Shown one piece after another: positions 1 through 64,000 of a DNA stretch of 64,000 bases. The stretch is from Variovorax paradoxus EPS (GTDB lineage Bacteria; Pseudomonadota; Gammaproteobacteria; Burkholderiales; Burkholderiaceae_C). The notes under the pieces were generated by a model. That model had not been told where the DNA came from. It ran no database searches and saw only the letters and a list, made by a program, of their open reading frames with translations. Numbering within the stretch: position 1 is the first letter of the stretch; every line of letters begins with the position of its first letter. Made by a program: the position numbers and the translations under genes. The stretch is taken from contig NC_014931.1 of assembly GCF_000184745.1 (NCBI RefSeq), positions 1,984,001 to 2,048,000 on the forward strand, read 5' to 3'.

Positions 1-566
1 ACCTGATGCTGCACAAGCCGGCCGGCACCGAGTGCTCGCAGAAGCCTTCGACCTACCCGAGCATCTACACGCTGCTGCCGTCGCCGCTGCGCCTGCGGCC
101 CAACAAGGGCGCGGTACAGGGCGTGCAGGCCATCGGCCGGCTCGACCAGGACACCACCGGTCTCCTGCTGATGACCGACGACGGCCAGTTCATCCACAAG
201 ATGGGCTCGCCCAAGCACCACGTGCCCAAGGTCTACGAGGTGACGGCGAAGCACCCGGTGGACGAGGCGCAGATCGCGAAGCTGCTGGCCGGCGTGGTGC
301 TCGACGACGACCCGAAGCCGGTGCGCGCGGCGGCCTGCGAATCCGACAGCCCGCTGCACCTGCGGCTCACGCTCACCGAGGGCAAATACCACCAGGTCAA
401 GCGCATGCTGGCCGCGGTGGGCAACCGGGTCGAGGGCCTGCACCGTTCGCGCATCGGCGAGCTGTCGCTGCCCGCGGACCTGGCGCCGGGGCAGTGGCGC
501 TGGCTGACGGCCGAAGAAGTGGCAGCGCTGCGTGCGCCGACGAAACCTGCCAAGCCGCCACAGTAG
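1..566 (+). CDS. rsuA: 16S rRNA pseudouridine synthase, RsuA type (5' end outside window)
   Basis: This is the C-terminal part of an RsuA/RluB-family pseudouridine synthase, which isomerises a uridine in rRNA, for RsuA U516 of 16S rRNA. The catalytic motif GRLDQDTTGLLL, with its Asp, is present near residue 45 of the visible part, and the family's closing motif EGKYHQVKRML follows. The reading frame is already open at base 1, so the N-terminal S4 RNA-binding domain lies upstream and the true start cannot be seen. The last 20 residues are a lysine- and proline-rich tail. RsuA is preferred over RluB or RluE from the overall pattern, and that choice is moderately sure. Confidence 0.85.
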   Translation, partial: LMLHKPAGTECSQKPSTYPSIYTLLPSPLRLRPNKGAVQGVQAIGRLDQDTTGLLLMTDDGQFIHKMGSPKHHVPKVYEVTAKHPVDEAQIAKLLAGVVLDDDPKPVRAAACESDSPLHLRLTLTEGKYHQVKRMLAAVGNRVEGLHRSRIGELSLPADLAPGQWRWLTAEEVAALRAPTKPAKPPQ

Positions 567-657
567 GGGCAGAAGGGGAGAGAAAGAGCGCCGGAACGGT
601 CAGCCAGCCTTCAGGGCCGGCCGTTAAGATCCTCAGCTCTTTCCCGGAACCTTCCCC

Positions 658-1665
658 TTGCGACTCCCTGCCCGCCCGAACGGCCGCGTTGCGGCCTTCC
701 TGTTTTCCTGCCTGACCGTCCTGGTGGCCCACGCCGCCACCGCCGCGCCGGCCGAACCTCCTCCCATCTTCGTGCTCAACTCGCTGGACGCCAACGTCAG
801 CGTGATCAACCCGGTCGACTGGACCGAGAAGCTGCGCATTCCCACGGGCAAGGAGCCGCACCACATCTACATGACGCCTGACGAAAAGTCGGTCATCGTG
901 GCGAATTCGGCGGGCGATTCGCTCACGTTCCTCAATCCGAAGACGGCGGAGGTGCAGCGGGTGGTCTACGGGATCATCGATCCGTACCAGCTGCAGTTCT
1001 CGCGCGACATGAAGTGGTTCGTCACCGCGGGCAACCGGCTCAACCACGTGGACGTGTACCGCTGGGACGGCAAGGACCTGAAGCTCGCCAAGCGGATCGC
1101 CTCGGGCAAGACGCCCAGCCACATCTGGATCGACAACACCAGCACCATTGCCTACGTGACGATGCAGGACAGCGACGAGATGATCGCCATCGACCTGCCC
1201 ACGCAGACCATCCGCTGGCGCGTGGCCACCGGCGCGATGCCGGCCGACATTTACGGCATTCACAACGACAAGACCCTGCTGGTGGGCCTGACCGGCAGCG
1301 ACGGCGTGCAGGTGTTCGACGTGGCCGGCACCGAGCCCAAGCTGGTCGGCAAGATCCCCACCGGCAAGGGCGCGCACGCCTTCCGCTCGGCCGGCGACGG
1401 CAAGAGCGTGTTCGTGAGCAACCGGGTGGCCAACACGATCAGCCGCATCGACATCGCGACGCTGAAGGTCAGCGCGACCTACGCGGTGCCGGGCGGCCCC
1501 GACTGCATGGACGTGTCGGCCGATGGCAAGACGCTGTACGTCACCTCGCGCTGGGCCAAGAAGCTCAGCGTGATCGACCTGGCCACGCAGAAGGTGGTGC
1601 GGCAAGTCAACGTCGGCCGTTCGCCACACGGCGTCTGGACCCTCGACCATGCCAAGCGCATCTAG
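658..1665 (+). CDS. YncE-like periplasmic beta-propeller protein
   Basis: The 335-residue product starts with a signal peptide (basic MRLPARPNGR, a hydrophobic stretch, then an AHAATA/APAEP cleavage region). It continues as repeated blades of the YVTN/YncE type, for example the unit IFVLNSLDANVSVINP near residue 38 and the phrases TPDEKSVIVAN and SADGKTLYVTS. Such proteins fold as seven-bladed propellers in the periplasm and usually bind ligands or partners rather than catalyse. The start is a TTG, because no ATG precedes the signal peptide. The gene overlaps the next one by 17 bases, so the two are probably co-expressed. The substrate is unknown. Confidence 0.8.
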   Translation: MRLPARPNGRVAAFLFSCLTVLVAHAATAAPAEPPPIFVLNSLDANVSVINPVDWTEKLRIPTGKEPHHIYMTPDEKSVIVANSAGDSLTFLNPKTAEVQRVVYGIIDPYQLQFSRDMKWFVTAGNRLNHVDVYRWDGKDLKLAKRIASGKTPSHIWIDNTSTIAYVTMQDSDEMIAIDLPTQTIRWRVATGAMPADIYGIHNDKTLLVGLTGSDGVQVFDVAGTEPKLVGKIPTGKGAHAFRSAGDGKSVFVSNRVANTISRIDIATLKVSATYAVPGGPDCMDVSADGKTLYVTSRWAKKLSVIDLATQKVVRQVNVGRSPHGVWTLDHAKRI

Positions 1666-2455
1666 CCGCGCCCGCCGGGCCATCGCGCTGGCGATGGCCG
1701 TCGCTGTCGTCCCCGCCGCCTGGGCGCAGGGCGGCACCTGCGAAAAGCCGGTCTACCTGACCTTCGACACCGGCCACATGGGCATCGCCCCGCTGGTGGC
1801 CGAGGTGCTCAAGCGGCAGGACGTTCGCGTCACCTTCTTCGCCGCCGCCGAGCGCACGACGACCGATGGTGACAGCCTCGACAACCACTGGGCGCCCTGG
1901 TGGAAGGCGAGGGCGGCCGAGGGCAACGAGTTCGCCTCGCACACCTACGACCACACCTACTGGCGCGCCGACCTGAAGGGCACCACGCCGACCTTCCGGG
2001 TGAAGCCCTCGGCGGGCGCTTTCGCCGGCCGCGAGTTCACCTGGACCGCCGCCGAGTACTGCGCCAACATCAGCAAGGCCTCCGATCGGCTGGCGCTCAT
2101 CACCGGCAAGAAGCCGCTGCCGCTGTACCGCGCGCCGGGCGGCAAGACTTCGCCCAAGCTGCTGGCGGCCGCCAAGGCCTGCGGTTATGAGCACGTGGGC
2201 TGGGCGCCCGCCGGCTTCCTCGGCGACGAACTCCCGAGCGAGAAGTTCAGCAACGAGAAACTGCTGACGCAGGCGCTGGACACCATCCGCCCCGGCGACA
2301 TCCTGCTCGCGCACCTGGGCATCTGGTCGCGCAAGGACCCGTGGGCGCCGGCCAACCTGGAGCCGCTGATCGTCGGCCTGAAGGCCAAGGGCTTCTGCTT
2401 CCAGACCCTGCGCCAGCATCCGGACTACCGCGCCTGGATCGCATCCCACCCCTGA
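1649..2455 (+). CDS. polysaccharide deacetylase family protein with altered metal motif
   Basis: This 268-residue NodB-homology protein has a signal peptide ending near AWAQG. Family members remove acetyl groups from N-acetylated sugars in cell-wall or capsular glycans. Motif 1 reads LTFDTGHMG instead of the usual TFDDGP, so the catalytic-base Asp40 is kept but the metal-binding second Asp is Thr41. Motif 2 is intact (HTYDH, His98 and His102), and the RAPGG motif and a late LLAHLG motif are present. The gene overlaps the upstream propeller gene by 17 bases, which suggests joint envelope work. Metal use or activity may differ from classical deacetylases. Confidence 0.85.
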   Translation: MPSASSRARRAIALAMAVAVVPAAWAQGGTCEKPVYLTFDTGHMGIAPLVAEVLKRQDVRVTFFAAAERTTTDGDSLDNHWAPWWKARAAEGNEFASHTYDHTYWRADLKGTTPTFRVKPSAGAFAGREFTWTAAEYCANISKASDRLALITGKKPLPLYRAPGGKTSPKLLAAAKACGYEHVGWAPAGFLGDELPSEKFSNEKLLTQALDTIRPGDILLAHLGIWSRKDPWAPANLEPLIVGLKAKGFCFQTLRQHPDYRAWIASHP

Positions 2456-2465
2456 GGTTGCCGCC

Positions 2466-3440
2466 GTGATCGACTGGTTGACGGACCTTTTCTCCGCCCT
2501 GCAGGGCTGGTTCTTCGAGGCGGCGGTGCAGCCGCTGGTGTACGCGGTCGGCCTGGGCGGCTGGACCGAGGACGCCTTCGACGCCACCGGCTGGCTGCTG
2601 GTCGGCTTCATCCAGATCGTCGTGCTGCTCGCGGTGATCGGGCCGCTGCAGCGCTGGCGCTCGGTGGAACCGGTGGTCGACCGCCACGCGATCCGCATCG
2701 ACGTGCTCTACACGCTGATCCACAAGCTTGGGCTTTTCCGCCTTGCGCTCTTCTTCACGCTGCAGCCTTTCTTCGACGATGCGCTGGGGAGCCTGCGTAC
2801 GGCCGGGTGGGGCACCTTCCACCTGGACGAAGTCTGGCCCGGCGTGACCGACGTGCCGGTGGTGGCCTTTGCCATCTACCTCGTGGTGCTCGACTTCGTC
2901 GGCTACTGGATCCACCGCGGCCAGCACCAGTTCAACTGGTGGTGGGGCCTGCATTCGCTGCACCACTCGCAGCGCCAGATGACGATGTGGAGCGACGACC
3001 GCAACCACCTGGTCGACGACATCGTCCACGACGCGATCATCGTCATCGTGGCGCAACTGATCGGCGTGGCGCCGGGGCAGTTCATTGCCTTCGTCGCCTT
3101 CACGCAGCTCAGCGAAAGCCTGCAGCACGCGAACCTGAGGCTGAGCTTCGGCGCGATCGGCGAGCGGCTCTGGGTCAGCCCGCGCTTCCACCGGCTGCAT
3201 CACAGCATCGGCCTCGGCCATGAGTCGCGCGGCAAGAGCACGCTGGGCGGCCACAACTTCGGCGTGCTGCTGCCCTGGTGGGACATGCTGTTCCGCACCG
3301 CGAACTTCGAGGACCGCTACGACCCGACCGGTATCCGCGACCAGGTCGAGCCAGACGCCAGCGGCCGCACGCGCGACTACGGCCGGGGCTTCTGGGCGCA
3401 GCAGTGGCTGGGCCTCAAGCGCATGGTCGGCCGCGGCTGA
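2466..3440 (+). CDS. sterol desaturase/fatty acid hydroxylase family membrane protein
   Basis: The 324-residue product has several membrane segments and the spaced histidine boxes of the di-iron fatty acid hydroxylase superfamily: HRGQH, then LHSLHHS, then HRLHHS near residue 243. These enzymes hydroxylate or desaturate lipids at the membrane using an oxo-bridged di-iron centre. The gene begins 10 bases after the deacetylase stop and so probably belongs to the same transcript. The lipid substrate cannot be read from the sequence. Confidence 0.85.
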   Translation: MIDWLTDLFSALQGWFFEAAVQPLVYAVGLGGWTEDAFDATGWLLVGFIQIVVLLAVIGPLQRWRSVEPVVDRHAIRIDVLYTLIHKLGLFRLALFFTLQPFFDDALGSLRTAGWGTFHLDEVWPGVTDVPVVAFAIYLVVLDFVGYWIHRGQHQFNWWWGLHSLHHSQRQMTMWSDDRNHLVDDIVHDAIIVIVAQLIGVAPGQFIAFVAFTQLSESLQHANLRLSFGAIGERLWVSPRFHRLHHSIGLGHESRGKSTLGGHNFGVLLPWWDMLFRTANFEDRYDPTGIRDQVEPDASGRTRDYGRGFWAQQWLGLKRMVGRG

Positions 3441-3481
3441 ATCGCCCCGGGCCGGATCCCAGGCGTTATCCTCGCTGCCTC

Positions 3482-4369
3482 ATGCGCCTGCTCCTCGACT
3501 CCTTCTGGCGCGCGGTCGCCTATTGCATGCTGCCGCGCGTGATCGTGCTGTCGCTGCTGCCGCTGGGCCTGATGGTGCTGCTGGCCGCGGGGCTCGGCTA
3601 TTTCTATTGGGACTCGGCCGTCACCTGGACTCGCAGCGCGCTCGACGCCTGGCCGCTGCTCGCGAGCTTCTGGGCCTGGATCGGACGGCTTTTCTCGGGC
3701 GACGTGACCTTCGTGCTGGCCTCGCTGGTGGTGGTGTTCGCCGCCACGCCGCTGATCGTGGTGGTGTCGCTGCTGATCGTGGCGGGGCTGATGTCCCCCG
3801 CGCTCACCAAGCTCGTGGGCGAACGCCGTTTTCCGTCGTTGGAGCAGAAGAAGGGCGCTTCCTTCCTCGGCAGCGTGGCGCGTTCGCTGGGCGTGACCCT
3901 CCTCGCGTTGCTGGCGCTGGTGGTCTCGATGCCGCTCTGGCTCATTCCGCCGCTGGTGTTGATTCTTCCCCCGCTCATCTGGGGCTGGCTCACCTACCGG
4001 GTCATGAGCTTCGACGCCCTGGCCGAGCACGCGAGCCCCGAGGAGCGCGCCACCTTGCTGCGCACCCACCGGTTGCCGCTCCTGTGCATCGGCGTGCTGT
4101 GCGGTTACCTCGGCGCCGCACCGAGCATCGTCTGGGCTTCTGGGTTGCTGTTCGCCGCCGCCTTCTTCGTGCTGGTGCCGATCGCGATCTGGATCTACAC
4201 ACTGGTCTTCGCCTTCTCGGCACTCTGGTTCGCGCACTATTGCCTCGATGCCCTGGCCCAGCTGCGCACGCAGCGCGCCGCGGCGCTGGCCTCGGCCGAA
4301 GGCGGCACGCCCGCCCTCGAGGCGGCCGAAGCCAACCAGGCCGCTCTTTCTCAATGGGGTTCACCATGA
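3482..4369 (+). CDS. EI24 domain-containing membrane protein (CysZ-like)
   Basis: The 295-residue protein starts MRLLLDSFWRA and has about five to six hydrophobic segments in the pattern of the EI24/CysZ family. CysZ itself imports sulfate, but the related Burkholderiales proteins have no assigned substrate. The ATG at 3482 is chosen because reading further upstream gives low-complexity residues with no domain. The stop overlaps the next start as ATGA (4366-4369), which indicates translational coupling. The C-terminus is Ala- and Glu-rich and probably cytoplasmic. Confidence 0.75.
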   Translation: MRLLLDSFWRAVAYCMLPRVIVLSLLPLGLMVLLAAGLGYFYWDSAVTWTRSALDAWPLLASFWAWIGRLFSGDVTFVLASLVVVFAATPLIVVVSLLIVAGLMSPALTKLVGERRFPSLEQKKGASFLGSVARSLGVTLLALLALVVSMPLWLIPPLVLILPPLIWGWLTYRVMSFDALAEHASPEERATLLRTHRLPLLCIGVLCGYLGAAPSIVWASGLLFAAAFFVLVPIAIWIYTLVFAFSALWFAHYCLDALAQLRTQRAAALASAEGGTPALEAAEANQAALSQWGSP

Positions 4370-5166
4370 CACGCGCATTCGGTCTCATCGTCGTCGGCGA
4401 CGAGATCCTCTCCGGCAAGCGCGCCGACAAGCACATGCCCAAGGTCATCGAGCTGCTCGCCGCGCGCGGCCTGCAGCTGGGCTGGGCGGAGTACGTGGGC
4501 GACGAGCCGACGCGCATCACCGCCGCGCTCATGCGCGCCTTCGCCTCGGGCGACATTGTGTTCTCGACCGGCGGCATCGGCGCCACGCCCGACGACCACA
4601 CCCGCCAGTGCGCCGCCAAGGCCTTGCGCGTGCCGCTCGCGCTGCACCCCGAAGCCGAGGTGCTGATCCGCGAACGCATGCAGGACACGGCCAAGGAGCA
4701 GGGCACCGTCTACGAGCCCGACCGGCCCGACAACATCCACCGCCTGAACATGGGCGTGTTCCCGCAGGGCGCGACGATCATCCGCAATCCCTACAACAAG
4801 ATCCCGGGCTTCAGCGTCGAGCATGTGCATTTCGTGCCGGGCTTCCCGGTCATGGCCTGGCCGATGATCGAATCGGTGCTCGACACCCGCTATGCCGATC
4901 TCTTCACCCGCAACGCCATCGCCGAGAAGTCGGTGATCGTTTTCGGTGCGATGGAGGCCACCCTCACGCCCCTGATGCAGGCCATCGAGGAGACCCACGC
5001 GGGCATCAAGGTGTTCAGCTTGCCGAGCGTCGATCACCCCCAATACGGCCGTCACATCGAGTTGGGCGTCAAAGGCGACCCCGGCCGGCTCGATGCGGCC
5101 TATACCCAGCTGATCGAAGGGTTGCACACTTTCGATGCCAAGCTTGGCCCAGAATTGGTGCGTTAA
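4366..5166 (+). CDS. molybdopterin-binding / CinA N-terminal-like protein
   Basis: This 266-residue protein carries the MoCF-biosynthesis (MoaB/MogA-like) fold found in the N-terminal half of CinA. The signature GLIVVGDEILSGKRAD lies at the start and FSTGGIGATPDDHT near residue 65. CinA-type proteins act on nucleotides such as ADP-ribose or support competence and repair. The C-terminal amidohydrolase domain of full CinA is absent, so a pyrophosphatase or cofactor-binding role is more likely. Its ATG lies inside the stop of the EI24 gene. It ends 146 bases before glnA, and the glnA control sites fill that gap. Confidence 0.8.
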   Translation: MTRAFGLIVVGDEILSGKRADKHMPKVIELLAARGLQLGWAEYVGDEPTRITAALMRAFASGDIVFSTGGIGATPDDHTRQCAAKALRVPLALHPEAEVLIRERMQDTAKEQGTVYEPDRPDNIHRLNMGVFPQGATIIRNPYNKIPGFSVEHVHFVPGFPVMAWPMIESVLDTRYADLFTRNAIAEKSVIVFGAMEATLTPLMQAIEETHAGIKVFSLPSVDHPQYGRHIELGVKGDPGRLDAAYTQLIEGLHTFDAKLGPELVR

Positions 5167-5173
5167 AAGTCAA

Positions 5174-5190
5174 TGCACCAAACTGGTGAC
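5174..5190 (+). promoter_or_regulatory. putative NtrC-binding site upstream of glnA
   Basis: TGCACCAAACTGGTGAC is an imperfect dyad with half sites TGCACC and GGTGAC (ideal GGTGCA), and it closely resembles the NtrC enhancer sites known from enteric glnA promoters. Its centre lies about 70 bases before the -24 element, a usual place for an activator of sigma-54 polymerase. A further half site, GGTGCA, follows at 5210-5215. The site overlaps the end of the upstream gene's 3' flank only. This is a consensus match, not tested. Confidence 0.75.
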
Positions 5191-5249
5191 GCCTCGCACG
5201 TATTTAAGCGGTGCATCTGTTCATAAAGCCTCATTCCGTGAGGCGACAA

Positions 5250-5265
5250 TGGCACAGAAACTGCA
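5250..5265 (+). promoter_or_regulatory. sigma-54 promoter of glnA
   Basis: TGGCAC, five bases, then CTGCA matches the -24/-12 consensus (TGGCAC-N5-TTGC) in sequence and in exact spacing. Transcription would begin near 5276, leaving a leader of about 37 bases before the glnA ATG. Together with the NtrC-like dyad upstream and the ntrB-ntrC genes downstream, this indicates nitrogen-limited activation of glnA. Confidence 0.8.
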
Positions 5266-5312
5266 TCCTTCGTTCCCGTATTCCTAACCACCATCCAACT
5301 CAGGAGAAACTG

Positions 5313-6728
5313 ATGGCAAAGACCGTCGCCGATGTACTCAAGCTCGTCAAGGAAAACGAGGTCAAGTTCATCGACTTCCGCTTCACCGACACCCGTGGCA
5401 AAGAGCAGCACGTCACCGTGCCGGTCTCGGCTTTCGATGAAGACAAATTCACGTCGGGGCACGCGTTCGACGGCTCGTCCATCGCTGGCTGGAAGGGGAT
5501 CGAAGCTTCGGACATGCAGCTCATGCCCGACCCCAACACCGCCAACATCGACCCCTTCTTCGAAGAAACGACGCTGATCCTGACCTGCGACGTGATCGAC
5601 CCGGCAGACGGCAAGGCCTACGAGCGCGACCCGCGTTCGCTCGCCAAGCGCGCCGAGGCGTACATGAAGGCATCGGGCCTGGGCGACACCGCCTTCTTCG
5701 GTCCGGAACCCGAATTCTTCGTGTTCGACGGTGTTCGCTGGAAGAACGACATGTCGGGCTGCTTCGTGAAGATCGATTCCGAAGAAGCCTCGTGGAACAC
5801 CGACAAGGAATACGAGCACGGCAACACCGGCCACCGTCCCGCAGTCAAGGGTGGCTACTTCCCGGTTCCCCCAGTCGACAGCTTCCAGGACATGCGCTCG
5901 GAAATGTGCCTGGTGCTCGAATCGCTCGGCATCCCGGTCGAAGTGCATCACCATGAAGTGGCCAACGCCGGCCAGATGGAACTCGGTACCAAGTTCAGCA
6001 CGCTGGTCCAGCGCGCCGACTGGGTCCAGCTGCAGAAGTACGTGATCCACAACGTGGCCCACGCCTACGGCAAGACCGCCACCTTCATGCCCAAGCCCAT
6101 CGTCGGCGACAACGGCTCCGGCATGCACGTGCACCAGTCGGTCTGGAAGGACGGAAAGAATCTGTTCGCCGGCGACGGCTACGCAGGCCTGTCCGACTTC
6201 GCGCTGCACTACATCGGCGGCATCATCAAGCACGCCCGTGCCCTGAACGCCATCACGAACCCCGGCACCAACAGCTACAAGCGCCTGGTGCCCGGCTTCG
6301 AAGCCCCGGTGAAGCTGGCCTATTCGGCCAAGAACCGCTCGGCCTCGATCCGCATCCCGTTCGTGGCCAACCCGAAGGGCCGCCGCGTCGAAGCGCGCTT
6401 CCCCGATCCGCTGATGAACCCGTACCTCGGTTTCGCCGCGCTGTTGATGGCCGGTCTCGACGGCGTGGAAAACAAGATCCATCCGGGCGAAGCTGCCAGC
6501 AAGGACCTGTACCACCTGCCGCCGGAAGAAGACGCGCTGATCCCGACCGTGTGCCACAGCCTCGACCAGGCCCTGGAATACCTCGACAAGGACCGTGCGT
6601 TCCTGACCAAGGGTGGCGTGTTCACCGATTCGTACATCGATGCGTACATCGAGCTGAAGATGCAGGAAGTCACCCGCTTCCGCATGGCGACCCATCCGGT
6701 CGAGTTCGACATGTACTACTCGCTGTAA
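5313..6728 (+). CDS. glnA: glutamine synthetase type I
   Basis: The product is 471 residues, the usual length for dodecameric bacterial GS-I. It joins ammonia to glutamate using ATP, the main entry of nitrogen at low ammonium. Visible signatures are [10 protein letters not shown] near residue 50, the ATP-site region [13 protein letters not shown] and the adenylylation loop [10 protein letters not shown] with Tyr400, so activity should be controlled by GlnE. AGGAGAA 5 bases upstream supports the ATG at 5313. Transcription is expected from the sigma-54 promoter at 5250, and a strong hairpin follows the stop. Confidence 0.98.
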
Positions 6729-6756
6729 AGCGAGCCCCTCGCGGGGAAGTAAGACA

Positions 6757-6782
6757 AAAGGACGGCCTCGGCCGTCCTTTTT
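6757..6782 (+). terminator. rho-independent terminator after glnA
   Basis: AAAGGACGGCC pairs with GGCCGTCCTTT across a very short loop and is followed by further T residues. The stem of 10 to 11 base pairs plus the T tract makes a classical intrinsic terminator 28 bases after the glnA stop. It would separate glnA from the downstream genes or attenuate read-through into ntrBC. A smaller GC hairpin (CCCC-TCGC-GGGG, 6735-6746) precedes it. Confidence 0.85.
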
Positions 6783-6861
6783 CCTTGACGCGGAACATCT
6801 TGTCACCAGTGGCGCGGAATTGCATGAAAATGCGCCTTTGTCGCGCCACCCACCGATTCAC

Positions 6862-7374
6862 ATGAAGACTGCTTCTCTCATTTTCCTGGCCGGTTCATTG
6901 TTGGCCGCCCTGCCGGCGTCCTCGCAAGAGCGCGTGTGGCGCTGCGGCAATGAATACACCAACAACGCCACCATCGCCCAGCAGAAGGGCTGCAAGGTCA
7001 TGGAGGGCGGCAACGTCACCGTCGTCCAGGGTGGCGGTGGTACGACGAAGTCCTCGTCGAGCGGCTCGTCGGGCGCTTCCGCCGCGCGTGCGCCGGCCGG
7101 CAGCCCGCGCGTCGAAGGCGTCGACCAGCGCGCCCGGGACGGCGAAGCCCGTTCGGTGCTCGAGTCCGAACTCAAGAAGGCCGAGGCGCGCCAGGCCGAG
7201 CTGCAGAAGGACTACAACAACGGCGAGCCCGAAAAGCAGGGCAGCGAAGGCCGCAACTACCAGAAGTACCTCGACCGCGTGGCCGAAATGAAGGCCGAAC
7301 TCGCGCGCAACGAGAGCGACATCGCAGGCATCCGCCGGGAAATCGGCCGGTTGCCGACCAACAAACCCCAGTAA
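6862..7374 (+). CDS. secreted coiled-coil hypothetical protein between glnA and ntrB
   Basis: I do not recognise a named family. The ATG at 6862 gives MKTASLIFLAGSLLAALPASSQ, a clean signal peptide, in a 170-residue product. An N-terminal segment RVWRCGNEYTNNATIAQQKGC has two cysteines and resembles the short DUF4124-like modules of exported proteobacterial proteins. A Gly/Ser-rich linker follows, then a charged helix from about residue 90 to 160 rich in Glu, Lys and Ala that should form a coiled coil. It ends 4 bases before ntrB, so it probably shares its transcript, although nothing links it to nitrogen control by sequence. Confidence 0.65.
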   Translation: MKTASLIFLAGSLLAALPASSQERVWRCGNEYTNNATIAQQKGCKVMEGGNVTVVQGGGGTTKSSSSGSSGASAARAPAGSPRVEGVDQRARDGEARSVLESELKKAEARQAELQKDYNNGEPEKQGSEGRNYQKYLDRVAEMKAELARNESDIAGIRREIGRLPTNKPQ

Positions 7375-7378
7375 TCGC

Positions 7379-8458
7379 ATGGCATTCGGGAAGAAGGCGG
7401 TTGGCGCCAACACGCGCTTTCAGACCTTCGACCTGCTGTCCACGCTGATTGCCGTGGTCAACAGCGACGGCTCCGTGCTGTTCGCCAACGCAGGCCTCGA
7501 AGACGCACTGGGCACCTCGCGGCGAACGCTCGAAGGCTCGCAATTTGGCGCCTGTTTTCATGAGCCGCAGGTGCTGCGCACCGCGCTCGACGGCGCCAGC
7601 AGCAACGACTTCGCCACGCTGCGCTACGAAGCCTTTCTGCGGCGCGTCAATCACGAGCTGATGCCGGTGCAGGTCACGCTCGCGCACGGCGACAAGAAGG
7701 GCGAACTCATCATCGAGATGTCGCCGCTCGAGCACCAGGTGCGGCAAGACCGCGAAGAGCGGCTCATCGACCAGGCGCAGGCGAACAAGGAACTCATCCG
7801 CAACCTCGCGCACGAGATCAAGAATCCGCTCGGCGGCATTCGCGGTGCGGCGCAGCTGCTGCAGATGGAGGTCGAGTCGCGCGACCTCATCGAATACACC
7901 CAGGTCATCATCCACGAGGCCGACCGGCTCCAGACGCTGGTCGACCGCCTGCTGGCGCCGCACCGCCGGCCGCACGTGGTGGGCGACGTGAACATCCACG
8001 AAGTCTGCGAACGCGTGCGCTCGGTGATCCTTGCGGAGTTTCCGCGCGACCTGCACATCGAGCGCGATTTCGACGTGTCCATCCCCGAGTTCCGCGGCGA
8101 CCGCGAGCAGCTCATCCAGGCCACCCTCAACATCGTGCACAACGCCGCGCAGGCCCTGACGGAGCGTCGCGCGGCAGGCGATGCGCAGATCACTTTCAGG
8201 ACCCGCATCGCCCGGCAAGTGATATTCAACAAGCAGTGGTATCGATTGGCATTGGAATTGCATGTCATCGACAATGGACCGGGTGTGCCGGACACGATCA
8301 AGGACCGCATCTTCTATCCGCTCGTATCGGGCAGGGAGGGCGGAACAGGCCTCGGGCTGACCCTTGCACAAACCTTTGTGCAACAGCATCACGGCGTGAT
8401 CGAGTGCGACAGCGTCCCGGGCCGAACCGATTTCAAGATACTGATACCGCTGCCCTAG
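7379..8458 (+). CDS. glnL: nitrogen regulation sensor histidine kinase NtrB
   Basis: The 359-residue cytoplasmic kinase has no membrane segment. A PAS domain fills residues 10 to 120. The H box NLAHEIKNPLGGIRG carries His145 for autophosphorylation, an N box is seen at NIVHNAAQAL, and the GTGLGL glycine box lies near the end. NtrB phosphorylates or dephosphorylates NtrC according to PII (GlnB) state. It stands directly before ntrC with a gap of 24 bases, the usual order in proteobacteria. Confidence 0.95.
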   Translation: MAFGKKAVGANTRFQTFDLLSTLIAVVNSDGSVLFANAGLEDALGTSRRTLEGSQFGACFHEPQVLRTALDGASSNDFATLRYEAFLRRVNHELMPVQVTLAHGDKKGELIIEMSPLEHQVRQDREERLIDQAQANKELIRNLAHEIKNPLGGIRGAAQLLQMEVESRDLIEYTQVIIHEADRLQTLVDRLLAPHRRPHVVGDVNIHEVCERVRSVILAEFPRDLHIERDFDVSIPEFRGDREQLIQATLNIVHNAAQALTERRAAGDAQITFRTRIARQVIFNKQWYRLALELHVIDNGPGVPDTIKDRIFYPLVSGREGGTGLGLTLAQTFVQQHHGVIECDSVPGRTDFKILIPLP

Positions 8459-8482
8459 CGCAGCACGGCAACAAGGAGATGC

Positions 8483-10030
<1,548 letters not shown>

Positions 10031-10047
10031 GCGCGAGTAAGCGCGAG

Positions 10048-10068
10048 CCCGAGGCATCGTGCCTCGGG
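10048..10068. terminator. hairpin between convergent ntrC and lipoprotein genes
   Basis: CCCGAGGCA and TGCCTCGGG form a 9-bp perfect stem around a TCG loop, 17 bases after the ntrC stop and 2 bases before the end of the reverse-strand lipoprotein gene. There is no T tract, so strength is uncertain. Its position suits a bidirectional terminator. Confidence 0.6.
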
Positions 10069-10070
10069 GG

Positions 10071-10601
10071 CTATCGGCTCCGCTGGCCCAGCGTCAGCGA
10101 GTCGAGCTGGAACTTTCCGCTCTTGTCCCAGAGCCAGGTATCGACATACGTGTGGCCGCCCAGCTTGCCCGGCGACGGCAGCGGCGACGTCGCCTTGATG
10201 AGCTCGGCAATCATCGGCGGCACTTCCGGCGCATGGCTCGGCACGCGGCTGAAGCTCACGTTGGTCACCTTGCCGTCCGCGTCGATGTCCGTTTCGACCA
10301 CCACCACCGCGTAGACCAGCGGCGGAATCTTTCCCTTGTAGATCCGGTTGGCGTACGCCTTGTAGATGTGGCGCGCGCCGGTCTTGCGGTAGGCACGCAC
10401 GGCAGGCGTTTGCGCGGTGATCAGGCGCACCGTCGGCACGTCGCTCTTGCCGGGCGGCGCCGCTTCGTCCGTGGGCGCCGTGGCGCTCTTGCCGTCTTCC
10501 GTCTTCTCGGTGGGCTTGAGGATGGAGCAGGCGCCCAGCGTCAGCGCGATGGCGAAGATCCCAAGGGTGCGGCAGGTTCGCAGAAGCAGGTGCTCGGTCA
10601 T
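10071..10601 (-). CDS. putative lipoprotein with TonB C-terminal-like domain
   Basis: The 176-residue product begins with a lipoprotein signal ending in LTLGACS, where the Cys would be lipidated. A low-complexity charged segment follows. The C-terminal part from residue 85 (IPPLVYAVVVVETDIDADGKVTNVSF-type pattern) resembles the energy-transducing TonB C-terminal fold, but there is no proline-rich spacer or TonB membrane anchor. The function is unknown. It starts 13 bases after the stop of the exonuclease III gene on the same strand and may be read with it. Confidence 0.7.
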   Translation of the reverse strand: MTEHLLLRTCRTLGIFAIALTLGACSILKPTEKTEDGKSATAPTDEAAPPGKSDVPTVRLITAQTPAVRAYRKTGARHIYKAYANRIYKGKIPPLVYAVVVVETDIDADGKVTNVSFSRVPSHAPEVPPMIAELIKATSPLPSPGKLGGHTYVDTWLWDKSGKFQLDSLTLGQRSR

Positions 10602-10614
10602 GGCGTGCTGGGGC

Positions 10615-11400
10615 TCAGGCGCCCGGGGCCAGGTCGAGCACCACGGGGGCGTGATCGCTCGGCTTCTCCCACTTGCGCGGCACGCGGTCGATGATGCAGC
10701 CCTTCACGCGCGGCAGCAGCGTCTCGCTCACCAGGATGTGGTCGATGCGCAGGCCCCGGTTCTTCTGGTAGCCGAGCATGCGGTAGTCCCACCACGAATA
10801 GCTCTTCTCGGGCTGCTCGAACATGCGGAAGCTGTCGGTGAGGCCCAGGCCGAGCAGCGCCTTGAAATGCTCGCGCTCCTCGGTCGTGTGATGGATGGTT
10901 TCCTTCAGCCCCACCGGGTCGAAACTGTCGCGGTCTTCCGGCGTGATGTTGAAGTCCCCCAGCAGCACGAGGTTCGGGTGCGCGACGAGTTCCTGGCGCA
11001 GCCAGTCGCGCAGAGCATCCAGCCACTTCAGCTTGTATTCGAACTTGTCGCTGCCCGGCGCCTGGCCGTTCACGAAGTAGCCGTTGACCACACGCAGCGG
11101 GCCCGTGGGCGTCTCGACGGTGGCGGCGATCACGCGCGACTGCTCGTCCGTGAAGCCGCCGATGTTCTTCACCACGTCGCGCATCGGCGCGAGGCTCAGG
11201 ATGGCAACGCCGTTGTAGGTCTTCTGGCCGAACACCGCGGCCTCGTAGCCGGCCGACTTGAGCACCTCGAGCGGGAACTTGTCGTCGGTCATCTTGAGCT
11301 CCTGCAGGCAGAGCACGTCGACCGGGTTGGCAATCAGCCAGTCGAGCACGTGCTGCAGGCGGGCGGTGAGGGAGTTGACGTTCCAGGTGGCAATTTTCAT
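10615..11400 (-). CDS. xth: exodeoxyribonuclease III
   Basis: The 261-residue protein is a typical XthA-type AP endonuclease and 3'-5' exonuclease acting in base excision repair. It shows the opening KIATWNVNSLTAR, the metal residue in LCLQELK, the motif LLGDFNITPEDRD, and the terminal SDHAPVVLDL with the catalytic Asp-His. The length and motif order match the family. The chosen ATG at 11400 is the first residue of the conserved MKIATWNVN start. Confidence 0.96.
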   Translation of the reverse strand: MKIATWNVNSLTARLQHVLDWLIANPVDVLCLQELKMTDDKFPLEVLKSAGYEAAVFGQKTYNGVAILSLAPMRDVVKNIGGFTDEQSRVIAATVETPTGPLRVVNGYFVNGQAPGSDKFEYKLKWLDALRDWLRQELVAHPNLVLLGDFNITPEDRDSFDPVGLKETIHHTTEEREHFKALLGLGLTDSFRMFEQPEKSYSWWDYRMLGYQKNRGLRIDHILVSETLLPRVKGCIIDRVPRKWEKPSDHAPVVLDLAPGA

Positions 11401-11626
11401 GGATCGCTGTCGAGTTGTTGGTTTCGATGATGTTCGCGTAACGATACGCCGGATCCGCGTAAAGACGCTTGTCCAGCGGAACCGCGGGGCGCTGTCCCGA
11501 ACCAGAAATGTACGTTGCCGCGGGGACCGCGCCGTGTCGGACCACGGCCCAACCCCCAATGCAAGCGCTGCTCCCCGGTCGTTATTACGATAGGTAACCC
11601 GATACACGTTTCGCACTGCTCAACCC

Positions 11627-12361
11627 ATGCCAAAAGGTGTTCCGAATTCGGCCGACATGTACGGCATCTACAGCCGGCCTTGGGGCTTCGAGGTGTCGAT
11701 CGTCAGGGCCGGCGTGCGGTATCGCGAGGGGTTCGGCCAGGCCAGCTACGGCGGCGCTTCGCAGGCGCTGCTGCACGCGCAGCGGTGGCGCGATGCGCTG
11801 GTGAAAAGCCTGCCGCCGCCTACGCGCCGCTCCCGGGCCGAGAAGCTCCGGCCCAACAACAAGACCGGGGTGCCCGGCGTGTTCCGCCTGCTGTCGGCCC
11901 ACGGAAAGATGCTGGGCTGGCTCGCCAAGACCTACATCGCCCACGACCAGATCCTGCGGGCGCTGTTTCTCGCGGGCGACCAAGGCAGTGCGGCGCGGTC
12001 GATGGCGATCCGGGAACGCGAGCGGCAGCTCGCGCAGATGTCCGGGCTGGCGAAGGTGCATCCGGCCGAAGAGGCGATCCGCAATGCGCCTTCGCAACCG
12101 ATCGAGGGGCTTTCGCCGAAACGCCCGCCGTCCGAGATCGTGCGAAAGAACAACCGCAGCGGCATTTCCGGCGTCACCTTCAAAGCGCCCCGGCCCCGGC
12201 ACCCGGGCTACTGGATGGCCATCACCTACATCGCGGGAAGGGGCACGGTGAGCAAGGCGTTCTCGGTGGCCGCGCATGGCCACGACAAGGCCAGGGCGCT
12301 GGCCGTGGCGGAGCGCCGGCGCCAGCTGGAGCAGAAGCGCCGCGAGCGTCTGGCTGCTTGA
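11627..12361 (+). CDS. protein with three AP2/ERF-like units
   Basis: The 244-residue basic protein seems built from three related units. The second and third begin with NNKTGVPGVF (about residue 85) and NNRSGISGVTF (about residue 181), each followed by a Trp and a hydrophobic strand (WLAKTYI, WMAITYI), as in AP2 domains that grip DNA with a beta-sheet. The first unit carries the later half of the AP2 pattern (SYGGASQALLHAQRWRDAL). Bacterial AP2 modules are best known in homing endonucleases, but no nuclease motif is seen here. The C-terminus is an Arg/Glu-rich helix. DNA binding is inferred. Confidence 0.6.
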   Translation: MPKGVPNSADMYGIYSRPWGFEVSIVRAGVRYREGFGQASYGGASQALLHAQRWRDALVKSLPPPTRRSRAEKLRPNNKTGVPGVFRLLSAHGKMLGWLAKTYIAHDQILRALFLAGDQGSAARSMAIRERERQLAQMSGLAKVHPAEEAIRNAPSQPIEGLSPKRPPSEIVRKNNRSGISGVTFKAPRPRHPGYWMAITYIAGRGTVSKAFSVAAHGHDKARALAVAERRRQLEQKRRERLAA

Positions 12362-12398
12362 TGCGAATGCGTCCGTGGCCGAGGATCGGGGCTTTGCC

Positions 12399-13076
12399 AT
12401 GAAAACAATGCAGATCGCAATCTCCGTCGCATCCGGTGTCGATGTCTCGGCCCTGGCGGTGTCGCCGGCGGATGCCCAGGCCTGCCTTGTCCTGGCGCAC
12501 GGTGCGGGCGCGGGCATGGCGCATCCGTTCATGAACGCCGTCGCCGCGGGGCTTGCAGAGCGGCGCATCGCGACGCTGCGCTATCAGTTCCCGTACATGG
12601 AAAAAGGCCTGAAGCGCGTGGACTCGCCAGTGCTCGCCCACGCCACCGTGCGAGCGGCCGTCCGATGCGCTTCGCAGCACTTCGATGGCGTTCGCCTGTT
12701 CGCCGGCGGCAAGTCGTTCGGTGGCCGCATGACCTCGCAGGCCCAGGCGCTCGATGCGATGCCGGGCGTCGAGGGGCTGGTCTTTCTCGGCTTCCCGCTT
12801 CACCCCTCGGGCGCGCCGTCCGTCGATCGCGCCGCCCATCTGTACGAGGTCGAGGTGCCGATGCTGTTCGTGCATGGCACGCGCGACAAGCTCGCGGAGC
12901 CCGGGCAGATGCGGCCCGTGCTTCGCGGCCTGGGAATGCTGGCGACGTCGATGGAGATCGAGGGCGCCGACCACTCGTTCAGCGTGCCCAAGCGCAGCGG
13001 ACGCTCGAACGAGGACGCGCTGGACGAAGCGCTCGATGGCCTGGCCCTGTGGACACAGGCCTGGCGCATCGGCTGA
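12399..13076 (+). CDS. alpha/beta hydrolase, KANL3/Tex30-like
   Basis: The 225-residue protein shows LVLAHGAGAGMAHPFM (oxyanion region), the nucleophile elbow GGKSFGG with Ser, an acid in HGTRDKL and the catalytic His in GADHSF, so the triad is complete. This small dienelactone-hydrolase-like group has no firm substrate. The ATG at 12399 is chosen over an upstream in-frame ATG at 12276 because the extra residues come from the shadow of the AP2-like gene. It lies 37 bases after that gene and is probably co-transcribed. Confidence 0.8.
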   Translation: MKTMQIAISVASGVDVSALAVSPADAQACLVLAHGAGAGMAHPFMNAVAAGLAERRIATLRYQFPYMEKGLKRVDSPVLAHATVRAAVRCASQHFDGVRLFAGGKSFGGRMTSQAQALDAMPGVEGLVFLGFPLHPSGAPSVDRAAHLYEVEVPMLFVHGTRDKLAEPGQMRPVLRGLGMLATSMEIEGADHSFSVPKRSGRSNEDALDEALDGLALWTQAWRIG

Positions 13077-13079
13077 AAA

Positions 13080-14246
13080 CTACTGCGCGAGCGCCTGCAT
13101 CTCGGCGATCAGATCGGACTTCCCCTCGAAGCCGATGCCCGGCAGCGGCGGCAGCGTGACGTAGCCGTCCTGCACCTTCACGCCATCGGGGAACCCGCCG
13201 TAGGGCTGGAACAGGTCGGGGTAGCTCTCGTTGCCGCCGAGGCCGAGTCCCGCGGCGATGGCCAGCGACATCTGGTGGCCGCCGTGCGGAATGCAGCGCG
13301 AGGGCGACCAGCCGTGTTCCTTCAGCATGTCGAGCGTGCGCAGGTACTCGACCAAGCCATAGCTCAGCGCGCAGTCGAATTGCAACCAGTCGCGGTCGGG
13401 CCGCATGCCGCCGTGGCGGATGAGGTTGCGCGCATCCTGCATCGAGAACAGGTTCTCGCCCGTGGCCATCGGGCCGGCGTACACCTCGCCGAGCTTGGCC
13501 TGCAACTCGTAGTCGAGCGGATCGCCGGCTTCCTCGTACCAGAAGAGCGGGTACTGCGAGAGCGCGCGGCCGTAGTCGATGGCGGTGGGCAGGTCGAAGC
13601 GGCCGTTGGCGTCCACTGCCAACTGTTGGCCGGGGCCGAGGATTTTCAGCACCGACTCGATGCGCTCGCAGTCTTCCGCGAGCGTGGCGCCGCCGATCTT
13701 CATCTTCACGACCGAGTAGCCGCGCTCGAGATAGCTGGTCATCTCGCGCTGCAGGCCTTCGACGCCCTTGCCGGGGTAGTAGTAGCCGCCCGCGGCATAG
13801 ACGAACACGCGCGGGTCGGGCGTGCCGCTGCCGTAGCGTTCCGCGAGCAACTGGTAGAGCGGCTTGCCGGCGATCTTGGCGACGGCGTCCCACACGGCCA
13901 TGTCGATCGTGCCCACGGCCACCGAGCGCTCGCCGTGGCCGCCGGGCTTCTCGTTGATCATCATGCGGGCCCAGATCTTTTGGGGATCGAGGTTCTCGCC
14001 GGTCTCGTCGAGCAGCGATGCGGGTTCGGCCTCCAGCAGCCGAGGCAGGAAGCGCTCGCGGATCAGGCCGCCCTGGCCGTAGCGGCCGTTCGAGTTGAAG
14101 CCGTAGCCCACCACGGGCTTGCCGTCGCGGATCACGTCGGTGACCACGGCCACCAGGCTCAGGGTCATTTTCGAGAAGTCGATGTAGGCGTTGCGGATGT
14201 CAGACTTGATCGGACGCGTGGACTCGAGGATGTTGACGATTTTCAT
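13080..14246 (-). CDS. tarD: D(-)-tartrate dehydratase
   Basis: This enolase-superfamily enzyme of 388 residues is nearly the same length as, and strongly resembles, the characterised Bradyrhizobium D-tartrate dehydratase, which forms oxaloacetate. Shared stretches include IRNAYIDFSKMT, GYGFNSNGRYGQGG and INEKPGGHGERS. Catalytic features are the KMKIGG lysines, metal ligands in VDANGRF, WYEEAGDP and ATGENLF, and the His of IPHGGHQ. It is the last gene of a reverse operon with a DapA-like aldolase, a Bug solute-binding protein and an SDR. Only 3 bases separate its stop from the converging hydrolase gene. Confidence 0.93.
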   Translation of the reverse strand: MKIVNILESTRPIKSDIRNAYIDFSKMTLSLVAVVTDVIRDGKPVVGYGFNSNGRYGQGGLIRERFLPRLLEAEPASLLDETGENLDPQKIWARMMINEKPGGHGERSVAVGTIDMAVWDAVAKIAGKPLYQLLAERYGSGTPDPRVFVYAAGGYYYPGKGVEGLQREMTSYLERGYSVVKMKIGGATLAEDCERIESVLKILGPGQQLAVDANGRFDLPTAIDYGRALSQYPLFWYEEAGDPLDYELQAKLGEVYAGPMATGENLFSMQDARNLIRHGGMRPDRDWLQFDCALSYGLVEYLRTLDMLKEHGWSPSRCIPHGGHQMSLAIAAGLGLGGNESYPDLFQPYGGFPDGVKVQDGYVTLPPLPGIGFEGKSDLIAEMQALAQ

Positions 14247-14282
14247 GGTCGATTGGGTGAGGAAAAAAGAGAGCGGATGAAT

Positions 14283-15011
14283 TCAGCGGTGCAGCGACGC
14301 GCCGCCGCAGATGGCGAGGTCCTGGCCGATGATGGCCGCGGCCTCTGCCGACAACAGGAAGGCGACCAGCGCGGCGATTTCTTCCGGCTGGATCAGGCGG
14401 CCGATGGGCGGCAGGCGCGGCGCGCTGGCGGCGCGCGCCGGGTCCTGCAGCATCGAGGTTTGCGTCGCGCCCGGCGAGACCACGTTGACGGTGACGCCCT
14501 GGGCCGCGACCTCCGCCGCCCAACTGCGCGCGAGCGCGATCAGCGCCGCCTTGGTCGCCGCGTACTGACCGCGCCCGGGCAGGCCCTGCGCCACGCGGCT
14601 GCCGACGAACACCACGCGGCCCCGGCCGCGTGCGGCCATCGCGGGCACGAGCGCATCGGCCAGCCGCGTGGCGGCATCGACGTGCAGGCGCCACATCAGT
14701 TCGCCGCCGGCATGGTCGAGCGCGCCGAGCGGCCCGACGCGCAACACGCCGGCCGCATGCACCAGCGCATCGGCGTCCTCCAGCGCGCCCGTCGCGTGCG
14801 CGATGGCATCGGCATTGCACAGGTCGACCGCCACATGCGCAAAGTGCGCATGCGCCAGCGTCGGCGCCGCGAGGTCGAGGCCGCTCACGCGCCAGCCTTG
14901 GTCGAGCAGGTGCGACGCGATCGCGCGGCCGATGCCGCCGCTGCTGCCGGTGACCACGGCATGCGGCGCATGCGCTGGATGCGCTGGATGAGCGTCTGTC
15001 TCATTCGACAT
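14283..15011 (-). CDS. SDR family NAD(P)-dependent oxidoreductase
   Basis: The 242-residue classical short-chain dehydrogenase has the TGSSGGIG cofactor motif near residue 21, the catalytic Ser in VFVGSRVA, the YAATK pair, and a C-terminal IIGQDLAICGGASL end typical of the family. The first 17 residues hold an odd His/Ala/Pro repeat (AHPAHPAHAPHA). It overlaps the upstream Bug gene by 11 bases and precedes tarD, so it should oxidise or reduce a hydroxy-acid intermediate of the same pathway. The substrate is inferred from context only. Confidence 0.85.
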   Translation of the reverse strand: MSNETDAHPAHPAHAPHAVVTGSSGGIGRAIASHLLDQGWRVSGLDLAAPTLAHAHFAHVAVDLCNADAIAHATGALEDADALVHAAGVLRVGPLGALDHAGGELMWRLHVDAATRLADALVPAMAARGRGRVVFVGSRVAQGLPGRGQYAATKAALIALARSWAAEVAAQGVTVNVVSPGATQTSMLQDPARAASAPRLPPIGRLIQPEEIAALVAFLLSAEAAAIIGQDLAICGGASLHR

Positions 15012-15972
15012 GGATGTTGCCCTCCACGATGATCTTCTTGGAGCGCGCCATGTCGTCGGCCTGGAACTTCACGAACTCCTCCACACTGCCCGGCGTGAGC
15101 AGCAGGCCTTGCGCCTGGAGCGTCTCGCGCATGTCGGTGCCCAGCGCCTTGTTGACCTCGGCATTGAGCCGCTGCGTGACGGCCGCCGGAAGCTTCGCCG
15201 GACCCCACAAGCCATACCAGCTGTAGAACTCGTAGCCGGGAATGCTTTCGCCCACGGTAGGCACGTTCGGCAGGCTGGTGGCACGCGTGGCCGAGGTCAC
15301 GGCAATCACCTTCACCATGCCGCTCTTGTGGTACTGCAGCGAACCCAGGATGGGATCGATGAAGCCGTCGATCTGCCCGCCGATCAAGTCCTGGAAGGCA
15401 GGCGCCGTGCCCTTGTACGGCACGATCAGGTAGTCGAGCCCGCCACCCGCGCGCTTGAGCAACTCGGTCGACAGGTGCCCCGCCGAACCGATGGAGCCCA
15501 CCGCGAAAGTCATCTTGCCCGGGTGCGCCTTGGCATAGGCGATGAGCGACTTCACGTCGGTCACCGGCAGGTTCTTGTTGATGGCCACCGACAGTGGCGC
15601 CTTGGCGACCAGCGCGACCGGCGCGAAGTCTTTCACCACGTCGTAGGGCACCGCCTTCATGGTCATCGGCGCGGTCGTGAAGGTCGAGGCATTGAATAGC
15701 AGCGTGTAGCCGTCCGCCGGCGCCTTGGACACCAGGTCGGCACCGATGATCCCGTTGCCGCCGGCGCGGTTCTCCACGATGAAGGACTGGCCGGTCTGCT
15801 CGCCGAGCTTCTGCGCGAGCAGGCGGCCGATGGTGTCCAGCGTGCCGCCCGGCGGGAACGGGATCACCATGCGCACCGGCCGGCTCGGCCAGGTCTGCGC
15901 GAAGCCGGCGGTGGATGCTGCCGCCAGCGCGAGGGCGGCGAGCGCGGCCCGCAGGAAATGGTTGCGTTGCAT
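15001..15972 (-). CDS. Bug/TctC family periplasmic solute-binding protein
   Basis: The 323-residue protein has a signal peptide (ALAALALAAASTAGFAQ) and the family opening WPSRPVRMVIPFPPGGTLD, followed by the TNAxFVENRAGGNG-type pattern around residue 80. Bug proteins bind small carboxylates in the periplasm. No TctA/TctB membrane partner is present, which is common for orphan Bug genes in Comamonadaceae. It sits within the tarD operon, which makes tartrate or a related sugar acid the likely ligand. CCAAGGAGACAAGAGAC supplies a good ribosome site. Confidence 0.9.
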   Translation of the reverse strand: MQRNHFLRAALAALALAAASTAGFAQTWPSRPVRMVIPFPPGGTLDTIGRLLAQKLGEQTGQSFIVENRAGGNGIIGADLVSKAPADGYTLLFNASTFTTAPMTMKAVPYDVVKDFAPVALVAKAPLSVAINKNLPVTDVKSLIAYAKAHPGKMTFAVGSIGSAGHLSTELLKRAGGGLDYLIVPYKGTAPAFQDLIGGQIDGFIDPILGSLQYHKSGMVKVIAVTSATRATSLPNVPTVGESIPGYEFYSWYGLWGPAKLPAAVTQRLNAEVNKALGTDMRETLQAQGLLLTPGSVEEFVKFQADDMARSKKIIVEGNIHVE

Positions 15973-16022
15973 GTCTCTTGTCTCCTTGGTTTTTTTCATC
16001 GGGGCACCTGGGCCCCACAGGC

Positions 16023-16961
16023 TCAGCGCTTGGACAGGCCCGCCTGCTCGACGGCGGCGCGCAGCGCGTCCATCTCGCGTGCGTTCGGCGCCTCGGTCGG
16101 CGGGCGCACGGTGGCGTTGTCGAGCACGCCGGCCAGGTACATGCCGCCCTTCATGCGCGCATGCGCTTCGCCGGTCGGCTCGCCGCCGCCGTAGACCGCA
16201 TCCTTGAGCGGCGTGATGAGCGCCTGCACCGCCATCGCCTTCTTCAGGTCGCCGGCCTTCACCGCATCCCACAGGTCGATGATCAATTGCGGAATGAAGG
16301 TCGCGAAGCCGACCAGCGCGCCGTCCACGCCCTGCACCATCGAGGCGAGCAGGTATTCGTCGTGGCAGGTGAGGATGGCCTTGGACGCATCGGCCTCGCG
16401 GATCGCCTGGATGTCGCGTGCGTACTTGTTCATGTCGCGCTGCCCGACCTTGAAGGCCTGCAGGTAGGGCAGGCGCGCCAGTTCGGCCAGCAGCTGCGAC
16501 GAATAGGAGGCGCGCGTCCAGGCCGGGTACACGTGGCAGACCAGGTCCAGCTCGGGCGCCGCGCGGTGGATGGCTTCGAAGTACTGCAGCGCATGCCCGG
16601 GCGTGAAGCCGAAGCGCAGCCAGTGGTGCGGGGGCATCACGTCCAGCGCGACCGCGCCCGCGGCCTGCGCGGCCCGCGCATGCTCGGCCGCCTCGGCGAG
16701 GCCTTCGCACACGATGGACGAGATCACCGGCATGCGGCCGCGCAGTTCGTCCGCGACGATGCGGGTCACCTCGGCGCGTTCGGCGGGTGTGAGGGAAAAC
16801 ACCTCGCCGGTGTGGCCGTTGGTCATGACTGCCACCACGCCGTCATGGCCCGCGAGCCACGATGCGAGCTTGCGCAGGGCCGGCTCGTCGATGCGGTGGT
16901 CGGCGGTGAAGGGGCAGGAAATGGCGGGAATGATCCCGCGATAATTCGCGATGGAAGGCAT
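16023..16961 (-). CDS. dihydrodipicolinate synthase family aldolase/dehydratase
   Basis: The 312-residue DapA-superfamily protein should be a TIM-barrel Schiff-base aldolase. The substrate-binding NGHTGE motif lies near residue 48, the conserved Tyr is in HVYPAWTRASY, and the Schiff-base Lys is in LQAFKVGQRD. The surrounding residues differ from true DapA, so lysine biosynthesis is unlikely. As first gene of the tarD operon it probably cleaves or dehydrates a keto-deoxy sugar acid. The ATG at 16961 begins MPSIANYRGIIPA, the usual family start. A LysR gene diverges from it. Confidence 0.88.
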   Translation of the reverse strand: MPSIANYRGIIPAISCPFTADHRIDEPALRKLASWLAGHDGVVAVMTNGHTGEVFSLTPAERAEVTRIVADELRGRMPVISSIVCEGLAEAAEHARAAQAAGAVALDVMPPHHWLRFGFTPGHALQYFEAIHRAAPELDLVCHVYPAWTRASYSSQLLAELARLPYLQAFKVGQRDMNKYARDIQAIREADASKAILTCHDEYLLASMVQGVDGALVGFATFIPQLIIDLWDAVKAGDLKKAMAVQALITPLKDAVYGGGEPTGEAHARMKGGMYLAGVLDNATVRPPTEAPNAREMDALRAAVEQAGLSKR

Positions 16962-17069
16962 GCTGTGTCTCCGTTTTGGGGTCAAGGTGCAGAACTGGGT
17001 GCATCTTTCCCGGCGGGGCGCGGACCGTCCAATACTCCAATTGCATAGAACTATCCAAACGCACCGCGC

Positions 17070-18002
17070 ATGGGCCCCGGCAACCGACCGCTCGACATGG
17101 AATGGCTGGAAGATTTCCTGGCCCTGGCCGAGACCGGCAACTTCTCTCGCGCAGCAGAGGCGCGCTCCATTGCCCAGCCCGCCTTCAGCCGGCACATCCG
17201 CGCGCTGGAGGAATGGGTGGGCGTCGACCTGTTCGACCGCAGTGCGCATCCGGCTGCGCTGACGCCCGCGGGCAGGCGCTTCCAGCCGCTGCTGCAGGAG
17301 GTGCTCGCTGGCCTCGAGGCAGCCCGCATCAAGACGCGGGCCGCGCACGACCTGGCCGCGGCAAGCCTGAGCTTCGCCGCCACGCATGTGCTGTCGCTCA
17401 CCTTTTTCCCGCGCTGGCTTGCGAGCGTGGAGGCGGGCCTGAGCATGGGGCCGATCCAGACCATCTCCGACAGCTCTCGCGCCTGCGAAGATTTGATGCT
17501 GCAGCGCCGCGTGCAGTTCGTGCTGTGCCACGGGCACGCCGGTGCACCGGGCCGGCTCGACGACGCGCAGTACCCGGTGCAGCGCCTCAGCGATGACGTG
17601 CTGGTGCCGGTCGCGGCCCCCGATGCAGACGGCGCGCCCCGGCATGCACTCGGCATGCAGCAGTCGCCTTCGGTGCTGGCCTACAGCGAGGCCTCGGGAC
17701 TCGGGCGGATCATGCGGTCGATCCAGGACAGCGAATTCGGCAAGGACTTCGCGCCGTCCCTCTCGGTAGTCTTCACGGCGCACCATGCCGCGCTGCTCAG
17801 GACCATGGCGCTCGAAGGCCGCGGCCTCGCGTGGCTGCCGATGAGCCTGGTGGCGGATGACCTGCGCAGCGGCGCGCTGGTTGACGCCGGCGCGGGTGGC
17901 TGGCGGGTGCCGGTGGAAATCCGGCTGTACCGGCAACTCGCCGTCATGACGCCGGTGGCCGAGGCGCTGTGGCAACTGGTCGGCGGCGCCAGCGCGCCTT
18001 AG
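17070..18002 (+). CDS. LysR family regulator divergent from the tarD operon
   Basis: The 310-residue protein has the LysR winged helix at its start (MEWLEDFLALAETGNFSRAAEA, then IAQPAFSRHIRALEEW) and a periplasmic-binding-like effector domain. An alternative ATG at 17097 would give the more usual LysR N-terminus MEWLEDF, and I cannot decide between the two. It is divergent from the DapA-like gene across 108 bases, the classical arrangement for a LysR activator of the operon. A sugar acid intermediate is the likely inducer, by inference. Confidence 0.9.
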   Translation: MGPGNRPLDMEWLEDFLALAETGNFSRAAEARSIAQPAFSRHIRALEEWVGVDLFDRSAHPAALTPAGRRFQPLLQEVLAGLEAARIKTRAAHDLAAASLSFAATHVLSLTFFPRWLASVEAGLSMGPIQTISDSSRACEDLMLQRRVQFVLCHGHAGAPGRLDDAQYPVQRLSDDVLVPVAAPDADGAPRHALGMQQSPSVLAYSEASGLGRIMRSIQDSEFGKDFAPSLSVVFTAHHAALLRTMALEGRGLAWLPMSLVADDLRSGALVDAGAGGWRVPVEIRLYRQLAVMTPVAEALWQLVGGASAP

Positions 18003-18119
18003 CCAGCCTCCTTCGCGAGGCCCCGCACTCGGGGCGATGTCCTGCATTCCCCGTCGTCGCCGGCTGGCGAGCCGGGCGCCGCGCCTCCGGACACTCGGGT
18101 GTTCCACAGGAGATTTCCC

Positions 18120-18314
18120 ATGAGTTCCAGAACCAAAGCCCCCACCCACGAGGAGCCCGAGGTCACGCAAGAGGAGTCCGTGCCCAGCGACGGGCGAGAC
18201 ACCGAAGGCGAGGAGATGATGAAGAAGGTGGTCAACCGCAAGCTCGAGGACCCGGGCCCGGCGGAAGACAAGACGCCGCAAAAGGCGGAGAAGTCGCGCG
18301 AGAGCAAGTCCTGA
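18120..18314 (+). CDS. small acidic hypothetical protein
   Basis: This 64-residue hydrophilic protein starts MSSRTKAPTHEEPEV after a good Shine-Dalgarno (CACAGGAGA). It is dominated by Glu, Lys, Asp and Pro and has no hydrophobic core, so it is likely disordered. No family is recognised. It lies 23 bases before the next membrane-protein gene and could be translated from the same message. Confidence 0.5.
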   Translation: MSSRTKAPTHEEPEVTQEESVPSDGRDTEGEEMMKKVVNRKLEDPGPAEDKTPQKAEKSRESKS

Positions 18315-18337
18315 CGCCGCGGTCCAGGGTCGCGCCC

Positions 18338-19345
18338 ATGAACGGCAACGCAGCCACCGCCAGCGCCAGCACCAGCACTGAACCTTCCCGCGAATCCGCC
18401 ACATCGGCATCGCTCTGGCAGCGCAGCCGCCGCTGGGTGTTGCCGCTGGTCGGCATCGCCATCCTCGGGCTCTTGCTGTCGCATGCGCACAAGGTCGACT
18501 GGGCCGGCGCATGGCATGCGCTGCAACGCTATTCCCCCTGGCTGCTGCTCGGCGTGCTGGGGCTCGCCACCGCGAGCCATGCGCTGTATGGCTGCTTCGA
18601 CCTGATCGGACGGCGGCACACACGCCACGCGCTGCCGCGCTGGCGCACCTGGGCGATCGCGGTCACCAGCTATGCGTTCAACCTGAACCTCGGCTCGCTC
18701 GTCGGCGGTGTCGCGATGCGCGCGCGTCTCTATGCGCGCGCGGGCCTGGACGAAACCACCGTGGCGCAGATCGTCGGGATCAGCCTTGCGACCAACTGGC
18801 TCGGCTACGGGCTGCTGGCGGGCGGCCTGTTCGCAGCCGGCGCCATTGCGCCGCCGAGCCGGGCGCCGATCGGTCCTGGCGCGCTGCGCGTCATCGGTGT
18901 TGTGATGATCCTGCTGGCCGTTGCGTATGTCGTGGCCTGCGCGGTCCTTCGTGGCCGCGAATGGCGCGTGCGGCACCGGCGGCTGAAGCTGCCTTCCGCG
19001 CGGCTCGCATTGGTGCAGCTCGCGCTGTCGGCTTCGAACTGGGCGTTGATGGGTTCTGCGATGTACCTGCTGCTCGGTCAGCAGGTGCCTTACACGACCA
19101 CGCTGGGCGTGCTGCTGGCGGCATCGATCGTGGGGGTGATCACGCCGATTCCCGCGGGGCTCGGCGTGCTCGAAGCGGTGTACCTCGCGCTGCTTTCGGG
19201 TTCGGTGAAGCAGGGTGCGCTGATGGGCGCCGTGCTCGCGTATCGCGCGCTTTACTACCTGTTGCCGCTGGCCGGCGGGATCGTGCTCTATCTGTTTCTG
19301 GAGCGCTATTCGGCCAGCCATCCGCTGGCGGATGCGCAGCCCTGA
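18338..19345 (+). CDS. YbhN/LPG-synthase transmembrane-domain family protein
   Basis: The 335-residue protein has about eight hydrophobic segments and the features of the lysylphosphatidylglycerol synthase membrane region (UPF0104): FNLNLGSLVGGVAMRARLY and the late ITPIPAGLGVLEAVYLALL. The family includes flippase-like membrane domains without the catalytic aminoacyl-transferase part, and that soluble domain is absent here. A lipid-translocation role is possible but unproven. The ATG at 18338 gives a Ser/Thr/Ala-rich cytoplasmic leader of about 27 residues. Confidence 0.8.
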   Translation: MNGNAATASASTSTEPSRESATSASLWQRSRRWVLPLVGIAILGLLLSHAHKVDWAGAWHALQRYSPWLLLGVLGLATASHALYGCFDLIGRRHTRHALPRWRTWAIAVTSYAFNLNLGSLVGGVAMRARLYARAGLDETTVAQIVGISLATNWLGYGLLAGGLFAAGAIAPPSRAPIGPGALRVIGVVMILLAVAYVVACAVLRGREWRVRHRRLKLPSARLALVQLALSASNWALMGSAMYLLLGQQVPYTTTLGVLLAASIVGVITPIPAGLGVLEAVYLALLSGSVKQGALMGAVLAYRALYYLLPLAGGIVLYLFLERYSASHPLADAQP

Positions 19346-19358
19346 AAGGCTGCTGAGT

Positions 19359-19598
19359 TCACAACTCGATGAATGCGGATGTGGCCTTGTTCAGTGCCAG
19401 CTTGCCCTTCGCGGTGATCGATTCGACCTGGGCCAGTTGCCGTATCGCACGCTGATCCGGCGCACGCTCGGAAGGCGGTATGAAGGCAGTGACCAGATCG
19501 GCCGCACGCAGCACACGCAGCCTGTCGATGTCTGCGGGCGTGTGGATCACATAGGGCAATCTCTGCTCGGAGATCACCCGAAGAAACTCCATGGACAT
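19359..19598 (-). CDS. small hypothetical protein
   Basis: The 79-residue product begins MSMEFLRVISEQRLPYVI and looks like a compact helical/beta protein with a hydrophobic N-terminal half. I recognise no family. The start is supported by AAGGAG spaced 8 bases from the ATG, which makes this reading more credible than the opposite-strand frames. It converges on the YbhN-like gene. Two adjacent palindromes lie 35 to 65 bases upstream of its start, so it may be under a dedicated repressor. Confidence 0.6.
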   Translation of the reverse strand: MSMEFLRVISEQRLPYVIHTPADIDRLRVLRAADLVTAFIPPSERAPDQRAIRQLAQVESITAKGKLALNKATSAFIEL

Positions 19599-19632
19599 GA
19601 GCCGTCTCCTTGTCTTGATGGCGGTCCGGACA

Positions 19633-19663
19633 TTGTGCGCACAAACAATTAGCCGTGGCTAAT
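19633..19663. promoter_or_regulatory. two adjacent palindromes upstream of the small gene at 19598
   Basis: TTGTGCGCACAA (19633-19644) is a perfect 12-base palindrome. Three bases later ATTAGCC-GT-GGCTAAT (19648-19663) is a second perfect dyad. They sit in a 163-base non-coding gap before the reverse-strand gene and have the size of repressor operators. The regulator is unknown. The rest of the gap shows no other clear signal. Confidence 0.45.
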
Positions 19664-19761
19664 CCCTGCGGTGGGCATGCCTTTTTGAAGCGCTTACGGA
19701 AGTTTTCACTTTGTGCGCGCAGTACAAGCGCAACCGTTTGCCGCTGCAGTGCAGCAGGTTT

Positions 19762-20886
19762 TTATCTGCTGGCTTGAAGCGGCCAGGCGGTGGTGTCCGG
19801 CATGAGGATGTGCCAGAGCACCGCGTCGATGCCTTCGAAGGTCGCGCGGTAGCGATCGGAGAGGCGGCCTTCGTCGGTCACGTCGCGGATCACGATGCTG
19901 TCGATGCGCTGCGGATGCGCGCGGTACACCTGCGCGTAGATCTCTGGATCGGCCTCGCCCGAATCGCCCACGAGCACGAAGCGGCGCTGCGGAAATTCGG
20001 TGAGCAGCCGGTCGATCACGCCGAGCTTGTGTGCGCGCGAATCCTCGGCGCCGGGGATCAGCGTGCGCCATGTCGTGCTCTCGCGCAGATGCATGCTGCC
20101 GGCCGGGAAGTCGTTGTCGCGAACGAAGTCCGCGAGCGCCGGATAGAGCTGGATCGGGCTCGCCGAGAGGTAGTGAAAACGCGTGTCCGGCACCTGCGCC
20201 AGCGCGCGGTAGTACGCGGCCATGCGCGGTGCCGCCTCGAAGCGCCGCGCGAAGGTGTTCAGCAGCATCTCGCGGCGGTCGCGCACCTGCGTGCGCTTGA
20301 TGGTGTCGTCGATGTCCGAGATCACGGACACGCCTTCCGGCGGCACCACGAGCGCCTGGCCCCTGAAGCGGTGCAGCAGTTCGCCCGGCCCCGTCACGCC
20401 GTGGAACTGCAGCCACTGCACCGGCGCGGCGGTGCGCGGCGCGTCGACCACCACGCGCAGGTTGGTGCGGCCGTCCGCCGTCGAAGGCGGCATCTTCACG
20501 CGGGTCTGCGTGCCGTCGAAGACGACGTCGATCAACTTGCCTTCCTCGGACTCCGTGTGGAACAGCGCGGTGCGCTGGTTGAAGCGCAGCCGTGCGGCGG
20601 GCGAGAGCGTCTTGAGGCTCAGCCCGAGGTAGCGCGCGAGCGCTGCGTTGAGGCCCCAGCGCCGTTCGCGCTCGAAGATCCAGGCGTGGATGTCGACCTC
20701 GATCCGGCCGTCGGCAGTGGGGCGAGCCGTGCCGGGCATGAAGAGCGCTTCTTCGTCGGGTTCGAGCGGTTCGGCGGCCTGCAGCGCTTGCAGCGGCGCG
20801 AGGCCTGCGAGCAAGGCCGCACCCATCACCACGGACCGGCGCTTCAATTGCGGCGCGGGCGGAAGGGCGGGGCGCTCGTCGCTCAT
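19762..20886 (-). CDS. App1 family phosphatidate phosphatase-like protein (DUF2183)
   Basis: The 374-residue protein carries the App1 catalytic pattern in its C-terminal half: the HAD-like motif SDIDDTIKRT, then YLSASPIQLYP, and VLVGDSGEADPE. Yeast App1 is a Mg-dependent phosphatidate phosphatase. The N-terminus (LKRRSVVMGAALLAGLAPLQALQA) looks like a signal, possibly twin-arginine, so it may be exported. Its ATG overlaps the folA stop by 4 bases, so it is translated with a folate enzyme, an unexpected pairing. Confidence 0.85.
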   Translation of the reverse strand: MSDERPALPPAPQLKRRSVVMGAALLAGLAPLQALQAAEPLEPDEEALFMPGTARPTADGRIEVDIHAWIFERERRWGLNAALARYLGLSLKTLSPAARLRFNQRTALFHTESEEGKLIDVVFDGTQTRVKMPPSTADGRTNLRVVVDAPRTAAPVQWLQFHGVTGPGELLHRFRGQALVVPPEGVSVISDIDDTIKRTQVRDRREMLLNTFARRFEAAPRMAAYYRALAQVPDTRFHYLSASPIQLYPALADFVRDNDFPAGSMHLRESTTWRTLIPGAEDSRAHKLGVIDRLLTEFPQRRFVLVGDSGEADPEIYAQVYRAHPQRIDSIVIRDVTDEGRLSDRYRATFEGIDAVLWHILMPDTTAWPLQASR

Positions 20887-21404
20887 GCGTGCGTGGGCGC
20901 GATGCGTTCGTAAGTCACGAAGCTGAAGCCCAGGCCGTCCTTGGCCGAGACGTGCGATTCGCGCTGCGTCTCGCGCCACGCCGCGCCGTCGAGCACGGGT
21001 GCATGCGCATCGCCTTCGTAGTCGCGCGCGATTTCGGTCACGACCGCGCGCTGCGCCAGCGGCTCGGCCTCGGCGTAGATCTGTGCGCCGCCGATCACCC
21101 ACACCTCGGGCGATGCCGCCTCCGCGCAGAGCGAGAGCGCATCGCGCAGGTTGCCCACCGGCAGCGCACCCTCTGCGCGCCAGTCGGCCTGCCGCGTGAC
21201 CACGATGTTCTGCCGTCCCGGCAGCGGGCGAAAGCGCGGCGGCAGCGAGTCCCAGGTCTTGCGGCCCATGATCACCGGCGCGCCGGCGGTCTTCTGCTTG
21301 AAGTGCGCCATGTCCTCGGGCAGGTGCCAGGGGATCGTGCCGTTGACGCCGATGACGCCGTTGGCGGCGCGGGCGTAGATGAGGTTGATGCGGGGCTCGG
21401 TCAT
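20883..21404 (-). CDS. folA: dihydrofolate reductase
   Basis: The 173-residue enzyme reduces dihydrofolate to tetrahydrofolate with NADPH. It shows the N-terminal INLIYARAANGVIGVNGTIPWHLPEDM pattern, the MGRKTWDSLP helix and the IGGAQIY motif. It lies 23 bases after thyA on the same strand, so the enzyme that makes dihydrofolate and the one that recycles it are produced together. Its stop overlaps the App1 start (ATGA). Confidence 0.96.
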   Translation of the reverse strand: MTEPRINLIYARAANGVIGVNGTIPWHLPEDMAHFKQKTAGAPVIMGRKTWDSLPPRFRPLPGRQNIVVTRQADWRAEGALPVGNLRDALSLCAEAASPEVWVIGGAQIYAEAEPLAQRAVVTEIARDYEGDAHAPVLDGAAWRETQRESHVSAKDGLGFSFVTYERIAPTHA

Positions 21405-21427
21405 GTGGCTTGGGTCGCTCAGGTCGC

Positions 21428-22270
21428 TCAGACTGCGACGGGCGCCTTGATCGGATCGCCGTGCTTGTAGTCGAGCACCTCGAAGTCTTCGTACTGGTAG
21501 TCGAAGATCGAATCGGGCTTGCGCTTGATGTTGAGCGTGGGGTACGGATACGGATCGCGGCTCAGCTGCAGCTTCACCTGCTCGGCGTGGTTGCTGTAGA
21601 TATGGCAGTCGCCGCCGGTCCAGATGAAGTCGCCCACGTCGAGGTCGCACTGCTGCGCGACCATGTGCGTGAGGAGAGCGTAGCTCGCGATGTTGAAGGG
21701 CACGCCGAGGAAGATGTCGGCGCTGCGCTGGTAGAGCTGGCAACTGAGCTTGCCGCGCTCGCCTTCGGCCTGCGGCGGCGCCACGTAGAACTGGAAGAAC
21801 GCGTGACACGGCATCAGCGCCATCTTCGAGAGCTCGGCCACGTTCCAGGCGCTCACGATGATGCGGCGTGAATCGGGGTTGGTCTTCAGGGTCTTGATGA
21901 CGTCGGAAATCTGATCGATGTGCCCGCCGTCGGGCGTGGGCCAGCTGCGCCACTGCACGCCGTACACCGGGCCCAGGTCACCGTCTTCGCGAGCCCATTC
22001 GTCCCAGATGGTGACGCCGCGTTCCTTGAGCCAGTTGTTGTTGCTCGAGCCGGTCAGGAACCACAGCAGTTCCTGGATGATGGATTTGAGGTGCACCTTC
22101 TTCGTGGTCACCAGCGGAAAGCCTTCGTTCAGGTCGAAGCGCATCTGGTGGCCGAACACGCTCTTGGTGCCGGTGCCGGTGCGGTCGCTCTTGAACACCC
22201 CGTGGGTGTCGACGTGGCGCATGAAATCTTCGTACTGGGAGCGAACGGGGCGGGTGGGCGTGGAGGTCAT
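21428..22270 (-). CDS. thyA: thymidylate synthase
   Basis: The 280-residue enzyme methylates dUMP to dTMP using methylene-tetrahydrofolate. Landmarks are [13 protein letters not shown] with the phosphate-binding Arg, the catalytic Cys in [12 protein letters not shown], and [19 protein letters not shown]. The start at 22270 gives [20 protein letters not shown]; a short leader precedes the conserved QYEDFMRHV. It is divergent from the nitrile hydratase genes across 54 bases and is first of the thyA-folA-app1 group. Confidence 0.97.
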
Positions 22271-22324
22271 GGCAAGAGGGGCTCTCAGAGGCGGGTTTTC
22301 GAATTTTAAGTGCCCGGGCTTAGC

Positions 22325-23002
22325 ATGGCGGCCATGAGCCAAGACCACCCCACGAGCGGCCAGGAGCATGGCCACGAACACGGCCACGATCATGCCCACG
22401 ACCACAGCGAACTCGGCGAGATGGACCTGCGGGTCCGCGCCCTGGAAAGCGTGCTCACGCAGAAGGGCTACATCGACCCCGCCGCGCTCGATGCGCTGAT
22501 CGACACCTACCAGACCCGCATCGGCCCGCGCAACGGCGCACGGGTGGTGGCGCGGGCCTGGGTCGATCAAGCCTTCCACGATTGGCTGATGGCCGATGCC
22601 ACGGCCGCCATCGCCTCGCTCGGCTACACCGGCCGGCAGGGCGAGCACATGGTGGCGGTGGAGAACACGAGCGACCAGCACCACATGGTCGTCTGCACCC
22701 TCTGCAGTTGCTACCCCTGGCCCGTGCTCGGCTTGCCGCCCACCTGGTACAAGAGCGCGCCCTACCGATCGCGCGCCGTGAAGGACCCGCGCGGCGTGCT
22801 TGCCGATTTCGGCACCACGCTGCCCGAGACCACGCGCATCCGCGTCTGGGATTCGACCGCCGAGGTGCGCTATCTCGTGATTCCGCAGCGGCCCGCCGGC
22901 ACAGAAGGCTGGAGCGAAGAGGAACTCGCCGATCTGGTCTCGCGCGATTCGATGATTGGCACGCGGCTGGTGGAAGCACCTTCTGCGGGGGACGCCGCAT
23001 GA
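22325..23002 (+). CDS. nitrile hydratase alpha subunit, cobalt type, His-rich N-terminus
   Basis: The 225-residue alpha subunit has the metal claw [11 protein letters not shown] with Cys124, Cys127, Ser128 and Cys129. Thr in the CTLCSC motif marks the cobalt type (iron enzymes read CSLCSC). The enzyme hydrates nitriles to amides. The first 30 residues contain a stretch rich in histidine ([13 protein letters not shown]) not needed by the fold, which may bind metal. Starts at 22325 or 22334 are both possible. Beta subunit and activator follow with 4-base overlaps, and no amidase or cobalt importer is adjacent. Confidence 0.92.
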
Positions 23003-23664
23003 GCTACGTCACGCATGCCGACCTCGGCGGCCAGCCGGGCTTCGGGCCGGTCACGCCGGAGCCCGAGGGCGAGCTGTTCCACGCCGATTGGGAGCCGCGC
23101 GCGCTGGCCCTCACGCTGGCGATGGGCGCGACCGGCTCCTGGAACATCGATGCGAGCCGCGCCGTGCGCGAAACGCTGCCCAACTACCGCGACCTGAGCT
23201 ACTACCAGATCTGGCTCGGCGCGCTGGAGCAATTGATGCTGCAGCGCGCGCAGGTGTTCCCCGACGAGATCGCGTCCGGCGAGATGAAGCATCCGCCCGC
23301 GCCGGTCGCCCGCGTGCTGCAGGCCGCGAACGTGCCCGCGGTGCTCGCCAAGGGCTCGCCGACCGAACGCCCTGAGCCGGGTCCGGCGCGCTTCGCCGTC
23401 GGGCAGGCGGTGCGCATGCATTTGGGCAAGGTCGACCATCACACGCGGCTGCCGGGCTATGTGCAGGGCAAGCGCGGCACGATCGAGCACATCCACGGCG
23501 CGCATGTGTTCGCCGATGCGCACGCGCAAGGGCTGGGCGAACAGCCGCAGTGGCTGTACACGGTGGTCTTCGACGAAGCCGAACTCTGGGGCGAGCAAGC
23601 GACGCCACAGAACCTCTCGGTGTCGGTCGATGCGTGGGAAAGCTATCTGGAAGCGGTCGCATGA
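22999..23664 (+). CDS. nitrile hydratase beta subunit
   Basis: The 221-residue beta subunit has the N-terminal arm [13 protein letters not shown] and the C-terminal SH3-like barrel with [11 protein letters not shown] and [20 protein letters not shown], both family signatures. It pairs with the alpha subunit to form the active site and substrate channel. ATGA overlaps on both sides (22999-23002 and 23661-23664) tie it to the alpha and activator genes. The order alpha-beta-activator resembles that of iron-type operons and some Pseudomonas cobalt enzymes. Confidence 0.92.
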
Positions 23665-24026
23665 CCGGGGACATGCCGCTCGCGCCGGGCATGCCGCGCG
23701 ACGCCGACGGCCCGGTGTTCAAGGAGCCTTGGGAAGCACAGGCCTTCGCGATGACGCTCGCGCTGCATGAGCGTGGCCTCTTCACCTGGGTCGAGTGGGC
23801 CGAGGCGCTCGCCGCGGAGATCGCCACCGCGCAAGCCGCTGGCGACCCCGACACCGGCGACACCTACTACCGCCACTGGCTCGCCGCGCTCGAAGGCCTC
23901 GTGGCCCGCAAAGGCGCGAGCTCAGGCGCCGAACTCGCGCGCTACCGCCACGCCTGGGACCACGCGGCCGACCGCACGCCGCACGGGCAACCGATCGAGC
24001 TGCGCGGCGAAGACTTTCCGGGCTAG
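23661..24026 (+). CDS. nitrile hydratase accessory (activator) protein
   Basis: The 121-residue protein resembles the N-terminal part of the beta subunit (PVFKEPWEAQAFAMTLALHERGLFTWVEWAEALAAEI, then DTYYRHWLAALEGLV). That is the pattern of P14K/NhlE-type accessory proteins, which form a complex with alpha and help to load the metal by self-subunit swapping. It closes the three-gene nitrile hydratase operon. Its stop overlaps the end of the converging dehydrogenase gene by 4 bases. Confidence 0.88.
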   Translation: MTGDMPLAPGMPRDADGPVFKEPWEAQAFAMTLALHERGLFTWVEWAEALAAEIATAQAAGDPDTGDTYYRHWLAALEGLVARKGASSGAELARYRHAWDHAADRTPHGQPIELRGEDFPG

Positions 24027-25456
24027 ACGCGGATCACGCGTCCGGGGTTGAGCGTGTTCTTCGGATCGAGCCCGCGCTTGATCGCCCGCATCATTTCCAA
24101 CGCCACCGGCGACTTGTGCTTCTCGAGCTTGTCGACCTTCAGCGAGCCCACGCCATGCTCGGCAGAGAACGAGCCGCCGAACTTCTCGACCGCGTCGTAC
24201 ACCAGCGTGTTGATGCGGTCTTCCTCATTCTTCAGGAAGGCCTTGGTGTCGATGTTCTCCGGCGCCTGCACGTTGTAGTGCAGGTTGCCGTCGCCCAGGT
24301 GCCCGAAGTTCACGAGCCGTACGCCGGCGATCTCGCGCTGCAGCAGTGCATCGGTCTCGGCCACGAAGGCCGGAATGCGCGACACCGGGATCGAGATGTC
24401 GTGCTTGATGTTCAGGCCTTCCTCGGCCTGCGCGAGCGGAATGCTCTCGCGGATGTGCCAGAGCTGGTGCGCCTGCGTGAGGTTCTCGGCGACCACCGCA
24501 TCGGTCACGCAGCCGTCTTCGAAGGCGGTTTCGAGCAGCGCCTCGAAGCGGGCGCGCGCATGGTCTTCGGATTCGCTGTCGGAGTTCTCCAGCAGCACGC
24601 AGTAGGGCACCGCTTCGTCGCCGATGAAGGGCACGCGCAGTTGCGGCATGTGCTTGTCGACCAGGCTCAGTGCGAACTTGCCCATCACCTCGAAGCCGGT
24701 GAGCCCCGAACCCAGGTGCTTGTGCGCGAGGCCCAGTAGCGTGACCGCGTGGTCCAGCGACGGCACCGCGGCCCAGGCCGTGAGCTGCGCGGCCGGCAGC
24801 GGGTAGAGCTTCATGGTCGCGGCGGTGATGATGCCCAGCGTGCCTTCGCTGCCGACGATGAGGTCGCGAAGGTCGTAGCCGGTGTTGTCCTTGCGAAGGC
24901 CGCTGGTGCCTTCCCAGATCTCGCCCTGCGGCGTGACCACTTCCAGGCCCAGGCACAGCTCGCGCGTGTTGCCATAGCGCACGACCTGCGTGCCGCCCGC
25001 GTTGGTCGCGAGGTTGCCGCCGATGGTGCAGCTGCCTTCGGCCGCGAGGCTCAGCGGGAAGAGGTAGCCCTCTTTCTCCGCGGCCTCCTGCAGCGTCTGA
25101 AGGATGCAGCCGGCCTCGACGGTCATCGTGAGGTTGGCGGTATCGAAGGTGCGGATCGCATTCAGCCGCTGGAGACTCAGCACCACCTGCGTGCCGCTGT
25201 CGTCGGGAATCGAGCCGACCGCCAGACCCGTGTTGCCGCCCTGCGGCACGATGGCCGTGCCCGCTGCGGCGCAGGCCTTGACCACGTCGGCCACCTGCTG
25301 CGCATTGGCCGGGCGCACCACCGCGAGCGACTTGCCGCGCGAGCGCTTGCGCCAGTCCTGTTCGTAGGCGGTGAGGTCGCCCTCGTTGAGCACATGCGAG
25401 GCGCCGACGATGGCGCGCAGTTGGTCGATCAATGCGGTGGCGGAAGAAGAAGTCAT
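24023..25456 (-). CDS. FAD-binding oxidase, GlcD/D-2-hydroxyacid dehydrogenase type
   Basis: The 477-residue flavoprotein has a PCMH FAD domain (IVPQGGNTGLAVGS near residue 72, SCTIGGNLATNAGG near residue 143) and a FAD-oxidase C-terminal domain with NFGHLGDGNLHYNV and SAEHGVGSLK. Such enzymes oxidise D-lactate, glycolate or D-2-hydroxyglutarate. The sequence alone does not settle the substrate. It is coupled by a 4-base overlap to the upstream DUF2069 membrane gene. Confidence 0.88.
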   Translation of the reverse strand: MTSSSATALIDQLRAIVGASHVLNEGDLTAYEQDWRKRSRGKSLAVVRPANAQQVADVVKACAAAGTAIVPQGGNTGLAVGSIPDDSGTQVVLSLQRLNAIRTFDTANLTMTVEAGCILQTLQEAAEKEGYLFPLSLAAEGSCTIGGNLATNAGGTQVVRYGNTRELCLGLEVVTPQGEIWEGTSGLRKDNTGYDLRDLIVGSEGTLGIITAATMKLYPLPAAQLTAWAAVPSLDHAVTLLGLAHKHLGSGLTGFEVMGKFALSLVDKHMPQLRVPFIGDEAVPYCVLLENSDSESEDHARARFEALLETAFEDGCVTDAVVAENLTQAHQLWHIRESIPLAQAEEGLNIKHDISIPVSRIPAFVAETDALLQREIAGVRLVNFGHLGDGNLHYNVQAPENIDTKAFLKNEEDRINTLVYDAVEKFGGSFSAEHGVGSLKVDKLEKHKSPVALEMMRAIKRGLDPKNTLNPGRVIRV

Positions 25457-25866
25457 TGGGCGGAAGCCTCCAGTTGACGGGCAGCAGCGGCAGCCTTGGC
25501 ATGGCGCAAGCGAAGGCGCACATGCCACGCGCAGGCCGCGAAGAGCACCAGGCACAGCAGCACCTCGACCAGCGCGAGCAGCTGCCCTACGCCGTTGGTG
25601 TCGCTCCAGGCGCGCACCACGCCCTCGGTGAAATAGAGCCAGATCATCAGGCTGACCCAGCGGTAGGTGTACATGCGGTTCTTGTAGAGCCCCGCGAGCG
25701 GAACGACCAGCGGCAGCACCTTCAGCGCGAGCAGCGAGCCGCCGGGCCGCAGCGGCGCGAGCCACAGCTCCCAGGCCAGGCCCAGCACGATCAGGCCGAC
25801 GAGGCTGCCCACGGCAAGCCATCGGGTGGCGCGGACGGAAGAGGGCGGGAGCGGGGTGGCGGTCAC
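25453..25866 (-). CDS. DUF2069 membrane protein
   Basis: The 137-residue protein has four hydrophobic segments and matches the DUF2069 pattern (LPLVVPLAGLYKNRMYTYRWVSLMIWLYFTEG-like core, seen around residues 50 to 80). No role is known for the family. It is first in a two-gene operon with the FAD oxidase, with start and stop overlapping at 25453-25456, and is divergent from the YihY gene. Confidence 0.85.
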   Translation of the reverse strand: MTATPLPPSSVRATRWLAVGSLVGLIVLGLAWELWLAPLRPGGSLLALKVLPLVVPLAGLYKNRMYTYRWVSLMIWLYFTEGVVRAWSDTNGVGQLLALVEVLLCLVLFAACAWHVRLRLRHAKAAAAARQLEASAQ

Positions 25867-25934
25867 GGTGCGACGAAGGAGAGGGCGCCCGGTGGAAGGC
25901 GGCGCATTGAAGAGCGGATGGCATGATACCGGCC

Positions 25935-27134
25935 ATGAATCGTCGGCAGCTTTGGAGGGATCTTTCGCGTTTTCCGTGGCGCAACACCGCTGCGGTATTG
26001 GGCGAGCGATTTCGCGAAGACCGGCTCGGTTTGACCGCCAGCAGCCTGACCTTCACCACGACCATCGCGATGGTCCCGTTCTTCACGGTGGCGCTCGCGC
26101 TCTTCACCGTGTTCCCGATGTTCGCCAAGATGCAGGGCCGCCTGCAGCGCTGGCTCATCGAGAGCCTGATCCCCGAGAACATCGCGCGCCAGGTGCTCGG
26201 CTACCTGAACCAGTTCGCGAGCAAGGCCAGCGGCCTGGGCATCGCAGGTTTGATCGTGCTGCTGATCACCGCCATTGCGCTGATCCTCACGATCGACAAG
26301 ACGCTCAACAACATCTGGCGCGTGCGCACGCCGCGGCCGTTTGCGCAGCGGGTGCTGATCTACTGGGCCGCCATCACGCTCGGGCCGCTCATCCTCGCGG
26401 TGAGCCTGTCGACCACCTCGTACGTGGTCTCGGCCACGAGCGACGTGGTGGGGCGCGGCATGGTCAAGCTGTTCTTCGACACCTTCGAATTCGCGCTGCT
26501 GGCGGTCGGCATGGCCTCGCTCTACCACTACGTGCCCAACACCAACGTGCGCTGGTCGCATGCCTGGGCCGGCGGCATCTTCGTGGCGGCGGCCATCGAG
26601 ATCGCCAAGCGCGTGCTGGCCTATTACCTGAGCCTGGTGCCGACCTATTCGGTGCTGTACGGAGCGTTCGCCACCTTCCCGATCCTGCTGGTGTGGATCT
26701 ACGTGGCGTGGGTGATCGTGCTTCTGGGGGCGGTGATTGCCGCGTACCTCCCGAGTTTGCTGACGGGGGTGGCGCGCCGTGGCGGTGCTGCCGGCTGGCC
26801 GCTGCAACTCGCCATGGAAACATTGCAGCACCTGGCGCGCGCACAGGCCACGCCGGCCAAGGGCATGGGTGCGACCGAACTGGTGACGCGCATGCGGGTC
26901 GACACCCTGCAGTTGCTCCCCGTGCTTGAGACACTGGTGGCGCTCGACTGGATCGCCCCGCTGGCCGAGGAGCCCGCCAACGAGGACCCGCGCTACGTGC
27001 TGCTGGCCGACCCGTCGACGCCCATCGAGCCGCTGCTCAAGGAACTGCTGATGCCGCAGGCCGAGCCGCTCGAAGACCTCTGGCAGAAGGGGCCGCTGAG
27101 GTCGCTTCGCCTCGGTGACGTGCTGCTGATCTAG
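25935..27134 (+). CDS. YihY family inner membrane protein
   Basis: The 399-residue protein has six membrane segments and the YihY/BrkB signature (DRLGLTASSLTFTTTIAMVPFF near residue 35, VLYGAFATFPILLVWIYVAW near residue 240). It was once misnamed ribonuclease BN. A soluble C-terminal tail of about 120 residues looks like a winged-helix domain, as in longer family members. Starting at 25935 gives MNRRQLWRD. An ATG 12 bases upstream is also in frame. Confidence 0.88.
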   Translation: MNRRQLWRDLSRFPWRNTAAVLGERFREDRLGLTASSLTFTTTIAMVPFFTVALALFTVFPMFAKMQGRLQRWLIESLIPENIARQVLGYLNQFASKASGLGIAGLIVLLITAIALILTIDKTLNNIWRVRTPRPFAQRVLIYWAAITLGPLILAVSLSTTSYVVSATSDVVGRGMVKLFFDTFEFALLAVGMASLYHYVPNTNVRWSHAWAGGIFVAAAIEIAKRVLAYYLSLVPTYSVLYGAFATFPILLVWIYVAWVIVLLGAVIAAYLPSLLTGVARRGGAAGWPLQLAMETLQHLARAQATPAKGMGATELVTRMRVDTLQLLPVLETLVALDWIAPLAEEPANEDPRYVLLADPSTPIEPLLKELLMPQAEPLEDLWQKGPLRSLRLGDVLLI

Positions 27135-27143
27135 CAGCGCGAC

Positions 27144-27482
27144 TCAAATCTTGACCTTGCCCAGCCAGATGTCCCGGTACATCGCCCAGTCGCCCATGAA
27201 GGAATAGAGCGGGCGCTTGAAGGAAGCCGGCTTGTTCTTCTCGAAGCCGAAGTGCCCGACCCAGGCGAAGGCGTAGCCGACCAGCACGCCGGCCAGCAGC
27301 CACCACGGGTTGAGCGTGACCACCAGCGCCACGAGGCACAGCAGCGAGAGCGTCGAGCCCGCGAAGTGCAGGCGGCGGCAGGTGCGGTTGGCGTGTTCGG
27401 TCAGGTAGAACGGGTAGAACTCCGCGAAGCTCTTGAAACGGCGCGGATCGACGGCAGATTCCGGGGCAGTCGTGGTGGTCAT
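27144..27482 (-). CDS. DUF962/Mpo1-like membrane protein
   Basis: The 112-residue protein fits the DUF962 family: FKSFAEFYPFYLTEHANRTCRRLHFAGSTL at the start, with the His-containing motifs LHFAG and WVGHFGFEKNKPA, and two membrane segments. Yeast Mpo1 is an iron-dependent dioxygenase in 2-hydroxy fatty acid degradation. The conserved His residues are kept, so a similar lipid oxidation is possible. It ends 9 bases from the converging YihY gene. Confidence 0.85.
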   Translation of the reverse strand: MTTTTAPESAVDPRRFKSFAEFYPFYLTEHANRTCRRLHFAGSTLSLLCLVALVVTLNPWWLLAGVLVGYAFAWVGHFGFEKNKPASFKRPLYSFMGDWAMYRDIWLGKVKI

Positions 27483-27594
27483 CGTGCGGGTCTCCTTGGC
27501 GCCGGAGCGCCTTTTGTGCGGGCTTTGTCCATAATAGCCACGACCCCCTGGCCGCACCACCCCGGCTCTCCTTCACACCACTGACGCATCAGCC

Positions 27595-27978
27595 TTGAGC
27601 GCCCTGCCCACAGCCACCGATTCCACCGACCCGGCCAGCGACGCGCTGTGGGTCGTCTGCCTGTGCGCCGAATGGTGCGGCACCTGCCGCGAGTACCGGC
27701 CGCTGTTCGAGCAGGTGGCGCGCGCGCATCCGCAGTTGCGCTTCGGCTGGGTCGACATCGAGGACCACGCCGACATCGCCGACGGCTTCGACGTGGAGAC
27801 CTTCCCCACGATGCTGGTCGCCGGTGCCGACGGCACGCGTTTCCTGGGCCCGCTGCTGCCGCATGCCGAAACGCTGTCGCGCATGCTCGGCGCCTTGCAG
27901 CCTCCGCAGCCATCGAGCCTCGATATCGATCTGCTGCTCGCCGTGCTGAACAAGAAGCCGGCGACCTTTTCGGTTTAA
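27595..27978 (+). CDS. thioredoxin family protein
   Basis: The 127-residue protein has a thioredoxin fold with the active site AEWCGTCREY (Cys28, Cys31) and the cis-proline motif ETFPTMLV. CGTC is an unusual dipeptide compared with CGPC of thioredoxin and suggests a different redox potential. No signal peptide is seen, so it is probably cytoplasmic. The start is a TTG, because no ATG or GTG precedes the domain. It is divergent from the DUF962 gene. Confidence 0.82.
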   Translation: MSALPTATDSTDPASDALWVVCLCAEWCGTCREYRPLFEQVARAHPQLRFGWVDIEDHADIADGFDVETFPTMLVAGADGTRFLGPLLPHAETLSRMLGALQPPQPSSLDIDLLLAVLNKKPATFSV

Positions 27979-27994
27979 CCGGCCCCTTCCTTCC

Positions 27995-28657
27995 ATGAAC
28001 ATCCTGATCTTCGGCGCCACCGGCATGGTGGGGCAGGGCGTGCTGCGCGAGTGCCTGCTGGCGCCTGACGTGGAGCGCGTCGTCGCGGTCGGGCGCAGTG
28101 CGACCGGGCAGCAGCATCCCAAGCTGCAGGACGTGGTTGTGAAGGACATGTACGACTATTCGGCCATCGAGCCGCAGTTGCAGGGCTTCGACGCCTGCTT
28201 CTTCTGCCTGGGCGTGTCGTCGGTCGGCATGAAGGAAGACGACTACCGCCGCGTCACCTACGACCTCACGATGGCCGCGGCCACCGTGCTCGCCCGGCTC
28301 AGCCCGGGCATGACCTTCACCTACGTGACGGGCGCCGGCACCGACAGCAGCGAGCGCGGCAGCAGCATGTGGGCACGGGTGAAGGGCGCGACCGAGAACG
28401 CCCTGCTGCGCCTGCCGTTCAAGGCGGCGTACATGTTCCGCCCCGGCGTGATCCAGCCGCTGCACGGCGCGCGCTCCAAGACGCCGCTGTACCACGGCAT
28501 CTACGTGGTGATCGCGCCGCTCCTGAGCCTCGCCTACCGGCGCTGGCCGGACAAGGTGACGACCACCGAGCAGATCGGCCTCGCCATGCTGGCCCTGGCC
28601 CGCAGCGGCGCGCCGAAGGTGGTGCTCGACCCGGCGGACATCAACGCGCTGCGTTGA
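27995..28657 (+). CDS. NAD(P)-binding epimerase/NmrA-like protein
   Basis: The 220-residue protein opens with MNILIFGATGMVGQGVL, a Rossmann nucleotide-binding motif, and keeps the short form of atypical SDRs (FFCLGVSSVGMKEDDYRRVTYD, then a Tyr-Val-Thr-Gly-Ala stretch). No classical YxxxK pair is evident, so it may sense nucleotides or act on an unknown ligand. It follows the thioredoxin gene by 16 bases. Confidence 0.82.
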   Translation: MNILIFGATGMVGQGVLRECLLAPDVERVVAVGRSATGQQHPKLQDVVVKDMYDYSAIEPQLQGFDACFFCLGVSSVGMKEDDYRRVTYDLTMAAATVLARLSPGMTFTYVTGAGTDSSERGSSMWARVKGATENALLRLPFKAAYMFRPGVIQPLHGARSKTPLYHGIYVVIAPLLSLAYRRWPDKVTTTEQIGLAMLALARSGAPKVVLDPADINALR

Positions 28658-28704
28658 CCGACTGACCCTCGCGACTGGCCGCGGACCCGCGTTCTTCCGT
28701 GCCC

Positions 28705-29733
28705 ATGTCCGCCCCCGCCTTGAGAGAGACTGCCTCCGGCATCTCGCGCCGGCTGCTTCTTTGCGGAGCCTCGAGCGCAGCGCTGGTGGCGCATTCAGCG
28801 GTGGCAGCCGCAGCTACAGCGGTAGCGCAGAACACCTGGCCGCAGAAGCCGATCCGCCTCGTCGTTCCCTTCGCGGCGGGCGGCGGCACGGACATCGTGG
28901 CACGGATGATCGGCCGCACCCTGTCGCAGCAGTTGGGCGAGCCCGTCGTGATCGACAACAAGCCCGGCGCCTCCACGCTCATCGGCACCGAGATGGCGGC
29001 CCGCGCAAGGCCCGACGGCTACACGCTGCTGCTGGCGGCCTCCACCAGCTACAGCGTGAATCCGGCACTGCGCGCCGCCCGCGCCTACAACCCGTCGCGC
29101 GACCTGGCGCCCATTGCCATCGTCGCGCGGGTACCGCTGGTGCTGTTCGCAGGCGGAACCGCGCCGTGGCACTCGCTTTCCGAGCTGGTGGGCGCGGCCA
29201 AGGCGCGCCCCGGGCAGATCCGCTATGCCACCTTCGGCAATGCCTCGGGCTCGCACCTCACCGGCGAACTGTTCGCGCTGGCCGCGGGCATCCGGCTACA
29301 GGACATCCCGTACCGGGGCAGCAGCCAGGCGATGGTGGCGGTGATCGGCGGGGAGGTCGACCTTGGCATCGACACCGTGGCCTCGGTCGCGCCGCACGCG
29401 CGTTCCGGCAAGGTGCGCGCGCTGGGCATCGTGGGCGCCGCGCGATCCGGTCTTTTGCCCGGCGTGCGCACGCTGGCGGAGCAGGGCTTGCCCGAGGCCA
29501 GCTTCGACGCCTGGTACGGCGTTGCCGCGCCCGCTCACACACCAGCGCCCGTGCTCGCGAGGCTCACGCGCGCCATGTCCGACACGCTGGCCAGCCCCGC
29601 ATTGCAGGCGCAACTGCGCGCGCAAGGCATCGAGCCGACGATGATCGGCCCGGCCGCCTTCCGGCAGCAGGTCGAAAGAGAGATTCCGCGCTACCGCGCG
29701 CTGGCGCACCGCGCGGGCATCGCGGTGGAGTAA
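28705..29733 (+). CDS. Bug/TctC family solute-binding protein
   Basis: The 342-residue protein starts MSAPALRETASGISRRLLLCG, with a signal that may use the Tat route (SRRLLL). The family core follows, WPQKPIRLVVPFAAGGGTDIVARM near residue 48. No tripartite membrane components are adjacent, so it is an orphan Bug protein of unknown ligand. A GTG six bases upstream is an alternative start. It converges on the hydrolase gene with a 6-base gap. Confidence 0.9.
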   Translation: MSAPALRETASGISRRLLLCGASSAALVAHSAVAAAATAVAQNTWPQKPIRLVVPFAAGGGTDIVARMIGRTLSQQLGEPVVIDNKPGASTLIGTEMAARARPDGYTLLLAASTSYSVNPALRAARAYNPSRDLAPIAIVARVPLVLFAGGTAPWHSLSELVGAAKARPGQIRYATFGNASGSHLTGELFALAAGIRLQDIPYRGSSQAMVAVIGGEVDLGIDTVASVAPHARSGKVRALGIVGAARSGLLPGVRTLAEQGLPEASFDAWYGVAAPAHTPAPVLARLTRAMSDTLASPALQAQLRAQGIEPTMIGPAAFRQQVEREIPRYRALAHRAGIAVE

Positions 29734-29739
29734 AGACGC

Positions 29740-30573
29740 TCAGGCGGCAGTGGCCGCCGTTGCGCTCACGAAGTCGCGCAGCGCGAACAGCGTCTCGTCC
29801 GGCGCCTCGCTCATCAGCGCATGGCCGGCACGCACCGTCACCACCTTGGCGTTGCGCGCCTTGCCCACCAGCGCCTTGGTGGCGCGCGGCGGCGTCATCT
29901 GGTCGGCATCGCCAAGCAGGAACAGCACCGGGCACTGCACCGCTTGCATCGCGGCTTCGCCGTTCGCGTAGTCGTTGCAGGCCTTGAAGCCGATGTGAAA
30001 CACGTTGTGGTTGCGGTTGCTCGCCAGCACGCGGCGCATCAGCGCGCGCGAGCTGCCGTAGAGCCAGGTGCCGGGGCCGAGCGACGAGGGCGGCGGCGCG
30101 AGCAGCGAATGCGAGAAGGTGTTGACCATCGCGATGGCGCGCTGCGGATCGTTCAGCGCACCGTCGAGCAGCGCGGGCGATACCACCATCGGATACGCCG
30201 TGCCGACCAGCGCCAAGTGCGTCACGCGATCAGGCGCGCGCAAGGCCGCTTCGAGCGCGATCAGCGAGCCGAAGCTGTGGCCGACCAGCGCGGCCTTCTG
30301 CACGCCGGCCGCGTCGAGCAGCGCGATGACGAACTGCGCCGCTTCTTCCACGCTCGCGGGCGGCGGGCCTTCGCTCTTGCAATGGCCCGGCAGGTCGACC
30401 GCGAGCACGTTCCATCCGTGGTTGGCGAACCAGCGGCTCTGCAGAATCCACACGCTGTGGTCGTTGAGCACGCCGTGGATGAACACGACCGTGGGCTTCG
30501 CCGCATCGAAGGGCTTGCCGCCGGTGTAGCAGTAGGTGGCGTGGCCGTTGACGGTGTAGTGCATGTCAGGCAC
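29740..30573 (-). CDS. alpha/beta hydrolase downstream of metY
   Basis: The 277-residue esterase-type hydrolase shows VVFIHGVLNDHSVW, the nucleophile elbow GHSFGS, an acid in LGDADQM and the catalytic His in RAGHALMSE. It is not MetX-like, as it lacks the homoserine acetyltransferase pattern. Its start lies 8 bases inside the metY gene, so the two are coupled, but the substrate is unknown. The ATG at 30573 gives MPDMHYTVNGH. Confidence 0.85.
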   Translation of the reverse strand: MPDMHYTVNGHATYCYTGGKPFDAAKPTVVFIHGVLNDHSVWILQSRWFANHGWNVLAVDLPGHCKSEGPPPASVEEAAQFVIALLDAAGVQKAALVGHSFGSLIALEAALRAPDRVTHLALVGTAYPMVVSPALLDGALNDPQRAIAMVNTFSHSLLAPPPSSLGPGTWLYGSSRALMRRVLASNRNHNVFHIGFKACNDYANGEAAMQAVQCPVLFLLGDADQMTPPRATKALVGKARNAKVVTVRAGHALMSEAPDETLFALRDFVSATAATAA

Positions 30574-31876
30574 TTGCCTTTTCCGCGGCCTTGAGGGCGC
30601 GCTTCAGGTCGTCGATCAGGTCGGCCGGGTCTTCCAGGCCGATCGACAGGCGGATCGTCCCCTGCGAAATGCCGGCGCCCGCGAGTGCTTCATCGGTCAT
30701 GCGGAAGTGCGTGGTGCTCGCCGGATGGATCACCAGGCTGCGGCAGTCGCCCACGTTGGCCAGGTGGCTGAAGAGCTTGAGCGTCTCGATGAAGGCCTTG
30801 CCCTGCGTGCGGCTGCCCTTGATGTCGAAGCTGAACACTGCACCCGCGCCGCGCGCGCCGTGGCGCAGCAGCTTTTGCGCGAGCGCATGGCTCGGGTGCG
30901 ATTCGATCAGCGGATGCCCCACGCGCGAGACGAAGGGGTGCGTCGCGAGGAACTCGACCACCTTCTGCGTGTTGTCGATGTGCCGCTCCATGCGCAGCGG
31001 CAGTGTCTCGATGCCCTGCAGGATGAGCCATGCGGTGTGCGGGCTCATCGAGGCGCCGAAGTCGCGCAGGCCCTCGCGGCGGGCGCGCAGCAGGAAGGCG
31101 CCGACGGTGCTCTCCTCGCTGAAGACCATGTTGTGGAAGCCGTCGTAGGCCTGCGTGAGTTCGGCGAACTTGCCCGACTTCTCCCAGTCGAAACTGCCGC
31201 CATCGACCACGATCCCGCCGATCACAGTGCCGTGGCCCGAGAGGAACTTGGTCGCCGAGTGATAGACCAGGTCGGCGCCCCAGTCGAAGGGCTTGATGAG
31301 GTAGGGCGAGGTGAGGGTGGAATCGACCAGCAGCGGCACGCCGGCTTCGTGGGCGATGTCGCTCACGGCCGGAATATCGAGCACGTCCAGGCCCGGGTTT
31401 CCCACGGTCTCGCCGAAGAAGAGCTTGGTCTCGGGGCGCACCGCGGCGCGCCAGCCATCGAGGTCGCCGGGCTTCACGAAGGTGGTTTCGATGCCGAAGC
31501 GGCGCATCGTGTAGTGCAGCAGGTTCTGCGAGCCGCCGTAGAGCGCGGTGCTCGCGACGATGTGCGAGCCCGCGCCCATCAGCGTGGCGATCGACAGGTG
31601 CAGTGCCGCCTGGCCGCTCGCGGTGGCGATGGCGCCGATGCCGCCTTCCAGCGCCGACACCCGCTGCTCCAGCACCGCGTTGGTCGGGTTGCTGATGCGC
31701 GAATACACATGGCCCGCGCGCTCCAGGTTGAAGAGCGCGGCCGCGTGGTCGCTGGACTCGAAGACGAAGGAGGTGGTCAGGTGGATCGGCACCGCCCGCG
31801 CGCCGGTAGCGGGGTCGGGCGAGGCGCCGGCGTGCAGCGCGAGGGTGTCGAAACCGGGGTCGGAATAACCGGGCAT
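30566..31876 (-). CDS. metY: O-acetylhomoserine/O-succinylhomoserine sulfhydrylase
   Basis: The 436-residue PLP enzyme of the Cys/Met metabolism family makes homocysteine from an activated homoserine and sulfide. It opens GFDTLALHAG, has RISNPTNAVLE near residue 60, the PLP lysine Lys210 in HSATKFLSGHG and the SIGLEDPADLIDDL end. The length fits O-acetylhomoserine sulfhydrylase (about 430) rather than the shorter MetB/MetZ enzymes. It overlaps a hydrolase gene by 8 bases. Confidence 0.92.
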   Translation of the reverse strand: MPGYSDPGFDTLALHAGASPDPATGARAVPIHLTTSFVFESSDHAAALFNLERAGHVYSRISNPTNAVLEQRVSALEGGIGAIATASGQAALHLSIATLMGAGSHIVASTALYGGSQNLLHYTMRRFGIETTFVKPGDLDGWRAAVRPETKLFFGETVGNPGLDVLDIPAVSDIAHEAGVPLLVDSTLTSPYLIKPFDWGADLVYHSATKFLSGHGTVIGGIVVDGGSFDWEKSGKFAELTQAYDGFHNMVFSEESTVGAFLLRARREGLRDFGASMSPHTAWLILQGIETLPLRMERHIDNTQKVVEFLATHPFVSRVGHPLIESHPSHALAQKLLRHGARGAGAVFSFDIKGSRTQGKAFIETLKLFSHLANVGDCRSLVIHPASTTHFRMTDEALAGAGISQGTIRLSIGLEDPADLIDDLKRALKAAEKASA

Positions 31877-32027
31877 GAGGGCCTTTCTGTTGTCTCTCGC
31901 AAAGCCCCGTTACGTCTGCAAAGCATGCGTGGGCGACAGGGGCGTTCAGGTCGGCGTCGATTGTGGGCTATATTCAAATCGGCACCCCGCCCAGCAAGAG
32001 AGTTCGAGAGTCCGAGAGGAGCACACG

Positions 32028-32483
32028 ATGAAAGTCAGCGACATCCTTCGCGTCAAGGGCAACACGCTCTTCACCATCACGCCAGACGACCTGCTGGCAG
32101 AAGCCGCCACCACCATGGCGGAAAAGGACATCGGCTCCCTGGTGGTCATGGAACACGGTGACCTGGTCGGCATGCTCACCTTCCGCGAGGTGATCGTGGC
32201 CATCGTCAACAACGGCGGCCAGGTCGGGACCACGCTGGTGCGCAAGGCGATGGACGATGCCCCCGTCACCTGCACCCTGGAAACCGACCTCGACGAAATC
32301 CGCCGCATCATGCTGGAGCGCCACGCGCGCTACATGCCCGTGATGGACAAGCGCATGCTGATGGGCGTGATCAGCTTCTACGACGTGGCCAAGGCCGTGG
32401 TGGACAGCCAGAATTTCGAGAACAAGATGCTCAAGGCCTACATCCGCGACTGGCCTGCGGAAGACGAGAGCAAGACCGGCTGA
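32028..32483 (+). CDS. CBS-domain pair protein
   Basis: The 151-residue protein is almost wholly two CBS domains (residues 1 to 60 and 75 to 135), with the typical LLAEAATTMAEKDIGSLVVME and HARYMPVMDKRMLMGVISFYDV patterns. Stand-alone CBS pairs bind adenine nucleotides and regulate partners that cannot be named here. GAGAGGAGCACACG supplies a good Shine-Dalgarno. It is divergent from metY across 151 bases, which hold an AT-rich patch (GGGCTATATTC) that could be a -10 box. Confidence 0.88.
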   Translation: MKVSDILRVKGNTLFTITPDDLLAEAATTMAEKDIGSLVVMEHGDLVGMLTFREVIVAIVNNGGQVGTTLVRKAMDDAPVTCTLETDLDEIRRIMLERHARYMPVMDKRMLMGVISFYDVAKAVVDSQNFENKMLKAYIRDWPAEDESKTG

Positions 32484-32507
32484 TCTGCCGACCTGCAGCA
32501 GGCGGCA

Positions 32508-33497
32508 TCACTCTTTGATGTTGGCGGTCTGCACGATCTTCTGATTGCGGGCGTATTCAGCCTGCACGAACTTCCCGAACGATTCCGGCGTGCCGCTCCC
32601 CGGCAGCGCGCCTTGCTCCATCAGCTTGGAGCGCACCCCTTCCTCCTGCAGCACCGCATTGAGTTCCTGGTTGATCTGCGCAACCACGGCAGGCGGCGTC
32701 TTGGCGGGCGCGAAGATGCCCGTCCAGCTCACCATGTCGAAGCCCTTGAGGCCCGGCATTTCGTCGAAGGTGGGCACGCCGGGCAGCGCGGCCAGGCGCT
32801 TGTTGCTGGTGATGCCCAGCGCCTTCAGGCGCTTGCCGTTCACATGCGGAATGGCGCTGGTGCTCACCAGCATCGCAAGGTCGACCTGGTTGCCGATCAC
32901 GTCGGTGGCGATCTGCGCGCCGCCGCGATACGGCACGTGCGTGACGAAGATGCCGCTGCGTTCCTTGAGCAGTTCCGTCGCCAGCTGCAGCACGGTGCCC
33001 ACGCCCGAGGTCGCGTAGTTGTACTGGCCGGGCTTGGCCTTGGCGAGCTTCACGAAGTCGGCGAAGGTCTGCGCCTCGAGGCCGGGCCGCGCGACCAGCA
33101 CCATCGGCGCGGTGTTGAGCAGGCCCACTGGCGCCAAGTCCTTCAGCGGGTCGAAGCGGAACGCCGTCGGATTCACCAGCTTGCCGATGGCGATCGCGCT
33201 GTCGGGCCCGACCACCAGCGTGTAGCCATCGGACGCCGCATTCACCGCCTTGGCCACGCCGATGGCGCCGCCCGCACCGCTCACGTTGTCGATCACGACC
33301 GATTGCTTGAGCCGCTCGCCAAGACGCTGCGCGACGAGGCGCGCGTTGACGTCCACGCTGCCGCCGGCCGTGTACGGAACGATCAGCGTGATGGGCTTGG
33401 CGGTCGGCCATGCCTGCGCGAGCGCGGCGGTGGGCAATGCAGCGCAGAGCGCGGCGGCAAGCAGAAGTCGGCGGGGCGTGTTCATGGCGTGGTTCAT
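32508..33497 (-). CDS. Bug/TctC family solute-binding protein coupled to adenosine deaminase
   Basis: The 329-residue protein has a signal ending TAALAQ and the core AWPTAKPITLIVPYTAGGSVDVNAR. The start at 33497 (MNHAMNTPRR) is chosen because its ATG overlaps the stop of the deaminase gene as ATGA; an ATG at 33485 is also possible. Coupling to a nucleoside deaminase suggests a ligand tied to purine salvage or breakdown, though Bug proteins normally bind carboxylates. It converges on the CBS gene. Confidence 0.9.
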   Translation of the reverse strand: MNHAMNTPRRLLLAAALCAALPTAALAQAWPTAKPITLIVPYTAGGSVDVNARLVAQRLGERLKQSVVIDNVSGAGGAIGVAKAVNAASDGYTLVVGPDSAIAIGKLVNPTAFRFDPLKDLAPVGLLNTAPMVLVARPGLEAQTFADFVKLAKAKPGQYNYATSGVGTVLQLATELLKERSGIFVTHVPYRGGAQIATDVIGNQVDLAMLVSTSAIPHVNGKRLKALGITSNKRLAALPGVPTFDEMPGLKGFDMVSWTGIFAPAKTPPAVVAQINQELNAVLQEEGVRSKLMEQGALPGSGTPESFGKFVQAEYARNQKIVQTANIKE

Positions 33498-34585
33498 TCG
33501 AAGGTGGAGGGCGTCGGTTCGGTGTCGAGGCGGGCGCGCAGCGTGTCGAACGCCTCGCTCCACTGCGTGCGCCATGCGCGGCGTTGGGCGTCGTCGATCC
33601 ATGCGCCATCGAGGCCGTTGTGCATGAAGCCGCGCAGGTTGTCCAGGCCGAAGCCGAAGTCGCGCACCATCATCAGCCAGGCCCCGGTGGGCGTGACCTT
33701 GTGCAGCGTCGGATCGTCGGTGTTGGGGTGGATGCGCAGGCCGAGGCCGGGCATGCGGCGGATCGGATGGTCGATGGCCCAGCGCTCGGGCGGCAGGGTG
33801 CGCAGGTAGTACGAGTTGGTCGGCACCACGGTGAAGAGCACGCCGCGCTCGGCGCATTCGCGCGCGAAATCCGGCTGGTCGACCACCGTGTAGCCGTGGT
33901 CGATGCGGTCGACCTGCAGCACATCGAGCGCGGTGCGCACGTTGGTCCAGGGCATGCCGAATTCGCCGGCATGCGCGGTGGTCTTGAGGCCCGCCTTCTT
34001 CGCCGCGGCATAGGCCTGCGTGAACAGTTCCGGCGGCCGGTCGACCTCGCGGTAGTCAATGCCGATGCCGATTACTTCGTCGCAGCGGTGCGCCACGATC
34101 CACTCGACCATCTCCACCGCTGCCTCGGGGCTGGCCTCGCGGTCGATGGCGGCGATGAGCCGGCCGGTGATGCCGAACTCCTGCTGCGCATCCTGTATGG
34201 CGCGCACGATCGCGGCCTGCGCCATCGCATACGGAATGCCCGAGCCGTGCACCGTGCCGGTCGGGTTCCAGAAGAATTCGGCGTAGCGCACGTTGTGCGA
34301 GGCGGCGTCCTGCAGGTATTCGAGCGTGAGCTGGTAGAGGTCGCCCGGGCTGCGCACCAGCTGCGCATCGAGCGCGCGCAGCACGCGCAATACGCCGACC
34401 GGTTTTTCGCCGCGCGTGTAGAAGCCCTCGATCTCGTCGGCCGCCAGCGGCGCCCCGGCGCGCAGGTTCAGTTGCTTGAAGGTCTCGTGTCGCACCGTGC
34501 CGAACAGATGGCAGTGCAGCTCGACCTTGGGAATCGCGCGGAGGAACGATTCCAGGGTGAACGCAGGCGGGATGGGGCTGGTCAT
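33494..34585 (-). CDS. adenosine deaminase family protein
   Basis: The 363-residue metal-dependent amidohydrolase deaminates adenosine or a close analogue. It shows the zinc motif KVELHCHLFGT near residue 20, the HAGEFG motif, the catalytic RIDHGYTV His, and the late NTDDPTLHK metal Asp pair. The first motif reads HCHLFG rather than HLHLDG, so specificity may differ from standard adenosine deaminase. It is read with a Bug protein and is divergent from a LysR gene. Confidence 0.85.
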   Translation of the reverse strand: MTSPIPPAFTLESFLRAIPKVELHCHLFGTVRHETFKQLNLRAGAPLAADEIEGFYTRGEKPVGVLRVLRALDAQLVRSPGDLYQLTLEYLQDAASHNVRYAEFFWNPTGTVHGSGIPYAMAQAAIVRAIQDAQQEFGITGRLIAAIDREASPEAAVEMVEWIVAHRCDEVIGIGIDYREVDRPPELFTQAYAAAKKAGLKTTAHAGEFGMPWTNVRTALDVLQVDRIDHGYTVVDQPDFARECAERGVLFTVVPTNSYYLRTLPPERWAIDHPIRRMPGLGLRIHPNTDDPTLHKVTPTGAWLMMVRDFGFGLDNLRGFMHNGLDGAWIDDAQRRAWRTQWSEAFDTLRARLDTEPTPSTFE

Positions 34586-34639
34586 GCTGACCAGTCTAGG
34601 GAGCGGAGGCTTATAGGGAAAATTTTGAATTTCTATAAT

Positions 34640-34656
34640 TTGATTCACTGAATCAA
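34640..34656. promoter_or_regulatory. palindrome in the divergent add/LysR promoter
   Basis: TTGATTC-ACT-GAATCAA is a perfect dyad with 7-base arms and a 3-base spacer. It lies in an AT-rich 95-base gap between the deaminase and LysR genes, unlike the GC-rich surroundings. Its position, 24 bases from the LysR ATG and 54 from the deaminase ATG, fits an operator bound by that LysR protein. Confidence 0.5.
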
Positions 34657-34680
34657 TAACCATCGGTGATTGGAGATGCC

Positions 34681-35652
34681 ATGGCCGCCTTGCCCCTGCG
34701 CGCACTCACGCTGCGCCAGCTGCAGTTCTTCTCGGTGCTGGTGGAAGAGGGCCAATTCGGCCGCGCGGCGCGGCGACTGGCCATCACGCAACCCGCGCTC
34801 AGCAATGCCATCAAGCAGATGGAAAAGCTGCTCGGCGCCGAACTGCTCACCCGCTCCACCCACCGCCTCGAACTCACGCCCGTGGGCGCCGAGGTGTTGG
34901 CGCGCACGGACTTTCTCGTCAACACCTTCGAGGTGGCGCTGCGCGACATCGAGAGCACCGTGCAGCGCGGCCGCGCCTTCGTGCGCGTTGGCGTGATTCC
35001 CTCGGCCAGCGCGCGCGTTGCCGCGGCGGTCAGCGAATTCCTCCAGCAGGATGGGCAGCGCGAGGTCGAACTGGCCTGGCGCGACGCACCCTCGACCACC
35101 TTGCTGGCCGAGCTGCGCAGCGGCCAGCTCGACATGGCGGTGGCCGCCATCACCGAGCCGCCGAACGGCCTGACCTGCATCGACCTGTTCCGCGATCCGC
35201 TGGTGCTGGTGGTGCGGCGCGACCATCCGCTGGCCGCGGCCGGCGACGCGAACTGGGAGGCCATCGGCAAGGAGCGCCTCGTGCTGTTCGAAAGCGGCAG
35301 CATGCCGGCGCTGGGCAACCCAGCGCGCGCGCAGTTCGCGCAGGGCGCCGAGCCCTATCGCGTGAGCTATTCCGAGACGCTCTACGCGCTGGTGCGCAGC
35401 GGCCAGGCGCTGGGGCTGATGCCGCGGCTGTACACCGCGTCGCTGCGCGACCCCGAGCTCGCGGTGGTGCCGCTGCTGAAGCCGCGCATCGAGCGTCGCG
35501 TGGTGCTGGCCTACCTGCCGGGGCCGATGCGCAACGTTGTGGCGCAGGAGCTCATCGCATTACTGCGTAACCGATTGCCCCAGGCGGAGGAGCCCAGATC
35601 GCGCCGCGTAACGCGTGGACACCCGCTCGACGCCATCCGCAGGCGTCGCTAA
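34681..35652 (+). CDS. LysR family regulator divergent from adenosine deaminase
   Basis: The 323-residue protein has a LysR helix-turn-helix (LRQLQFFSVLVEEGQFGRAARR, then ITQPALSNAIKQMEKLLG) and the effector domain with the VGVIPSASARV opening. The ATG at 34681 follows GGAG at 34672 and is preferred over an upstream GTG. It most likely controls the deaminase/Bug operon. The C-terminus is Arg-rich and unusual for the family. Confidence 0.9.
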   Translation: MAALPLRALTLRQLQFFSVLVEEGQFGRAARRLAITQPALSNAIKQMEKLLGAELLTRSTHRLELTPVGAEVLARTDFLVNTFEVALRDIESTVQRGRAFVRVGVIPSASARVAAAVSEFLQQDGQREVELAWRDAPSTTLLAELRSGQLDMAVAAITEPPNGLTCIDLFRDPLVLVVRRDHPLAAAGDANWEAIGKERLVLFESGSMPALGNPARAQFAQGAEPYRVSYSETLYALVRSGQALGLMPRLYTASLRDPELAVVPLLKPRIERRVVLAYLPGPMRNVVAQELIALLRNRLPQAEEPRSRRVTRGHPLDAIRRRR

Positions 35653-35664
35653 GATGCGCCGGTC

Positions 35665-36015
35665 ATGCCACGCTCGCTCGTCGCCGCCGTCTTCGCGGTC
35701 CTCCTTTGCTGCCACGGCCTCGTCGTGTTCGCGCAGGGGCTGGTCGACGCGGCGAACCAGCGCGACGAGGTGGCGCACGTGCTCTTTGCCGACGCAACCG
35801 CGGCGGCCGATTCGGCGGGCACGGCCGGTGCCACCCAGCCCGCGGACGACGCGGACCTGGACATCGGCCACAGCATCGAAGCGCCCTTCGTCGAGCACCT
35901 GTTCGGCTTCACGCCGCTGCCGGCATCGCAGCCGGAATTCGCGCCGGCGTTCTTCTCGCTGACCTTCCTCGAGCGGCCGACGCGGCCGCCCCAGCCGCTC
36001 TCTTCCTGCGCGTAG
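35665..36015 (+). CDS. small secreted hypothetical protein
   Basis: The 116-residue product has a signal peptide (MPRSLVAAVFAVLLCCHGLVVFAQ). After it comes a short acidic Ala/Asp-rich stretch and a C-terminal part with Phe and Pro (VEHLFGFTPLP, PEFAPAFFSLTFLERP). I do not recognise a family. It stands alone between the LysR gene and the beta-hydroxylase gene, 12 bases after the former. The 128-base gap after it holds a small GGGCC-TTC-GGCCT-type hairpin and no clear terminator. Confidence 0.5.
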   Translation: MPRSLVAAVFAVLLCCHGLVVFAQGLVDAANQRDEVAHVLFADATAAADSAGTAGATQPADDADLDIGHSIEAPFVEHLFGFTPLPASQPEFAPAFFSLTFLERPTRPPQPLSSCA

Positions 36016-36143
36016 GTCCGGGCCTTCGGCCTGTCGACCGCCGCGCTTGTGCGCGCGGCCTTGCCTCATCGTCTATGCAAGCGCCTGCGCGATCCGCGCC
36101 ATCCGTTCGCGATGGCACCCAAAAAGAGGAACGAGGAGAAGAC

Positions 36144-36785
36144 ATGAAGCACTCAAGAGATGTCATGTTCGCGAGGCTGGCCAATTTCCGAATCGATGCC
36201 GATGCGCTGCGGCGACATTTCCTGGACCACGTCCGCCAGTTGCCGTCGATGCCCTATCGCGACAACCGCGTCGACTACATCGGCTGGGCCGTGACCAGCC
36301 GCGACGGCACGCTGACCGACGGCATCCGCCGCATTCCCGGCAAGCAGCCTTTCGTGCCCGGCACTGCCCCGACCGACGCTTGCTCCGGCTACCTTGCCAC
36401 GGTGATGGATGCCTTGCACGACGCCGGCCTCCAGCCTTTTCGCGCACGCATCATGCAGCTGGAAAGCGAAGGCGCGGAGATGCCGCTGCACACCGACGCA
36501 CTCAAGGAGACCTGGCGCCTGCACATTCCGATCATCACAAATCCGAACTGCTTCTTCGAATGGCAGCGCGCGGACGGCAGCATCGAGAGCGTGCACCTGC
36601 CCGCCGACGGTTCGGCCTGGCTGGTGCGGGTGGATGTGAACCATCGCGCCGTAAACCGCAGCAACGAGCCTGCCAGCCGCGCGCATCTGCTGATGGGCCT
36701 GAACCCGGGACCTGAATTCCGGATGCTTGCCGAGCCCTGGCTGCCGGTGTTCCGGAACGAGGGCGCCCTTGCCGTGGCGGGCTGA
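36144..36785 (+). CDS. Asp/Asn beta-hydroxylase-like 2-oxoglutarate oxygenase
   Basis: The 213-residue protein fits the aspartyl/asparaginyl beta-hydroxylase fold. Iron ligands are His116 and Asp118 in PLHTDALKETWRLHIPI and His167 in DVNHRAVNRSN, and SRAHLLMG would supply the 2-oxoglutarate Arg. Bacterial relatives hydroxylate amino acids or other small acids during natural product or surface sugar biosynthesis. GAGGAGAA before the ATG is a strong ribosome site. It opens the group of unusual same-strand genes up to 43783. Confidence 0.78.
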   Translation: MKHSRDVMFARLANFRIDADALRRHFLDHVRQLPSMPYRDNRVDYIGWAVTSRDGTLTDGIRRIPGKQPFVPGTAPTDACSGYLATVMDALHDAGLQPFRARIMQLESEGAEMPLHTDALKETWRLHIPIITNPNCFFEWQRADGSIESVHLPADGSAWLVRVDVNHRAVNRSNEPASRAHLLMGLNPGPEFRMLAEPWLPVFRNEGALAVAG

Positions 36786-36789
36786 CCCG

Positions 36790-38550
36790 ATGCCGAACGG
36801 TGAACCCGACGGTTTCGGCGCCTGGAAGTCCGCGGCGGACATCGACGCCGAATTGCAGGCCTTCAGCAAGTCGGACCAGCTGGAGCTCAGCCTGTACCGC
36901 TTGCGCAGCGCATTGAAGCAGGACCCCGCATTCAGGAAAGAGATCCTTCCGAGATACCAGGACGCGCTGCTTCTGTCCGGCAACGTCAATGCCGCGCTGG
37001 AGCTCCGGGGCAGCGCCCCCTGGAAGGAAGAGTTTCAGAAAGATGCCAAGGGCATGGATGTCGCGTTCACCCAGTTGATCGCGGGGCAGATCGGCCAACT
37101 GGCGCGCAGGCTGGAGCAGGTGATCGATGCCTCTCCCTTCGAATTCGCCGCCTATCTGGCCGGCTTGAAAAGGCACCACCTCGCCACCTACGGAAGCCTT
37201 GCCGGCATCGTCAGGCCGCTGGTCGAGGAACGGTCGTTTCCGGAGCCGCAGGACAAGGTCGCGATGACGCTCGCGATCGAGGGATTCAGCGGCTATGGCG
37301 AAGACATCCACAAGGAAACGCTGATCGACTTCTTCGAGAAGAACAACCACGAAGTGCTGTGCAAGTTCTTCCAGACGGTGCTTCCCGCCAATGGAAAGAT
37401 ATTCAGGGACTTCGTCGCCGACATCCTGCAGGCCGACAACGGCGTGCGCTCTCTGAACGAGGCCGGCGTCTGCCGCTTGCTGATCCTTGGATATGCATTG
37501 CTGGACGACGCCACCCATGACCGCATGGTCCGCCAGGTGCACGACACCTGCGGCGCCCCGGGCACCGAGGCCAGCAGGCAGGCGCGTTCCAACGCAAGAA
37601 TTGCCCGCGCCTTCTGCACCGATGTCCGGCGGCCGGCGGCCGGTGCAAGAAAGGACCTGAGCATCGCCGTGTGCGTCTCGGGGCAGATGCGCGGATACGT
37701 CGAGGCGTTCCAGACCTGGAAGCATCTTCATCTCGACGGGCACCGGGTCAGGTACTTCGTTCACACTTGGGAAGACACGGGCTGGCGGTTTCCCGATCCG
37801 ATCTCGGGCAACGGCGTGGACCGCATCTTCAAGCACGCGCCGTTCGCGCAGGCCTACAGGCAGGCTGGATTCCAGTACGGCACCGACGTCCTGAAAAAAG
37901 CCTATCCGCATTTCTTCGCCTCGCTCACCGTGTCCTCGACGATCGGCGAGGCGGACATCAAGGCTCTGTACGGCAGCGATGCGGCGGTTGTCATCGAAGA
38001 CCACCGCACGCCCCAGTTCGAGAACGACGCCAACAACCAGCGCAAGATGTTCTACAAGATCCAGGAGGCGCACCGCCTGATGGCGGAGGACGGCGAAGCC
38101 TTCGACCTCGTGCTGAGAATCCGGCCGGACCGCACCTTCCGCGCCGGTCCCGCGAAGCCCGACTGGGCAAAGATGGCCAAGGAATGCCGCAGCCAGCGCG
38201 TGATCTATTTCAATAACCTCATGCTCACCAAGACGCTCTATGCGGGGGATCAATTCGCCATTGGATCGCCCGAGGCGATCAGCTGCTATGCCAACACGCT
38301 GAAGCTGCAGACGCAGGCAATCGAGGAGAAATGGTTCGGCTTCCCCGGGCGACTGCGTTCCCATTGCTCGCTCGCGCATTCCCTGCTGTTCCAGGGCGTT
38401 CGGCGCCGACCGCTGGAGGACATTTATCCGACCGAAGCGATGCCGGCCGCGACATACGGCAAGGAAGAGCTGAAGAAATTGCTGTCCGCCGATTTGCCTT
38501 CGGGCCCTGTGAGCGAGATCGATAAATTGCTCTGGAACTCCCTGAATTGA
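36790..38550 (+). CDS. putative glycosyltransferase-like protein of the surface locus
   Basis: The 586-residue protein has two parts. Residues 1 to about 280 are helical and resemble no family I know. From about 292 a domain begins SIAVCVSGQMRGYVEAFQTW and RVRYFVHTWEDTG, a pattern met in capsule and exopolysaccharide loci in uncharacterised transferase-like proteins. A DLVLRIRPDRTF segment near residue 440 is a second conserved block with likely sugar-nucleotide acids. The start is 4 bases after the hydroxylase stop. Its transferase role is inferred. Confidence 0.5.
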   Translation: MPNGEPDGFGAWKSAADIDAELQAFSKSDQLELSLYRLRSALKQDPAFRKEILPRYQDALLLSGNVNAALELRGSAPWKEEFQKDAKGMDVAFTQLIAGQIGQLARRLEQVIDASPFEFAAYLAGLKRHHLATYGSLAGIVRPLVEERSFPEPQDKVAMTLAIEGFSGYGEDIHKETLIDFFEKNNHEVLCKFFQTVLPANGKIFRDFVADILQADNGVRSLNEAGVCRLLILGYALLDDATHDRMVRQVHDTCGAPGTEASRQARSNARIARAFCTDVRRPAAGARKDLSIAVCVSGQMRGYVEAFQTWKHLHLDGHRVRYFVHTWEDTGWRFPDPISGNGVDRIFKHAPFAQAYRQAGFQYGTDVLKKAYPHFFASLTVSSTIGEADIKALYGSDAAVVIEDHRTPQFENDANNQRKMFYKIQEAHRLMAEDGEAFDLVLRIRPDRTFRAGPAKPDWAKMAKECRSQRVIYFNNLMLTKTLYAGDQFAIGSPEAISCYANTLKLQTQAIEEKWFGFPGRLRSHCSLAHSLLFQGVRRRPLEDIYPTEAMPAATYGKEELKKLLSADLPSGPVSEIDKLLWNSLN

Positions 38551-38599
38551 AGATAGCCGCCATTCCTTGAACGCCTGGCTCCGACTCCGAGAAATCGTC

Positions 38600-39712
38600 A
38601 TGCGAATGTCCGCAAGCGGCGCGGTGGCGCCGGCCATCCAGTTGCCATGGAAGCAGTTGTTCGCGGGCGGCACCCTCGCATGCGCCGCCTGTGTTCCGTC
38701 GGTGTCCGCACAGGAACTGAAGGACATTCCGGAGTGCAGGACTTCGAGGAATCAGCACCGCCTGAAGCTCGAGCAAAAGTATGAGTTCAACGGCATCCGC
38801 GTTTTCTACACGCAGGCGGGGCCCCATGCGCTGTACACCGGCGCCGATCTCAATCGCAACGGCGTGCCCGACATGGTGGAGGACGCGGCGCTTCACCTGG
38901 ACACGGTGCGCCAGATCTTCAACCGCAACGGATTCCGCGATCCGCTCGACAGCCCGCGATTCCGCCATGCCGAATCCATCGACATCGATTTCCTGAACTT
39001 CGATGTCTACAGCCCCGAGATCACCGACAAGCGGGGCCTGTCGTTCTCGGGGGTCATCCGCTATCCGGGAAGCCGCATCAGGGCCGACAAATGCTCGATT
39101 TCGATGGCCATCAATTCATCGCTGAAGGGTAATCACGAGCGGGTGAAGGACTACCTGATTCCGCATGAGCTGTTCCACCTGTACCAGTACGGCTACACCA
39201 TGTTCCGTGCGAGTTGGTTCCTGGAGGGCATGGCGAAATGGGCGGAATGGGTCACGCTGGCGGAGAACGATCGCAATCCGAAGCTGTGGAGCACGCCCTT
39301 GCCCGCATCGGCGCAGGAATTGAATGAGCGTGTGTTCCTCAATCCCAATCCATACGACGTCAGGCATTTCTGGAACCGGCTGGCGGAGCTCGCGAAGAAA
39401 AAGGAGTTTCCGATGATCGTGCCGCCGGATGTGCGAGACCGGAGATTCGCCGATGGAACCCCTGTGATCAGGGACAACATCTGGCGCGGCCGCGCGCTCA
39501 TGCTGAAGATCCTGGAAGGGCTGGATGCGGAAGACGATGCCGCCGCCCACGAAAACAAGTCACAGCCCTACGCTTGGGCCAATGAAGAGCAAAGAAATAC
39601 GGCGCACAACCCGCGGCTCATGAAGGTGGTGCAGCGCGCGCTGGCCTCCTACGGAATCGCCGGTGCCGAGGTCAGGCAGTTCCTCGCCATCGATCCGGCG
39701 GCGTCGAACTGA
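38600..39712 (+). CDS. secreted HExxH metalloprotease-like protein
   Basis: The product of 370 residues begins with a signal peptide (GTLACAACVPSVSAQ). A calcium-loop-like DLNRNGVPDMVED lies near residue 95. The zinc motif IPHELFHLYQYG has His189, Glu190 and His193, and FLEGMAKWAEW 16 residues on offers Glu209 as third ligand, as in gluzincin peptidases. ATG at 38600 is chosen, but an in-frame TTG at 38567 extends it. A peptidase amid sugar genes may trim a surface protein or have another hydrolytic role. Confidence 0.65.
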   Translation: MRMSASGAVAPAIQLPWKQLFAGGTLACAACVPSVSAQELKDIPECRTSRNQHRLKLEQKYEFNGIRVFYTQAGPHALYTGADLNRNGVPDMVEDAALHLDTVRQIFNRNGFRDPLDSPRFRHAESIDIDFLNFDVYSPEITDKRGLSFSGVIRYPGSRIRADKCSISMAINSSLKGNHERVKDYLIPHELFHLYQYGYTMFRASWFLEGMAKWAEWVTLAENDRNPKLWSTPLPASAQELNERVFLNPNPYDVRHFWNRLAELAKKKEFPMIVPPDVRDRRFADGTPVIRDNIWRGRALMLKILEGLDAEDDAAAHENKSQPYAWANEEQRNTAHNPRLMKVVQRALASYGIAGAEVRQFLAIDPAASN

Positions 39713-39764
39713 GAGAAGGAGAAAACAGCTTGATTCCATCGATTCCCGGCCGAGGACATGGCCT

Positions 39765-41324
39765 GTGATCATCATCACGTCCGCCGCCTATGTCGACTCC
39801 GAATTGCAATCCGAATTCGGCAGATTGCCTCCGGCTTTTCTTCCCGTCGGCAACCGCCGCCTGTTCCTGCGGCAGTTCGCGGTGCTGCATGCGCGCCTTC
39901 CGGGCGAGAGCATCTACCTCTCGCTGCCCGAGAGTTATGCGATCCCTCACCGTGACGTTCGCGCGCTCGAAACCGAAGCGGTGCAGGTGCTGCGGGTGCC
40001 GGACGGGCTCTCGCTGGCCGATTCGGTGCTGTTCTCGATCAACACCATCGGCCGGTACGACGAGGGGCTGCGCATCCTCCACGGCGACACGCTCATCCTC
40101 GACCTCCCGGCCGCCTGGGACTGCCTCTCTGTCGCGGAGTCGGCCGACGACTACAACTGGCACGCCGACCCGAGCCCCGACGCCGCGGCGCGCGTGTGGT
40201 GCGGCTATTTCGCCTTCCAATCGGCGGGCCGGCTCGCCAAGTGCCTGGTCGCCGCGCGCGGGTCGTTCGAAAAAGCCGTGAGTGCCTACGACCAGGCCTG
40301 CTATCTGGAGCGCGTCGAGACCGAAAACTGGTCGGACTTCGGTCACGTCAACACCTTCTACCGGTCGCGCGCCCGCATCACCACGCAGCGTGCGTTCAAC
40401 GACCTCGCCATTGGCGACCGGCGCGTGCGCAAGACCGGCCGGCCCGCCGAAAAGATCAAGGCCGAAGCCGGTTGGTTCGAGGCGCTGCCTTCGCGGCTTC
40501 GCGTGTACGCCCCGCAACTGCTGGCGTACGGCGCCGTCGAGCCGGATGGCTACAGCTACGAGTTGGAGTACATGTGCATGGCGCCGCTCAACGAGTTGTA
40601 TGTGCACGGCCGGAACTCGGCGGCGTTCTGGTCCCGCGTCTTCAGGCACCTGGCCGGCTGGTTCGCGGCCTGCCAGTCGGCCGTGCCCATGGGCGAGAGC
40701 GAACGACGAATGGCCGCCGACGACAGCCACGGCATGCTGGCCGAAAAAACCCGCATCCGCATGGGCGCCCATGCGTCGGCCAATGGGCTGAGCCTGTCGG
40801 CGCCGACACGCCTGAACGGGCGGCCGCTGCCGTCGCTTGCCGCCATCCTGGAGCGCTGCATCGATGCCGCCGCGCGCGTGCCGCTGGTGCCCGGCGTGAT
40901 GCACGGCGACCTGTGCTTCAGCAACATCCTGTTCGACACGCGTTCGGACTGCATCAAGGTGATCGACCCGCGCGGCCTCAACTTCGAGGGCGAGCCCCGG
41001 TTGCTGGGCGACCTGCGCTACGACCTGGCGAAGGTCTCGCATTCGGTGCTGGGGCTGTACGACTACATCGTTGCCGATGCCTTCGACATCGATGAGGGCA
41101 CCGGGCTGGACTTTCACCTGCGCATCCACGCCGACGAAGACGCGGCCGCCATCCAGAAGCTGTTTGCCGGCCTGCCGCTGCTGAGCGGCATGACCGCGCG
41201 CCATGTCGCGCCGATCACCGTCATGCTGTTCCTGTCGATGCTGCCGCTGCACCAGGACACGCCGCGCCGCCAGCGCGCGATGCTCGCCAATGCATTGCGC
41301 CTTTTCGAGCAAATGGAGCACTGA
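39765..41324 (+). CDS. nucleotidyltransferase-like/APH-kinase fusion, capsule-type
   Basis: The 519-residue protein combines two parts. The N-terminal half (IIITSAAYVDSELQSEFGRLPPAFLPVGNRRLFLRQ) resembles sugar nucleotidyltransferase-like domains of capsule loci but lacks the full GGxGTR-type signature. The C-terminal half has the kinase motifs of the APH/choline kinase fold: VMHGDLCFSNILFD with the catalytic Asp near residue 384, and IKVIDPRG with the metal Asp. Start is a GTG at 39765 behind GAGG. It is followed after 4 bases by a second nucleotidyltransferase. Confidence 0.7.
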   Translation: MIIITSAAYVDSELQSEFGRLPPAFLPVGNRRLFLRQFAVLHARLPGESIYLSLPESYAIPHRDVRALETEAVQVLRVPDGLSLADSVLFSINTIGRYDEGLRILHGDTLILDLPAAWDCLSVAESADDYNWHADPSPDAAARVWCGYFAFQSAGRLAKCLVAARGSFEKAVSAYDQACYLERVETENWSDFGHVNTFYRSRARITTQRAFNDLAIGDRRVRKTGRPAEKIKAEAGWFEALPSRLRVYAPQLLAYGAVEPDGYSYELEYMCMAPLNELYVHGRNSAAFWSRVFRHLAGWFAACQSAVPMGESERRMAADDSHGMLAEKTRIRMGAHASANGLSLSAPTRLNGRPLPSLAAILERCIDAAARVPLVPGVMHGDLCFSNILFDTRSDCIKVIDPRGLNFEGEPRLLGDLRYDLAKVSHSVLGLYDYIVADAFDIDEGTGLDFHLRIHADEDAAAIQKLFAGLPLLSGMTARHVAPITVMLFLSMLPLHQDTPRRQRAMLANALRLFEQMEH

Positions 41325-41328
41325 AAAA

Positions 41329-42045
41329 ATGTTTGTCATTCCAATGGTCGGCAAGAGCCGCCGATTCACCGAGGCCGGCTATGCGCTGCCCAAGTACCGC
41401 CTGCCGCTGCACGGCGAAACTGTTTTCTTCCATGTCGTGAAGTCGTTCGAGCACTACTTCGAGGACGACCTGTTCCTGTTCGTGGTGCGACGCGATCACG
41501 ACGTCGCGGGTTACTTGAAGCAGGAGTTGAAGAACCTGGGCGTCAAGGAGTTCCGTATCGTCGAACTCGACGGCGACACGCTCGGCCAGGCCGACACCGT
41601 CCACCAGGGGCTGCGGCAGGTCGACGCCGGCGATGCGCTCTACATCTTCAACATCGACACCATCCGGCCCGGCTTCAGGAAGTCGGCGCTGGCGGCCGGT
41701 GCACAGGGGTACCTGGAGGTCTTCGAGGGCGAGGGCGAGCATTGGTCCTTCGTCGAGCCCGGTCCCGACCGCACGGTGCGAAGGACCACGGAAAAAGAGC
41801 GCATCTCCAACCTCTGCAGCGACGGCCTCTATCACTTCGCCGATGCGCGGGTCTTCGACGAGGCCTTCGAGCACCAGCGCGCGGGCAAGCTCATGAACCG
41901 GGGCGAGTTCTACATCGCGCCTTGCTACAACGCGCTGATCGCCAAGGGCGCGCGCGTGGTCTACGAACTGATCGACCGGAGCGAGGTGGTGTTCTGCGGC
42001 AATCCGCAGGAGTACGAGGAGGCAGGGGCAAGGAAATGGGCATGA
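41329..42045 (+). CDS. nucleotidyltransferase of capsule biosynthesis type
   Basis: The 238-residue protein opens MFVIPMVGKSRRFTEAGYALPKY, the short pyrophosphorylase-like start, and keeps the sugar-1-phosphate or phospho-alcohol nucleotidyltransferase pattern (LGQADTVHQGL near residue 85, YIFNIDTIRP near 105, the latter with the metal Asp). It probably activates a phosphorylated compound by attaching CMP or UMP. With the kinase fusion just upstream it recalls LicA/LicC, which phosphorylate and cytidylylate choline. The real substrate is unknown. Confidence 0.7.
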   Translation: MFVIPMVGKSRRFTEAGYALPKYRLPLHGETVFFHVVKSFEHYFEDDLFLFVVRRDHDVAGYLKQELKNLGVKEFRIVELDGDTLGQADTVHQGLRQVDAGDALYIFNIDTIRPGFRKSALAAGAQGYLEVFEGEGEHWSFVEPGPDRTVRRTTEKERISNLCSDGLYHFADARVFDEAFEHQRAGKLMNRGEFYIAPCYNALIAKGARVVYELIDRSEVVFCGNPQEYEEAGARKWA

Positions 42046-42079
42046 ACATCGCGATCGGAAGTGGACGGGGAAACGCGCA

Positions 42080-43783
42080 ATGAGCCTGGGCGAACTGCTG
42101 GCATCGGCCAAGCCGGCTCTTGCGGCGACATGGGACGAATGCGTGGCCGCGCCGGCCCCGGGCGTGCTCTTCATGTCGGTGTGCAACGGCAAGGAGCGCG
42201 CACACGTGGTGACGGTCCGCGGCAAGAATTTCGAAGAGGTCTGGCGCCGCGGCGCGCAGTTGCTGCAGGCCTGGTTGCGCAAGCAGGGCGGCGCGCCACT
42301 CTGGCTGCGCGTGGACGTGGTGCACACGGTGGACACCATGACCTGGCAGGCGCTCAAGCAGGCGCTCGCGACAACCAAGCGCAACTACTTTCGCCACGGC
42401 ATCGCCTTCGACGCCGAACTGTCGGTGGCCATGCTCGAGGAGGACATCGGCGCGAACGCCGTGCTGTACGACGGCAAGTTCGAGGAGGCGACGCCCAATG
42501 CCGCCAACCTGAAGCTTTTCGGCCAGCATCGCTACGGGCGCGAACTGCAATGGCCCAATGAGGCGCAGCAGCCGGTGTGGGTGTTCGACACGCGGGCGGT
42601 GTTCACCGACGGCAGCGAGTGCCATGCCATCGAGCACCAAGGGCGCAACCGCGGCCACCGGCGCCTGGCCACGTGGGATGCAGGCCGGGTCCACGGCATC
42701 GTCTCCACCGGCACGGCGTATCTCGCGCGGCAGGTGAAGTCATCGGGCGCCTATCACTACGGCTGGTTTCCGTGCTTCGACCGTGCCATCCCCACCTACA
42801 ACGCGCTGCGCCATGCGAGTTCGACCTACGCGCTCATCGAAGGCTGGGAACTCACCCGCAGGCCCGAACACAAGGCGGCCATCGACCTGGCGCTGGGCTA
42901 CCTGACCGGCACGCTGATCCAGCGTGCGGTGCTGCCCGGCGGCGAGGGCGCGGCCTTTCTTGTCGACACCGGCGACGAAATAAAGCTGGGCGGCAATGCC
43001 GTGTGCCTGCTGGCACTGGTCAAGTACACCGAACTCACCGGCGACACGCAATACCTGGCGCTGCTGGAGCAGCTGGCGCTCGGCATCCTCCACATGCAGG
43101 ATGCGAAGAGCGGGCGTTTCGTCCATGTGCTCAACCATCCCGACCTGAGCGTCAAGGAAGAGAGCCGCATCATCTATTACGACGGCGAAGCCGCCTTCGG
43201 CCTCATGCGCCTGTACGGGCTGACGCGGGATGCGCGCTGGCTGCAGGCGGTCGAGAAGGCATTCGAGCACTTCATCGCGGCCCGCCACTGGGAGGCGCAC
43301 GATCACTGGCTGAGCTACTGCGTCAACGAGCTCACGATCTACAAGCCGGATGCGCGCTATCTGCGCTTCGGCCTGGACAACGTGCGCGGCCACCTGGACT
43401 TCGTGCTCGACCGCATCACCACCTTTCCGACGCTGCTGGAGCTGATGATGGCGGCTCAGAAAATGATCGTGCGGCTGCAGGCAGAGCCCGAACACGCGCA
43501 CCTGCTCGAAGGTTTCGACGTCGACAAGTTCTACCGCGCCCTCGAACAGCGCGCGCGCTACCTGCTGACAGGCCACTTCTGGCCCGAGCTCGCGATGTTC
43601 TTCAGGAATCCGGCGCACGTCGTGGGTAGCTTCTTCATCCGGCACCACAGCTTTCGCGTGCGCATCGACGATGTGGAGCATTACCTTTCAGGCTTCGTGG
43701 CGTACCGCAAGTACCTGGAGGCGGGCGGGCGGCCCGCAGTAGTGGTGCAGGCGCCGGCTCAATGCAGTTCGGCCGCTGCGTGA
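42080..43783 (+). CDS. uncharacterised protein with alpha/alpha-barrel sugar-enzyme-like domain
   Basis: The 567-residue cytoplasmic-looking protein has an alpha/beta N-terminal part to about residue 190 (SVCNGKERAHVVTVRG, AMMECR1-like only by eye). A helical repeat domain follows with AYHYGWFPCFDRAIPTYNALRHASSTYAL and IIYYDGEAAFGLMRLYGLT, the pattern of (alpha/alpha)6 barrels of glycosidases and epimerases. The enzyme class cannot be fixed. It ends the six-gene set and overlaps the converging PHA depolymerase gene by 25 bases. Confidence 0.55.
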   Translation: MSLGELLASAKPALAATWDECVAAPAPGVLFMSVCNGKERAHVVTVRGKNFEEVWRRGAQLLQAWLRKQGGAPLWLRVDVVHTVDTMTWQALKQALATTKRNYFRHGIAFDAELSVAMLEEDIGANAVLYDGKFEEATPNAANLKLFGQHRYGRELQWPNEAQQPVWVFDTRAVFTDGSECHAIEHQGRNRGHRRLATWDAGRVHGIVSTGTAYLARQVKSSGAYHYGWFPCFDRAIPTYNALRHASSTYALIEGWELTRRPEHKAAIDLALGYLTGTLIQRAVLPGGEGAAFLVDTGDEIKLGGNAVCLLALVKYTELTGDTQYLALLEQLALGILHMQDAKSGRFVHVLNHPDLSVKEESRIIYYDGEAAFGLMRLYGLTRDARWLQAVEKAFEHFIAARHWEAHDHWLSYCVNELTIYKPDARYLRFGLDNVRGHLDFVLDRITTFPTLLELMMAAQKMIVRLQAEPEHAHLLEGFDVDKFYRALEQRARYLLTGHFWPELAMFFRNPAHVVGSFFIRHHSFRVRIDDVEHYLSGFVAYRKYLEAGGRPAVVVQAPAQCSSAAA

Positions 43784-44976
43784 ATCGTCTCGCGCACCCG
43801 TGGATAGATCTGCGCGTTCCACTTGCTGCCGCTGAACACCCCGTAGTGCCCTACGCCAGCCTGCAGGTGATGCGTCTTGAGATACGGCCGGATGTTGCTG
43901 CAGAGGTCTTGCGCGGCGACGGTCTGGCCGACCGCGCAGATGTCGTCGCGCTCTCCTTCCACCGTGAGCAGCGCGGTGCGGCGGATGGCCGCGGGGTTCA
44001 CCGTGCGGTCGCCCACCGTGAGCACGCCGCGCGGCAGGTCGTAGGTCTGGAACACGCGCTCCACCGTCTCCAGGTAGAACTCGGCCGGCAGATCGTTCAC
44101 CGCAAGGTACTCGTCATAGAAGGTGCCGATGGTGCGGGCCTTCTCGACGTCGCCTTCCACGAGGTGCTGGAACATGTCCTGGAACTGCTTCTTGTGGCGC
44201 TCCGGGTTCATGCTCATGAAGGCCGAGAGCTGCAGGAAGCCGGGGTACACGCGCCGCATCGCGCCCGCATGCGGCCACGGCACGTGGCTGATGAGGTTGC
44301 GGCGGAACCACTCGATGGGCTTGCTGGTGGCCAGCACGTTCACGCCCGTGGGGTTGATGCGGCAATCGACCGGCCCGGCCATCAACGTGAGGCTGCGCGG
44401 CGTGGCGGGGTTGTCGTCTTCGGCCATGAGCGCGGTGGCGGCCAGCGCGGCCACGCAGGGCTGGCAGACCGCGACCATGTGCGCGCCCGGGCCCATGGTC
44501 TCGAGGAACTGGATGAGCTGCAGCGTGTAGTCGTCCAGGCTGAAGCCGCCATGCCACAGCGGCACATCGCGCGCGTTGTGCCAGTCGGTCAGGTACACGT
44601 CGTGGTCGCGCAGCAGGGTGCGCACGGTTTCGCGCAGCAGCGTCGCGAAGTGGCCCGAAAGTGGTGCGACCAGCAGTACGGGAGGATGCACGGCCTGGAT
44701 GTCCTTGCGGAAGTGCAACAGCGTTCCGAAAGGCGAGACCAGCGTTTTCTCTTCGTGGACAAGGACTTGCGTGCCATCGACCATCACCGAATCGATGCCG
44801 TAGGCGGGCCGCGAATGGGTCAGCCGCATGCGCGAGAACACCTCGAACTGGGCGGCCAGGCGCCGCACCATGGTGCGGTCCGTGTCGTCTTTCCAGAGGG
44901 CCTTGCCCCAGTACTGCGCCGCGAGCCGCAAGGGCGAGAGAAGGTCGGCTTGGTTCTGGTAGGCCCGGTAAAGCAT
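43759..44976 (-). CDS. phaZ: intracellular polyhydroxyalkanoate depolymerase
   Basis: The 405-residue enzyme resembles Cupriavidus PhaZ1, which breaks down stored PHA granules. The nucleophile is Cys171 in MVAVCQPCVAALAA, a Cys instead of Ser, as known for this intracellular class. The opening MLYRAYQNQADLLSPLRLAAQ and the VGHYGVFSGSKWNAQIYP C-terminal motif with the His fit closely. The start at 44976 gives this conserved N-terminus. It is the first gene of its transcript and diverges from the glutathione transferase gene. Confidence 0.92.
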   Translation of the reverse strand: MLYRAYQNQADLLSPLRLAAQYWGKALWKDDTDRTMVRRLAAQFEVFSRMRLTHSRPAYGIDSVMVDGTQVLVHEEKTLVSPFGTLLHFRKDIQAVHPPVLLVAPLSGHFATLLRETVRTLLRDHDVYLTDWHNARDVPLWHGGFSLDDYTLQLIQFLETMGPGAHMVAVCQPCVAALAATALMAEDDNPATPRSLTLMAGPVDCRINPTGVNVLATSKPIEWFRRNLISHVPWPHAGAMRRVYPGFLQLSAFMSMNPERHKKQFQDMFQHLVEGDVEKARTIGTFYDEYLAVNDLPAEFYLETVERVFQTYDLPRGVLTVGDRTVNPAAIRRTALLTVEGERDDICAVGQTVAAQDLCSNIRPYLKTHHLQAGVGHYGVFSGSKWNAQIYPRVRETIHAAAELH

Positions 44977-45068
44977 GCAAGGGGTGCAGGCAAGTTGCGG
45001 GCCAGCACGCTGCGTACGACGTGGCATGGCGCTTGCACGCGAGGTAGGCAATGTCAAGGAGCTTCCCG

Positions 45069-45725
45069 ATGGCCAAACCCGTTCTCACCATCAGCAGCAA
45101 GAACTACGGCGCGTGGTCGCTGCGCGGCTGGCTGATGTGCAGGCTGGCGGGGCTCGACTTCAGCGAGAAGATCATTCCGCCCGACGACCCGGCCATGAAG
45201 GCCGAGATGCTGCTGCTCTCGTCGTCGATGCTCGTGCCCTCGCTGCAGCACGGCGGCGTGAAGGTGTGGGACACGCTGGCCATTGGCGAATATCTCAACG
45301 AGATCAAGCCCAAGGCCGGGCTGCTGCCGGCCGATGCGGCGGCCCGCGCGCACTGCCGCGCGATCTGCGGCGAGATGCATTCGGGCTTTGCGTCGATGCG
45401 CGGCGCGCTGCCGATGAACATCAAGGCCCACTTCACCAACTTCAAGGTGTGGTCGCGCGCACAGGCCGACATCGACCGGATCGTCGCCATCTGGCGCGAG
45501 TGCCTCAAGGCCTACGGCGGGCCGTTCCTGTTCGGCAAGCAGCCGGGCATCGCCGATGCGATGTATGCGCCGGTGGTCACGCGGTTCCTCAGCTACGACG
45601 TGGCGCTCGACAGCACATGCGCGGCCTATTGCAAGCGGGTGATGGAGCTGCCGGCGATGAAGGAATGGGTGACTGCGGCGAAGCAGGAGCCTGAAGAGAT
45701 CGACGAGCTCGACGCGGAGTTCTAG
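45069..45725 (+). CDS. glutathione S-transferase family protein
   Basis: The 218-residue protein has a thioredoxin-like N-terminal half (PVLTISSKNYGAWSLRGWLMCRLAG) and an all-helical C-terminal half with PFLFGKQPGIADAMYAPVVTRF, the glutathione transferase N-capping region. AAGGAG spaced 8 bases before the ATG at 45069 decides the start over an upstream ATG at 45051. The role is probably detoxification, but the substrate is open. Its stop overlaps the end of the next reverse-strand gene by 4 bases. Confidence 0.9.
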   Translation: MAKPVLTISSKNYGAWSLRGWLMCRLAGLDFSEKIIPPDDPAMKAEMLLLSSSMLVPSLQHGGVKVWDTLAIGEYLNEIKPKAGLLPADAAARAHCRAICGEMHSGFASMRGALPMNIKAHFTNFKVWSRAQADIDRIVAIWRECLKAYGGPFLFGKQPGIADAMYAPVVTRFLSYDVALDSTCAAYCKRVMELPAMKEWVTAAKQEPEEIDELDAEF

Positions 45726-46012
45726 TCAGCGAGCGGCCGGGCAGCCTGAAAGCGCCTTCCGCGCTGCCGGGGCGGATGCTGGATGTCGTCATGGCGAATG
45801 CGTTGGCCGAGGTCGCCGGCGAACCATCGAAACACGTTGGCCTGGCTTCTCCAGCCGTCGCTGAATCGCACGAAAAGAAAGCCCCGCTCTGCATTGCCGA
45901 GTGCATCGACCGGGATGCCCGCGGCGCGCAAGGCGGTGATCTCCTTGTCGGATTCCATGCCGAAGGGCAGTTTCAAGGTGATCGTCGAGCTGTGGATGGG
46001 ATGCCTTGGCAT
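45722..46012 (-). CDS. small hypothetical protein with strong ribosome site
   Basis: The 96-residue product (MPRHPIHSSTITLKLPFGMES at the start) has no signal, membrane segment or recognised domain. Its middle part, FLFVRFSDGWRSQANVFRWFAGDLGQRI, is aromatic and basic. GGAGG lies 6 bases before the ATG, so this start is more likely than the in-frame ATG farther upstream at 46339. The 215-base gap upstream is AT-rich and divergent to the autotransporter gene. Confidence 0.6.
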   Translation of the reverse strand: MPRHPIHSSTITLKLPFGMESDKEITALRAAGIPVDALGNAERGFLFVRFSDGWRSQANVFRWFAGDLGQRIRHDDIQHPPRQRGRRFQAARPLAD

Positions 46013-46227
46013 TGCTTCGCCTCCTTCTGCTTCTTGGCAGGCCAGTTGATCCGAAGGAGGCGGTCGTGGCATCCCTCGTTCATAGGAGGCACGTCGGGGG
46101 TTTGCCCTGTTGTCGTCAAAAGGCAACCGGAGTGGGTTCGCTGAAGAAATCAATCCTCTAAGGGTCATAAAAATACGTTTTCCGTGAGAAAGTAGCACTT
46201 CGTCACAATTTAAGTGCGTGCTGCGTC

Positions 46228-49200
46228 TTGAGCTTTCCCGAGAGCGGGGCTTGCGCCGGGCCACGTTTCCGAGGACATCGCTTGCTCTACCCCTGCACAA
46301 GTCGACCCCGCGCGGTCGGGATATCCACCGGCGCGTCAAAGGACGCTTCGCAGCACCTGGTGCCGTTGCTCGCAGTGGCGCTGGTTGTCGCAGCCATGGG
46401 ATGCCCCGCTGACGCTCTTGCTGCCACGACCTACGAAGGAACGCTCACCGGCGTGCAGGCCAACGACCGGGCGGGTGGAACCGGCAACTATTCGCCGGCC
46501 TACGTCATCACGCCCTCGCAGGGCACGCTGCACTACGCCTTTGGAGCGGACGACAGCATCGACGTGCGAGGGGGCAGCGGCGATGTGTATGGCGTTCTGT
46601 TGACAGCGGCTTCCGGCTCGTCGCCCGTGGTGCTCGATTCCGCCAGCGGCAAGTTGAATATCTCCTCGGCCAATAGCGCGCCGGGTTCGGCCTCGCCCTC
46701 GGTCCTGGCACTGTCGAGGGGCATCAGCGTCGATGGCGGCAGCCTCGTGGTCAACGGCAATGCGTCCGTGTATGCGCAGGCTGACAGCAAGGAAAGTATT
46801 GCCATCGGTGTGAACGTATCTAGGGGTACGGCGATCTTCAATGGCGATACCTTGATACGCACCAGCACGCCGGGCTATTCGCGCGGCCTTTGGGTCTATC
46901 AGGGGCAGGTCACGTTCAATGGAGACACCACGATCGTCGTGAGCGGGAAGCGATCGGACAACAACGGGGTCTACAACTCCGGCGGCGGCGTAAGCAGCAT
47001 CACCTTCAACGGCAACCTGAACATTTCATCCACAGGCCAGTACCCCAGCGACAACGTGCATGGCATCTACAACGACAACGTCAACAGCCGGCTGCATGTG
47101 ACGGGGAACCTGAAGCTCACCGCCGCCGCCAACGGCTCGACGGTGTTCGGTATCCGCAACCAGGGCGTGCTCAATATCGACGGAGACGCCAGCTTCACGG
47201 CCACCGGAAGCCGCTCCGCGCTCGGCATTGCCAACACGCACCGGACGGCCCGGATGACTTTCGGGGGCAACGTGGACATCGCGGTCACCAGCACTACCGG
47301 TTACGCCCCTTTCGGAAATCCGACGGGCATCGAAAACAGATACCCGGGCACGTCCTCCATCAACTTCGGCAAAGCCGTCACGGTCAAGGTGTCCGCCGCG
47401 GCGGAAGCCTATGCCGTCAACAACGCCAGCACGCTGAATTTCAACTCGGCAACGGACAACGTGGCGTTGCAGGTCGCCTCGTCATGCAGCGGCTGCAATG
47501 TCTACGGCATCCGCAATTACGGCGGAACGCTGAAGGCCGCAGGCGGGTTGAGCATTGCGACTTCGCCCAGCGGAACGGGCAAGGGCTACGCCATATGGAA
47601 CGTGGCCGCGGACGTGCGCGATGCGACGGTCACGGTCAACGCCGCGGGCGGGCAGCCGGTGAAGCTGCAGGGCGACCTGGTGACCGGCAGCGTGACGAAC
47701 GCTGGCGGCACCAAGTACACCGGCGCATTGAACGTGAACCTGGACACCCCGGACTCGTACCTGCGCGGATCGGTCGGCGGCTTCGTGGACCCGAACACAT
47801 CGGATACCACGGTCTTTACCGCCGGCTCGCCCAATCTGTCGTTTTCCAAGGGCGCCTCGTGGATTCCCACCGGTACGGGGACCGTGGCCGCCGACCTGGG
47901 CTCGGGCACCCTGGCCCTGGCCAGCGGCGGTGCGATCGACATGGCCGCGAGCTGGGGGAACTTCAGTCCGGCGAGCACGCCGGCCCACTCGCTGCGCGTG
48001 CTCGACATCCAGAGTTCGACGAATGCGGCGACCGTCAACCTGGGGGACGGCGCCACCTTTCGCATCCTCAGCGATGTGCGCAACGGCGTGGCCGACAGTA
48101 TTCGGTTCGGCAGCGGCGTGAGGGGCTTCAACGCGACCGGAACGCAGGTGGTCAACGTGGTGTACGACCCCGCGCTCAACGACACGAGCTGGGTCAACGC
48201 CGCGACGACGAAGACCGGTACGGTGATCCCGGCAAGCAAACCCATCGTCGTGATCGACGCCACGGCGGCCGGCGGCGGCACGGCGCGGCTGCAGGCCGTC
48301 CAGGGCGCAACGAGCTCGTGGACCTACGAGAACGACCTGGTGCGCTTTACCTACGCGCCCAATGTGGCGCTCAGCGCGGACGGCAGCCAGGTCGTGCTGA
48401 ACGGCTTGACCATCGCGGGTTCGGGCACGGCCGCGGCGACCGGCACCGATGGAGCGGCCGGCATCGTGAGCGGCAGTTCAGGGTTGATCGCAAGCGCGGT
48501 CGGTGCTGCCGGTGCTGCGGCGAGCATCACACCCTCGGAGTCCGTGAAGACCGCCGCCGAGGCCGGCGACAGCCTTCGCAATCTCTGGGCGCTGCGCGCC
48601 AACGGCATCGCGCGCCGGACCGAGGCGCTGCGTCGCGACACAGCCCCCGAAGCCACCGGCATCTGGGCCGAAGTGGACGGCGGCGGCTTCGATGCGCGCA
48701 CGGGCTACGCGAGGTCGTACAGCCAGAGCTATGGCGCCCTGTCCGCCGGCGTCGACCGGCGCCTGGGCGACCTCGGCGGCTGGAAAAGCCATGCCGGCGG
48801 CTCCGTGAGCTACATCAATTCGAGCGCCGGCTATGAGCGTGGAAACGGCAAGGCCTCCGCGATCGAACTCGCCGGCTACGGCATGTGGGTCAACGGCCTC
48901 GGCACCTATGTGCAGATCGGCGCACGCACTGCGTCGCTGGAGAACAAGTACGCGTCCACCGATTCGCTTTCGCGGCGCGTCACCGGCACCTACAAAACCC
49001 AGGGCTACGAGGTCAGTGCCGAAGCCGGGCATCGCTTTCCGCTGCCGCAAGACGCCTTCGTGGAGCCGCAGGTCGCGCTGACCGCCAGCCGCCTGGCGGC
49101 CGACGCGCACACCGCAAGCAACGGCGTTGCCATCAGCCAGGAGGGCCTCGACGCGGGCTCGGTCAGGGTCGGCATGCTGCTGGGCAAGTCGGTGCGCTTT

Positions 49201-49467
49201 CTCGAGCTGAGCGGCGACGTGTATCTCAGGCTCTCGGCGATCAACTACTTCGGCGACAACCTGGCGATCACGGCGGCCAAGGGCGGCGGCAGCCTTCCCG
49301 TCGAGACCGAAAGCCGCAACGGCACCGGCGGCGAAGTCGGGCTGGGCGGCCGCTTTGCCTTTCTGCCGCGCCGGGGCTTTGTCTACTTCGAGGCGTCCAG
49401 CCTCGCGGCCAGGGGCATCCGGCGGACGTGGACCCTGCGCTCGGGTCTTCGCTACGAGTGGTCCTGA
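46228..49467 (+). CDS. autotransporter adhesin-type outer membrane protein
   Basis: The 1079-residue protein is a type V secreted autotransporter. A hydrophobic signal (LVPLLAVALVVAAMGCPADALAA) is preceded by about 44 basic, unstructured residues. The passenger is a beta-helix of irregular units such as ITFNGNLNISSTG and LNIDGDASFTATG. The C-terminal quarter from about residue 810 is a beta-barrel (GIWAEVDGGGFDARTGYARSYSQSYGALSAGVDRRLG), ending RSGLRYEWS. The start is a TTG and uncertain. The stop overlaps the next start by one base, so export may be tied to the two following envelope genes. Confidence 0.88.
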   Translation: MSFPESGACAGPRFRGHRLLYPCTSRPRAVGISTGASKDASQHLVPLLAVALVVAAMGCPADALAATTYEGTLTGVQANDRAGGTGNYSPAYVITPSQGTLHYAFGADDSIDVRGGSGDVYGVLLTAASGSSPVVLDSASGKLNISSANSAPGSASPSVLALSRGISVDGGSLVVNGNASVYAQADSKESIAIGVNVSRGTAIFNGDTLIRTSTPGYSRGLWVYQGQVTFNGDTTIVVSGKRSDNNGVYNSGGGVSSITFNGNLNISSTGQYPSDNVHGIYNDNVNSRLHVTGNLKLTAAANGSTVFGIRNQGVLNIDGDASFTATGSRSALGIANTHRTARMTFGGNVDIAVTSTTGYAPFGNPTGIENRYPGTSSINFGKAVTVKVSAAAEAYAVNNASTLNFNSATDNVALQVASSCSGCNVYGIRNYGGTLKAAGGLSIATSPSGTGKGYAIWNVAADVRDATVTVNAAGGQPVKLQGDLVTGSVTNAGGTKYTGALNVNLDTPDSYLRGSVGGFVDPNTSDTTVFTAGSPNLSFSKGASWIPTGTGTVAADLGSGTLALASGGAIDMAASWGNFSPASTPAHSLRVLDIQSSTNAATVNLGDGATFRILSDVRNGVADSIRFGSGVRGFNATGTQVVNVVYDPALNDTSWVNAATTKTGTVIPASKPIVVIDATAAGGGTARLQAVQGATSSWTYENDLVRFTYAPNVALSADGSQVVLNGLTIAGSGTAAATGTDGAAGIVSGSSGLIASAVGAAGAAASITPSESVKTAAEAGDSLRNLWALRANGIARRTEALRRDTAPEATGIWAEVDGGGFDARTGYARSYSQSYGALSAGVDRRLGDLGGWKSHAGGSVSYINSSAGYERGNGKASAIELAGYGMWVNGLGTYVQIGARTASLENKYASTDSLSRRVTGTYKTQGYEVSAEAGHRFPLPQDAFVEPQVALTASRLAADAHTASNGVAISQEGLDAGSVRVGMLLGKSVRFLELSGDVYLRLSAINYFGDNLAITAAKGGGSLPVETESRNGTGGEVGLGGRFAFLPRRGFVYFEASSLAARGIRRTWTLRSGLRYEWS

Positions 49468-50093
49468 TGGAAAATCCGCATCAACGGGCGGCCGCGCGTC
49501 GGCGCGGCCGGGGCGCGTGGGCGGCACTGCTGTTCGCCGTCGGCGTGGCTTTCATGCCCGGCCTCTCGACCGCCGCCGAGGGAGACGGCAAGAACTTCGC
49601 CTGGGGCACGCAGGTGACGCGGGACAACGTCGCCTTCGAATTCCAGGAGGCCAGGTATGCCAACCTGGTTGTCGACAGCAGCGGCGGCGAATCGCCCAGG
49701 CAATACAAGGGCGACTTCGTCCTGCTGCAGGTCAACATCACGAACACCGCGGAGCAACCGCTTTTCGCGCGCTTCCAACCCGTGTTCCGATTGATCGATG
49801 CCAAAGGGGCGCTCTACGAGCCGCACGAACTGCTGACGAAGCTGGTCAACCCGCCACAGGAAGGCCAGGTGCCTTTCGGCGATCCGCTTGCAGCGGGGCA
49901 GAGCATGCAACGGCGCGTGCTCTTTTCCGTGCCGAAGCAGCCCTACAGGGCCGTCGTGATCGTTCCACGCAGCACCGAAAAGGCCGACGACGGCGTCGTG
50001 ACGTACGCGGGGCCGTACTTCTTCTATGACCTGGCACCGCTTCGTTCTTCTTTGCCGGCAAGGAGCGCCAGGACGGCTCCGAAGAACCCATGA
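49467..50093 (+). CDS. exported DUF4352-like protein
   Basis: The 208-residue product starts with a signal (WAALLFAVGVAFMPGLSTAAEG). It continues with an immunoglobulin-like domain of the DUF4352 type: FVLLQVNITNTAEQPLFARF and PVFRLIDAKGALYEPH, the pattern of such surface-associated modules. It overlaps the autotransporter stop by one base (TGATG) and the next start by 4 bases, so it is part of the same translation unit. The function is unknown; it may bind or stabilise the exported adhesin. Confidence 0.7.
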   Translation: MENPHQRAAARRRGRGAWAALLFAVGVAFMPGLSTAAEGDGKNFAWGTQVTRDNVAFEFQEARYANLVVDSSGGESPRQYKGDFVLLQVNITNTAEQPLFARFQPVFRLIDAKGALYEPHELLTKLVNPPQEGQVPFGDPLAAGQSMQRRVLFSVPKQPYRAVVIVPRSTEKADDGVVTYAGPYFFYDLAPLRSSLPARSARTAPKNP

Positions 50094-51247
50094 CCAATCC
50101 CCGCTCTGTCGGCCGCCGGATGCCAGGCAGCACCGCCTGCCCGCTGTGGATGCGGACGCTGTACTGCGCCGGCGCCTTCGCACTTCTTCTCGCGAGCGGG
50201 TGCGCGGCGACAACGCCCGCACCGCAGGCGACATTCCCGAGCGCGTCCTGGGAGGCAACGCCCGAGGCGGAACTCGGGCCGGCCTGTCGCCGCGACCTCG
50301 ACGCCACTCGCGACTACGTTCGCACGCTGGACACGACCGCCCTCATGGCCGTGCAGGGTGGCCGCGTGCTGTTCAGCCAGGGCCCGGTCCAGGCGGTCAG
50401 CATCGTTTTCTCGGTGCGCAAGAGCGTGCTGTCGATGATGTACGGCAAGTACGTGGTGAACGACACCATCGACCTCGACCGCACGCTGGCGGATCTGGGC
50501 ATCGACGACACGGGTGGCCTGCTGCCCATCGAACGGCAGGCGAGATTGCGCGACCTGCTCGCCGCGCGTTCGGGCGTCTACCACGCGGCCGCCAACGGTG
50601 GCGACGATGCGGCCGCCGCACCTGCACGCGGCTCCAAGGCGCCGGGCAGTTACTTCCTCTACAACAACTGGGACTTCAATGCCGCCGGCACCGCCTTCGA
50701 GCGCCTGACCGGGCGCGGCATCTATCAGGCCTTCGCGACGGATCTGGCCGCGCCGCTGCAACTGGAAGACTTCGATCCCGCCCGCCACAAGCGCAGCGGC
50801 AACGCCAGCCGGTCGGAGCACCTGGCCTATCCCTTCTTCCTGTCCACGCGCGACATGGCGCGCCTGGGCTACCTGATGCTGCGCCAGGGCAACTGGCGCG
50901 GGCAGCAACTGGTTCCAGCCGACTGGGTGGCGCAGATCACGCGGCAGACCACGCCGGCCGCGCAGATGCATCCGGCGCACACCGCGCGGCGCGGTTTCGG
51001 GTACGGCTACCTTTGGTGGCTGCTCGAAGAACCGCCGGACTCACCGCTGGTCGGTGCCTACATGGCTTGGGGCGTGCACGGCCAGTACATCCTCGTCGTG
51101 CCGAAACGGGCGATGGTGATCGCGCACAAGCGCCAGGTGCCGGTGGCCGGCAACTGGGATGTCAGCTGGGTCGGCCCGACCGAGTTTCTGCGCGCCGCGC
51201 GCATGCTGGCCGCGGCACCCTGCCGGGCAGGCGAAGAGCAGCGCTGA
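50090..51247 (+). CDS. serine hydrolase (class C beta-lactamase-like) lipoprotein
   Basis: The 385-residue protein has a lipobox (LLLASGCAA), so it should be membrane anchored. The catalytic SxxK motif is SVRKS near residue 106, a YNN motif occurs at LYNNWDFNAAG, and a third motif may be HGQ in AWGVHGQYILVV. Such proteins act as esterases or D,D-peptidases, and a beta-lactamase role is not implied. It ends the autotransporter transcript, and its stop is only 4 bases from the converging dioxygenase-like gene. Confidence 0.82.
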   Translation: MTNPRSVGRRMPGSTACPLWMRTLYCAGAFALLLASGCAATTPAPQATFPSASWEATPEAELGPACRRDLDATRDYVRTLDTTALMAVQGGRVLFSQGPVQAVSIVFSVRKSVLSMMYGKYVVNDTIDLDRTLADLGIDDTGGLLPIERQARLRDLLAARSGVYHAAANGGDDAAAAPARGSKAPGSYFLYNNWDFNAAGTAFERLTGRGIYQAFATDLAAPLQLEDFDPARHKRSGNASRSEHLAYPFFLSTRDMARLGYLMLRQGNWRGQQLVPADWVAQITRQTTPAAQMHPAHTARRGFGYGYLWWLLEEPPDSPLVGAYMAWGVHGQYILVVPKRAMVIAHKRQVPVAGNWDVSWVGPTEFLRAARMLAAAPCRAGEEQR

Positions 51248-51251
51248 AGCG

Positions 51252-51599
51252 TCAGCGCCGGAACATCCGCAGATCGAGCGCGCTTTCCTCGCCGAGCCAC
51301 ATCGCATGCGCCGTGTGGTCGGCGAGGTCGTCGCCCGTCACGCCGTGCACGAAGATGTCGAGGCCGTTGCGGTTGGCATCGAGCCACCCAATCACCTGAT
51401 CGAACTCGGCCGCGTCGAAGGCGAGCTGGCAGCTCCAATGCGGATGCGGGCCCACGAGCCGCTCGTGCACGCGGCCGACGACGACCATCAACTCGCGGCC
51501 CGCGCGCTCGCAGAGGTCACGCGCTTGTGCCACCGTGGCGGGGGCGAAGTAAACGTGGGCGTGGTACTGGGGGTAGAGGTTTTCGGGGCGGCGCGGCAT
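51252..51599 (-). CDS. DOPA 4,5-dioxygenase family protein
   Basis: The 115-residue protein has the short DOPA-dioxygenase pattern: YHAHVYFAPATVAQARDLCERAG at the start and VGPHPHWSCQLAFDAAEFDQVIGWLDANR in the middle, with the His residues of the presumed iron site. Bacterial homologues are often annotated from the plant/fungal DOPA enzyme without proof. It is the last gene of the GbsR-linked operon, 7 bases after the DUF4166 gene. Confidence 0.82.
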   Translation of the reverse strand: MPRRPENLYPQYHAHVYFAPATVAQARDLCERAGRELMVVVGRVHERLVGPHPHWSCQLAFDAAEFDQVIGWLDANRNGLDIFVHGVTGDDLADHTAHAMWLGEESALDLRMFRR

Positions 51600-51606
51600 G
51601 GTGCGC

Positions 51607-52257
51607 TCATTGTGATCCCGTGCGCGATGCCGGGGACGAAGGCAGGTGAAAGCGCCCGCTGTAGCGGAACACGTCGCCGAACCAGCGGTGGCGCAGCAGC
51701 ATCTTCATCGTGAAGTGCTCGGGGCTCGTTGGGTCGGGCCGTTCCTCGACATAGGCCGTGCCCATGAAGAGCCCGAGCGGCAGCGGAATGCGAAGGCCCG
51801 CGACGCGCCAGATGTAGCCCTGGTCGCGGAACACCAGCGCGCCGTCTTCCGCACTCACCGCCAGGCGCATGCCGATGCCGAAGCGCACGTACTCGATGAC
51901 CTCGGCGCCGTGCGCGGCGGTGTGTTCCATGTGCGAGCGAAAGTGAAAGGGCTTGCGGCCCGCGAAGTGGAAGACGCGGTCCCAGTACAGGTTGGCATCG
52001 CCAGGGCTGCAGCGGTAGTGCACTTCGATCGGCACGTCGGTTCCGGTGTACGGCACGAGCGCGCCGAAGAGGCGACCGAAGGGCATCAGCAGCGCGGCCC
52101 ATGGCGCGTGATGCACCTCGTTCATGGTGCCGCGGACGCACACGTAGTCGTCGGAGAACGGCGTCATCGTGTAGTGGCGGCGGATCACGTCGCCGAGCTT
52201 TTCCCAGGCAGATCCGAGCGCCTGCTGGAAGACGGGCTGCGTGTGGTTGCGCGTCAT
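51607..52257 (-). CDS. DUF4166 protein
   Basis: The 216-residue protein matches DUF4166, a family often found next to saccharopine-dehydrogenase-like or lipid-modifying proteins. Recognisable parts are the opening PVFQQALGSAWEKLGDVIRRHY and the later VPIEVHYRCSPGDANLYWDRVFHF. No catalytic residues are known. It overlaps the upstream SRPBCC gene by 4 bases (ATGA at 52254-52257), so both are made in step. Confidence 0.78.
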   Translation of the reverse strand: MTRNHTQPVFQQALGSAWEKLGDVIRRHYTMTPFSDDYVCVRGTMNEVHHAPWAALLMPFGRLFGALVPYTGTDVPIEVHYRCSPGDANLYWDRVFHFAGRKPFHFRSHMEHTAAHGAEVIEYVRFGIGMRLAVSAEDGALVFRDQGYIWRVAGLRIPLPLGLFMGTAYVEERPDPTSPEHFTMKMLLRHRWFGDVFRYSGRFHLPSSPASRTGSQ

Positions 52258-53303
52258 CCCGCCACCGCCATGGCGCCTTCGCTGCGCACCTTGTAGAAGT
52301 GCAGGATGTGCTCGGAGAAATCTCCGAGCAGGAACTGCGCGACGCGGTCCGCATACCAGTTGAATCGCGTGCTCACGCGCCACGACACGTCGATGCGCAG
52401 TTCGGTGCCGCCGTCGCGGGGCGTCAGCGTGAAGGCCGAGTCGCGCAGGTCGAAGTAATGGCCGCCGATCACGACGTGGTCGTCGAGCGCGCCCGCGGGG
52501 AACGAGTCGGGCGCGAAGCGGTACTGCCACTTCATGTGCTGCTGCGGCTGCCACTCGGTGACGAGTTCCTCGAAATGCACGTCCTTCTGCCATTGCACCT
52601 GGCGCACGCGGCCCTCGGGCGTTTCGTGCGTCACGCCGGCCACGGGCATCGGCACGCCGATGCGGTAGGCCCAGGCATCGCCGACTTCGTCGGGGCGGAT
52701 GTCGCGCGCATTGTTCAGCTCGTGCCACACGCGCTCGGCGGGCGCGGCGATGAAGAGCGTGCGCGAGGTGTTCGAGAACAGGTCCGGGTTGGGCAGATGC
52801 GGCTCGATGGCGCCGAGCGCCAGCGGCAGCATCGCGAAGCTGTAGAGCGCGGGCTTGGGCCAGTTGGTGACGCGGCACACCAGCCCCATCGCCAGGCCGC
52901 CGACGCTGCCCATGACCGCGAAGAGCGGCACGATGACGACGGCGCAGATCATCCCCTCGATGAAGACCAGCAGCGTGCCGATGACGAAGAGCGCGGTCGA
53001 CACCCACGGCGCCCAGATGTAGTAGCCCCAGCTTCGCCGTTCCATGCGCTCGGCCATGTACACCGTGACGGCGCCGCACACCGCGGGCGCGAGGTAGATG
53101 AAGGCACCGAGCATCGCCGAGAACGGTCGGCCCGGCCCGCCGCTGAAGGCGATGCGCAGCACGAGCGCGGCGGCCGCGCCGACCAGGAGCGGCCAGAACC
53201 ACGCGAAGGGCATGCGGCGGCGGGGTTTGTCTTCGTTCTCGTGTGGATGGGCGTCCAGAGGAGCGAGCTCGGAGAGCCTGCTTTCTTCGGGTTCGGTGCT
53301 CAT
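52254..53303 (-). CDS. membrane SRPBCC-domain protein
   Basis: The 349-residue protein is a fusion. After a charged N-terminus it has about five hydrophobic segments (residues 30 to 180). The rest is a START/polyketide-cyclase-like SRPBCC domain (LFIAAPAERVWHELNNARDIRPDEVGDAWAY, then TEWQPQQHMKWQYRF) that would hold a hydrophobic ligand. This layout suits a membrane lipid or pigment handler. It is coupled to the DUF4166 gene and lies 32 bases downstream of the methyltransferase gene. Confidence 0.75.
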   Translation of the reverse strand: MSTEPEESRLSELAPLDAHPHENEDKPRRRMPFAWFWPLLVGAAAALVLRIAFSGGPGRPFSAMLGAFIYLAPAVCGAVTVYMAERMERRSWGYYIWAPWVSTALFVIGTLLVFIEGMICAVVIVPLFAVMGSVGGLAMGLVCRVTNWPKPALYSFAMLPLALGAIEPHLPNPDLFSNTSRTLFIAAPAERVWHELNNARDIRPDEVGDAWAYRIGVPMPVAGVTHETPEGRVRQVQWQKDVHFEELVTEWQPQQHMKWQYRFAPDSFPAGALDDHVVIGGHYFDLRDSAFTLTPRDGGTELRIDVSWRVSTRFNWYADRVAQFLLGDFSEHILHFYKVRSEGAMAVAG

Positions 53304-53335
53304 GGAAACGTCTTCTCCTCGTGTGTTTTGTTTTT

Positions 53336-54292
53336 TCAGCAGCCGGCGCGTCTGGCGGTCACCATGCAGTAGTCGAAGTCGCGCCAGAACATGCCCAGCG
53401 CGAGCGCGCAATAGCTCGCGACGATGTGCTTGCGGCGCCATGGGCTCAGCCTGCCGCGCGCCTTCCAGAGTTCGGCCAGCGTGAAGCGCGTCGCCAGCAC
53501 CGGGATGTGCAGCGCGCTCGGCGCAACGCGCCAGCGCAGCGACTTGCATTCGATGTCCTCGAAACCGTTGTCGCGCAGGGCCGCGGTGAAGTCGTCGCGC
53601 ACGGCGAGCGTGGGCACGGCCCAGCTGTCGGCCCAGAGGCGGTGCAGCCAGGCGGCGATGCGGCCGGGGTTCTTGCGCAGGAGGAAGCCATCGACCACCA
53701 CGAGCCGCGCGCCGGGCTTGAGCAGGCGCGCGGCCTCGCGCACGAAGTCGGCCTTGGCCGCGCCTTCGGCATAGCAGGCGCTCTCCACCGCCCAGGCGCC
53801 GTCGGCTTGCGCGGCAGGCAGGCCGGTGCGGGTGTAGTCGGCTTCGATGTGGGCCATGCGGTCGGCCACGCCGGCTGCGGCATCGAGCCGCGCGGCGATG
53901 CGGTTCTGCACGGGCACGTTGGTGACGGTGACGGCGTAGAGCGAGGCGTCGTCGCCGACCAGCGTGCGCGCGGTGGCGCCGGCGCCGCAGCCCATGTCGA
54001 TCACGCAGCGGCGTTGCCGGCCCGCGGCGGGTTGCGATTCATCGAGCCGCAGCGCGCGGCCGACGGCACGGTTCATCTCCACCAGCATGCCTTCGCGGCG
54101 CAGCGGGTTGAGCCCCGCGCGCCAGAAGCCGAAGTGCATGTTGTAGCTCGGGCTCCAGGCGCTGTAGTCGACCGCGACTTCGGTGAAGTAGTCCTGCGTT
54201 TCCTCGGCCGTGATGGGGGCGCCCGTGGTGTTCACGGGTGCGTGCGTCGCACTGGCCGGCATGCGGAAGTCGGGCTGGAAGACGGTGGGCAT
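53336..54292 (-). CDS. class I SAM-dependent methyltransferase
   Basis: The 318-residue protein has the SAM motif VIDMGCGAGATAR near residue 96 and the post-motifs of lipid-type methyltransferases (YFTEVAVDYSAWSPSYNMHFGFW near residue 35, RLVVVDGFLL near residue 193). The substrate-binding opening resembles tocopherol- and geranyl-type enzymes, so a terpenoid or other lipid is possible. Its ATG at 54292 begins MPTVFQPDF. It is second in the operon. Confidence 0.83.
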   Translation of the reverse strand: MPTVFQPDFRMPASATHAPVNTTGAPITAEETQDYFTEVAVDYSAWSPSYNMHFGFWRAGLNPLRREGMLVEMNRAVGRALRLDESQPAAGRQRRCVIDMGCGAGATARTLVGDDASLYAVTVTNVPVQNRIAARLDAAAGVADRMAHIEADYTRTGLPAAQADGAWAVESACYAEGAAKADFVREAARLLKPGARLVVVDGFLLRKNPGRIAAWLHRLWADSWAVPTLAVRDDFTAALRDNGFEDIECKSLRWRVAPSALHIPVLATRFTLAELWKARGRLSPWRRKHIVASYCALALGMFWRDFDYCMVTARRAGC

Positions 54293-54351
54293 CGAGGCTC
54301 CTTCTGGCGTTGGTTCTTGTGATTCCCTGGGGGCGTGACAGCGTGATCGGT

Positions 54352-54783
54352 TCAGAGGCCGCACTGGTCGTCGGCGCAGTTGGTGGGCGCGATGGCGCCG
54401 CGGCCCGCGAGACGTGCGACAAGCCAGCGCGGCAGCCGGTAGCGGTTGCGTGCGAGCAGGGCATAGGCGCGGTCGGCGAGCGCGCCGACGATGGGCAGGT
54501 CGAGCAGTGCGCCTCCCGCCGGCATGCCCACGGCCGCGCGGCAGGCGCGGATCGCCGCAACGCCGGAGAGCACGCGTCCGGATGCATCGACCGCGTGCAT
54601 GGCCGTCATCAATGCCTCGCGCGGGGCGGGACCGGCAGAGAAGCCGAGGGGCGAGCAGTCGACGAGGTTCAGCCGGCCGGCCGCATCGCGTGCATGCATG
54701 GCGCCCATTTCCGCCACGCACAGCGGGCAGGTAGCGTCGTAATAGACGGTCAGTGGATAGATGGCGGGGGCGATGCGCGTCAT
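54352..54783 (-). CDS. DCC1-like thiol-disulfide protein (DUF393)
   Basis: The 143-residue protein fits DUF393 with LTVYYDATCPLCVAEM near residue 9, where Cys-Pro-Leu-Cys is the thioredoxin-like redox pair. Members are thought to act in disulfide exchange. It is the first gene of the reverse operon 54783-51252. A palindrome that matches one before the regulator gene sits 19 bases upstream of its ATG. An in-frame ATG at 54813 would add 10 residues but would place the operator within the coding part. Confidence 0.82.
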   Translation of the reverse strand: MTRIAPAIYPLTVYYDATCPLCVAEMGAMHARDAAGRLNLVDCSPLGFSAGPAPREALMTAMHAVDASGRVLSGVAAIRACRAAVGMPAGGALLDLPIVGALADRAYALLARNRYRLPRWLVARLAGRGAIAPTNCADDQCGL

Positions 54784-54801
54784 GGTGTTCTTGGCTCTCG
54801 A

Positions 54802-54823
54802 TATTTCAGTCAAAACAGAAATA
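54802..54823. promoter_or_regulatory. putative GbsR operator before the DCC1 operon
   Basis: TATTTC, ten bases, GAAATA forms a perfect 6-base dyad directly upstream of the DCC1 start. The same arrangement, AATTTC-N10-GAAATA, lies upstream of the GbsR/MarR gene at 55461. The shared spacing argues for one regulator that binds both. Confidence 0.6.
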
Positions 54824-54843
54824 GACAGGCAAAAAAAGAGAAC

Positions 54844-55437
54844 TCAGATCATCGGCAGGCTGGCGTGGTGCGCGTCGGGGTCTTCTCCCTTGCCGGTTGG
54901 TGCTGCGGGAGCCGCATCGCCACGCACGAACTTCTGCACGCTGGCTCCGAGCGTCAGCACCTTGTCCAGCGTGCCGGGCGAAAGCCGCAGCATCTCGTCG
55001 GCCCAGGTGGCGAGCTTGTCCATGAGTTCCATGGTGGAGCGGATGCGGTCCTGCGCATCGGCCGGCTCCTTCTGGAAATCGGGGCTGGAGACCAGCTCGC
55101 GCAGCACGCGGATGGTGGGATCGAATTCGCGCTCCTTGCGCTCACGCACCACGGTGCGGAACAGCTCCCACACATCGACGCTGGTCTCGAAATAGTCGCG
55201 CCGGTCGCCCAGGATGTGGGTGATGCGCACGAGGTTCCAGGCCTGCAGTTCTTTCAGGCTGTTGCTGATGTTGGAACGGGCCACGCCCAGCGTTTCGGAG
55301 AGTTCCTCGGCGTGCATCGGCTTGCCGTGCGCAAAGAGCAGCGCGTGGATTTGCGAAACGGTGCGGTTGACGCCCCACATGGAGCCCATTTCGCCCCAGT
55401 GGACGACGAACTTGCGTTGAATTTCTGTGAGTTCCAT
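54844..55437 (-). CDS. GbsR/MarR family transcriptional regulator
   Basis: The 197-residue protein fits the GbsR family with a winged helix (HAEELSETLGVARSNISNSLKELQAWNLVR near residue 40) and a helical C-terminal part. GbsR senses choline and represses the glycine betaine genes in Bacillus, but no betaine enzymes are near this gene. It most likely represses the operon that follows on the same strand and itself, because matching palindromes flank it. It is divergent from the radical SAM gene. Confidence 0.85.
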   Translation of the reverse strand: MELTEIQRKFVVHWGEMGSMWGVNRTVSQIHALLFAHGKPMHAEELSETLGVARSNISNSLKELQAWNLVRITHILGDRRDYFETSVDVWELFRTVVRERKEREFDPTIRVLRELVSSPDFQKEPADAQDRIRSTMELMDKLATWADEMLRLSPGTLDKVLTLGASVQKFVRGDAAPAAPTGKGEDPDAHHASLPMI

Positions 55438-55460
55438 GGCGTCGAGTCTAGGATTTCCTG

Positions 55461-55482
55461 AATTTCTGTCAATAGAGAAATA
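55461..55482. promoter_or_regulatory. putative GbsR operator before its own gene
   Basis: AATTTC-N10-GAAATA matches the site at 54802-54823 with one mismatch and identical spacing. It stands 24 bases before the ATG of the GbsR gene, as expected for autoregulation. Confidence 0.6.
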
Positions 55483-55514
55483 GAAAAATCACCGGCCGCT
55501 GATGAATAGTGAAA

Positions 55515-55534
55515 TACTGTATGAATACACAGTA
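55515..55534. promoter_or_regulatory. LexA box upstream of the radical SAM gene
   Basis: TACTGT-ATGAATAC-ACAGTA satisfies CTGT-N8-ACAG and extends to a 6-base perfect dyad on both sides. It lies 22 bases before the radical SAM ATG. The gene should therefore be repressed by LexA and induced by DNA damage. Confidence 0.82.
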
Positions 55535-55555
55535 AATTCATCGAGAGGATTTGCC

Positions 55556-56653
55556 ATGCCACCCGCATCCCCCGTTCCCATTCACATCATCAAAGGCCGA
55601 GGTGCAGCCACGCGGCTGGCGCACCGTTTCTCCAAAGACGAGCGCAACGCGTTCGACGACGGCTGGGGCACGCTCGAAGAGGGCGTGGCCGAGGCCGGGG
55701 AACTCATGCCTCTCGCGACCGAGGTGCGCTTCGAGGACGTGAAGTCGGTGCTCACCGAAAACGACTCGCCCGACATCTACTTCGATCGCGCGCTCAATCC
55801 GTACCGCGGCTGCGAGCACGGCTGCATCTATTGCTTCGCGCGGCCCACGCACAGCTACCTCAATCTCTCGCCCGGCCTCGATTTCGAGACCAAGCTCATC
55901 GCCAAGCGCAACATCGTCGAGGTGCTGCGCGCCGAACTCGGGCGCAAGAGCTACCGGCCGAGCCAGATCGCCATCGGCACCGCCACCGACTGCTACCAGC
56001 CGATCGAGCGCGAGTTGCGGCTCACGCGCTCGGTCATCGAGTTGCTCCAGGAAGTGCGGCATCCGTTCGCGCTGGTCACCAAGTCGAGCGCCATCGAGCA
56101 CGATCTCGACCTGATCGCGCCGATGGCGGCCGAGCACCTCGCCGCGGTGTACGTGACCGTGACCACGCTCGACGGTGAACTCGCCCGCAAGCTCGAGCCG
56201 CGCGCCGCCGCGCCGCACCGTCGGCTGCGCACGATCCGCACGCTGGCCGAAGCGGGCGTGCCGGTGGGCGTGAGCGTGGCGCCGCAGATTCCCTTCGTGA
56301 CCGAAGACATGGAGCACGTGCTCGAAGCCGCCTGGGAGGCTGGTGCGCGCAGCGCCTTCTACACGGTGGTGCGGCTGCCGTGGGAGGTGGCGCCGCTCTT
56401 CAAGGAATGGCTCGCGCTGCACTACCCGCAGCGCGCGGACCGCATCATGGCGCGCATCCACGAGATGCGCGGCGGCAAGGACTACGACGCCGATTTCGCC
56501 ACGCGCATGAAGGGCTCGGGCCTGTGGGCCGACCTGATCCACCAGCGCTTCCAGAAAGCGACGAATCGCCTGGGCTTCAATCGAGAGCGCATTCCGATGG
56601 ACACCACCGCGTTCCGGCCGCCGGGGGCGGCGGGGCAGGGCAACCTGTTCTAG
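55556..56653 (+). CDS. PA0069-type radical SAM protein
   Basis: The 365-residue protein is of the SplB/COG1533 group, related to spore photoproduct lyase. The cluster-binding motif CEHGCIYC has Cys86, Cys90 and Cys93, followed by ARPTHSYLNLSPGLDFETKL, the typical family block. Start at 55556 (MPPASPVP) with GAGAGGA is preferred, since the in-frame ATG at 55502 would place the LexA box inside the gene. A DNA-repair role is inferred from fold and LexA control. Confidence 0.88.
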   Translation: MPPASPVPIHIIKGRGAATRLAHRFSKDERNAFDDGWGTLEEGVAEAGELMPLATEVRFEDVKSVLTENDSPDIYFDRALNPYRGCEHGCIYCFARPTHSYLNLSPGLDFETKLIAKRNIVEVLRAELGRKSYRPSQIAIGTATDCYQPIERELRLTRSVIELLQEVRHPFALVTKSSAIEHDLDLIAPMAAEHLAAVYVTVTTLDGELARKLEPRAAAPHRRLRTIRTLAEAGVPVGVSVAPQIPFVTEDMEHVLEAAWEAGARSAFYTVVRLPWEVAPLFKEWLALHYPQRADRIMARIHEMRGGKDYDADFATRMKGSGLWADLIHQRFQKATNRLGFNRERIPMDTTAFRPPGAAGQGNLF

Positions 56654-56722
56654 CGGATCTGCGCGCGGTGGCGGCCTTCGCTCGGCGCCGTTCGAGCATC
56701 AGGCCGTTTCTGTGTTCTGCTC

Positions 56723-58066
56723 TTATTTGTCGTGATGCAGATACGTCGCGCGGCGCGGCAGCAGCAGGCTGACCGCGAAAACCACCGCCATCATGGCTGT
56801 CACGTACCAGTAGAAGTACGACTCGTGGCCGATCGACTTCAGGCCCAACGCCACGTATTCCGCGCTGCCGCCGAAGATGGCGTTGCCCACCGCGTACGAC
56901 AGCCCTACGCCCAGCGCGCGCACTTCGGGAGGGAACATCTCGGCCTTCACGATGCCGCTGATCGAGGTGTAGAAGCTCACCACCGCCAGCGCCACCACGA
57001 TCAGGATGCCGGCGAGCAGCGGGCTGGTCACGTTCTGCAGGCTGGTCAGCACGGGCACGGTGATCAATGCGCCGAGTGCGCCGAACAGCAGCATGTTGCT
57101 GCGCCGGCCGATGCGGTCCGACAGCGCGCCGAAGAGCGGCTGCATGCACATGTAGATGAAGAGGCACGCCGTCATCACGTTGCTGGCCGTCTTGATCGAC
57201 ATGCCGGCCGAGTTCACCAGGTACTTCTGCATGTAGGTGGTGAAGGTATAGAAGATCAGCGAGCCGCCGGCCGTGTAGCCCAGCACCATGAAGAAGGCGC
57301 GCTTGTGATGCTTGAACAGCTCGCCCATGGTGCCGGCGCCCTTGACGGCGCGGGTCTCGGTGCTGGCCGTCTCGGTGAGCGAGCGGCGCAGCATGAGCGC
57401 CACCACCGCGGCCACCGCGCCCAGCACGAAGGGAATGCGCCAGCCCCAGGCCTTGAGTTCGGCGTCGTCCAGGAACTGCTGCAGCACCACCACGACCACC
57501 ACGGCCAGCAACTGGCCGCCGATGAGCGTCACATATTGGAAAGACGAGAAGAAGCCGCGCTGTCCGCGCATCGCCACTTCGCTCATGTAGGTGGCCGTGG
57601 TGCCGTATTCGCCACCGACCGACAGACCCTGCAGCAGCCGCGCGGCCAGCAGCAGCACCGGTGCCGCCGCGCCGATGCTGGCGTAGGTGGGCAGGCAGGC
57701 GATGACCAGCGAGCCCACGCACATCATCGTCACCGAGACCACCATCGAGGTCTTGCGGCCCTTGCGGTCGGCCAGCCGGCCGAAGATCCAGCCGCCGATC
57801 GGGCGCATCAGGAAGCCGGCGGCAAACACGCCTGCCGTGTTCAGCAACTGCGCCGTCGGGTCCGACTTGGGAAAGAACGCGGGCGCGAAGTAGATGGCGC
57901 AGAACGCGTAGACGTAGAAGTCGAACCACTCCACGAGGTTGCCCGACGAGGCCGCGAAGATCGCGAAGATGCGCTTGCGCTTTTCCTCGAAGGTGTAGGG
58001 CGTGGAAGACGTGTCGGGGGCGGATGCGTCCGGGCTGGAGGCACCGGCGCTGGCGATGGCGGTCAT
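56723..58066 (-). CDS. MHS family MFS transporter, KgtP-like
   Basis: The 447-residue permease has twelve hydrophobic segments and the metabolite:H+ symporter motifs ([15 protein letters not shown] near residue 41, [10 protein letters not shown] near residue 96). It resembles the alpha-ketoglutarate permease KgtP. The start is at 58066. It stands downstream of a two-component pair on the same strand that may control it. The sequence does not settle its substrate between ketoglutarate and other dicarboxylates. Confidence 0.85.
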
Positions 58067-58172
58067 TGGAGGTCCTTGTCTCTGGGCGCGGCCCGTGGGA
58101 CCGCTTGAAGCTTGTCCCCGGAGTCTCTTTCGCCGCCGCCGCGCCGTCGTCCGTAGCCGCCCGCCGCGCTGC

Positions 58173-58186
58173 TACGTACGTGTACG
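58173..58186. promoter_or_regulatory. ACGTACGT dyad in the KgtP upstream region
   Basis: TACGTACGTGTACG holds a perfect 8-base palindrome and a repeated GTACG step. It lies in the 133-base gap between the response regulator stop and the permease start. It may be a binding site for the LuxR-type response regulator encoded just upstream. Evidence is position and symmetry only. Confidence 0.35.
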
Positions 58187-58199
58187 CAAGGGTAAATAC

Positions 58200-58817
58200 C
58201 TAGAGTGCGTGTTCCCGCAGGAACCGGTCGAGCTCGTGGCTGTTCGACAGGCCCAGCTTGGCGAACACGTGGGCGCGGTGCGTCTCCACCGTGCGCAGTT
58301 CCAGCGGCGCGAGTTCGAGCGCGATCTTCTTGTTGGGCTTGCCCTCGGCGACCAGCCGGGCCACCTGCATCTCGCGCGGCGTGAGCTTGGCCCACAGCAA
58401 CTGCGCGGCCTGCCGCGCCTGCCGGCGCACGGCAATGGCTTGTGCCTGCTGCAAGGCCTTGGCGATGCTCTCGAGCAGGCGCTCGTCGTTGCAGGGCTTC
58501 TCGAGCCAGCCGAACGCGCCGTTCTGCACCGCCTCGATGGCCATCGGAATGTCGCCGTGGCCGGAGAGGAACAGCACGACCAGCGGGCTGTCCTGTGCGC
58601 GCAGCGCGTCGAACACCTGCAGGCCGCTCATGCCTTCCATGCGCAGGTCGAGCACGACGCAGCCCGCGCGCTGGATGTCGGCGCTGGCCAGGAACGCCTC
58701 GCCCGAGGCGAAGGTCTGCACCGCGTAGCCGCGCGACAGCAGCAACAGGCCCAATGATCGGCGCACGGCCTCGTCGTCGTCGACCACGCACAGGTTGTTG
58801 GCAAGGGTGGCATTCAC
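58200..58817 (-). CDS. FixJ/LuxR-type response regulator
   Basis: The 205-residue protein has a receiver domain with Asp57 in VVLDLRMEGMSG and the acid pair near residue 14, and a LuxR helix-turn-helix (LTPREMQVARLVAEGKPNKKIALEL, then TVETHRAHVFAKLG). Its ATG overlaps the kinase stop by 4 bases (58814-58817), so the two form one signal unit. The likely target is the KgtP-like gene directly after it. Confidence 0.93.
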   Translation of the reverse strand: MNATLANNLCVVDDDEAVRRSLGLLLLSRGYAVQTFASGEAFLASADIQRAGCVVLDLRMEGMSGLQVFDALRAQDSPLVVLFLSGHGDIPMAIEAVQNGAFGWLEKPCNDERLLESIAKALQQAQAIAVRRQARQAAQLLWAKLTPREMQVARLVAEGKPNKKIALELAPLELRTVETHRAHVFAKLGLSNSHELDRFLREHAL

Positions 58818-60976
58818 GTCGATACCTCCAGTTCCAGGGTGAAGACCGTGCCGCCGCCGGGCCGGTCCGCAAAAGACAGCCGCCCGCGGTGGGCCTCCAC
58901 GATCGTGCGGCAGATGTTCAGGCCCAGCCCCAGCCCGCCGGCCTTGGTGGTGAAGAAGGGCGCGAACACCTGTTCGGCGAGCGACGCATCGATGCCCGGG
59001 CCGCGGTCGGCCACGCGGATGTGCACGCGGCCCTCGACCACCTCGGCCTCGACCTCCACCATCCGCAGTTCGGGCGACGTGGCCTGCATGGCCTGCAGGC
59101 TGTTGGACAAGAGGTTCAGCAGCACCTGCTCCAGCAGCACGCGGTCGCCGCGCACCGTGGGCAGAGCGGGCGGAATGCGGACCTCGGCGCGCACCTGCCG
59201 CAGCCGCATCTCGCCTTGCAGCAGCGCCATCGCATTCGCCACCAGCGCGCTCACCGCGCAGTCCTCGGCACCGGCCGTGCGCTGGCGCACGAAGCCGCGG
59301 ATGCGCCGCACGATCTCGGCGCTGCGCTGGGCCTGCGCCACGGTCTCGTCGAGGCTGTCGGCCAAGAGCGCCTGGTTGCCCTGCTCCGCGAAGGCCTTGG
59401 CGGCGCTCGCGAAATTGCTCAGCGCCATCAGCGGCTGGTTCAGTTCGTGGGCGAGGGTGGAGGCCATCTCGCCCAGGCTCGCCAGGCGCTGCGCGTGCTG
59501 CAGCTGCTCGTCGTTCTCGCGCTGGCGCAGTTCGGCGCGTTTCTGCGCGGTGATGTCCACCACCGAGCTCATCCAGCCGCTGTGCTGGCCGCCGGCATCG
59601 ATGAGGCGCGCGGTGTAGACCATGGTGATCACCTCGTGGCCGTCCCGGTGGCGCAGGCGCGATTCGAAGCCCGAGAGGTCGGTCTGCCCGCTCAGCATGG
59701 TGTCGTTGTGGCGCCAGTGCTGCGCCACGTCGTCGGGGTGCCAGTAAGGGTAGGGCGGCAGCCGCCCGAGCAGCTCGTCGGCGCCGTAGCCGACCATCTC
59801 GCAGAAGGCCGGGTTGACGTAGATGATCCGGCCCTCCAGGTTGCGCGCGCGCATGCCGACCAGCAGCGAGTCTTCCATCGCCTTGCGGAAGGCGTGCGCC
59901 TCGTCCAGCGCGCGCGTGCGCTCGCGCACCCGCTGCTCCAGGTCGCGCCGTGCATCGCGCTGCTCGGCGAAGCGGCGCTCTCGCAACTGCCAGTACAGCC
60001 CGCCCAGCAGCAGCACGCCGGCACCCAGCAGCCCGAGCATCCAGGTGCGCTCGCGCGCGGCGGTCACCTCGTCGTGGTCGGCCATCACCGTCAGGGTCCA
60101 GCCGAGATCGGGCAGCGCCTCGTCCACCGCGAGGAAGCGGCGCGACCGGCTATCGATGTCGGTGCGCACGAGGTAGGCGGGCTTCTCGCCGTCGCCGCGT
60201 TCCACGGTCCAGGGCACCGCCGGGAAGCGGTTGCGGTCGCCGTACTGCTGGTGGCGCTGCACCTCGCCCAGGTCCGCCTCGCTCAGCGCCCGCGTGGCGC
60301 GGTACATCCACGATGGCACCGAGCTCAGGAACACGATGCCGTGGGCGTCGGTCAGGAGGATCGGGTCACGCAGGAACGCCCACGCCGCCTGGCGCAGGAC
60401 GACCTTGGCCGCCATCACGCCCAGCACCGCACCGCTCTCCGAACGCACGGGCGCGGAAACGAAAAGCCCGGGCTCGCCGGTGGTCTGGCCAACGCCGTAG
60501 AACAGGCCCTGGCGCCCCGCGAGCGCATCGATGAAGTAGGGCCGGTTGGCATACGACTGGCCGACGAAGCTCTGCGGCGTGGCCCAGTTGCTCGCCGCGA
60601 GCGTGAAGCCCTGCGGGTCGATCAGGTACAGCACGTCGGAGCCCGCATCGCGGTTCACTTCCTCGATGTAGCGGTTCGCGCGCTGGCGCACGGCCGCGTC
60701 CTGCGGATGCGCGAGCGCGGCGAGCACGTCGGGGTGCATGCCCGCGGTGAGCGGCAGGTAGCCGTACTTGCCGGCGGTGTCGCGCAGGCCCAGCACATGG
60801 ACCTCCATCGCGCGGCGGATCGAGTCCGTCTGGAAGGCCGTTTCGCGGTTCGCGGCCCACTGGCCCGCGGCGGCGATCAATGCCACGGTCAGCGCGATGG
60901 CCGTTGCCCAGGCGAACAGCGCGCGGCGGCCGGAGCGGGCGTGGGAAGTCGGCGGTTCAGGCGTGAGAGGCGGCAT
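58814..60976 (-). CDS. sensor histidine kinase, DctB/TtrS-like with PAS domain
   Basis: The 720-residue kinase has an N-terminal membrane segment, a Cache sensor domain to about residue 300 (KYGYLPLTAGMHPDVL near residue 70), a second segment near 309 to 327, a coiled coil, a PAS domain and the H box LAHELNQPLMALSNF with His510. The HELNQPL form is that of C4-dicarboxylate sensors. It likely detects an external carboxylate and drives the regulator that follows. The ATG at 60976 is chosen to keep the signal anchor intact. Confidence 0.9.
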   Translation of the reverse strand: MPPLTPEPPTSHARSGRRALFAWATAIALTVALIAAAGQWAANRETAFQTDSIRRAMEVHVLGLRDTAGKYGYLPLTAGMHPDVLAALAHPQDAAVRQRANRYIEEVNRDAGSDVLYLIDPQGFTLAASNWATPQSFVGQSYANRPYFIDALAGRQGLFYGVGQTTGEPGLFVSAPVRSESGAVLGVMAAKVVLRQAAWAFLRDPILLTDAHGIVFLSSVPSWMYRATRALSEADLGEVQRHQQYGDRNRFPAVPWTVERGDGEKPAYLVRTDIDSRSRRFLAVDEALPDLGWTLTVMADHDEVTAARERTWMLGLLGAGVLLLGGLYWQLRERRFAEQRDARRDLEQRVRERTRALDEAHAFRKAMEDSLLVGMRARNLEGRIIYVNPAFCEMVGYGADELLGRLPPYPYWHPDDVAQHWRHNDTMLSGQTDLSGFESRLRHRDGHEVITMVYTARLIDAGGQHSGWMSSVVDITAQKRAELRQRENDEQLQHAQRLASLGEMASTLAHELNQPLMALSNFASAAKAFAEQGNQALLADSLDETVAQAQRSAEIVRRIRGFVRQRTAGAEDCAVSALVANAMALLQGEMRLRQVRAEVRIPPALPTVRGDRVLLEQVLLNLLSNSLQAMQATSPELRMVEVEAEVVEGRVHIRVADRGPGIDASLAEQVFAPFFTTKAGGLGLGLNICRTIVEAHRGRLSFADRPGGGTVFTLELEVST

Positions 60977-61058
60977 GGGAAGCGGGGCCGGCGGGCGCGG
61001 CGGATGAGATTCTGCACGCGGCGTCCTCTGGGGCCCGCGCCCCGCGCGCCGCAATCGC

Positions 61059-62471
61059 TCAGGCCGGCGCGTCCCAGTCGCCGCCGAGCGCCTTCACGAG
61101 AAACACAGAGGTCAGCAAGCGCTGGCCTTGCAGTTGCGCAGCCTGCCGCTCGACGGTCAGCAGCGACTGCTGCGCGGTGATCACATCGAGGTACGTCGAT
61201 GCGCCGCCTTCGTAGCGGCTGGTCGCCATGTCGAGCACCCGGCGCGCGGCGGCAACGGCGGCCTGCGCCTGCGTGGTGGCGCTGTCGAGCGCGGAAAGGC
61301 CGGTGATGCCGTCTTCCACTTCCTGCATCGCGACGAGCACCGTGCGGCGGTAGTTGCCCACGGTGGCGTCATAGCCGGCCTTGGCGAAATCGACGTTCGC
61401 GCGCACGCGCCCGCCGTCGAACAGCACCTGCGTGGCCGACACGCCCACCGACCACAACAGGCTCGGCCCGTTGAACAGCGACTCGATCAACCGGCTGTCC
61501 ACGCCCACGGTCGGCGAGATGATGAAGCTCGGGTAGAAGGCCGCGGTTGCCACGCCGATCTGCGCATTGGCCGCGGCCATCGACCGCTCGGCCGAAGCCA
61601 CGTCGGGCCGGCGCTGGAGGATTTCGGACGGCACGCCCAGCGGCACCGCGGGCGGGCGGATCTCGCGCAGGTCCACCGGCAGCGCGAAGCTGGGCGCGGG
61701 CGTGCCGGTGAGGGTGGCGAGCGCGTGCTCGTACTGCGCGCGCTGCTTCTTCAGCACATCGACCTGCGTCAGCGTGGTCTCGAGCAGCGCCTGCTGCTGC
61801 GCGACGTCGAGGCCCGACACGGCGCCCAGGTCGTGCCGCGCGGTGACCAGTTCGAGCGCGCGGCGCTGCAGGCCGATGGAGCGCGCGAGCACATCGAGTT
61901 CGATGTCGGTCGAGCGCAGGTTGAAGTAGTTGTTCGCCACGTCGGCGGTGAGCACGAGGCGCGTGTTCGCGAGGTCTGCGGCCGATTGCTCGGCCGATGC
62001 CGTCGCGCCTTCGACGGTGCGCTGCACGCGGCCCGCGAGGTCGAGCTCGTAGCTGGCGTTGAGCGACAGCGCAAAGTCGTTCTGCACCGTCGATGCGTTG
62101 GTGGTTGCGTAGTTCGTGAGCGGACGGTTGGCGGAAATCTTCAGGCGCGAGGCGCGGGCGCCGAGGCCCAGCTGCGGAAACCGGCTGGCCGAGCTTGCAT
62201 CGAGATTGGCGCGCGCCTGGGCGAGCCGCGCGTTGGCGATGACCAGCGTCGGGCTGCCGGCGAGGGCCTTGTCCTGCAGCGCATCGAGCTGCGCATCGTT
62301 GAAGCGCTTCCACCATGCGCCCTTATCGGCCACGTCGTTAGGCGTGGCCTGGCGCCAAGGCGCTTCGAGCTTCCAGCTGACGGGCAGCGGTGTCTCGGGT
62401 GCCTTGTAGTCGGGGCCGACCGCGCAGCCCGCGGCCAGCAGCGCCGCGGCGGCAATGACCAGCAGTCTCAC
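61059..62471 (-). CDS. RND efflux outer membrane factor, NodT family lipoprotein
   Basis: The 470-residue protein has a lipobox (LLAAGCAVGPDYKAP) and the paired outer membrane factor repeats (KGAWWKRFNDAQLDAL near residue 52, LVIANARLAQARANLD near residue 77). It would form the TolC-like channel of the pump. It overlaps the adaptor gene by 4 bases. The 82-base gap to the kinase gene downstream shows no clear terminator. Confidence 0.92.
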   Translation of the reverse strand: MRLLVIAAAALLAAGCAVGPDYKAPETPLPVSWKLEAPWRQATPNDVADKGAWWKRFNDAQLDALQDKALAGSPTLVIANARLAQARANLDASSASRFPQLGLGARASRLKISANRPLTNYATTNASTVQNDFALSLNASYELDLAGRVQRTVEGATASAEQSAADLANTRLVLTADVANNYFNLRSTDIELDVLARSIGLQRRALELVTARHDLGAVSGLDVAQQQALLETTLTQVDVLKKQRAQYEHALATLTGTPAPSFALPVDLREIRPPAVPLGVPSEILQRRPDVASAERSMAAANAQIGVATAAFYPSFIISPTVGVDSRLIESLFNGPSLLWSVGVSATQVLFDGGRVRANVDFAKAGYDATVGNYRRTVLVAMQEVEDGITGLSALDSATTQAQAAVAAARRVLDMATSRYEGGASTYLDVITAQQSLLTVERQAAQLQGQRLLTSVFLVKALGGDWDAPA

Positions 62472-63721
62472 GCCGGTTCCTTCTTGGCGGGCGCCTTCGG
62501 GTCCGCGGGTGGTGCGTCGGGCGCCACCGTCACCACATCGCCTTCGGCCAGCGAGTCGGAGGGGTTGAGCACCATCCGGTCGTTGGTGCCGAGGCCGTCG
62601 ATCACCTCGACGTTCTCGCCGTAGTTCCGGCCCAGCGTCACGGGGCGCAGGCCGATGCGGCCCTGCGCATCGACCACCGCGATGCGCGTGCCCTCGGCGC
62701 GGAACAAGAGCGCATTGGCCGGCACCGTGATCGTGCGGGCCGCGGCCAGCGGCAGCGACACCTGCACATAGGCGCCCGGCAGCAGCGCGCCGTCGCGGTT
62801 GGGCAGCGACACCTCGACCTGCATCATCCGCGTGGTCGCGTCGATGGCGCCGGAGGTGCGCGCCACTTCGCCCTTGAACGTCTGGCCCCGCAGCTCGGCC
62901 TGCGTCACCACCACCGGCTGGCCGGCCTTCACGAGCTGCGCGTAGGCCTGCGGCACGTTGATGTACACGCGCAGCGGATCGGTCTGCGCCAGCATGAAGA
63001 GCGCCCGCCCGGCGCCGCCGCCCGCGCCCGCATCGATCAGGTCGCCCACGTCGACGTTGCGGCGCGTGATGACACCCGCGAACGGCGCGACGATGCGCTT
63101 GAAGCCCTCGGTCTGCTTCAGGCGCTGCACGTTGGCATCGGCGGCCGCCACGTTCGAGGTGGCCTGCGCGACGGCGCTGCGGCGCTCGTCCAGGTCCTGC
63201 TGCGAGACCACGTCCTTCTTGCGCAGGTTTTCCCAGCGCTCGGCCGTGCTCTGCGCGAGCGCGAGGCCCGAGGCGGCCTGCGCGCGCGCGGCCACGGCTT
63301 GCGAGAGCTGCTGGTCGATTTCCGGCGTTTCGATTTCCGCGAGCAGCTCGCCCTTTTCGACGCGGCTGCCGATGTCCTTGGTCCAGCGCTTGAGGTACCC
63401 GCTCGCGCGCGCCGAGATCGGCGACTGCACGAAGCCCTGCAGCGTGCCCGGCAGCGCCAGCGTCTGGCCAGCGGTGGGCGTGCGCGGCAGGGCGGTCTGC
63501 ACATGGAGCTTGGCGCGCTCCGAGGTGCCCGCTTCGAGCGCACGCGCGTTGGCGATGCGCACGAACACCGTGCGCGCCGCACCGAGCGCCAGCAGCACGA
63601 GCACGATCACGACGAGCCAGCGCGTGCGCTTCACGATCTGCCGGCGGCGCAGCAATTCGCCCTCGCCCTCTTCGACGGCGATGGGGTGGATGGCCAATGC
63701 CGAGTGGCGTTGCTCCGTCAT
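62468..63721 (-). CDS. RND efflux periplasmic adaptor (membrane fusion protein)
   Basis: The 417-residue protein has one membrane anchor (residues 33 to 53) and the HlyD-type lipoyl, alpha-hairpin and beta-barrel parts: FVQSPISARASGYLKRWTKDIGSRVEKGELL near residue 100, and FKRIVAPFAGVITRRNVDVGDLI near residue 205. It links the inner pump to the NodT channel. Substrate is unknown. The gene overlaps the downstream channel gene by 4 bases and lies 4 bases after the permease stop. Confidence 0.92.
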   Translation of the reverse strand: MTEQRHSALAIHPIAVEEGEGELLRRRQIVKRTRWLVVIVLVLLALGAARTVFVRIANARALEAGTSERAKLHVQTALPRTPTAGQTLALPGTLQGFVQSPISARASGYLKRWTKDIGSRVEKGELLAEIETPEIDQQLSQAVAARAQAASGLALAQSTAERWENLRKKDVVSQQDLDERRSAVAQATSNVAAADANVQRLKQTEGFKRIVAPFAGVITRRNVDVGDLIDAGAGGGAGRALFMLAQTDPLRVYINVPQAYAQLVKAGQPVVVTQAELRGQTFKGEVARTSGAIDATTRMMQVEVSLPNRDGALLPGAYVQVSLPLAAARTITVPANALLFRAEGTRIAVVDAQGRIGLRPVTLGRNYGENVEVIDGLGTNDRMVLNPSDSLAEGDVVTVAPDAPPADPKAPAKKEPA

Positions 63722-63725
63722 GAAA

Positions 63726-64000
63726 TCAGTTCTCCTGGGGCGCTGCGCCCGCTGGCGTGTGACCCGAATGGCCGGCTTCTTCGCGTGCCGCCTTGCGATG
63801 CGCAAGCCGACTGTGCACCCCCGCGAACACGGCGGGCACGAAAAACAATGTCGACACCGTGGCAAAAAGCAGGCCACCGATGACCGCGCGGCCGAGCGGC
63901 GCGTTCTGCTCGGCGCCTTCGCCCAGGCCGAGGGCCATGGGGATCATGCCGATGATCATCGCCAGCGCCGTCATCAGCACCGGGCGGATGCGGGTGGCGC
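63726..64000 (-). CDS. RND efflux permease, C-terminal end (start outside window)
   Basis: Only the last 90 or so residues are visible. They show the conserved [30 protein letters not shown] and [18 protein letters not shown] patterns, which are the closing membrane segments of HAE1-type RND pumps, and a short His- and Ala-rich tail. It is the first gene of the efflux operon and reads into the window from the right. Confidence 0.92.

Follow-up and report, generated by a model that had tools for sequence, protein, structure and literature searches.

Six closely spaced genes of Variovorax paradoxus EPS raise the question of what their products modify. A sequence-only reading had taken them for a surface-glycan pathway, in which a small acid would be hydroxylated, phosphorylated, nucleotide-activated and transferred to a glycan. 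We examined these genes in the window (the whole 64,000-nucleotide stretch of DNA analysed, from the complete 6.55-Mb genome labelled G000), and followed their relatives through other genomes.

Organization of the locus and its gene products

Six open reading frames on the + strand at positions 36144-43783 of the window, named P0001 to P0006, are separated in order by 4, 49, 52, 4 and 34 bases, in agreement with the earlier description of same-direction genes with gaps of 4 to 52 bases. A crude caller based on codon-position GC bias classed five of the six as coding and missed P0001, which we accepted as a gene because it is conserved. Scanning the locus for promoters and terminators gave no more sites than were found in shuffled sequence. 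A seventh, small gene on the + strand (35665-36015), absent from the earlier list, lies 5' of P0001. It encodes a protein of 116 aa with a hydrophobic N-terminus and a C-terminal ERPxRPP, which had no match in a Pfam profile search. This small gene is found with more than one kind of flank in 8 of the 12 Variovorax loci that carry P0001, and belongs with the locus as its first gene. At the other end, a PHB depolymerase-like gene (PF06850; 43759-45057) is convergent to P0006 and overlaps its 3' end by 25 bases; this gene also adjoins the operon in L059, L060 and L063. An autotransporter gene (PF03797; 46228-49467) also lies 3' of the operon; it has no Asp-X repeat, and nothing ties it to the locus.

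P0001 (36144-36785, + strand) resembles the aspartyl/asparaginyl beta-hydroxylases, which are Fe(II)/2-oxoglutarate dioxygenases. The curated profile score of PF05118 was reached, although marginally (23.9 bits, cut-off 22.6), and all 11 aligned P0001 members matched this profile at E values up to 0.01. The alignment (n = 11) shows no variation at H116, D118, H167 and R179, which we take to be candidate metal and 2-oxoglutarate ligands. The likeness to known beta-hydroxylases consists of this family match and these residues, whereas the score is marginal and any substrate of P0001 is putative. P0002 (36790-38550, + strand) is a probable transferase with a helical N-terminus and a C-terminal domain (about residues 288-557) that is GT-A-like, unlike the GT-B fold of GT4 enzymes. 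P0003 (38600-39712, + strand) is an HExxH-type metallopeptidase, probably exported. It matched NF045524 (MXAN_6640 metalloprotease) with an E value of 1.1e-15 and 58.1 bits, below the curated cut-off of 140 bits, and its HELFH motif at 189-193 (H189, E190, H193) and E209 are invariant (n = 13).

P0004 (39765-41324, + strand, GTG start) has a predicted nucleotidyltransferase N-terminal part fused to an APH-type kinase (PF01636, 27.2 bits, cut-off 23.2). In its HGDLCFSN motif (380-387) the HGD, C and SN are invariant (n = 26). With HTD at 116-118 of P0001 and HELFH in P0003, all three motifs read earlier from the sequence (HxD, HExxH and HGDLCFSN) were recovered. Relatives of P0004 numbered 2286 among the candidates scored. 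A single-sequence search of P0004 against PDB gave no match, and structure assignment by PDB profile search was abandoned, as it yielded nothing beyond short matches with designed TPR proteins. P0005 (41329-42045, + strand) is a nucleotidyltransferase that matched PF12804 (27.8 bits, cut-off 27) and PDB 4evw (8.1e-62 over 1-231). The sequence-only reading is thus supported on two points: genes for nucleotide activation, in the form of the kinase fusion and the nucleotidyltransferase, and a transferase, which we find to be GT-A-like.

Two separable modules

In V. boronicumulans CC172, one locus (L069) carries counterparts of all six at 94-98% identity. Across the family, a search of 150 genomes gave P0006 relatives in seven and P0004 relatives in three, two of the latter being about 30% identical. 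The two occur together in the window's genome alone, and the six-gene set is therefore not a family-wide unit. P0004 was present in just 5 of 300 Burkholderiales genomes, the window's own included and one of them a short weak match, so that no order-wide gene context could be derived.

Within the genus, P0001 orthologues (74% identity or more; four weaker matches of 30-35% were left uncounted) occurred in 12 of 101 Variovorax genomes, every one of which was P0006-positive. In all 12, the P0003 gene shares the locus with P0001. The full six-gene set is found with its order kept in six of these 12 (G000, G158, G219, G152, G172 and G239), contrary to the concern that the six genes might never occur together elsewhere. 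The idea of one conserved unit holds to the extent that gene order is kept in these six genomes, beyond what chance would give, but fails for the family, through which the set does not travel. Three of the six loci (G152, G172 and G239) have an additional HAD-phosphatase gene. The G209 locus has five genes and is missing P0006; the loci of G235, G175 and G227 consist of P0001-P0003-P0006 only, without P0002, P0004 and P0005; and that of G176 has P0001-P0003. The G181 locus (L202) is decayed, with remnants of P0002 and P0006, and contig C1 of G172 carries P0006 fragments; these decayed copies suggest repeated loss. P0004 was found in 7 of the 101 Variovorax genomes, always within this locus, in addition to one short weak match in G151, and P0003 relatives in 19 of the 101, each P0006-positive.

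The locus is therefore built of two separable modules: module A, comprising P0001, P0003 and P0006, and module B, comprising P0002, the HAD gene, P0004 and P0005. Module B is present in 7 of the 12 P0001 loci and is interleaved there, with P0002 between P0001 and P0003. Since the hydroxylase occurs without the activation genes, and the converse also occurs, neither depends on the other. The proposal that the hydroxylase feeds the kinase was not upheld, as G235, G175 and G227 have the hydroxylase without the kinase and nucleotidyltransferases, and capsule-type loci have the set without the hydroxylase. We have dropped the small-acid pathway of hydroxylation, phosphorylation and activation as the main reading of the locus, because hydroxylase and activation genes occur separately.

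These capsule-type loci, with relatives of module B and transporter genes alongside, were found in Phaeobacter, Caballeronia and an E. coli plasmid; those of Phaeobacter and E. coli also have CDP-glycerol transferase genes. In the E. coli ST131 plasmid pMB9366_2 (L195:5924-10359), the capsule-type locus with the CDP-glycerol transferase gene includes relatives of the HAD, nucleotidyltransferase-kinase and nucleotidyltransferase genes of module B. Relatives of P0002 are nearby in Phaeobacter, the E. coli plasmid has a very distant one, and Caballeronia gave no match. The Variovorax genes resemble this cassette (HAD, nucleotidyltransferase/kinase, nucleotidyltransferase, transferase) in that relatives of P0004 and P0005 are adjacent there with P0002 relatives nearby (very distant for E. 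coli), and in that the HAD gene is retained in G152, G172 and G239. They differ in that the Variovorax locus has no capsule genes and the cassette is inserted into module A. In a Paracidovorax MAG (L074), module B relatives adjoin a P0006-CapA-Mur gene; two P0002 relatives and a further gene of metallopeptidase-like type are also present there.

Separability in both directions would also be expected if module A alone acted on an adhesin and module B were a hitch-hiking capsule cassette of unrelated role, merely sharing the transcript. We consider this distinctly unlikely: module B is interleaved with module A in 7 of 12 loci, and its relatives again adjoin a P0006-CapA-Mur gene in the Paracidovorax MAG. 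Another reading starts from the upstream 116-aa protein, which is probably exported and could itself be the substrate, in which case any link to giant adhesins would be merely ancestral. In favour of such a role, its gene opens the locus and accompanies it in 8 of 12 cases, and a hydroxylase, a protease and a transferase would suit a modified peptide. However, the gene was not recognised in the loci of G152, G172, G181 and G176, of which G152 and G172 have all six others, and the protein is weakly conserved (35-43% in three loci) and has no Asp-X run, which leaves it a very improbable substrate.

The P0006 family and aspartate-repeat adhesins

P0006 (42080-43783, + strand) is a GtfC-like protein of a putatively repeat-handling family, with an N-terminal part of unmatched fold and, in its predicted model, an (alpha/alpha)6 barrel (197-552). 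The modelled barrel has a fold likeness to cellobiose/N-acylglucosamine 2-epimerases and GH76, but P0006 showed no significant sequence relation to these enzymes and has the extra N-terminal part. A search of PDB by sequence gave no match for P0006, and mapping of epimerase catalytic residues was rejected, since there was no significant alignment (hhalign probability 2%). Whole-protein homology places P0006 in a P0006/GtfC family, whose S. epidermidis member (538 aa) has 37% identity over 524 columns. The nearest named relatives are Variovorax proteins, and identity to Proteobacterial members outside Variovorax is about 38-65% among the matches listed. The family is highly conserved and has no Pfam model, and its members go under the names 'Mur ligase', 'poly(glycerol-phosphate) alpha-glucosyltransferase' or 'hypothetical'. 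An in-frame TGA flagged in P0006 copies of several Variovorax genomes was discounted: the aligned part is stop-free in L052 and L053 (flagged) and in L123, L125 and L143 (similar), and the TGA was therefore taken as the end of a stand-alone P0006 gene. In several Variovorax loci (L123:9800-12711, L052:1327-4163) such a stand-alone relative is directly followed by a gene with a start like that of the aldose 1-epimerase (PF01263) gene of L018.

A contig scan gave 409 P0006 relatives, of which the best 80 were examined (31 from Variovorax and 49 others). Runs of at least 10 Asp-X units were present in the locus DNA examined for 38 of these best 80, being mostly Asp-Ala in 22, mostly Asp-Ser in 15 and mixed in one. 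All 38 were among the 49 non-Variovorax loci, with annotated examples in Klebsiella aerogenes, Agrobacterium and S. epidermidis, and none was among the 31 Variovorax loci, which are mainly P0006-CapA-Mur copies and loci of the window's operon type. P0006 relatives were fused or adjacent to a Mur ligase (with or without CapA), a GT4 glycosyltransferase or an ATP-grasp protein, and in 16 of the best 80 loci a type I-kind ABC exporter (>800 bits) lay within 6 kb. Of the best 80 loci, 13 also have a P0003-family gene no more than 6 kb from the P0006 relative, nine of these loci being outside Variovorax, and in four Klebsiella loci such a gene comes after a P0006-GT gene. In a Klebsiella aerogenes plasmid record (L147:1100-3809), several pieces labelled 'clumping factor' make up the annotation of the stretch ahead of the secretion genes, and the P0006-GT gene is annotated as tagE.

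The type of repeat went with the type of partner. After setting aside from the 38 repeat loci seven without a partner within 6 kb, one with ATP-grasp and one mixed, the remaining 29 comprised 15 with Asp-Ala and Mur, two with Asp-Ala and GT, two with Asp-Ser and Mur, and ten with Asp-Ser and GT (Fisher p 0.0003, kinship ignored). Four of the 29 are exceptions to the rule, and 12 of the 15 Asp-Ala/Mur loci are from Enterobacterales. This pairing fits the chemistry, because Asp-Ser has a hydroxyl and Asp-Ala only a carboxylate.

These associations bear on the idea of surface-glycan modification, in which module B would make an activated substituent, P0002 would place it on capsule or LPS, and P0006 would be a glycan epimerase or hydrolase. 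The capsule-type loci of Phaeobacter, Caballeronia and the E. coli plasmid speak for this idea, as does the modelled P0006 barrel with its likeness to sugar epimerases and GH76. However, many P0006 relatives adjoin (Asp-X)n adhesin and type I secretion genes, and module A is found without module B. In addition, no flippase, polymerase or exporter gene was recognised with Pfam among the six genes and the flanking genes scanned, as the sequence-only reading had itself remarked. A glycan acceptor, which that reading had assumed, is not borne out by P0006 and P0003 relatives that track (Asp-X)n adhesin loci, and we regard glycan modification as unlikely.

Variovorax itself has adhesins of this type. 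Of the 101 Variovorax genomes, 54 have P0006-family genes, and 55 gave matches at an E value of 1e-10 when the L019 Asp-Ala stretch was used as a query. After matches in G159, G213, G241, G242 and G244 (45-50% identity) were dropped as not true repeats, an Asp-Ala protein was present in 50 of 54 P0006-positive and in 0 of 47 P0006-negative genomes (kinship ignored); with these five kept, the counts were 50 of 54 and 5 of 47. The four positive genomes without such a protein are G176, G185, G208 and G248. This co-occurrence is partly plain linkage, because one P0006-Mur paralogue adjoins such an adhesin (L019).

Three copies of P0006 occur in the window's genome, together with three (Asp-Ala)n adhesins that form one family and lie at 5.624, 2.990 and 5.537 Mb, none of them close to the window's operon. 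One of the P0006 copies outside the operon is part of a 1592-aa fusion of a P0006 domain, CapA (PF09587) and a Mur ligase (L018:9087-13865; positions 1237087-1241865 of the genome), and similar genes occur in many Variovorax loci. At L019:3772-15499, genes on one strand encode a P0006-Mur fusion, a 167-aa putative lipoprotein, the (Asp-Ala)n adhesin of about 1456 aa, and the type I secretion proteins HlyD and ABC. The operon has the same P0006 domain as these Proteobacterial loci, but their enzymes are Mur or ATP-grasp ligases, and adhesin or secretion genes accompany many of them. The window, L059-L066 and the locus DNA examined for the four named operon-type loci L067-L070 contain no (Asp-X)n gene (L201-L203 were left out of this repeat scan). 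Since no such gene stands beside the operon, we infer an adhesin substrate in trans.

In staphylococci, a GtfC-type protein is already known to take part in modifying SD repeats. The gene of the S. epidermidis P0006 relative directly follows that of an SdrD-like (Asp-Ser)n adhesin and is convergent to a GT4 enzyme gene, the same gene order as described for gtfC and gtfD in PMC5230774. According to that paper, S. aureus GtfC and GtfD are both required for full glycosylation of the Pls SD repeats; in strain 1061 both were required for any Pls glycosylation, whereas with the genes of strain COL weak glycosylation resulted from GtfD alone (PMC5230774). Judged by length, place, kind of name and non-CAZy status, S. 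aureus GtfC is very probably a P0006 relative. The paper's primer labelled GtfD-mutF, translated by eye, reads KNPSRILG, a motif found towards the end of P0006 relatives, from which we infer that its site is the end of gtfC beside gtfD. If this kinship is right, GtfC would be an epimerase-fold protein and no ordinary glycosyltransferase.

SdgB is described in PMC8561734 as a GT4 enzyme of GT-B fold. We rejected P0006 and P0002 as SdgA/SdgB-type GT4 enzymes (DUF1975), since the P0006 model is an (alpha/alpha)6 barrel and P0002 is GT-A-like. The staphylococcal Pls-GtfC/GtfD and Sdr-SdgA/SdgB systems share with Variovorax a P0006-family protein, encoded there beside a modifying enzyme and an adhesin with Asp-X repeats. 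In contrast, the Variovorax locus has neither a GT4 enzyme nor an adhesin gene; in their place it combines the dioxygenase and the metallopeptidase with a GT-A-like protein and the activation set, and the repeats found in its genome are Asp-Ala and serine-free. No GT4, Mur or ATP-grasp partner was matched by Pfam among the six genes and the flanking genes scanned, the dioxygenase and GT-A-like protein being found in their place. With no such partner and no adjacent (Asp-X)n adhesin, we did not file the locus as a GtfC/GtfD-type adhesin locus.

A proposed role in adhesin modification

Gene order, the two modules, protein families, co-occurrence and the linkage of the family to repeats are what we observed. 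On balance, they incline us to the view that giant secreted adhesins, encoded elsewhere in the same genome, have their long (Asp-Ala)n repeats modified by this locus. The point weighing most strongly against this role is that no adhesin gene adjoins the operon; module B is also present in just 7 of the 12 P0001 loci, the PF05118 match is marginal, and the P0006 fold would suit a glycan role as well.

If adhesin repeats are the substrate, the P0006 family is the constant part of Asp-X systems from staphylococci to Proteobacteria, probably binding or processing the repeat and offering it to an exchangeable modifying enzyme. This partner would be a glycosyltransferase for mostly Asp-Ser repeats, and a Mur-type or ATP-grasp ligase for mostly Asp-Ala repeats. 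In the Variovorax locus the modifying enzyme would be P0001, hydroxylating the Asp of serine-free repeats. In the full version, P0004 and P0005 would make a nucleotide-activated group, with the HAD phosphatase in some strains, and P0002 as a GT-A-like protein would transfer this group, perhaps to the hydroxyl made by P0001. P0003 might trim or release the exported adhesin, or check its modification. Only tentatively do we put forward this specific chemistry, that Asp hydroxylation of (Asp-Ala)n is followed by GT-A capping with a nucleotide-activated group on a modular, phylum-crossing GtfC/P0006 platform. By analogy, and as no more than a possible comparison, hydroxylation followed by capping could be a bacterial parallel to the hydroxylation and then glycosylation of collagen.

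In the open-licence PMC literature, searched by title and start of abstract, we found no account of this locus, of Asp-Ala repeat modification or of a link between Mur ligases and adhesins; nor was any publication found there on the version with a dioxygenase, the division into two modules or the Asp-Ala/Mur branch. If true, the adhesin role would explain the P0006 family and tie it to giant aspartate-repeat adhesins across phyla. It would also predict new side-chain chemistry on the repeats, namely hydroxylation and amide ligation, and the as yet unexplained part of GtfC in glycosylating staphylococcal Pls would become testable in a soil bacterium.
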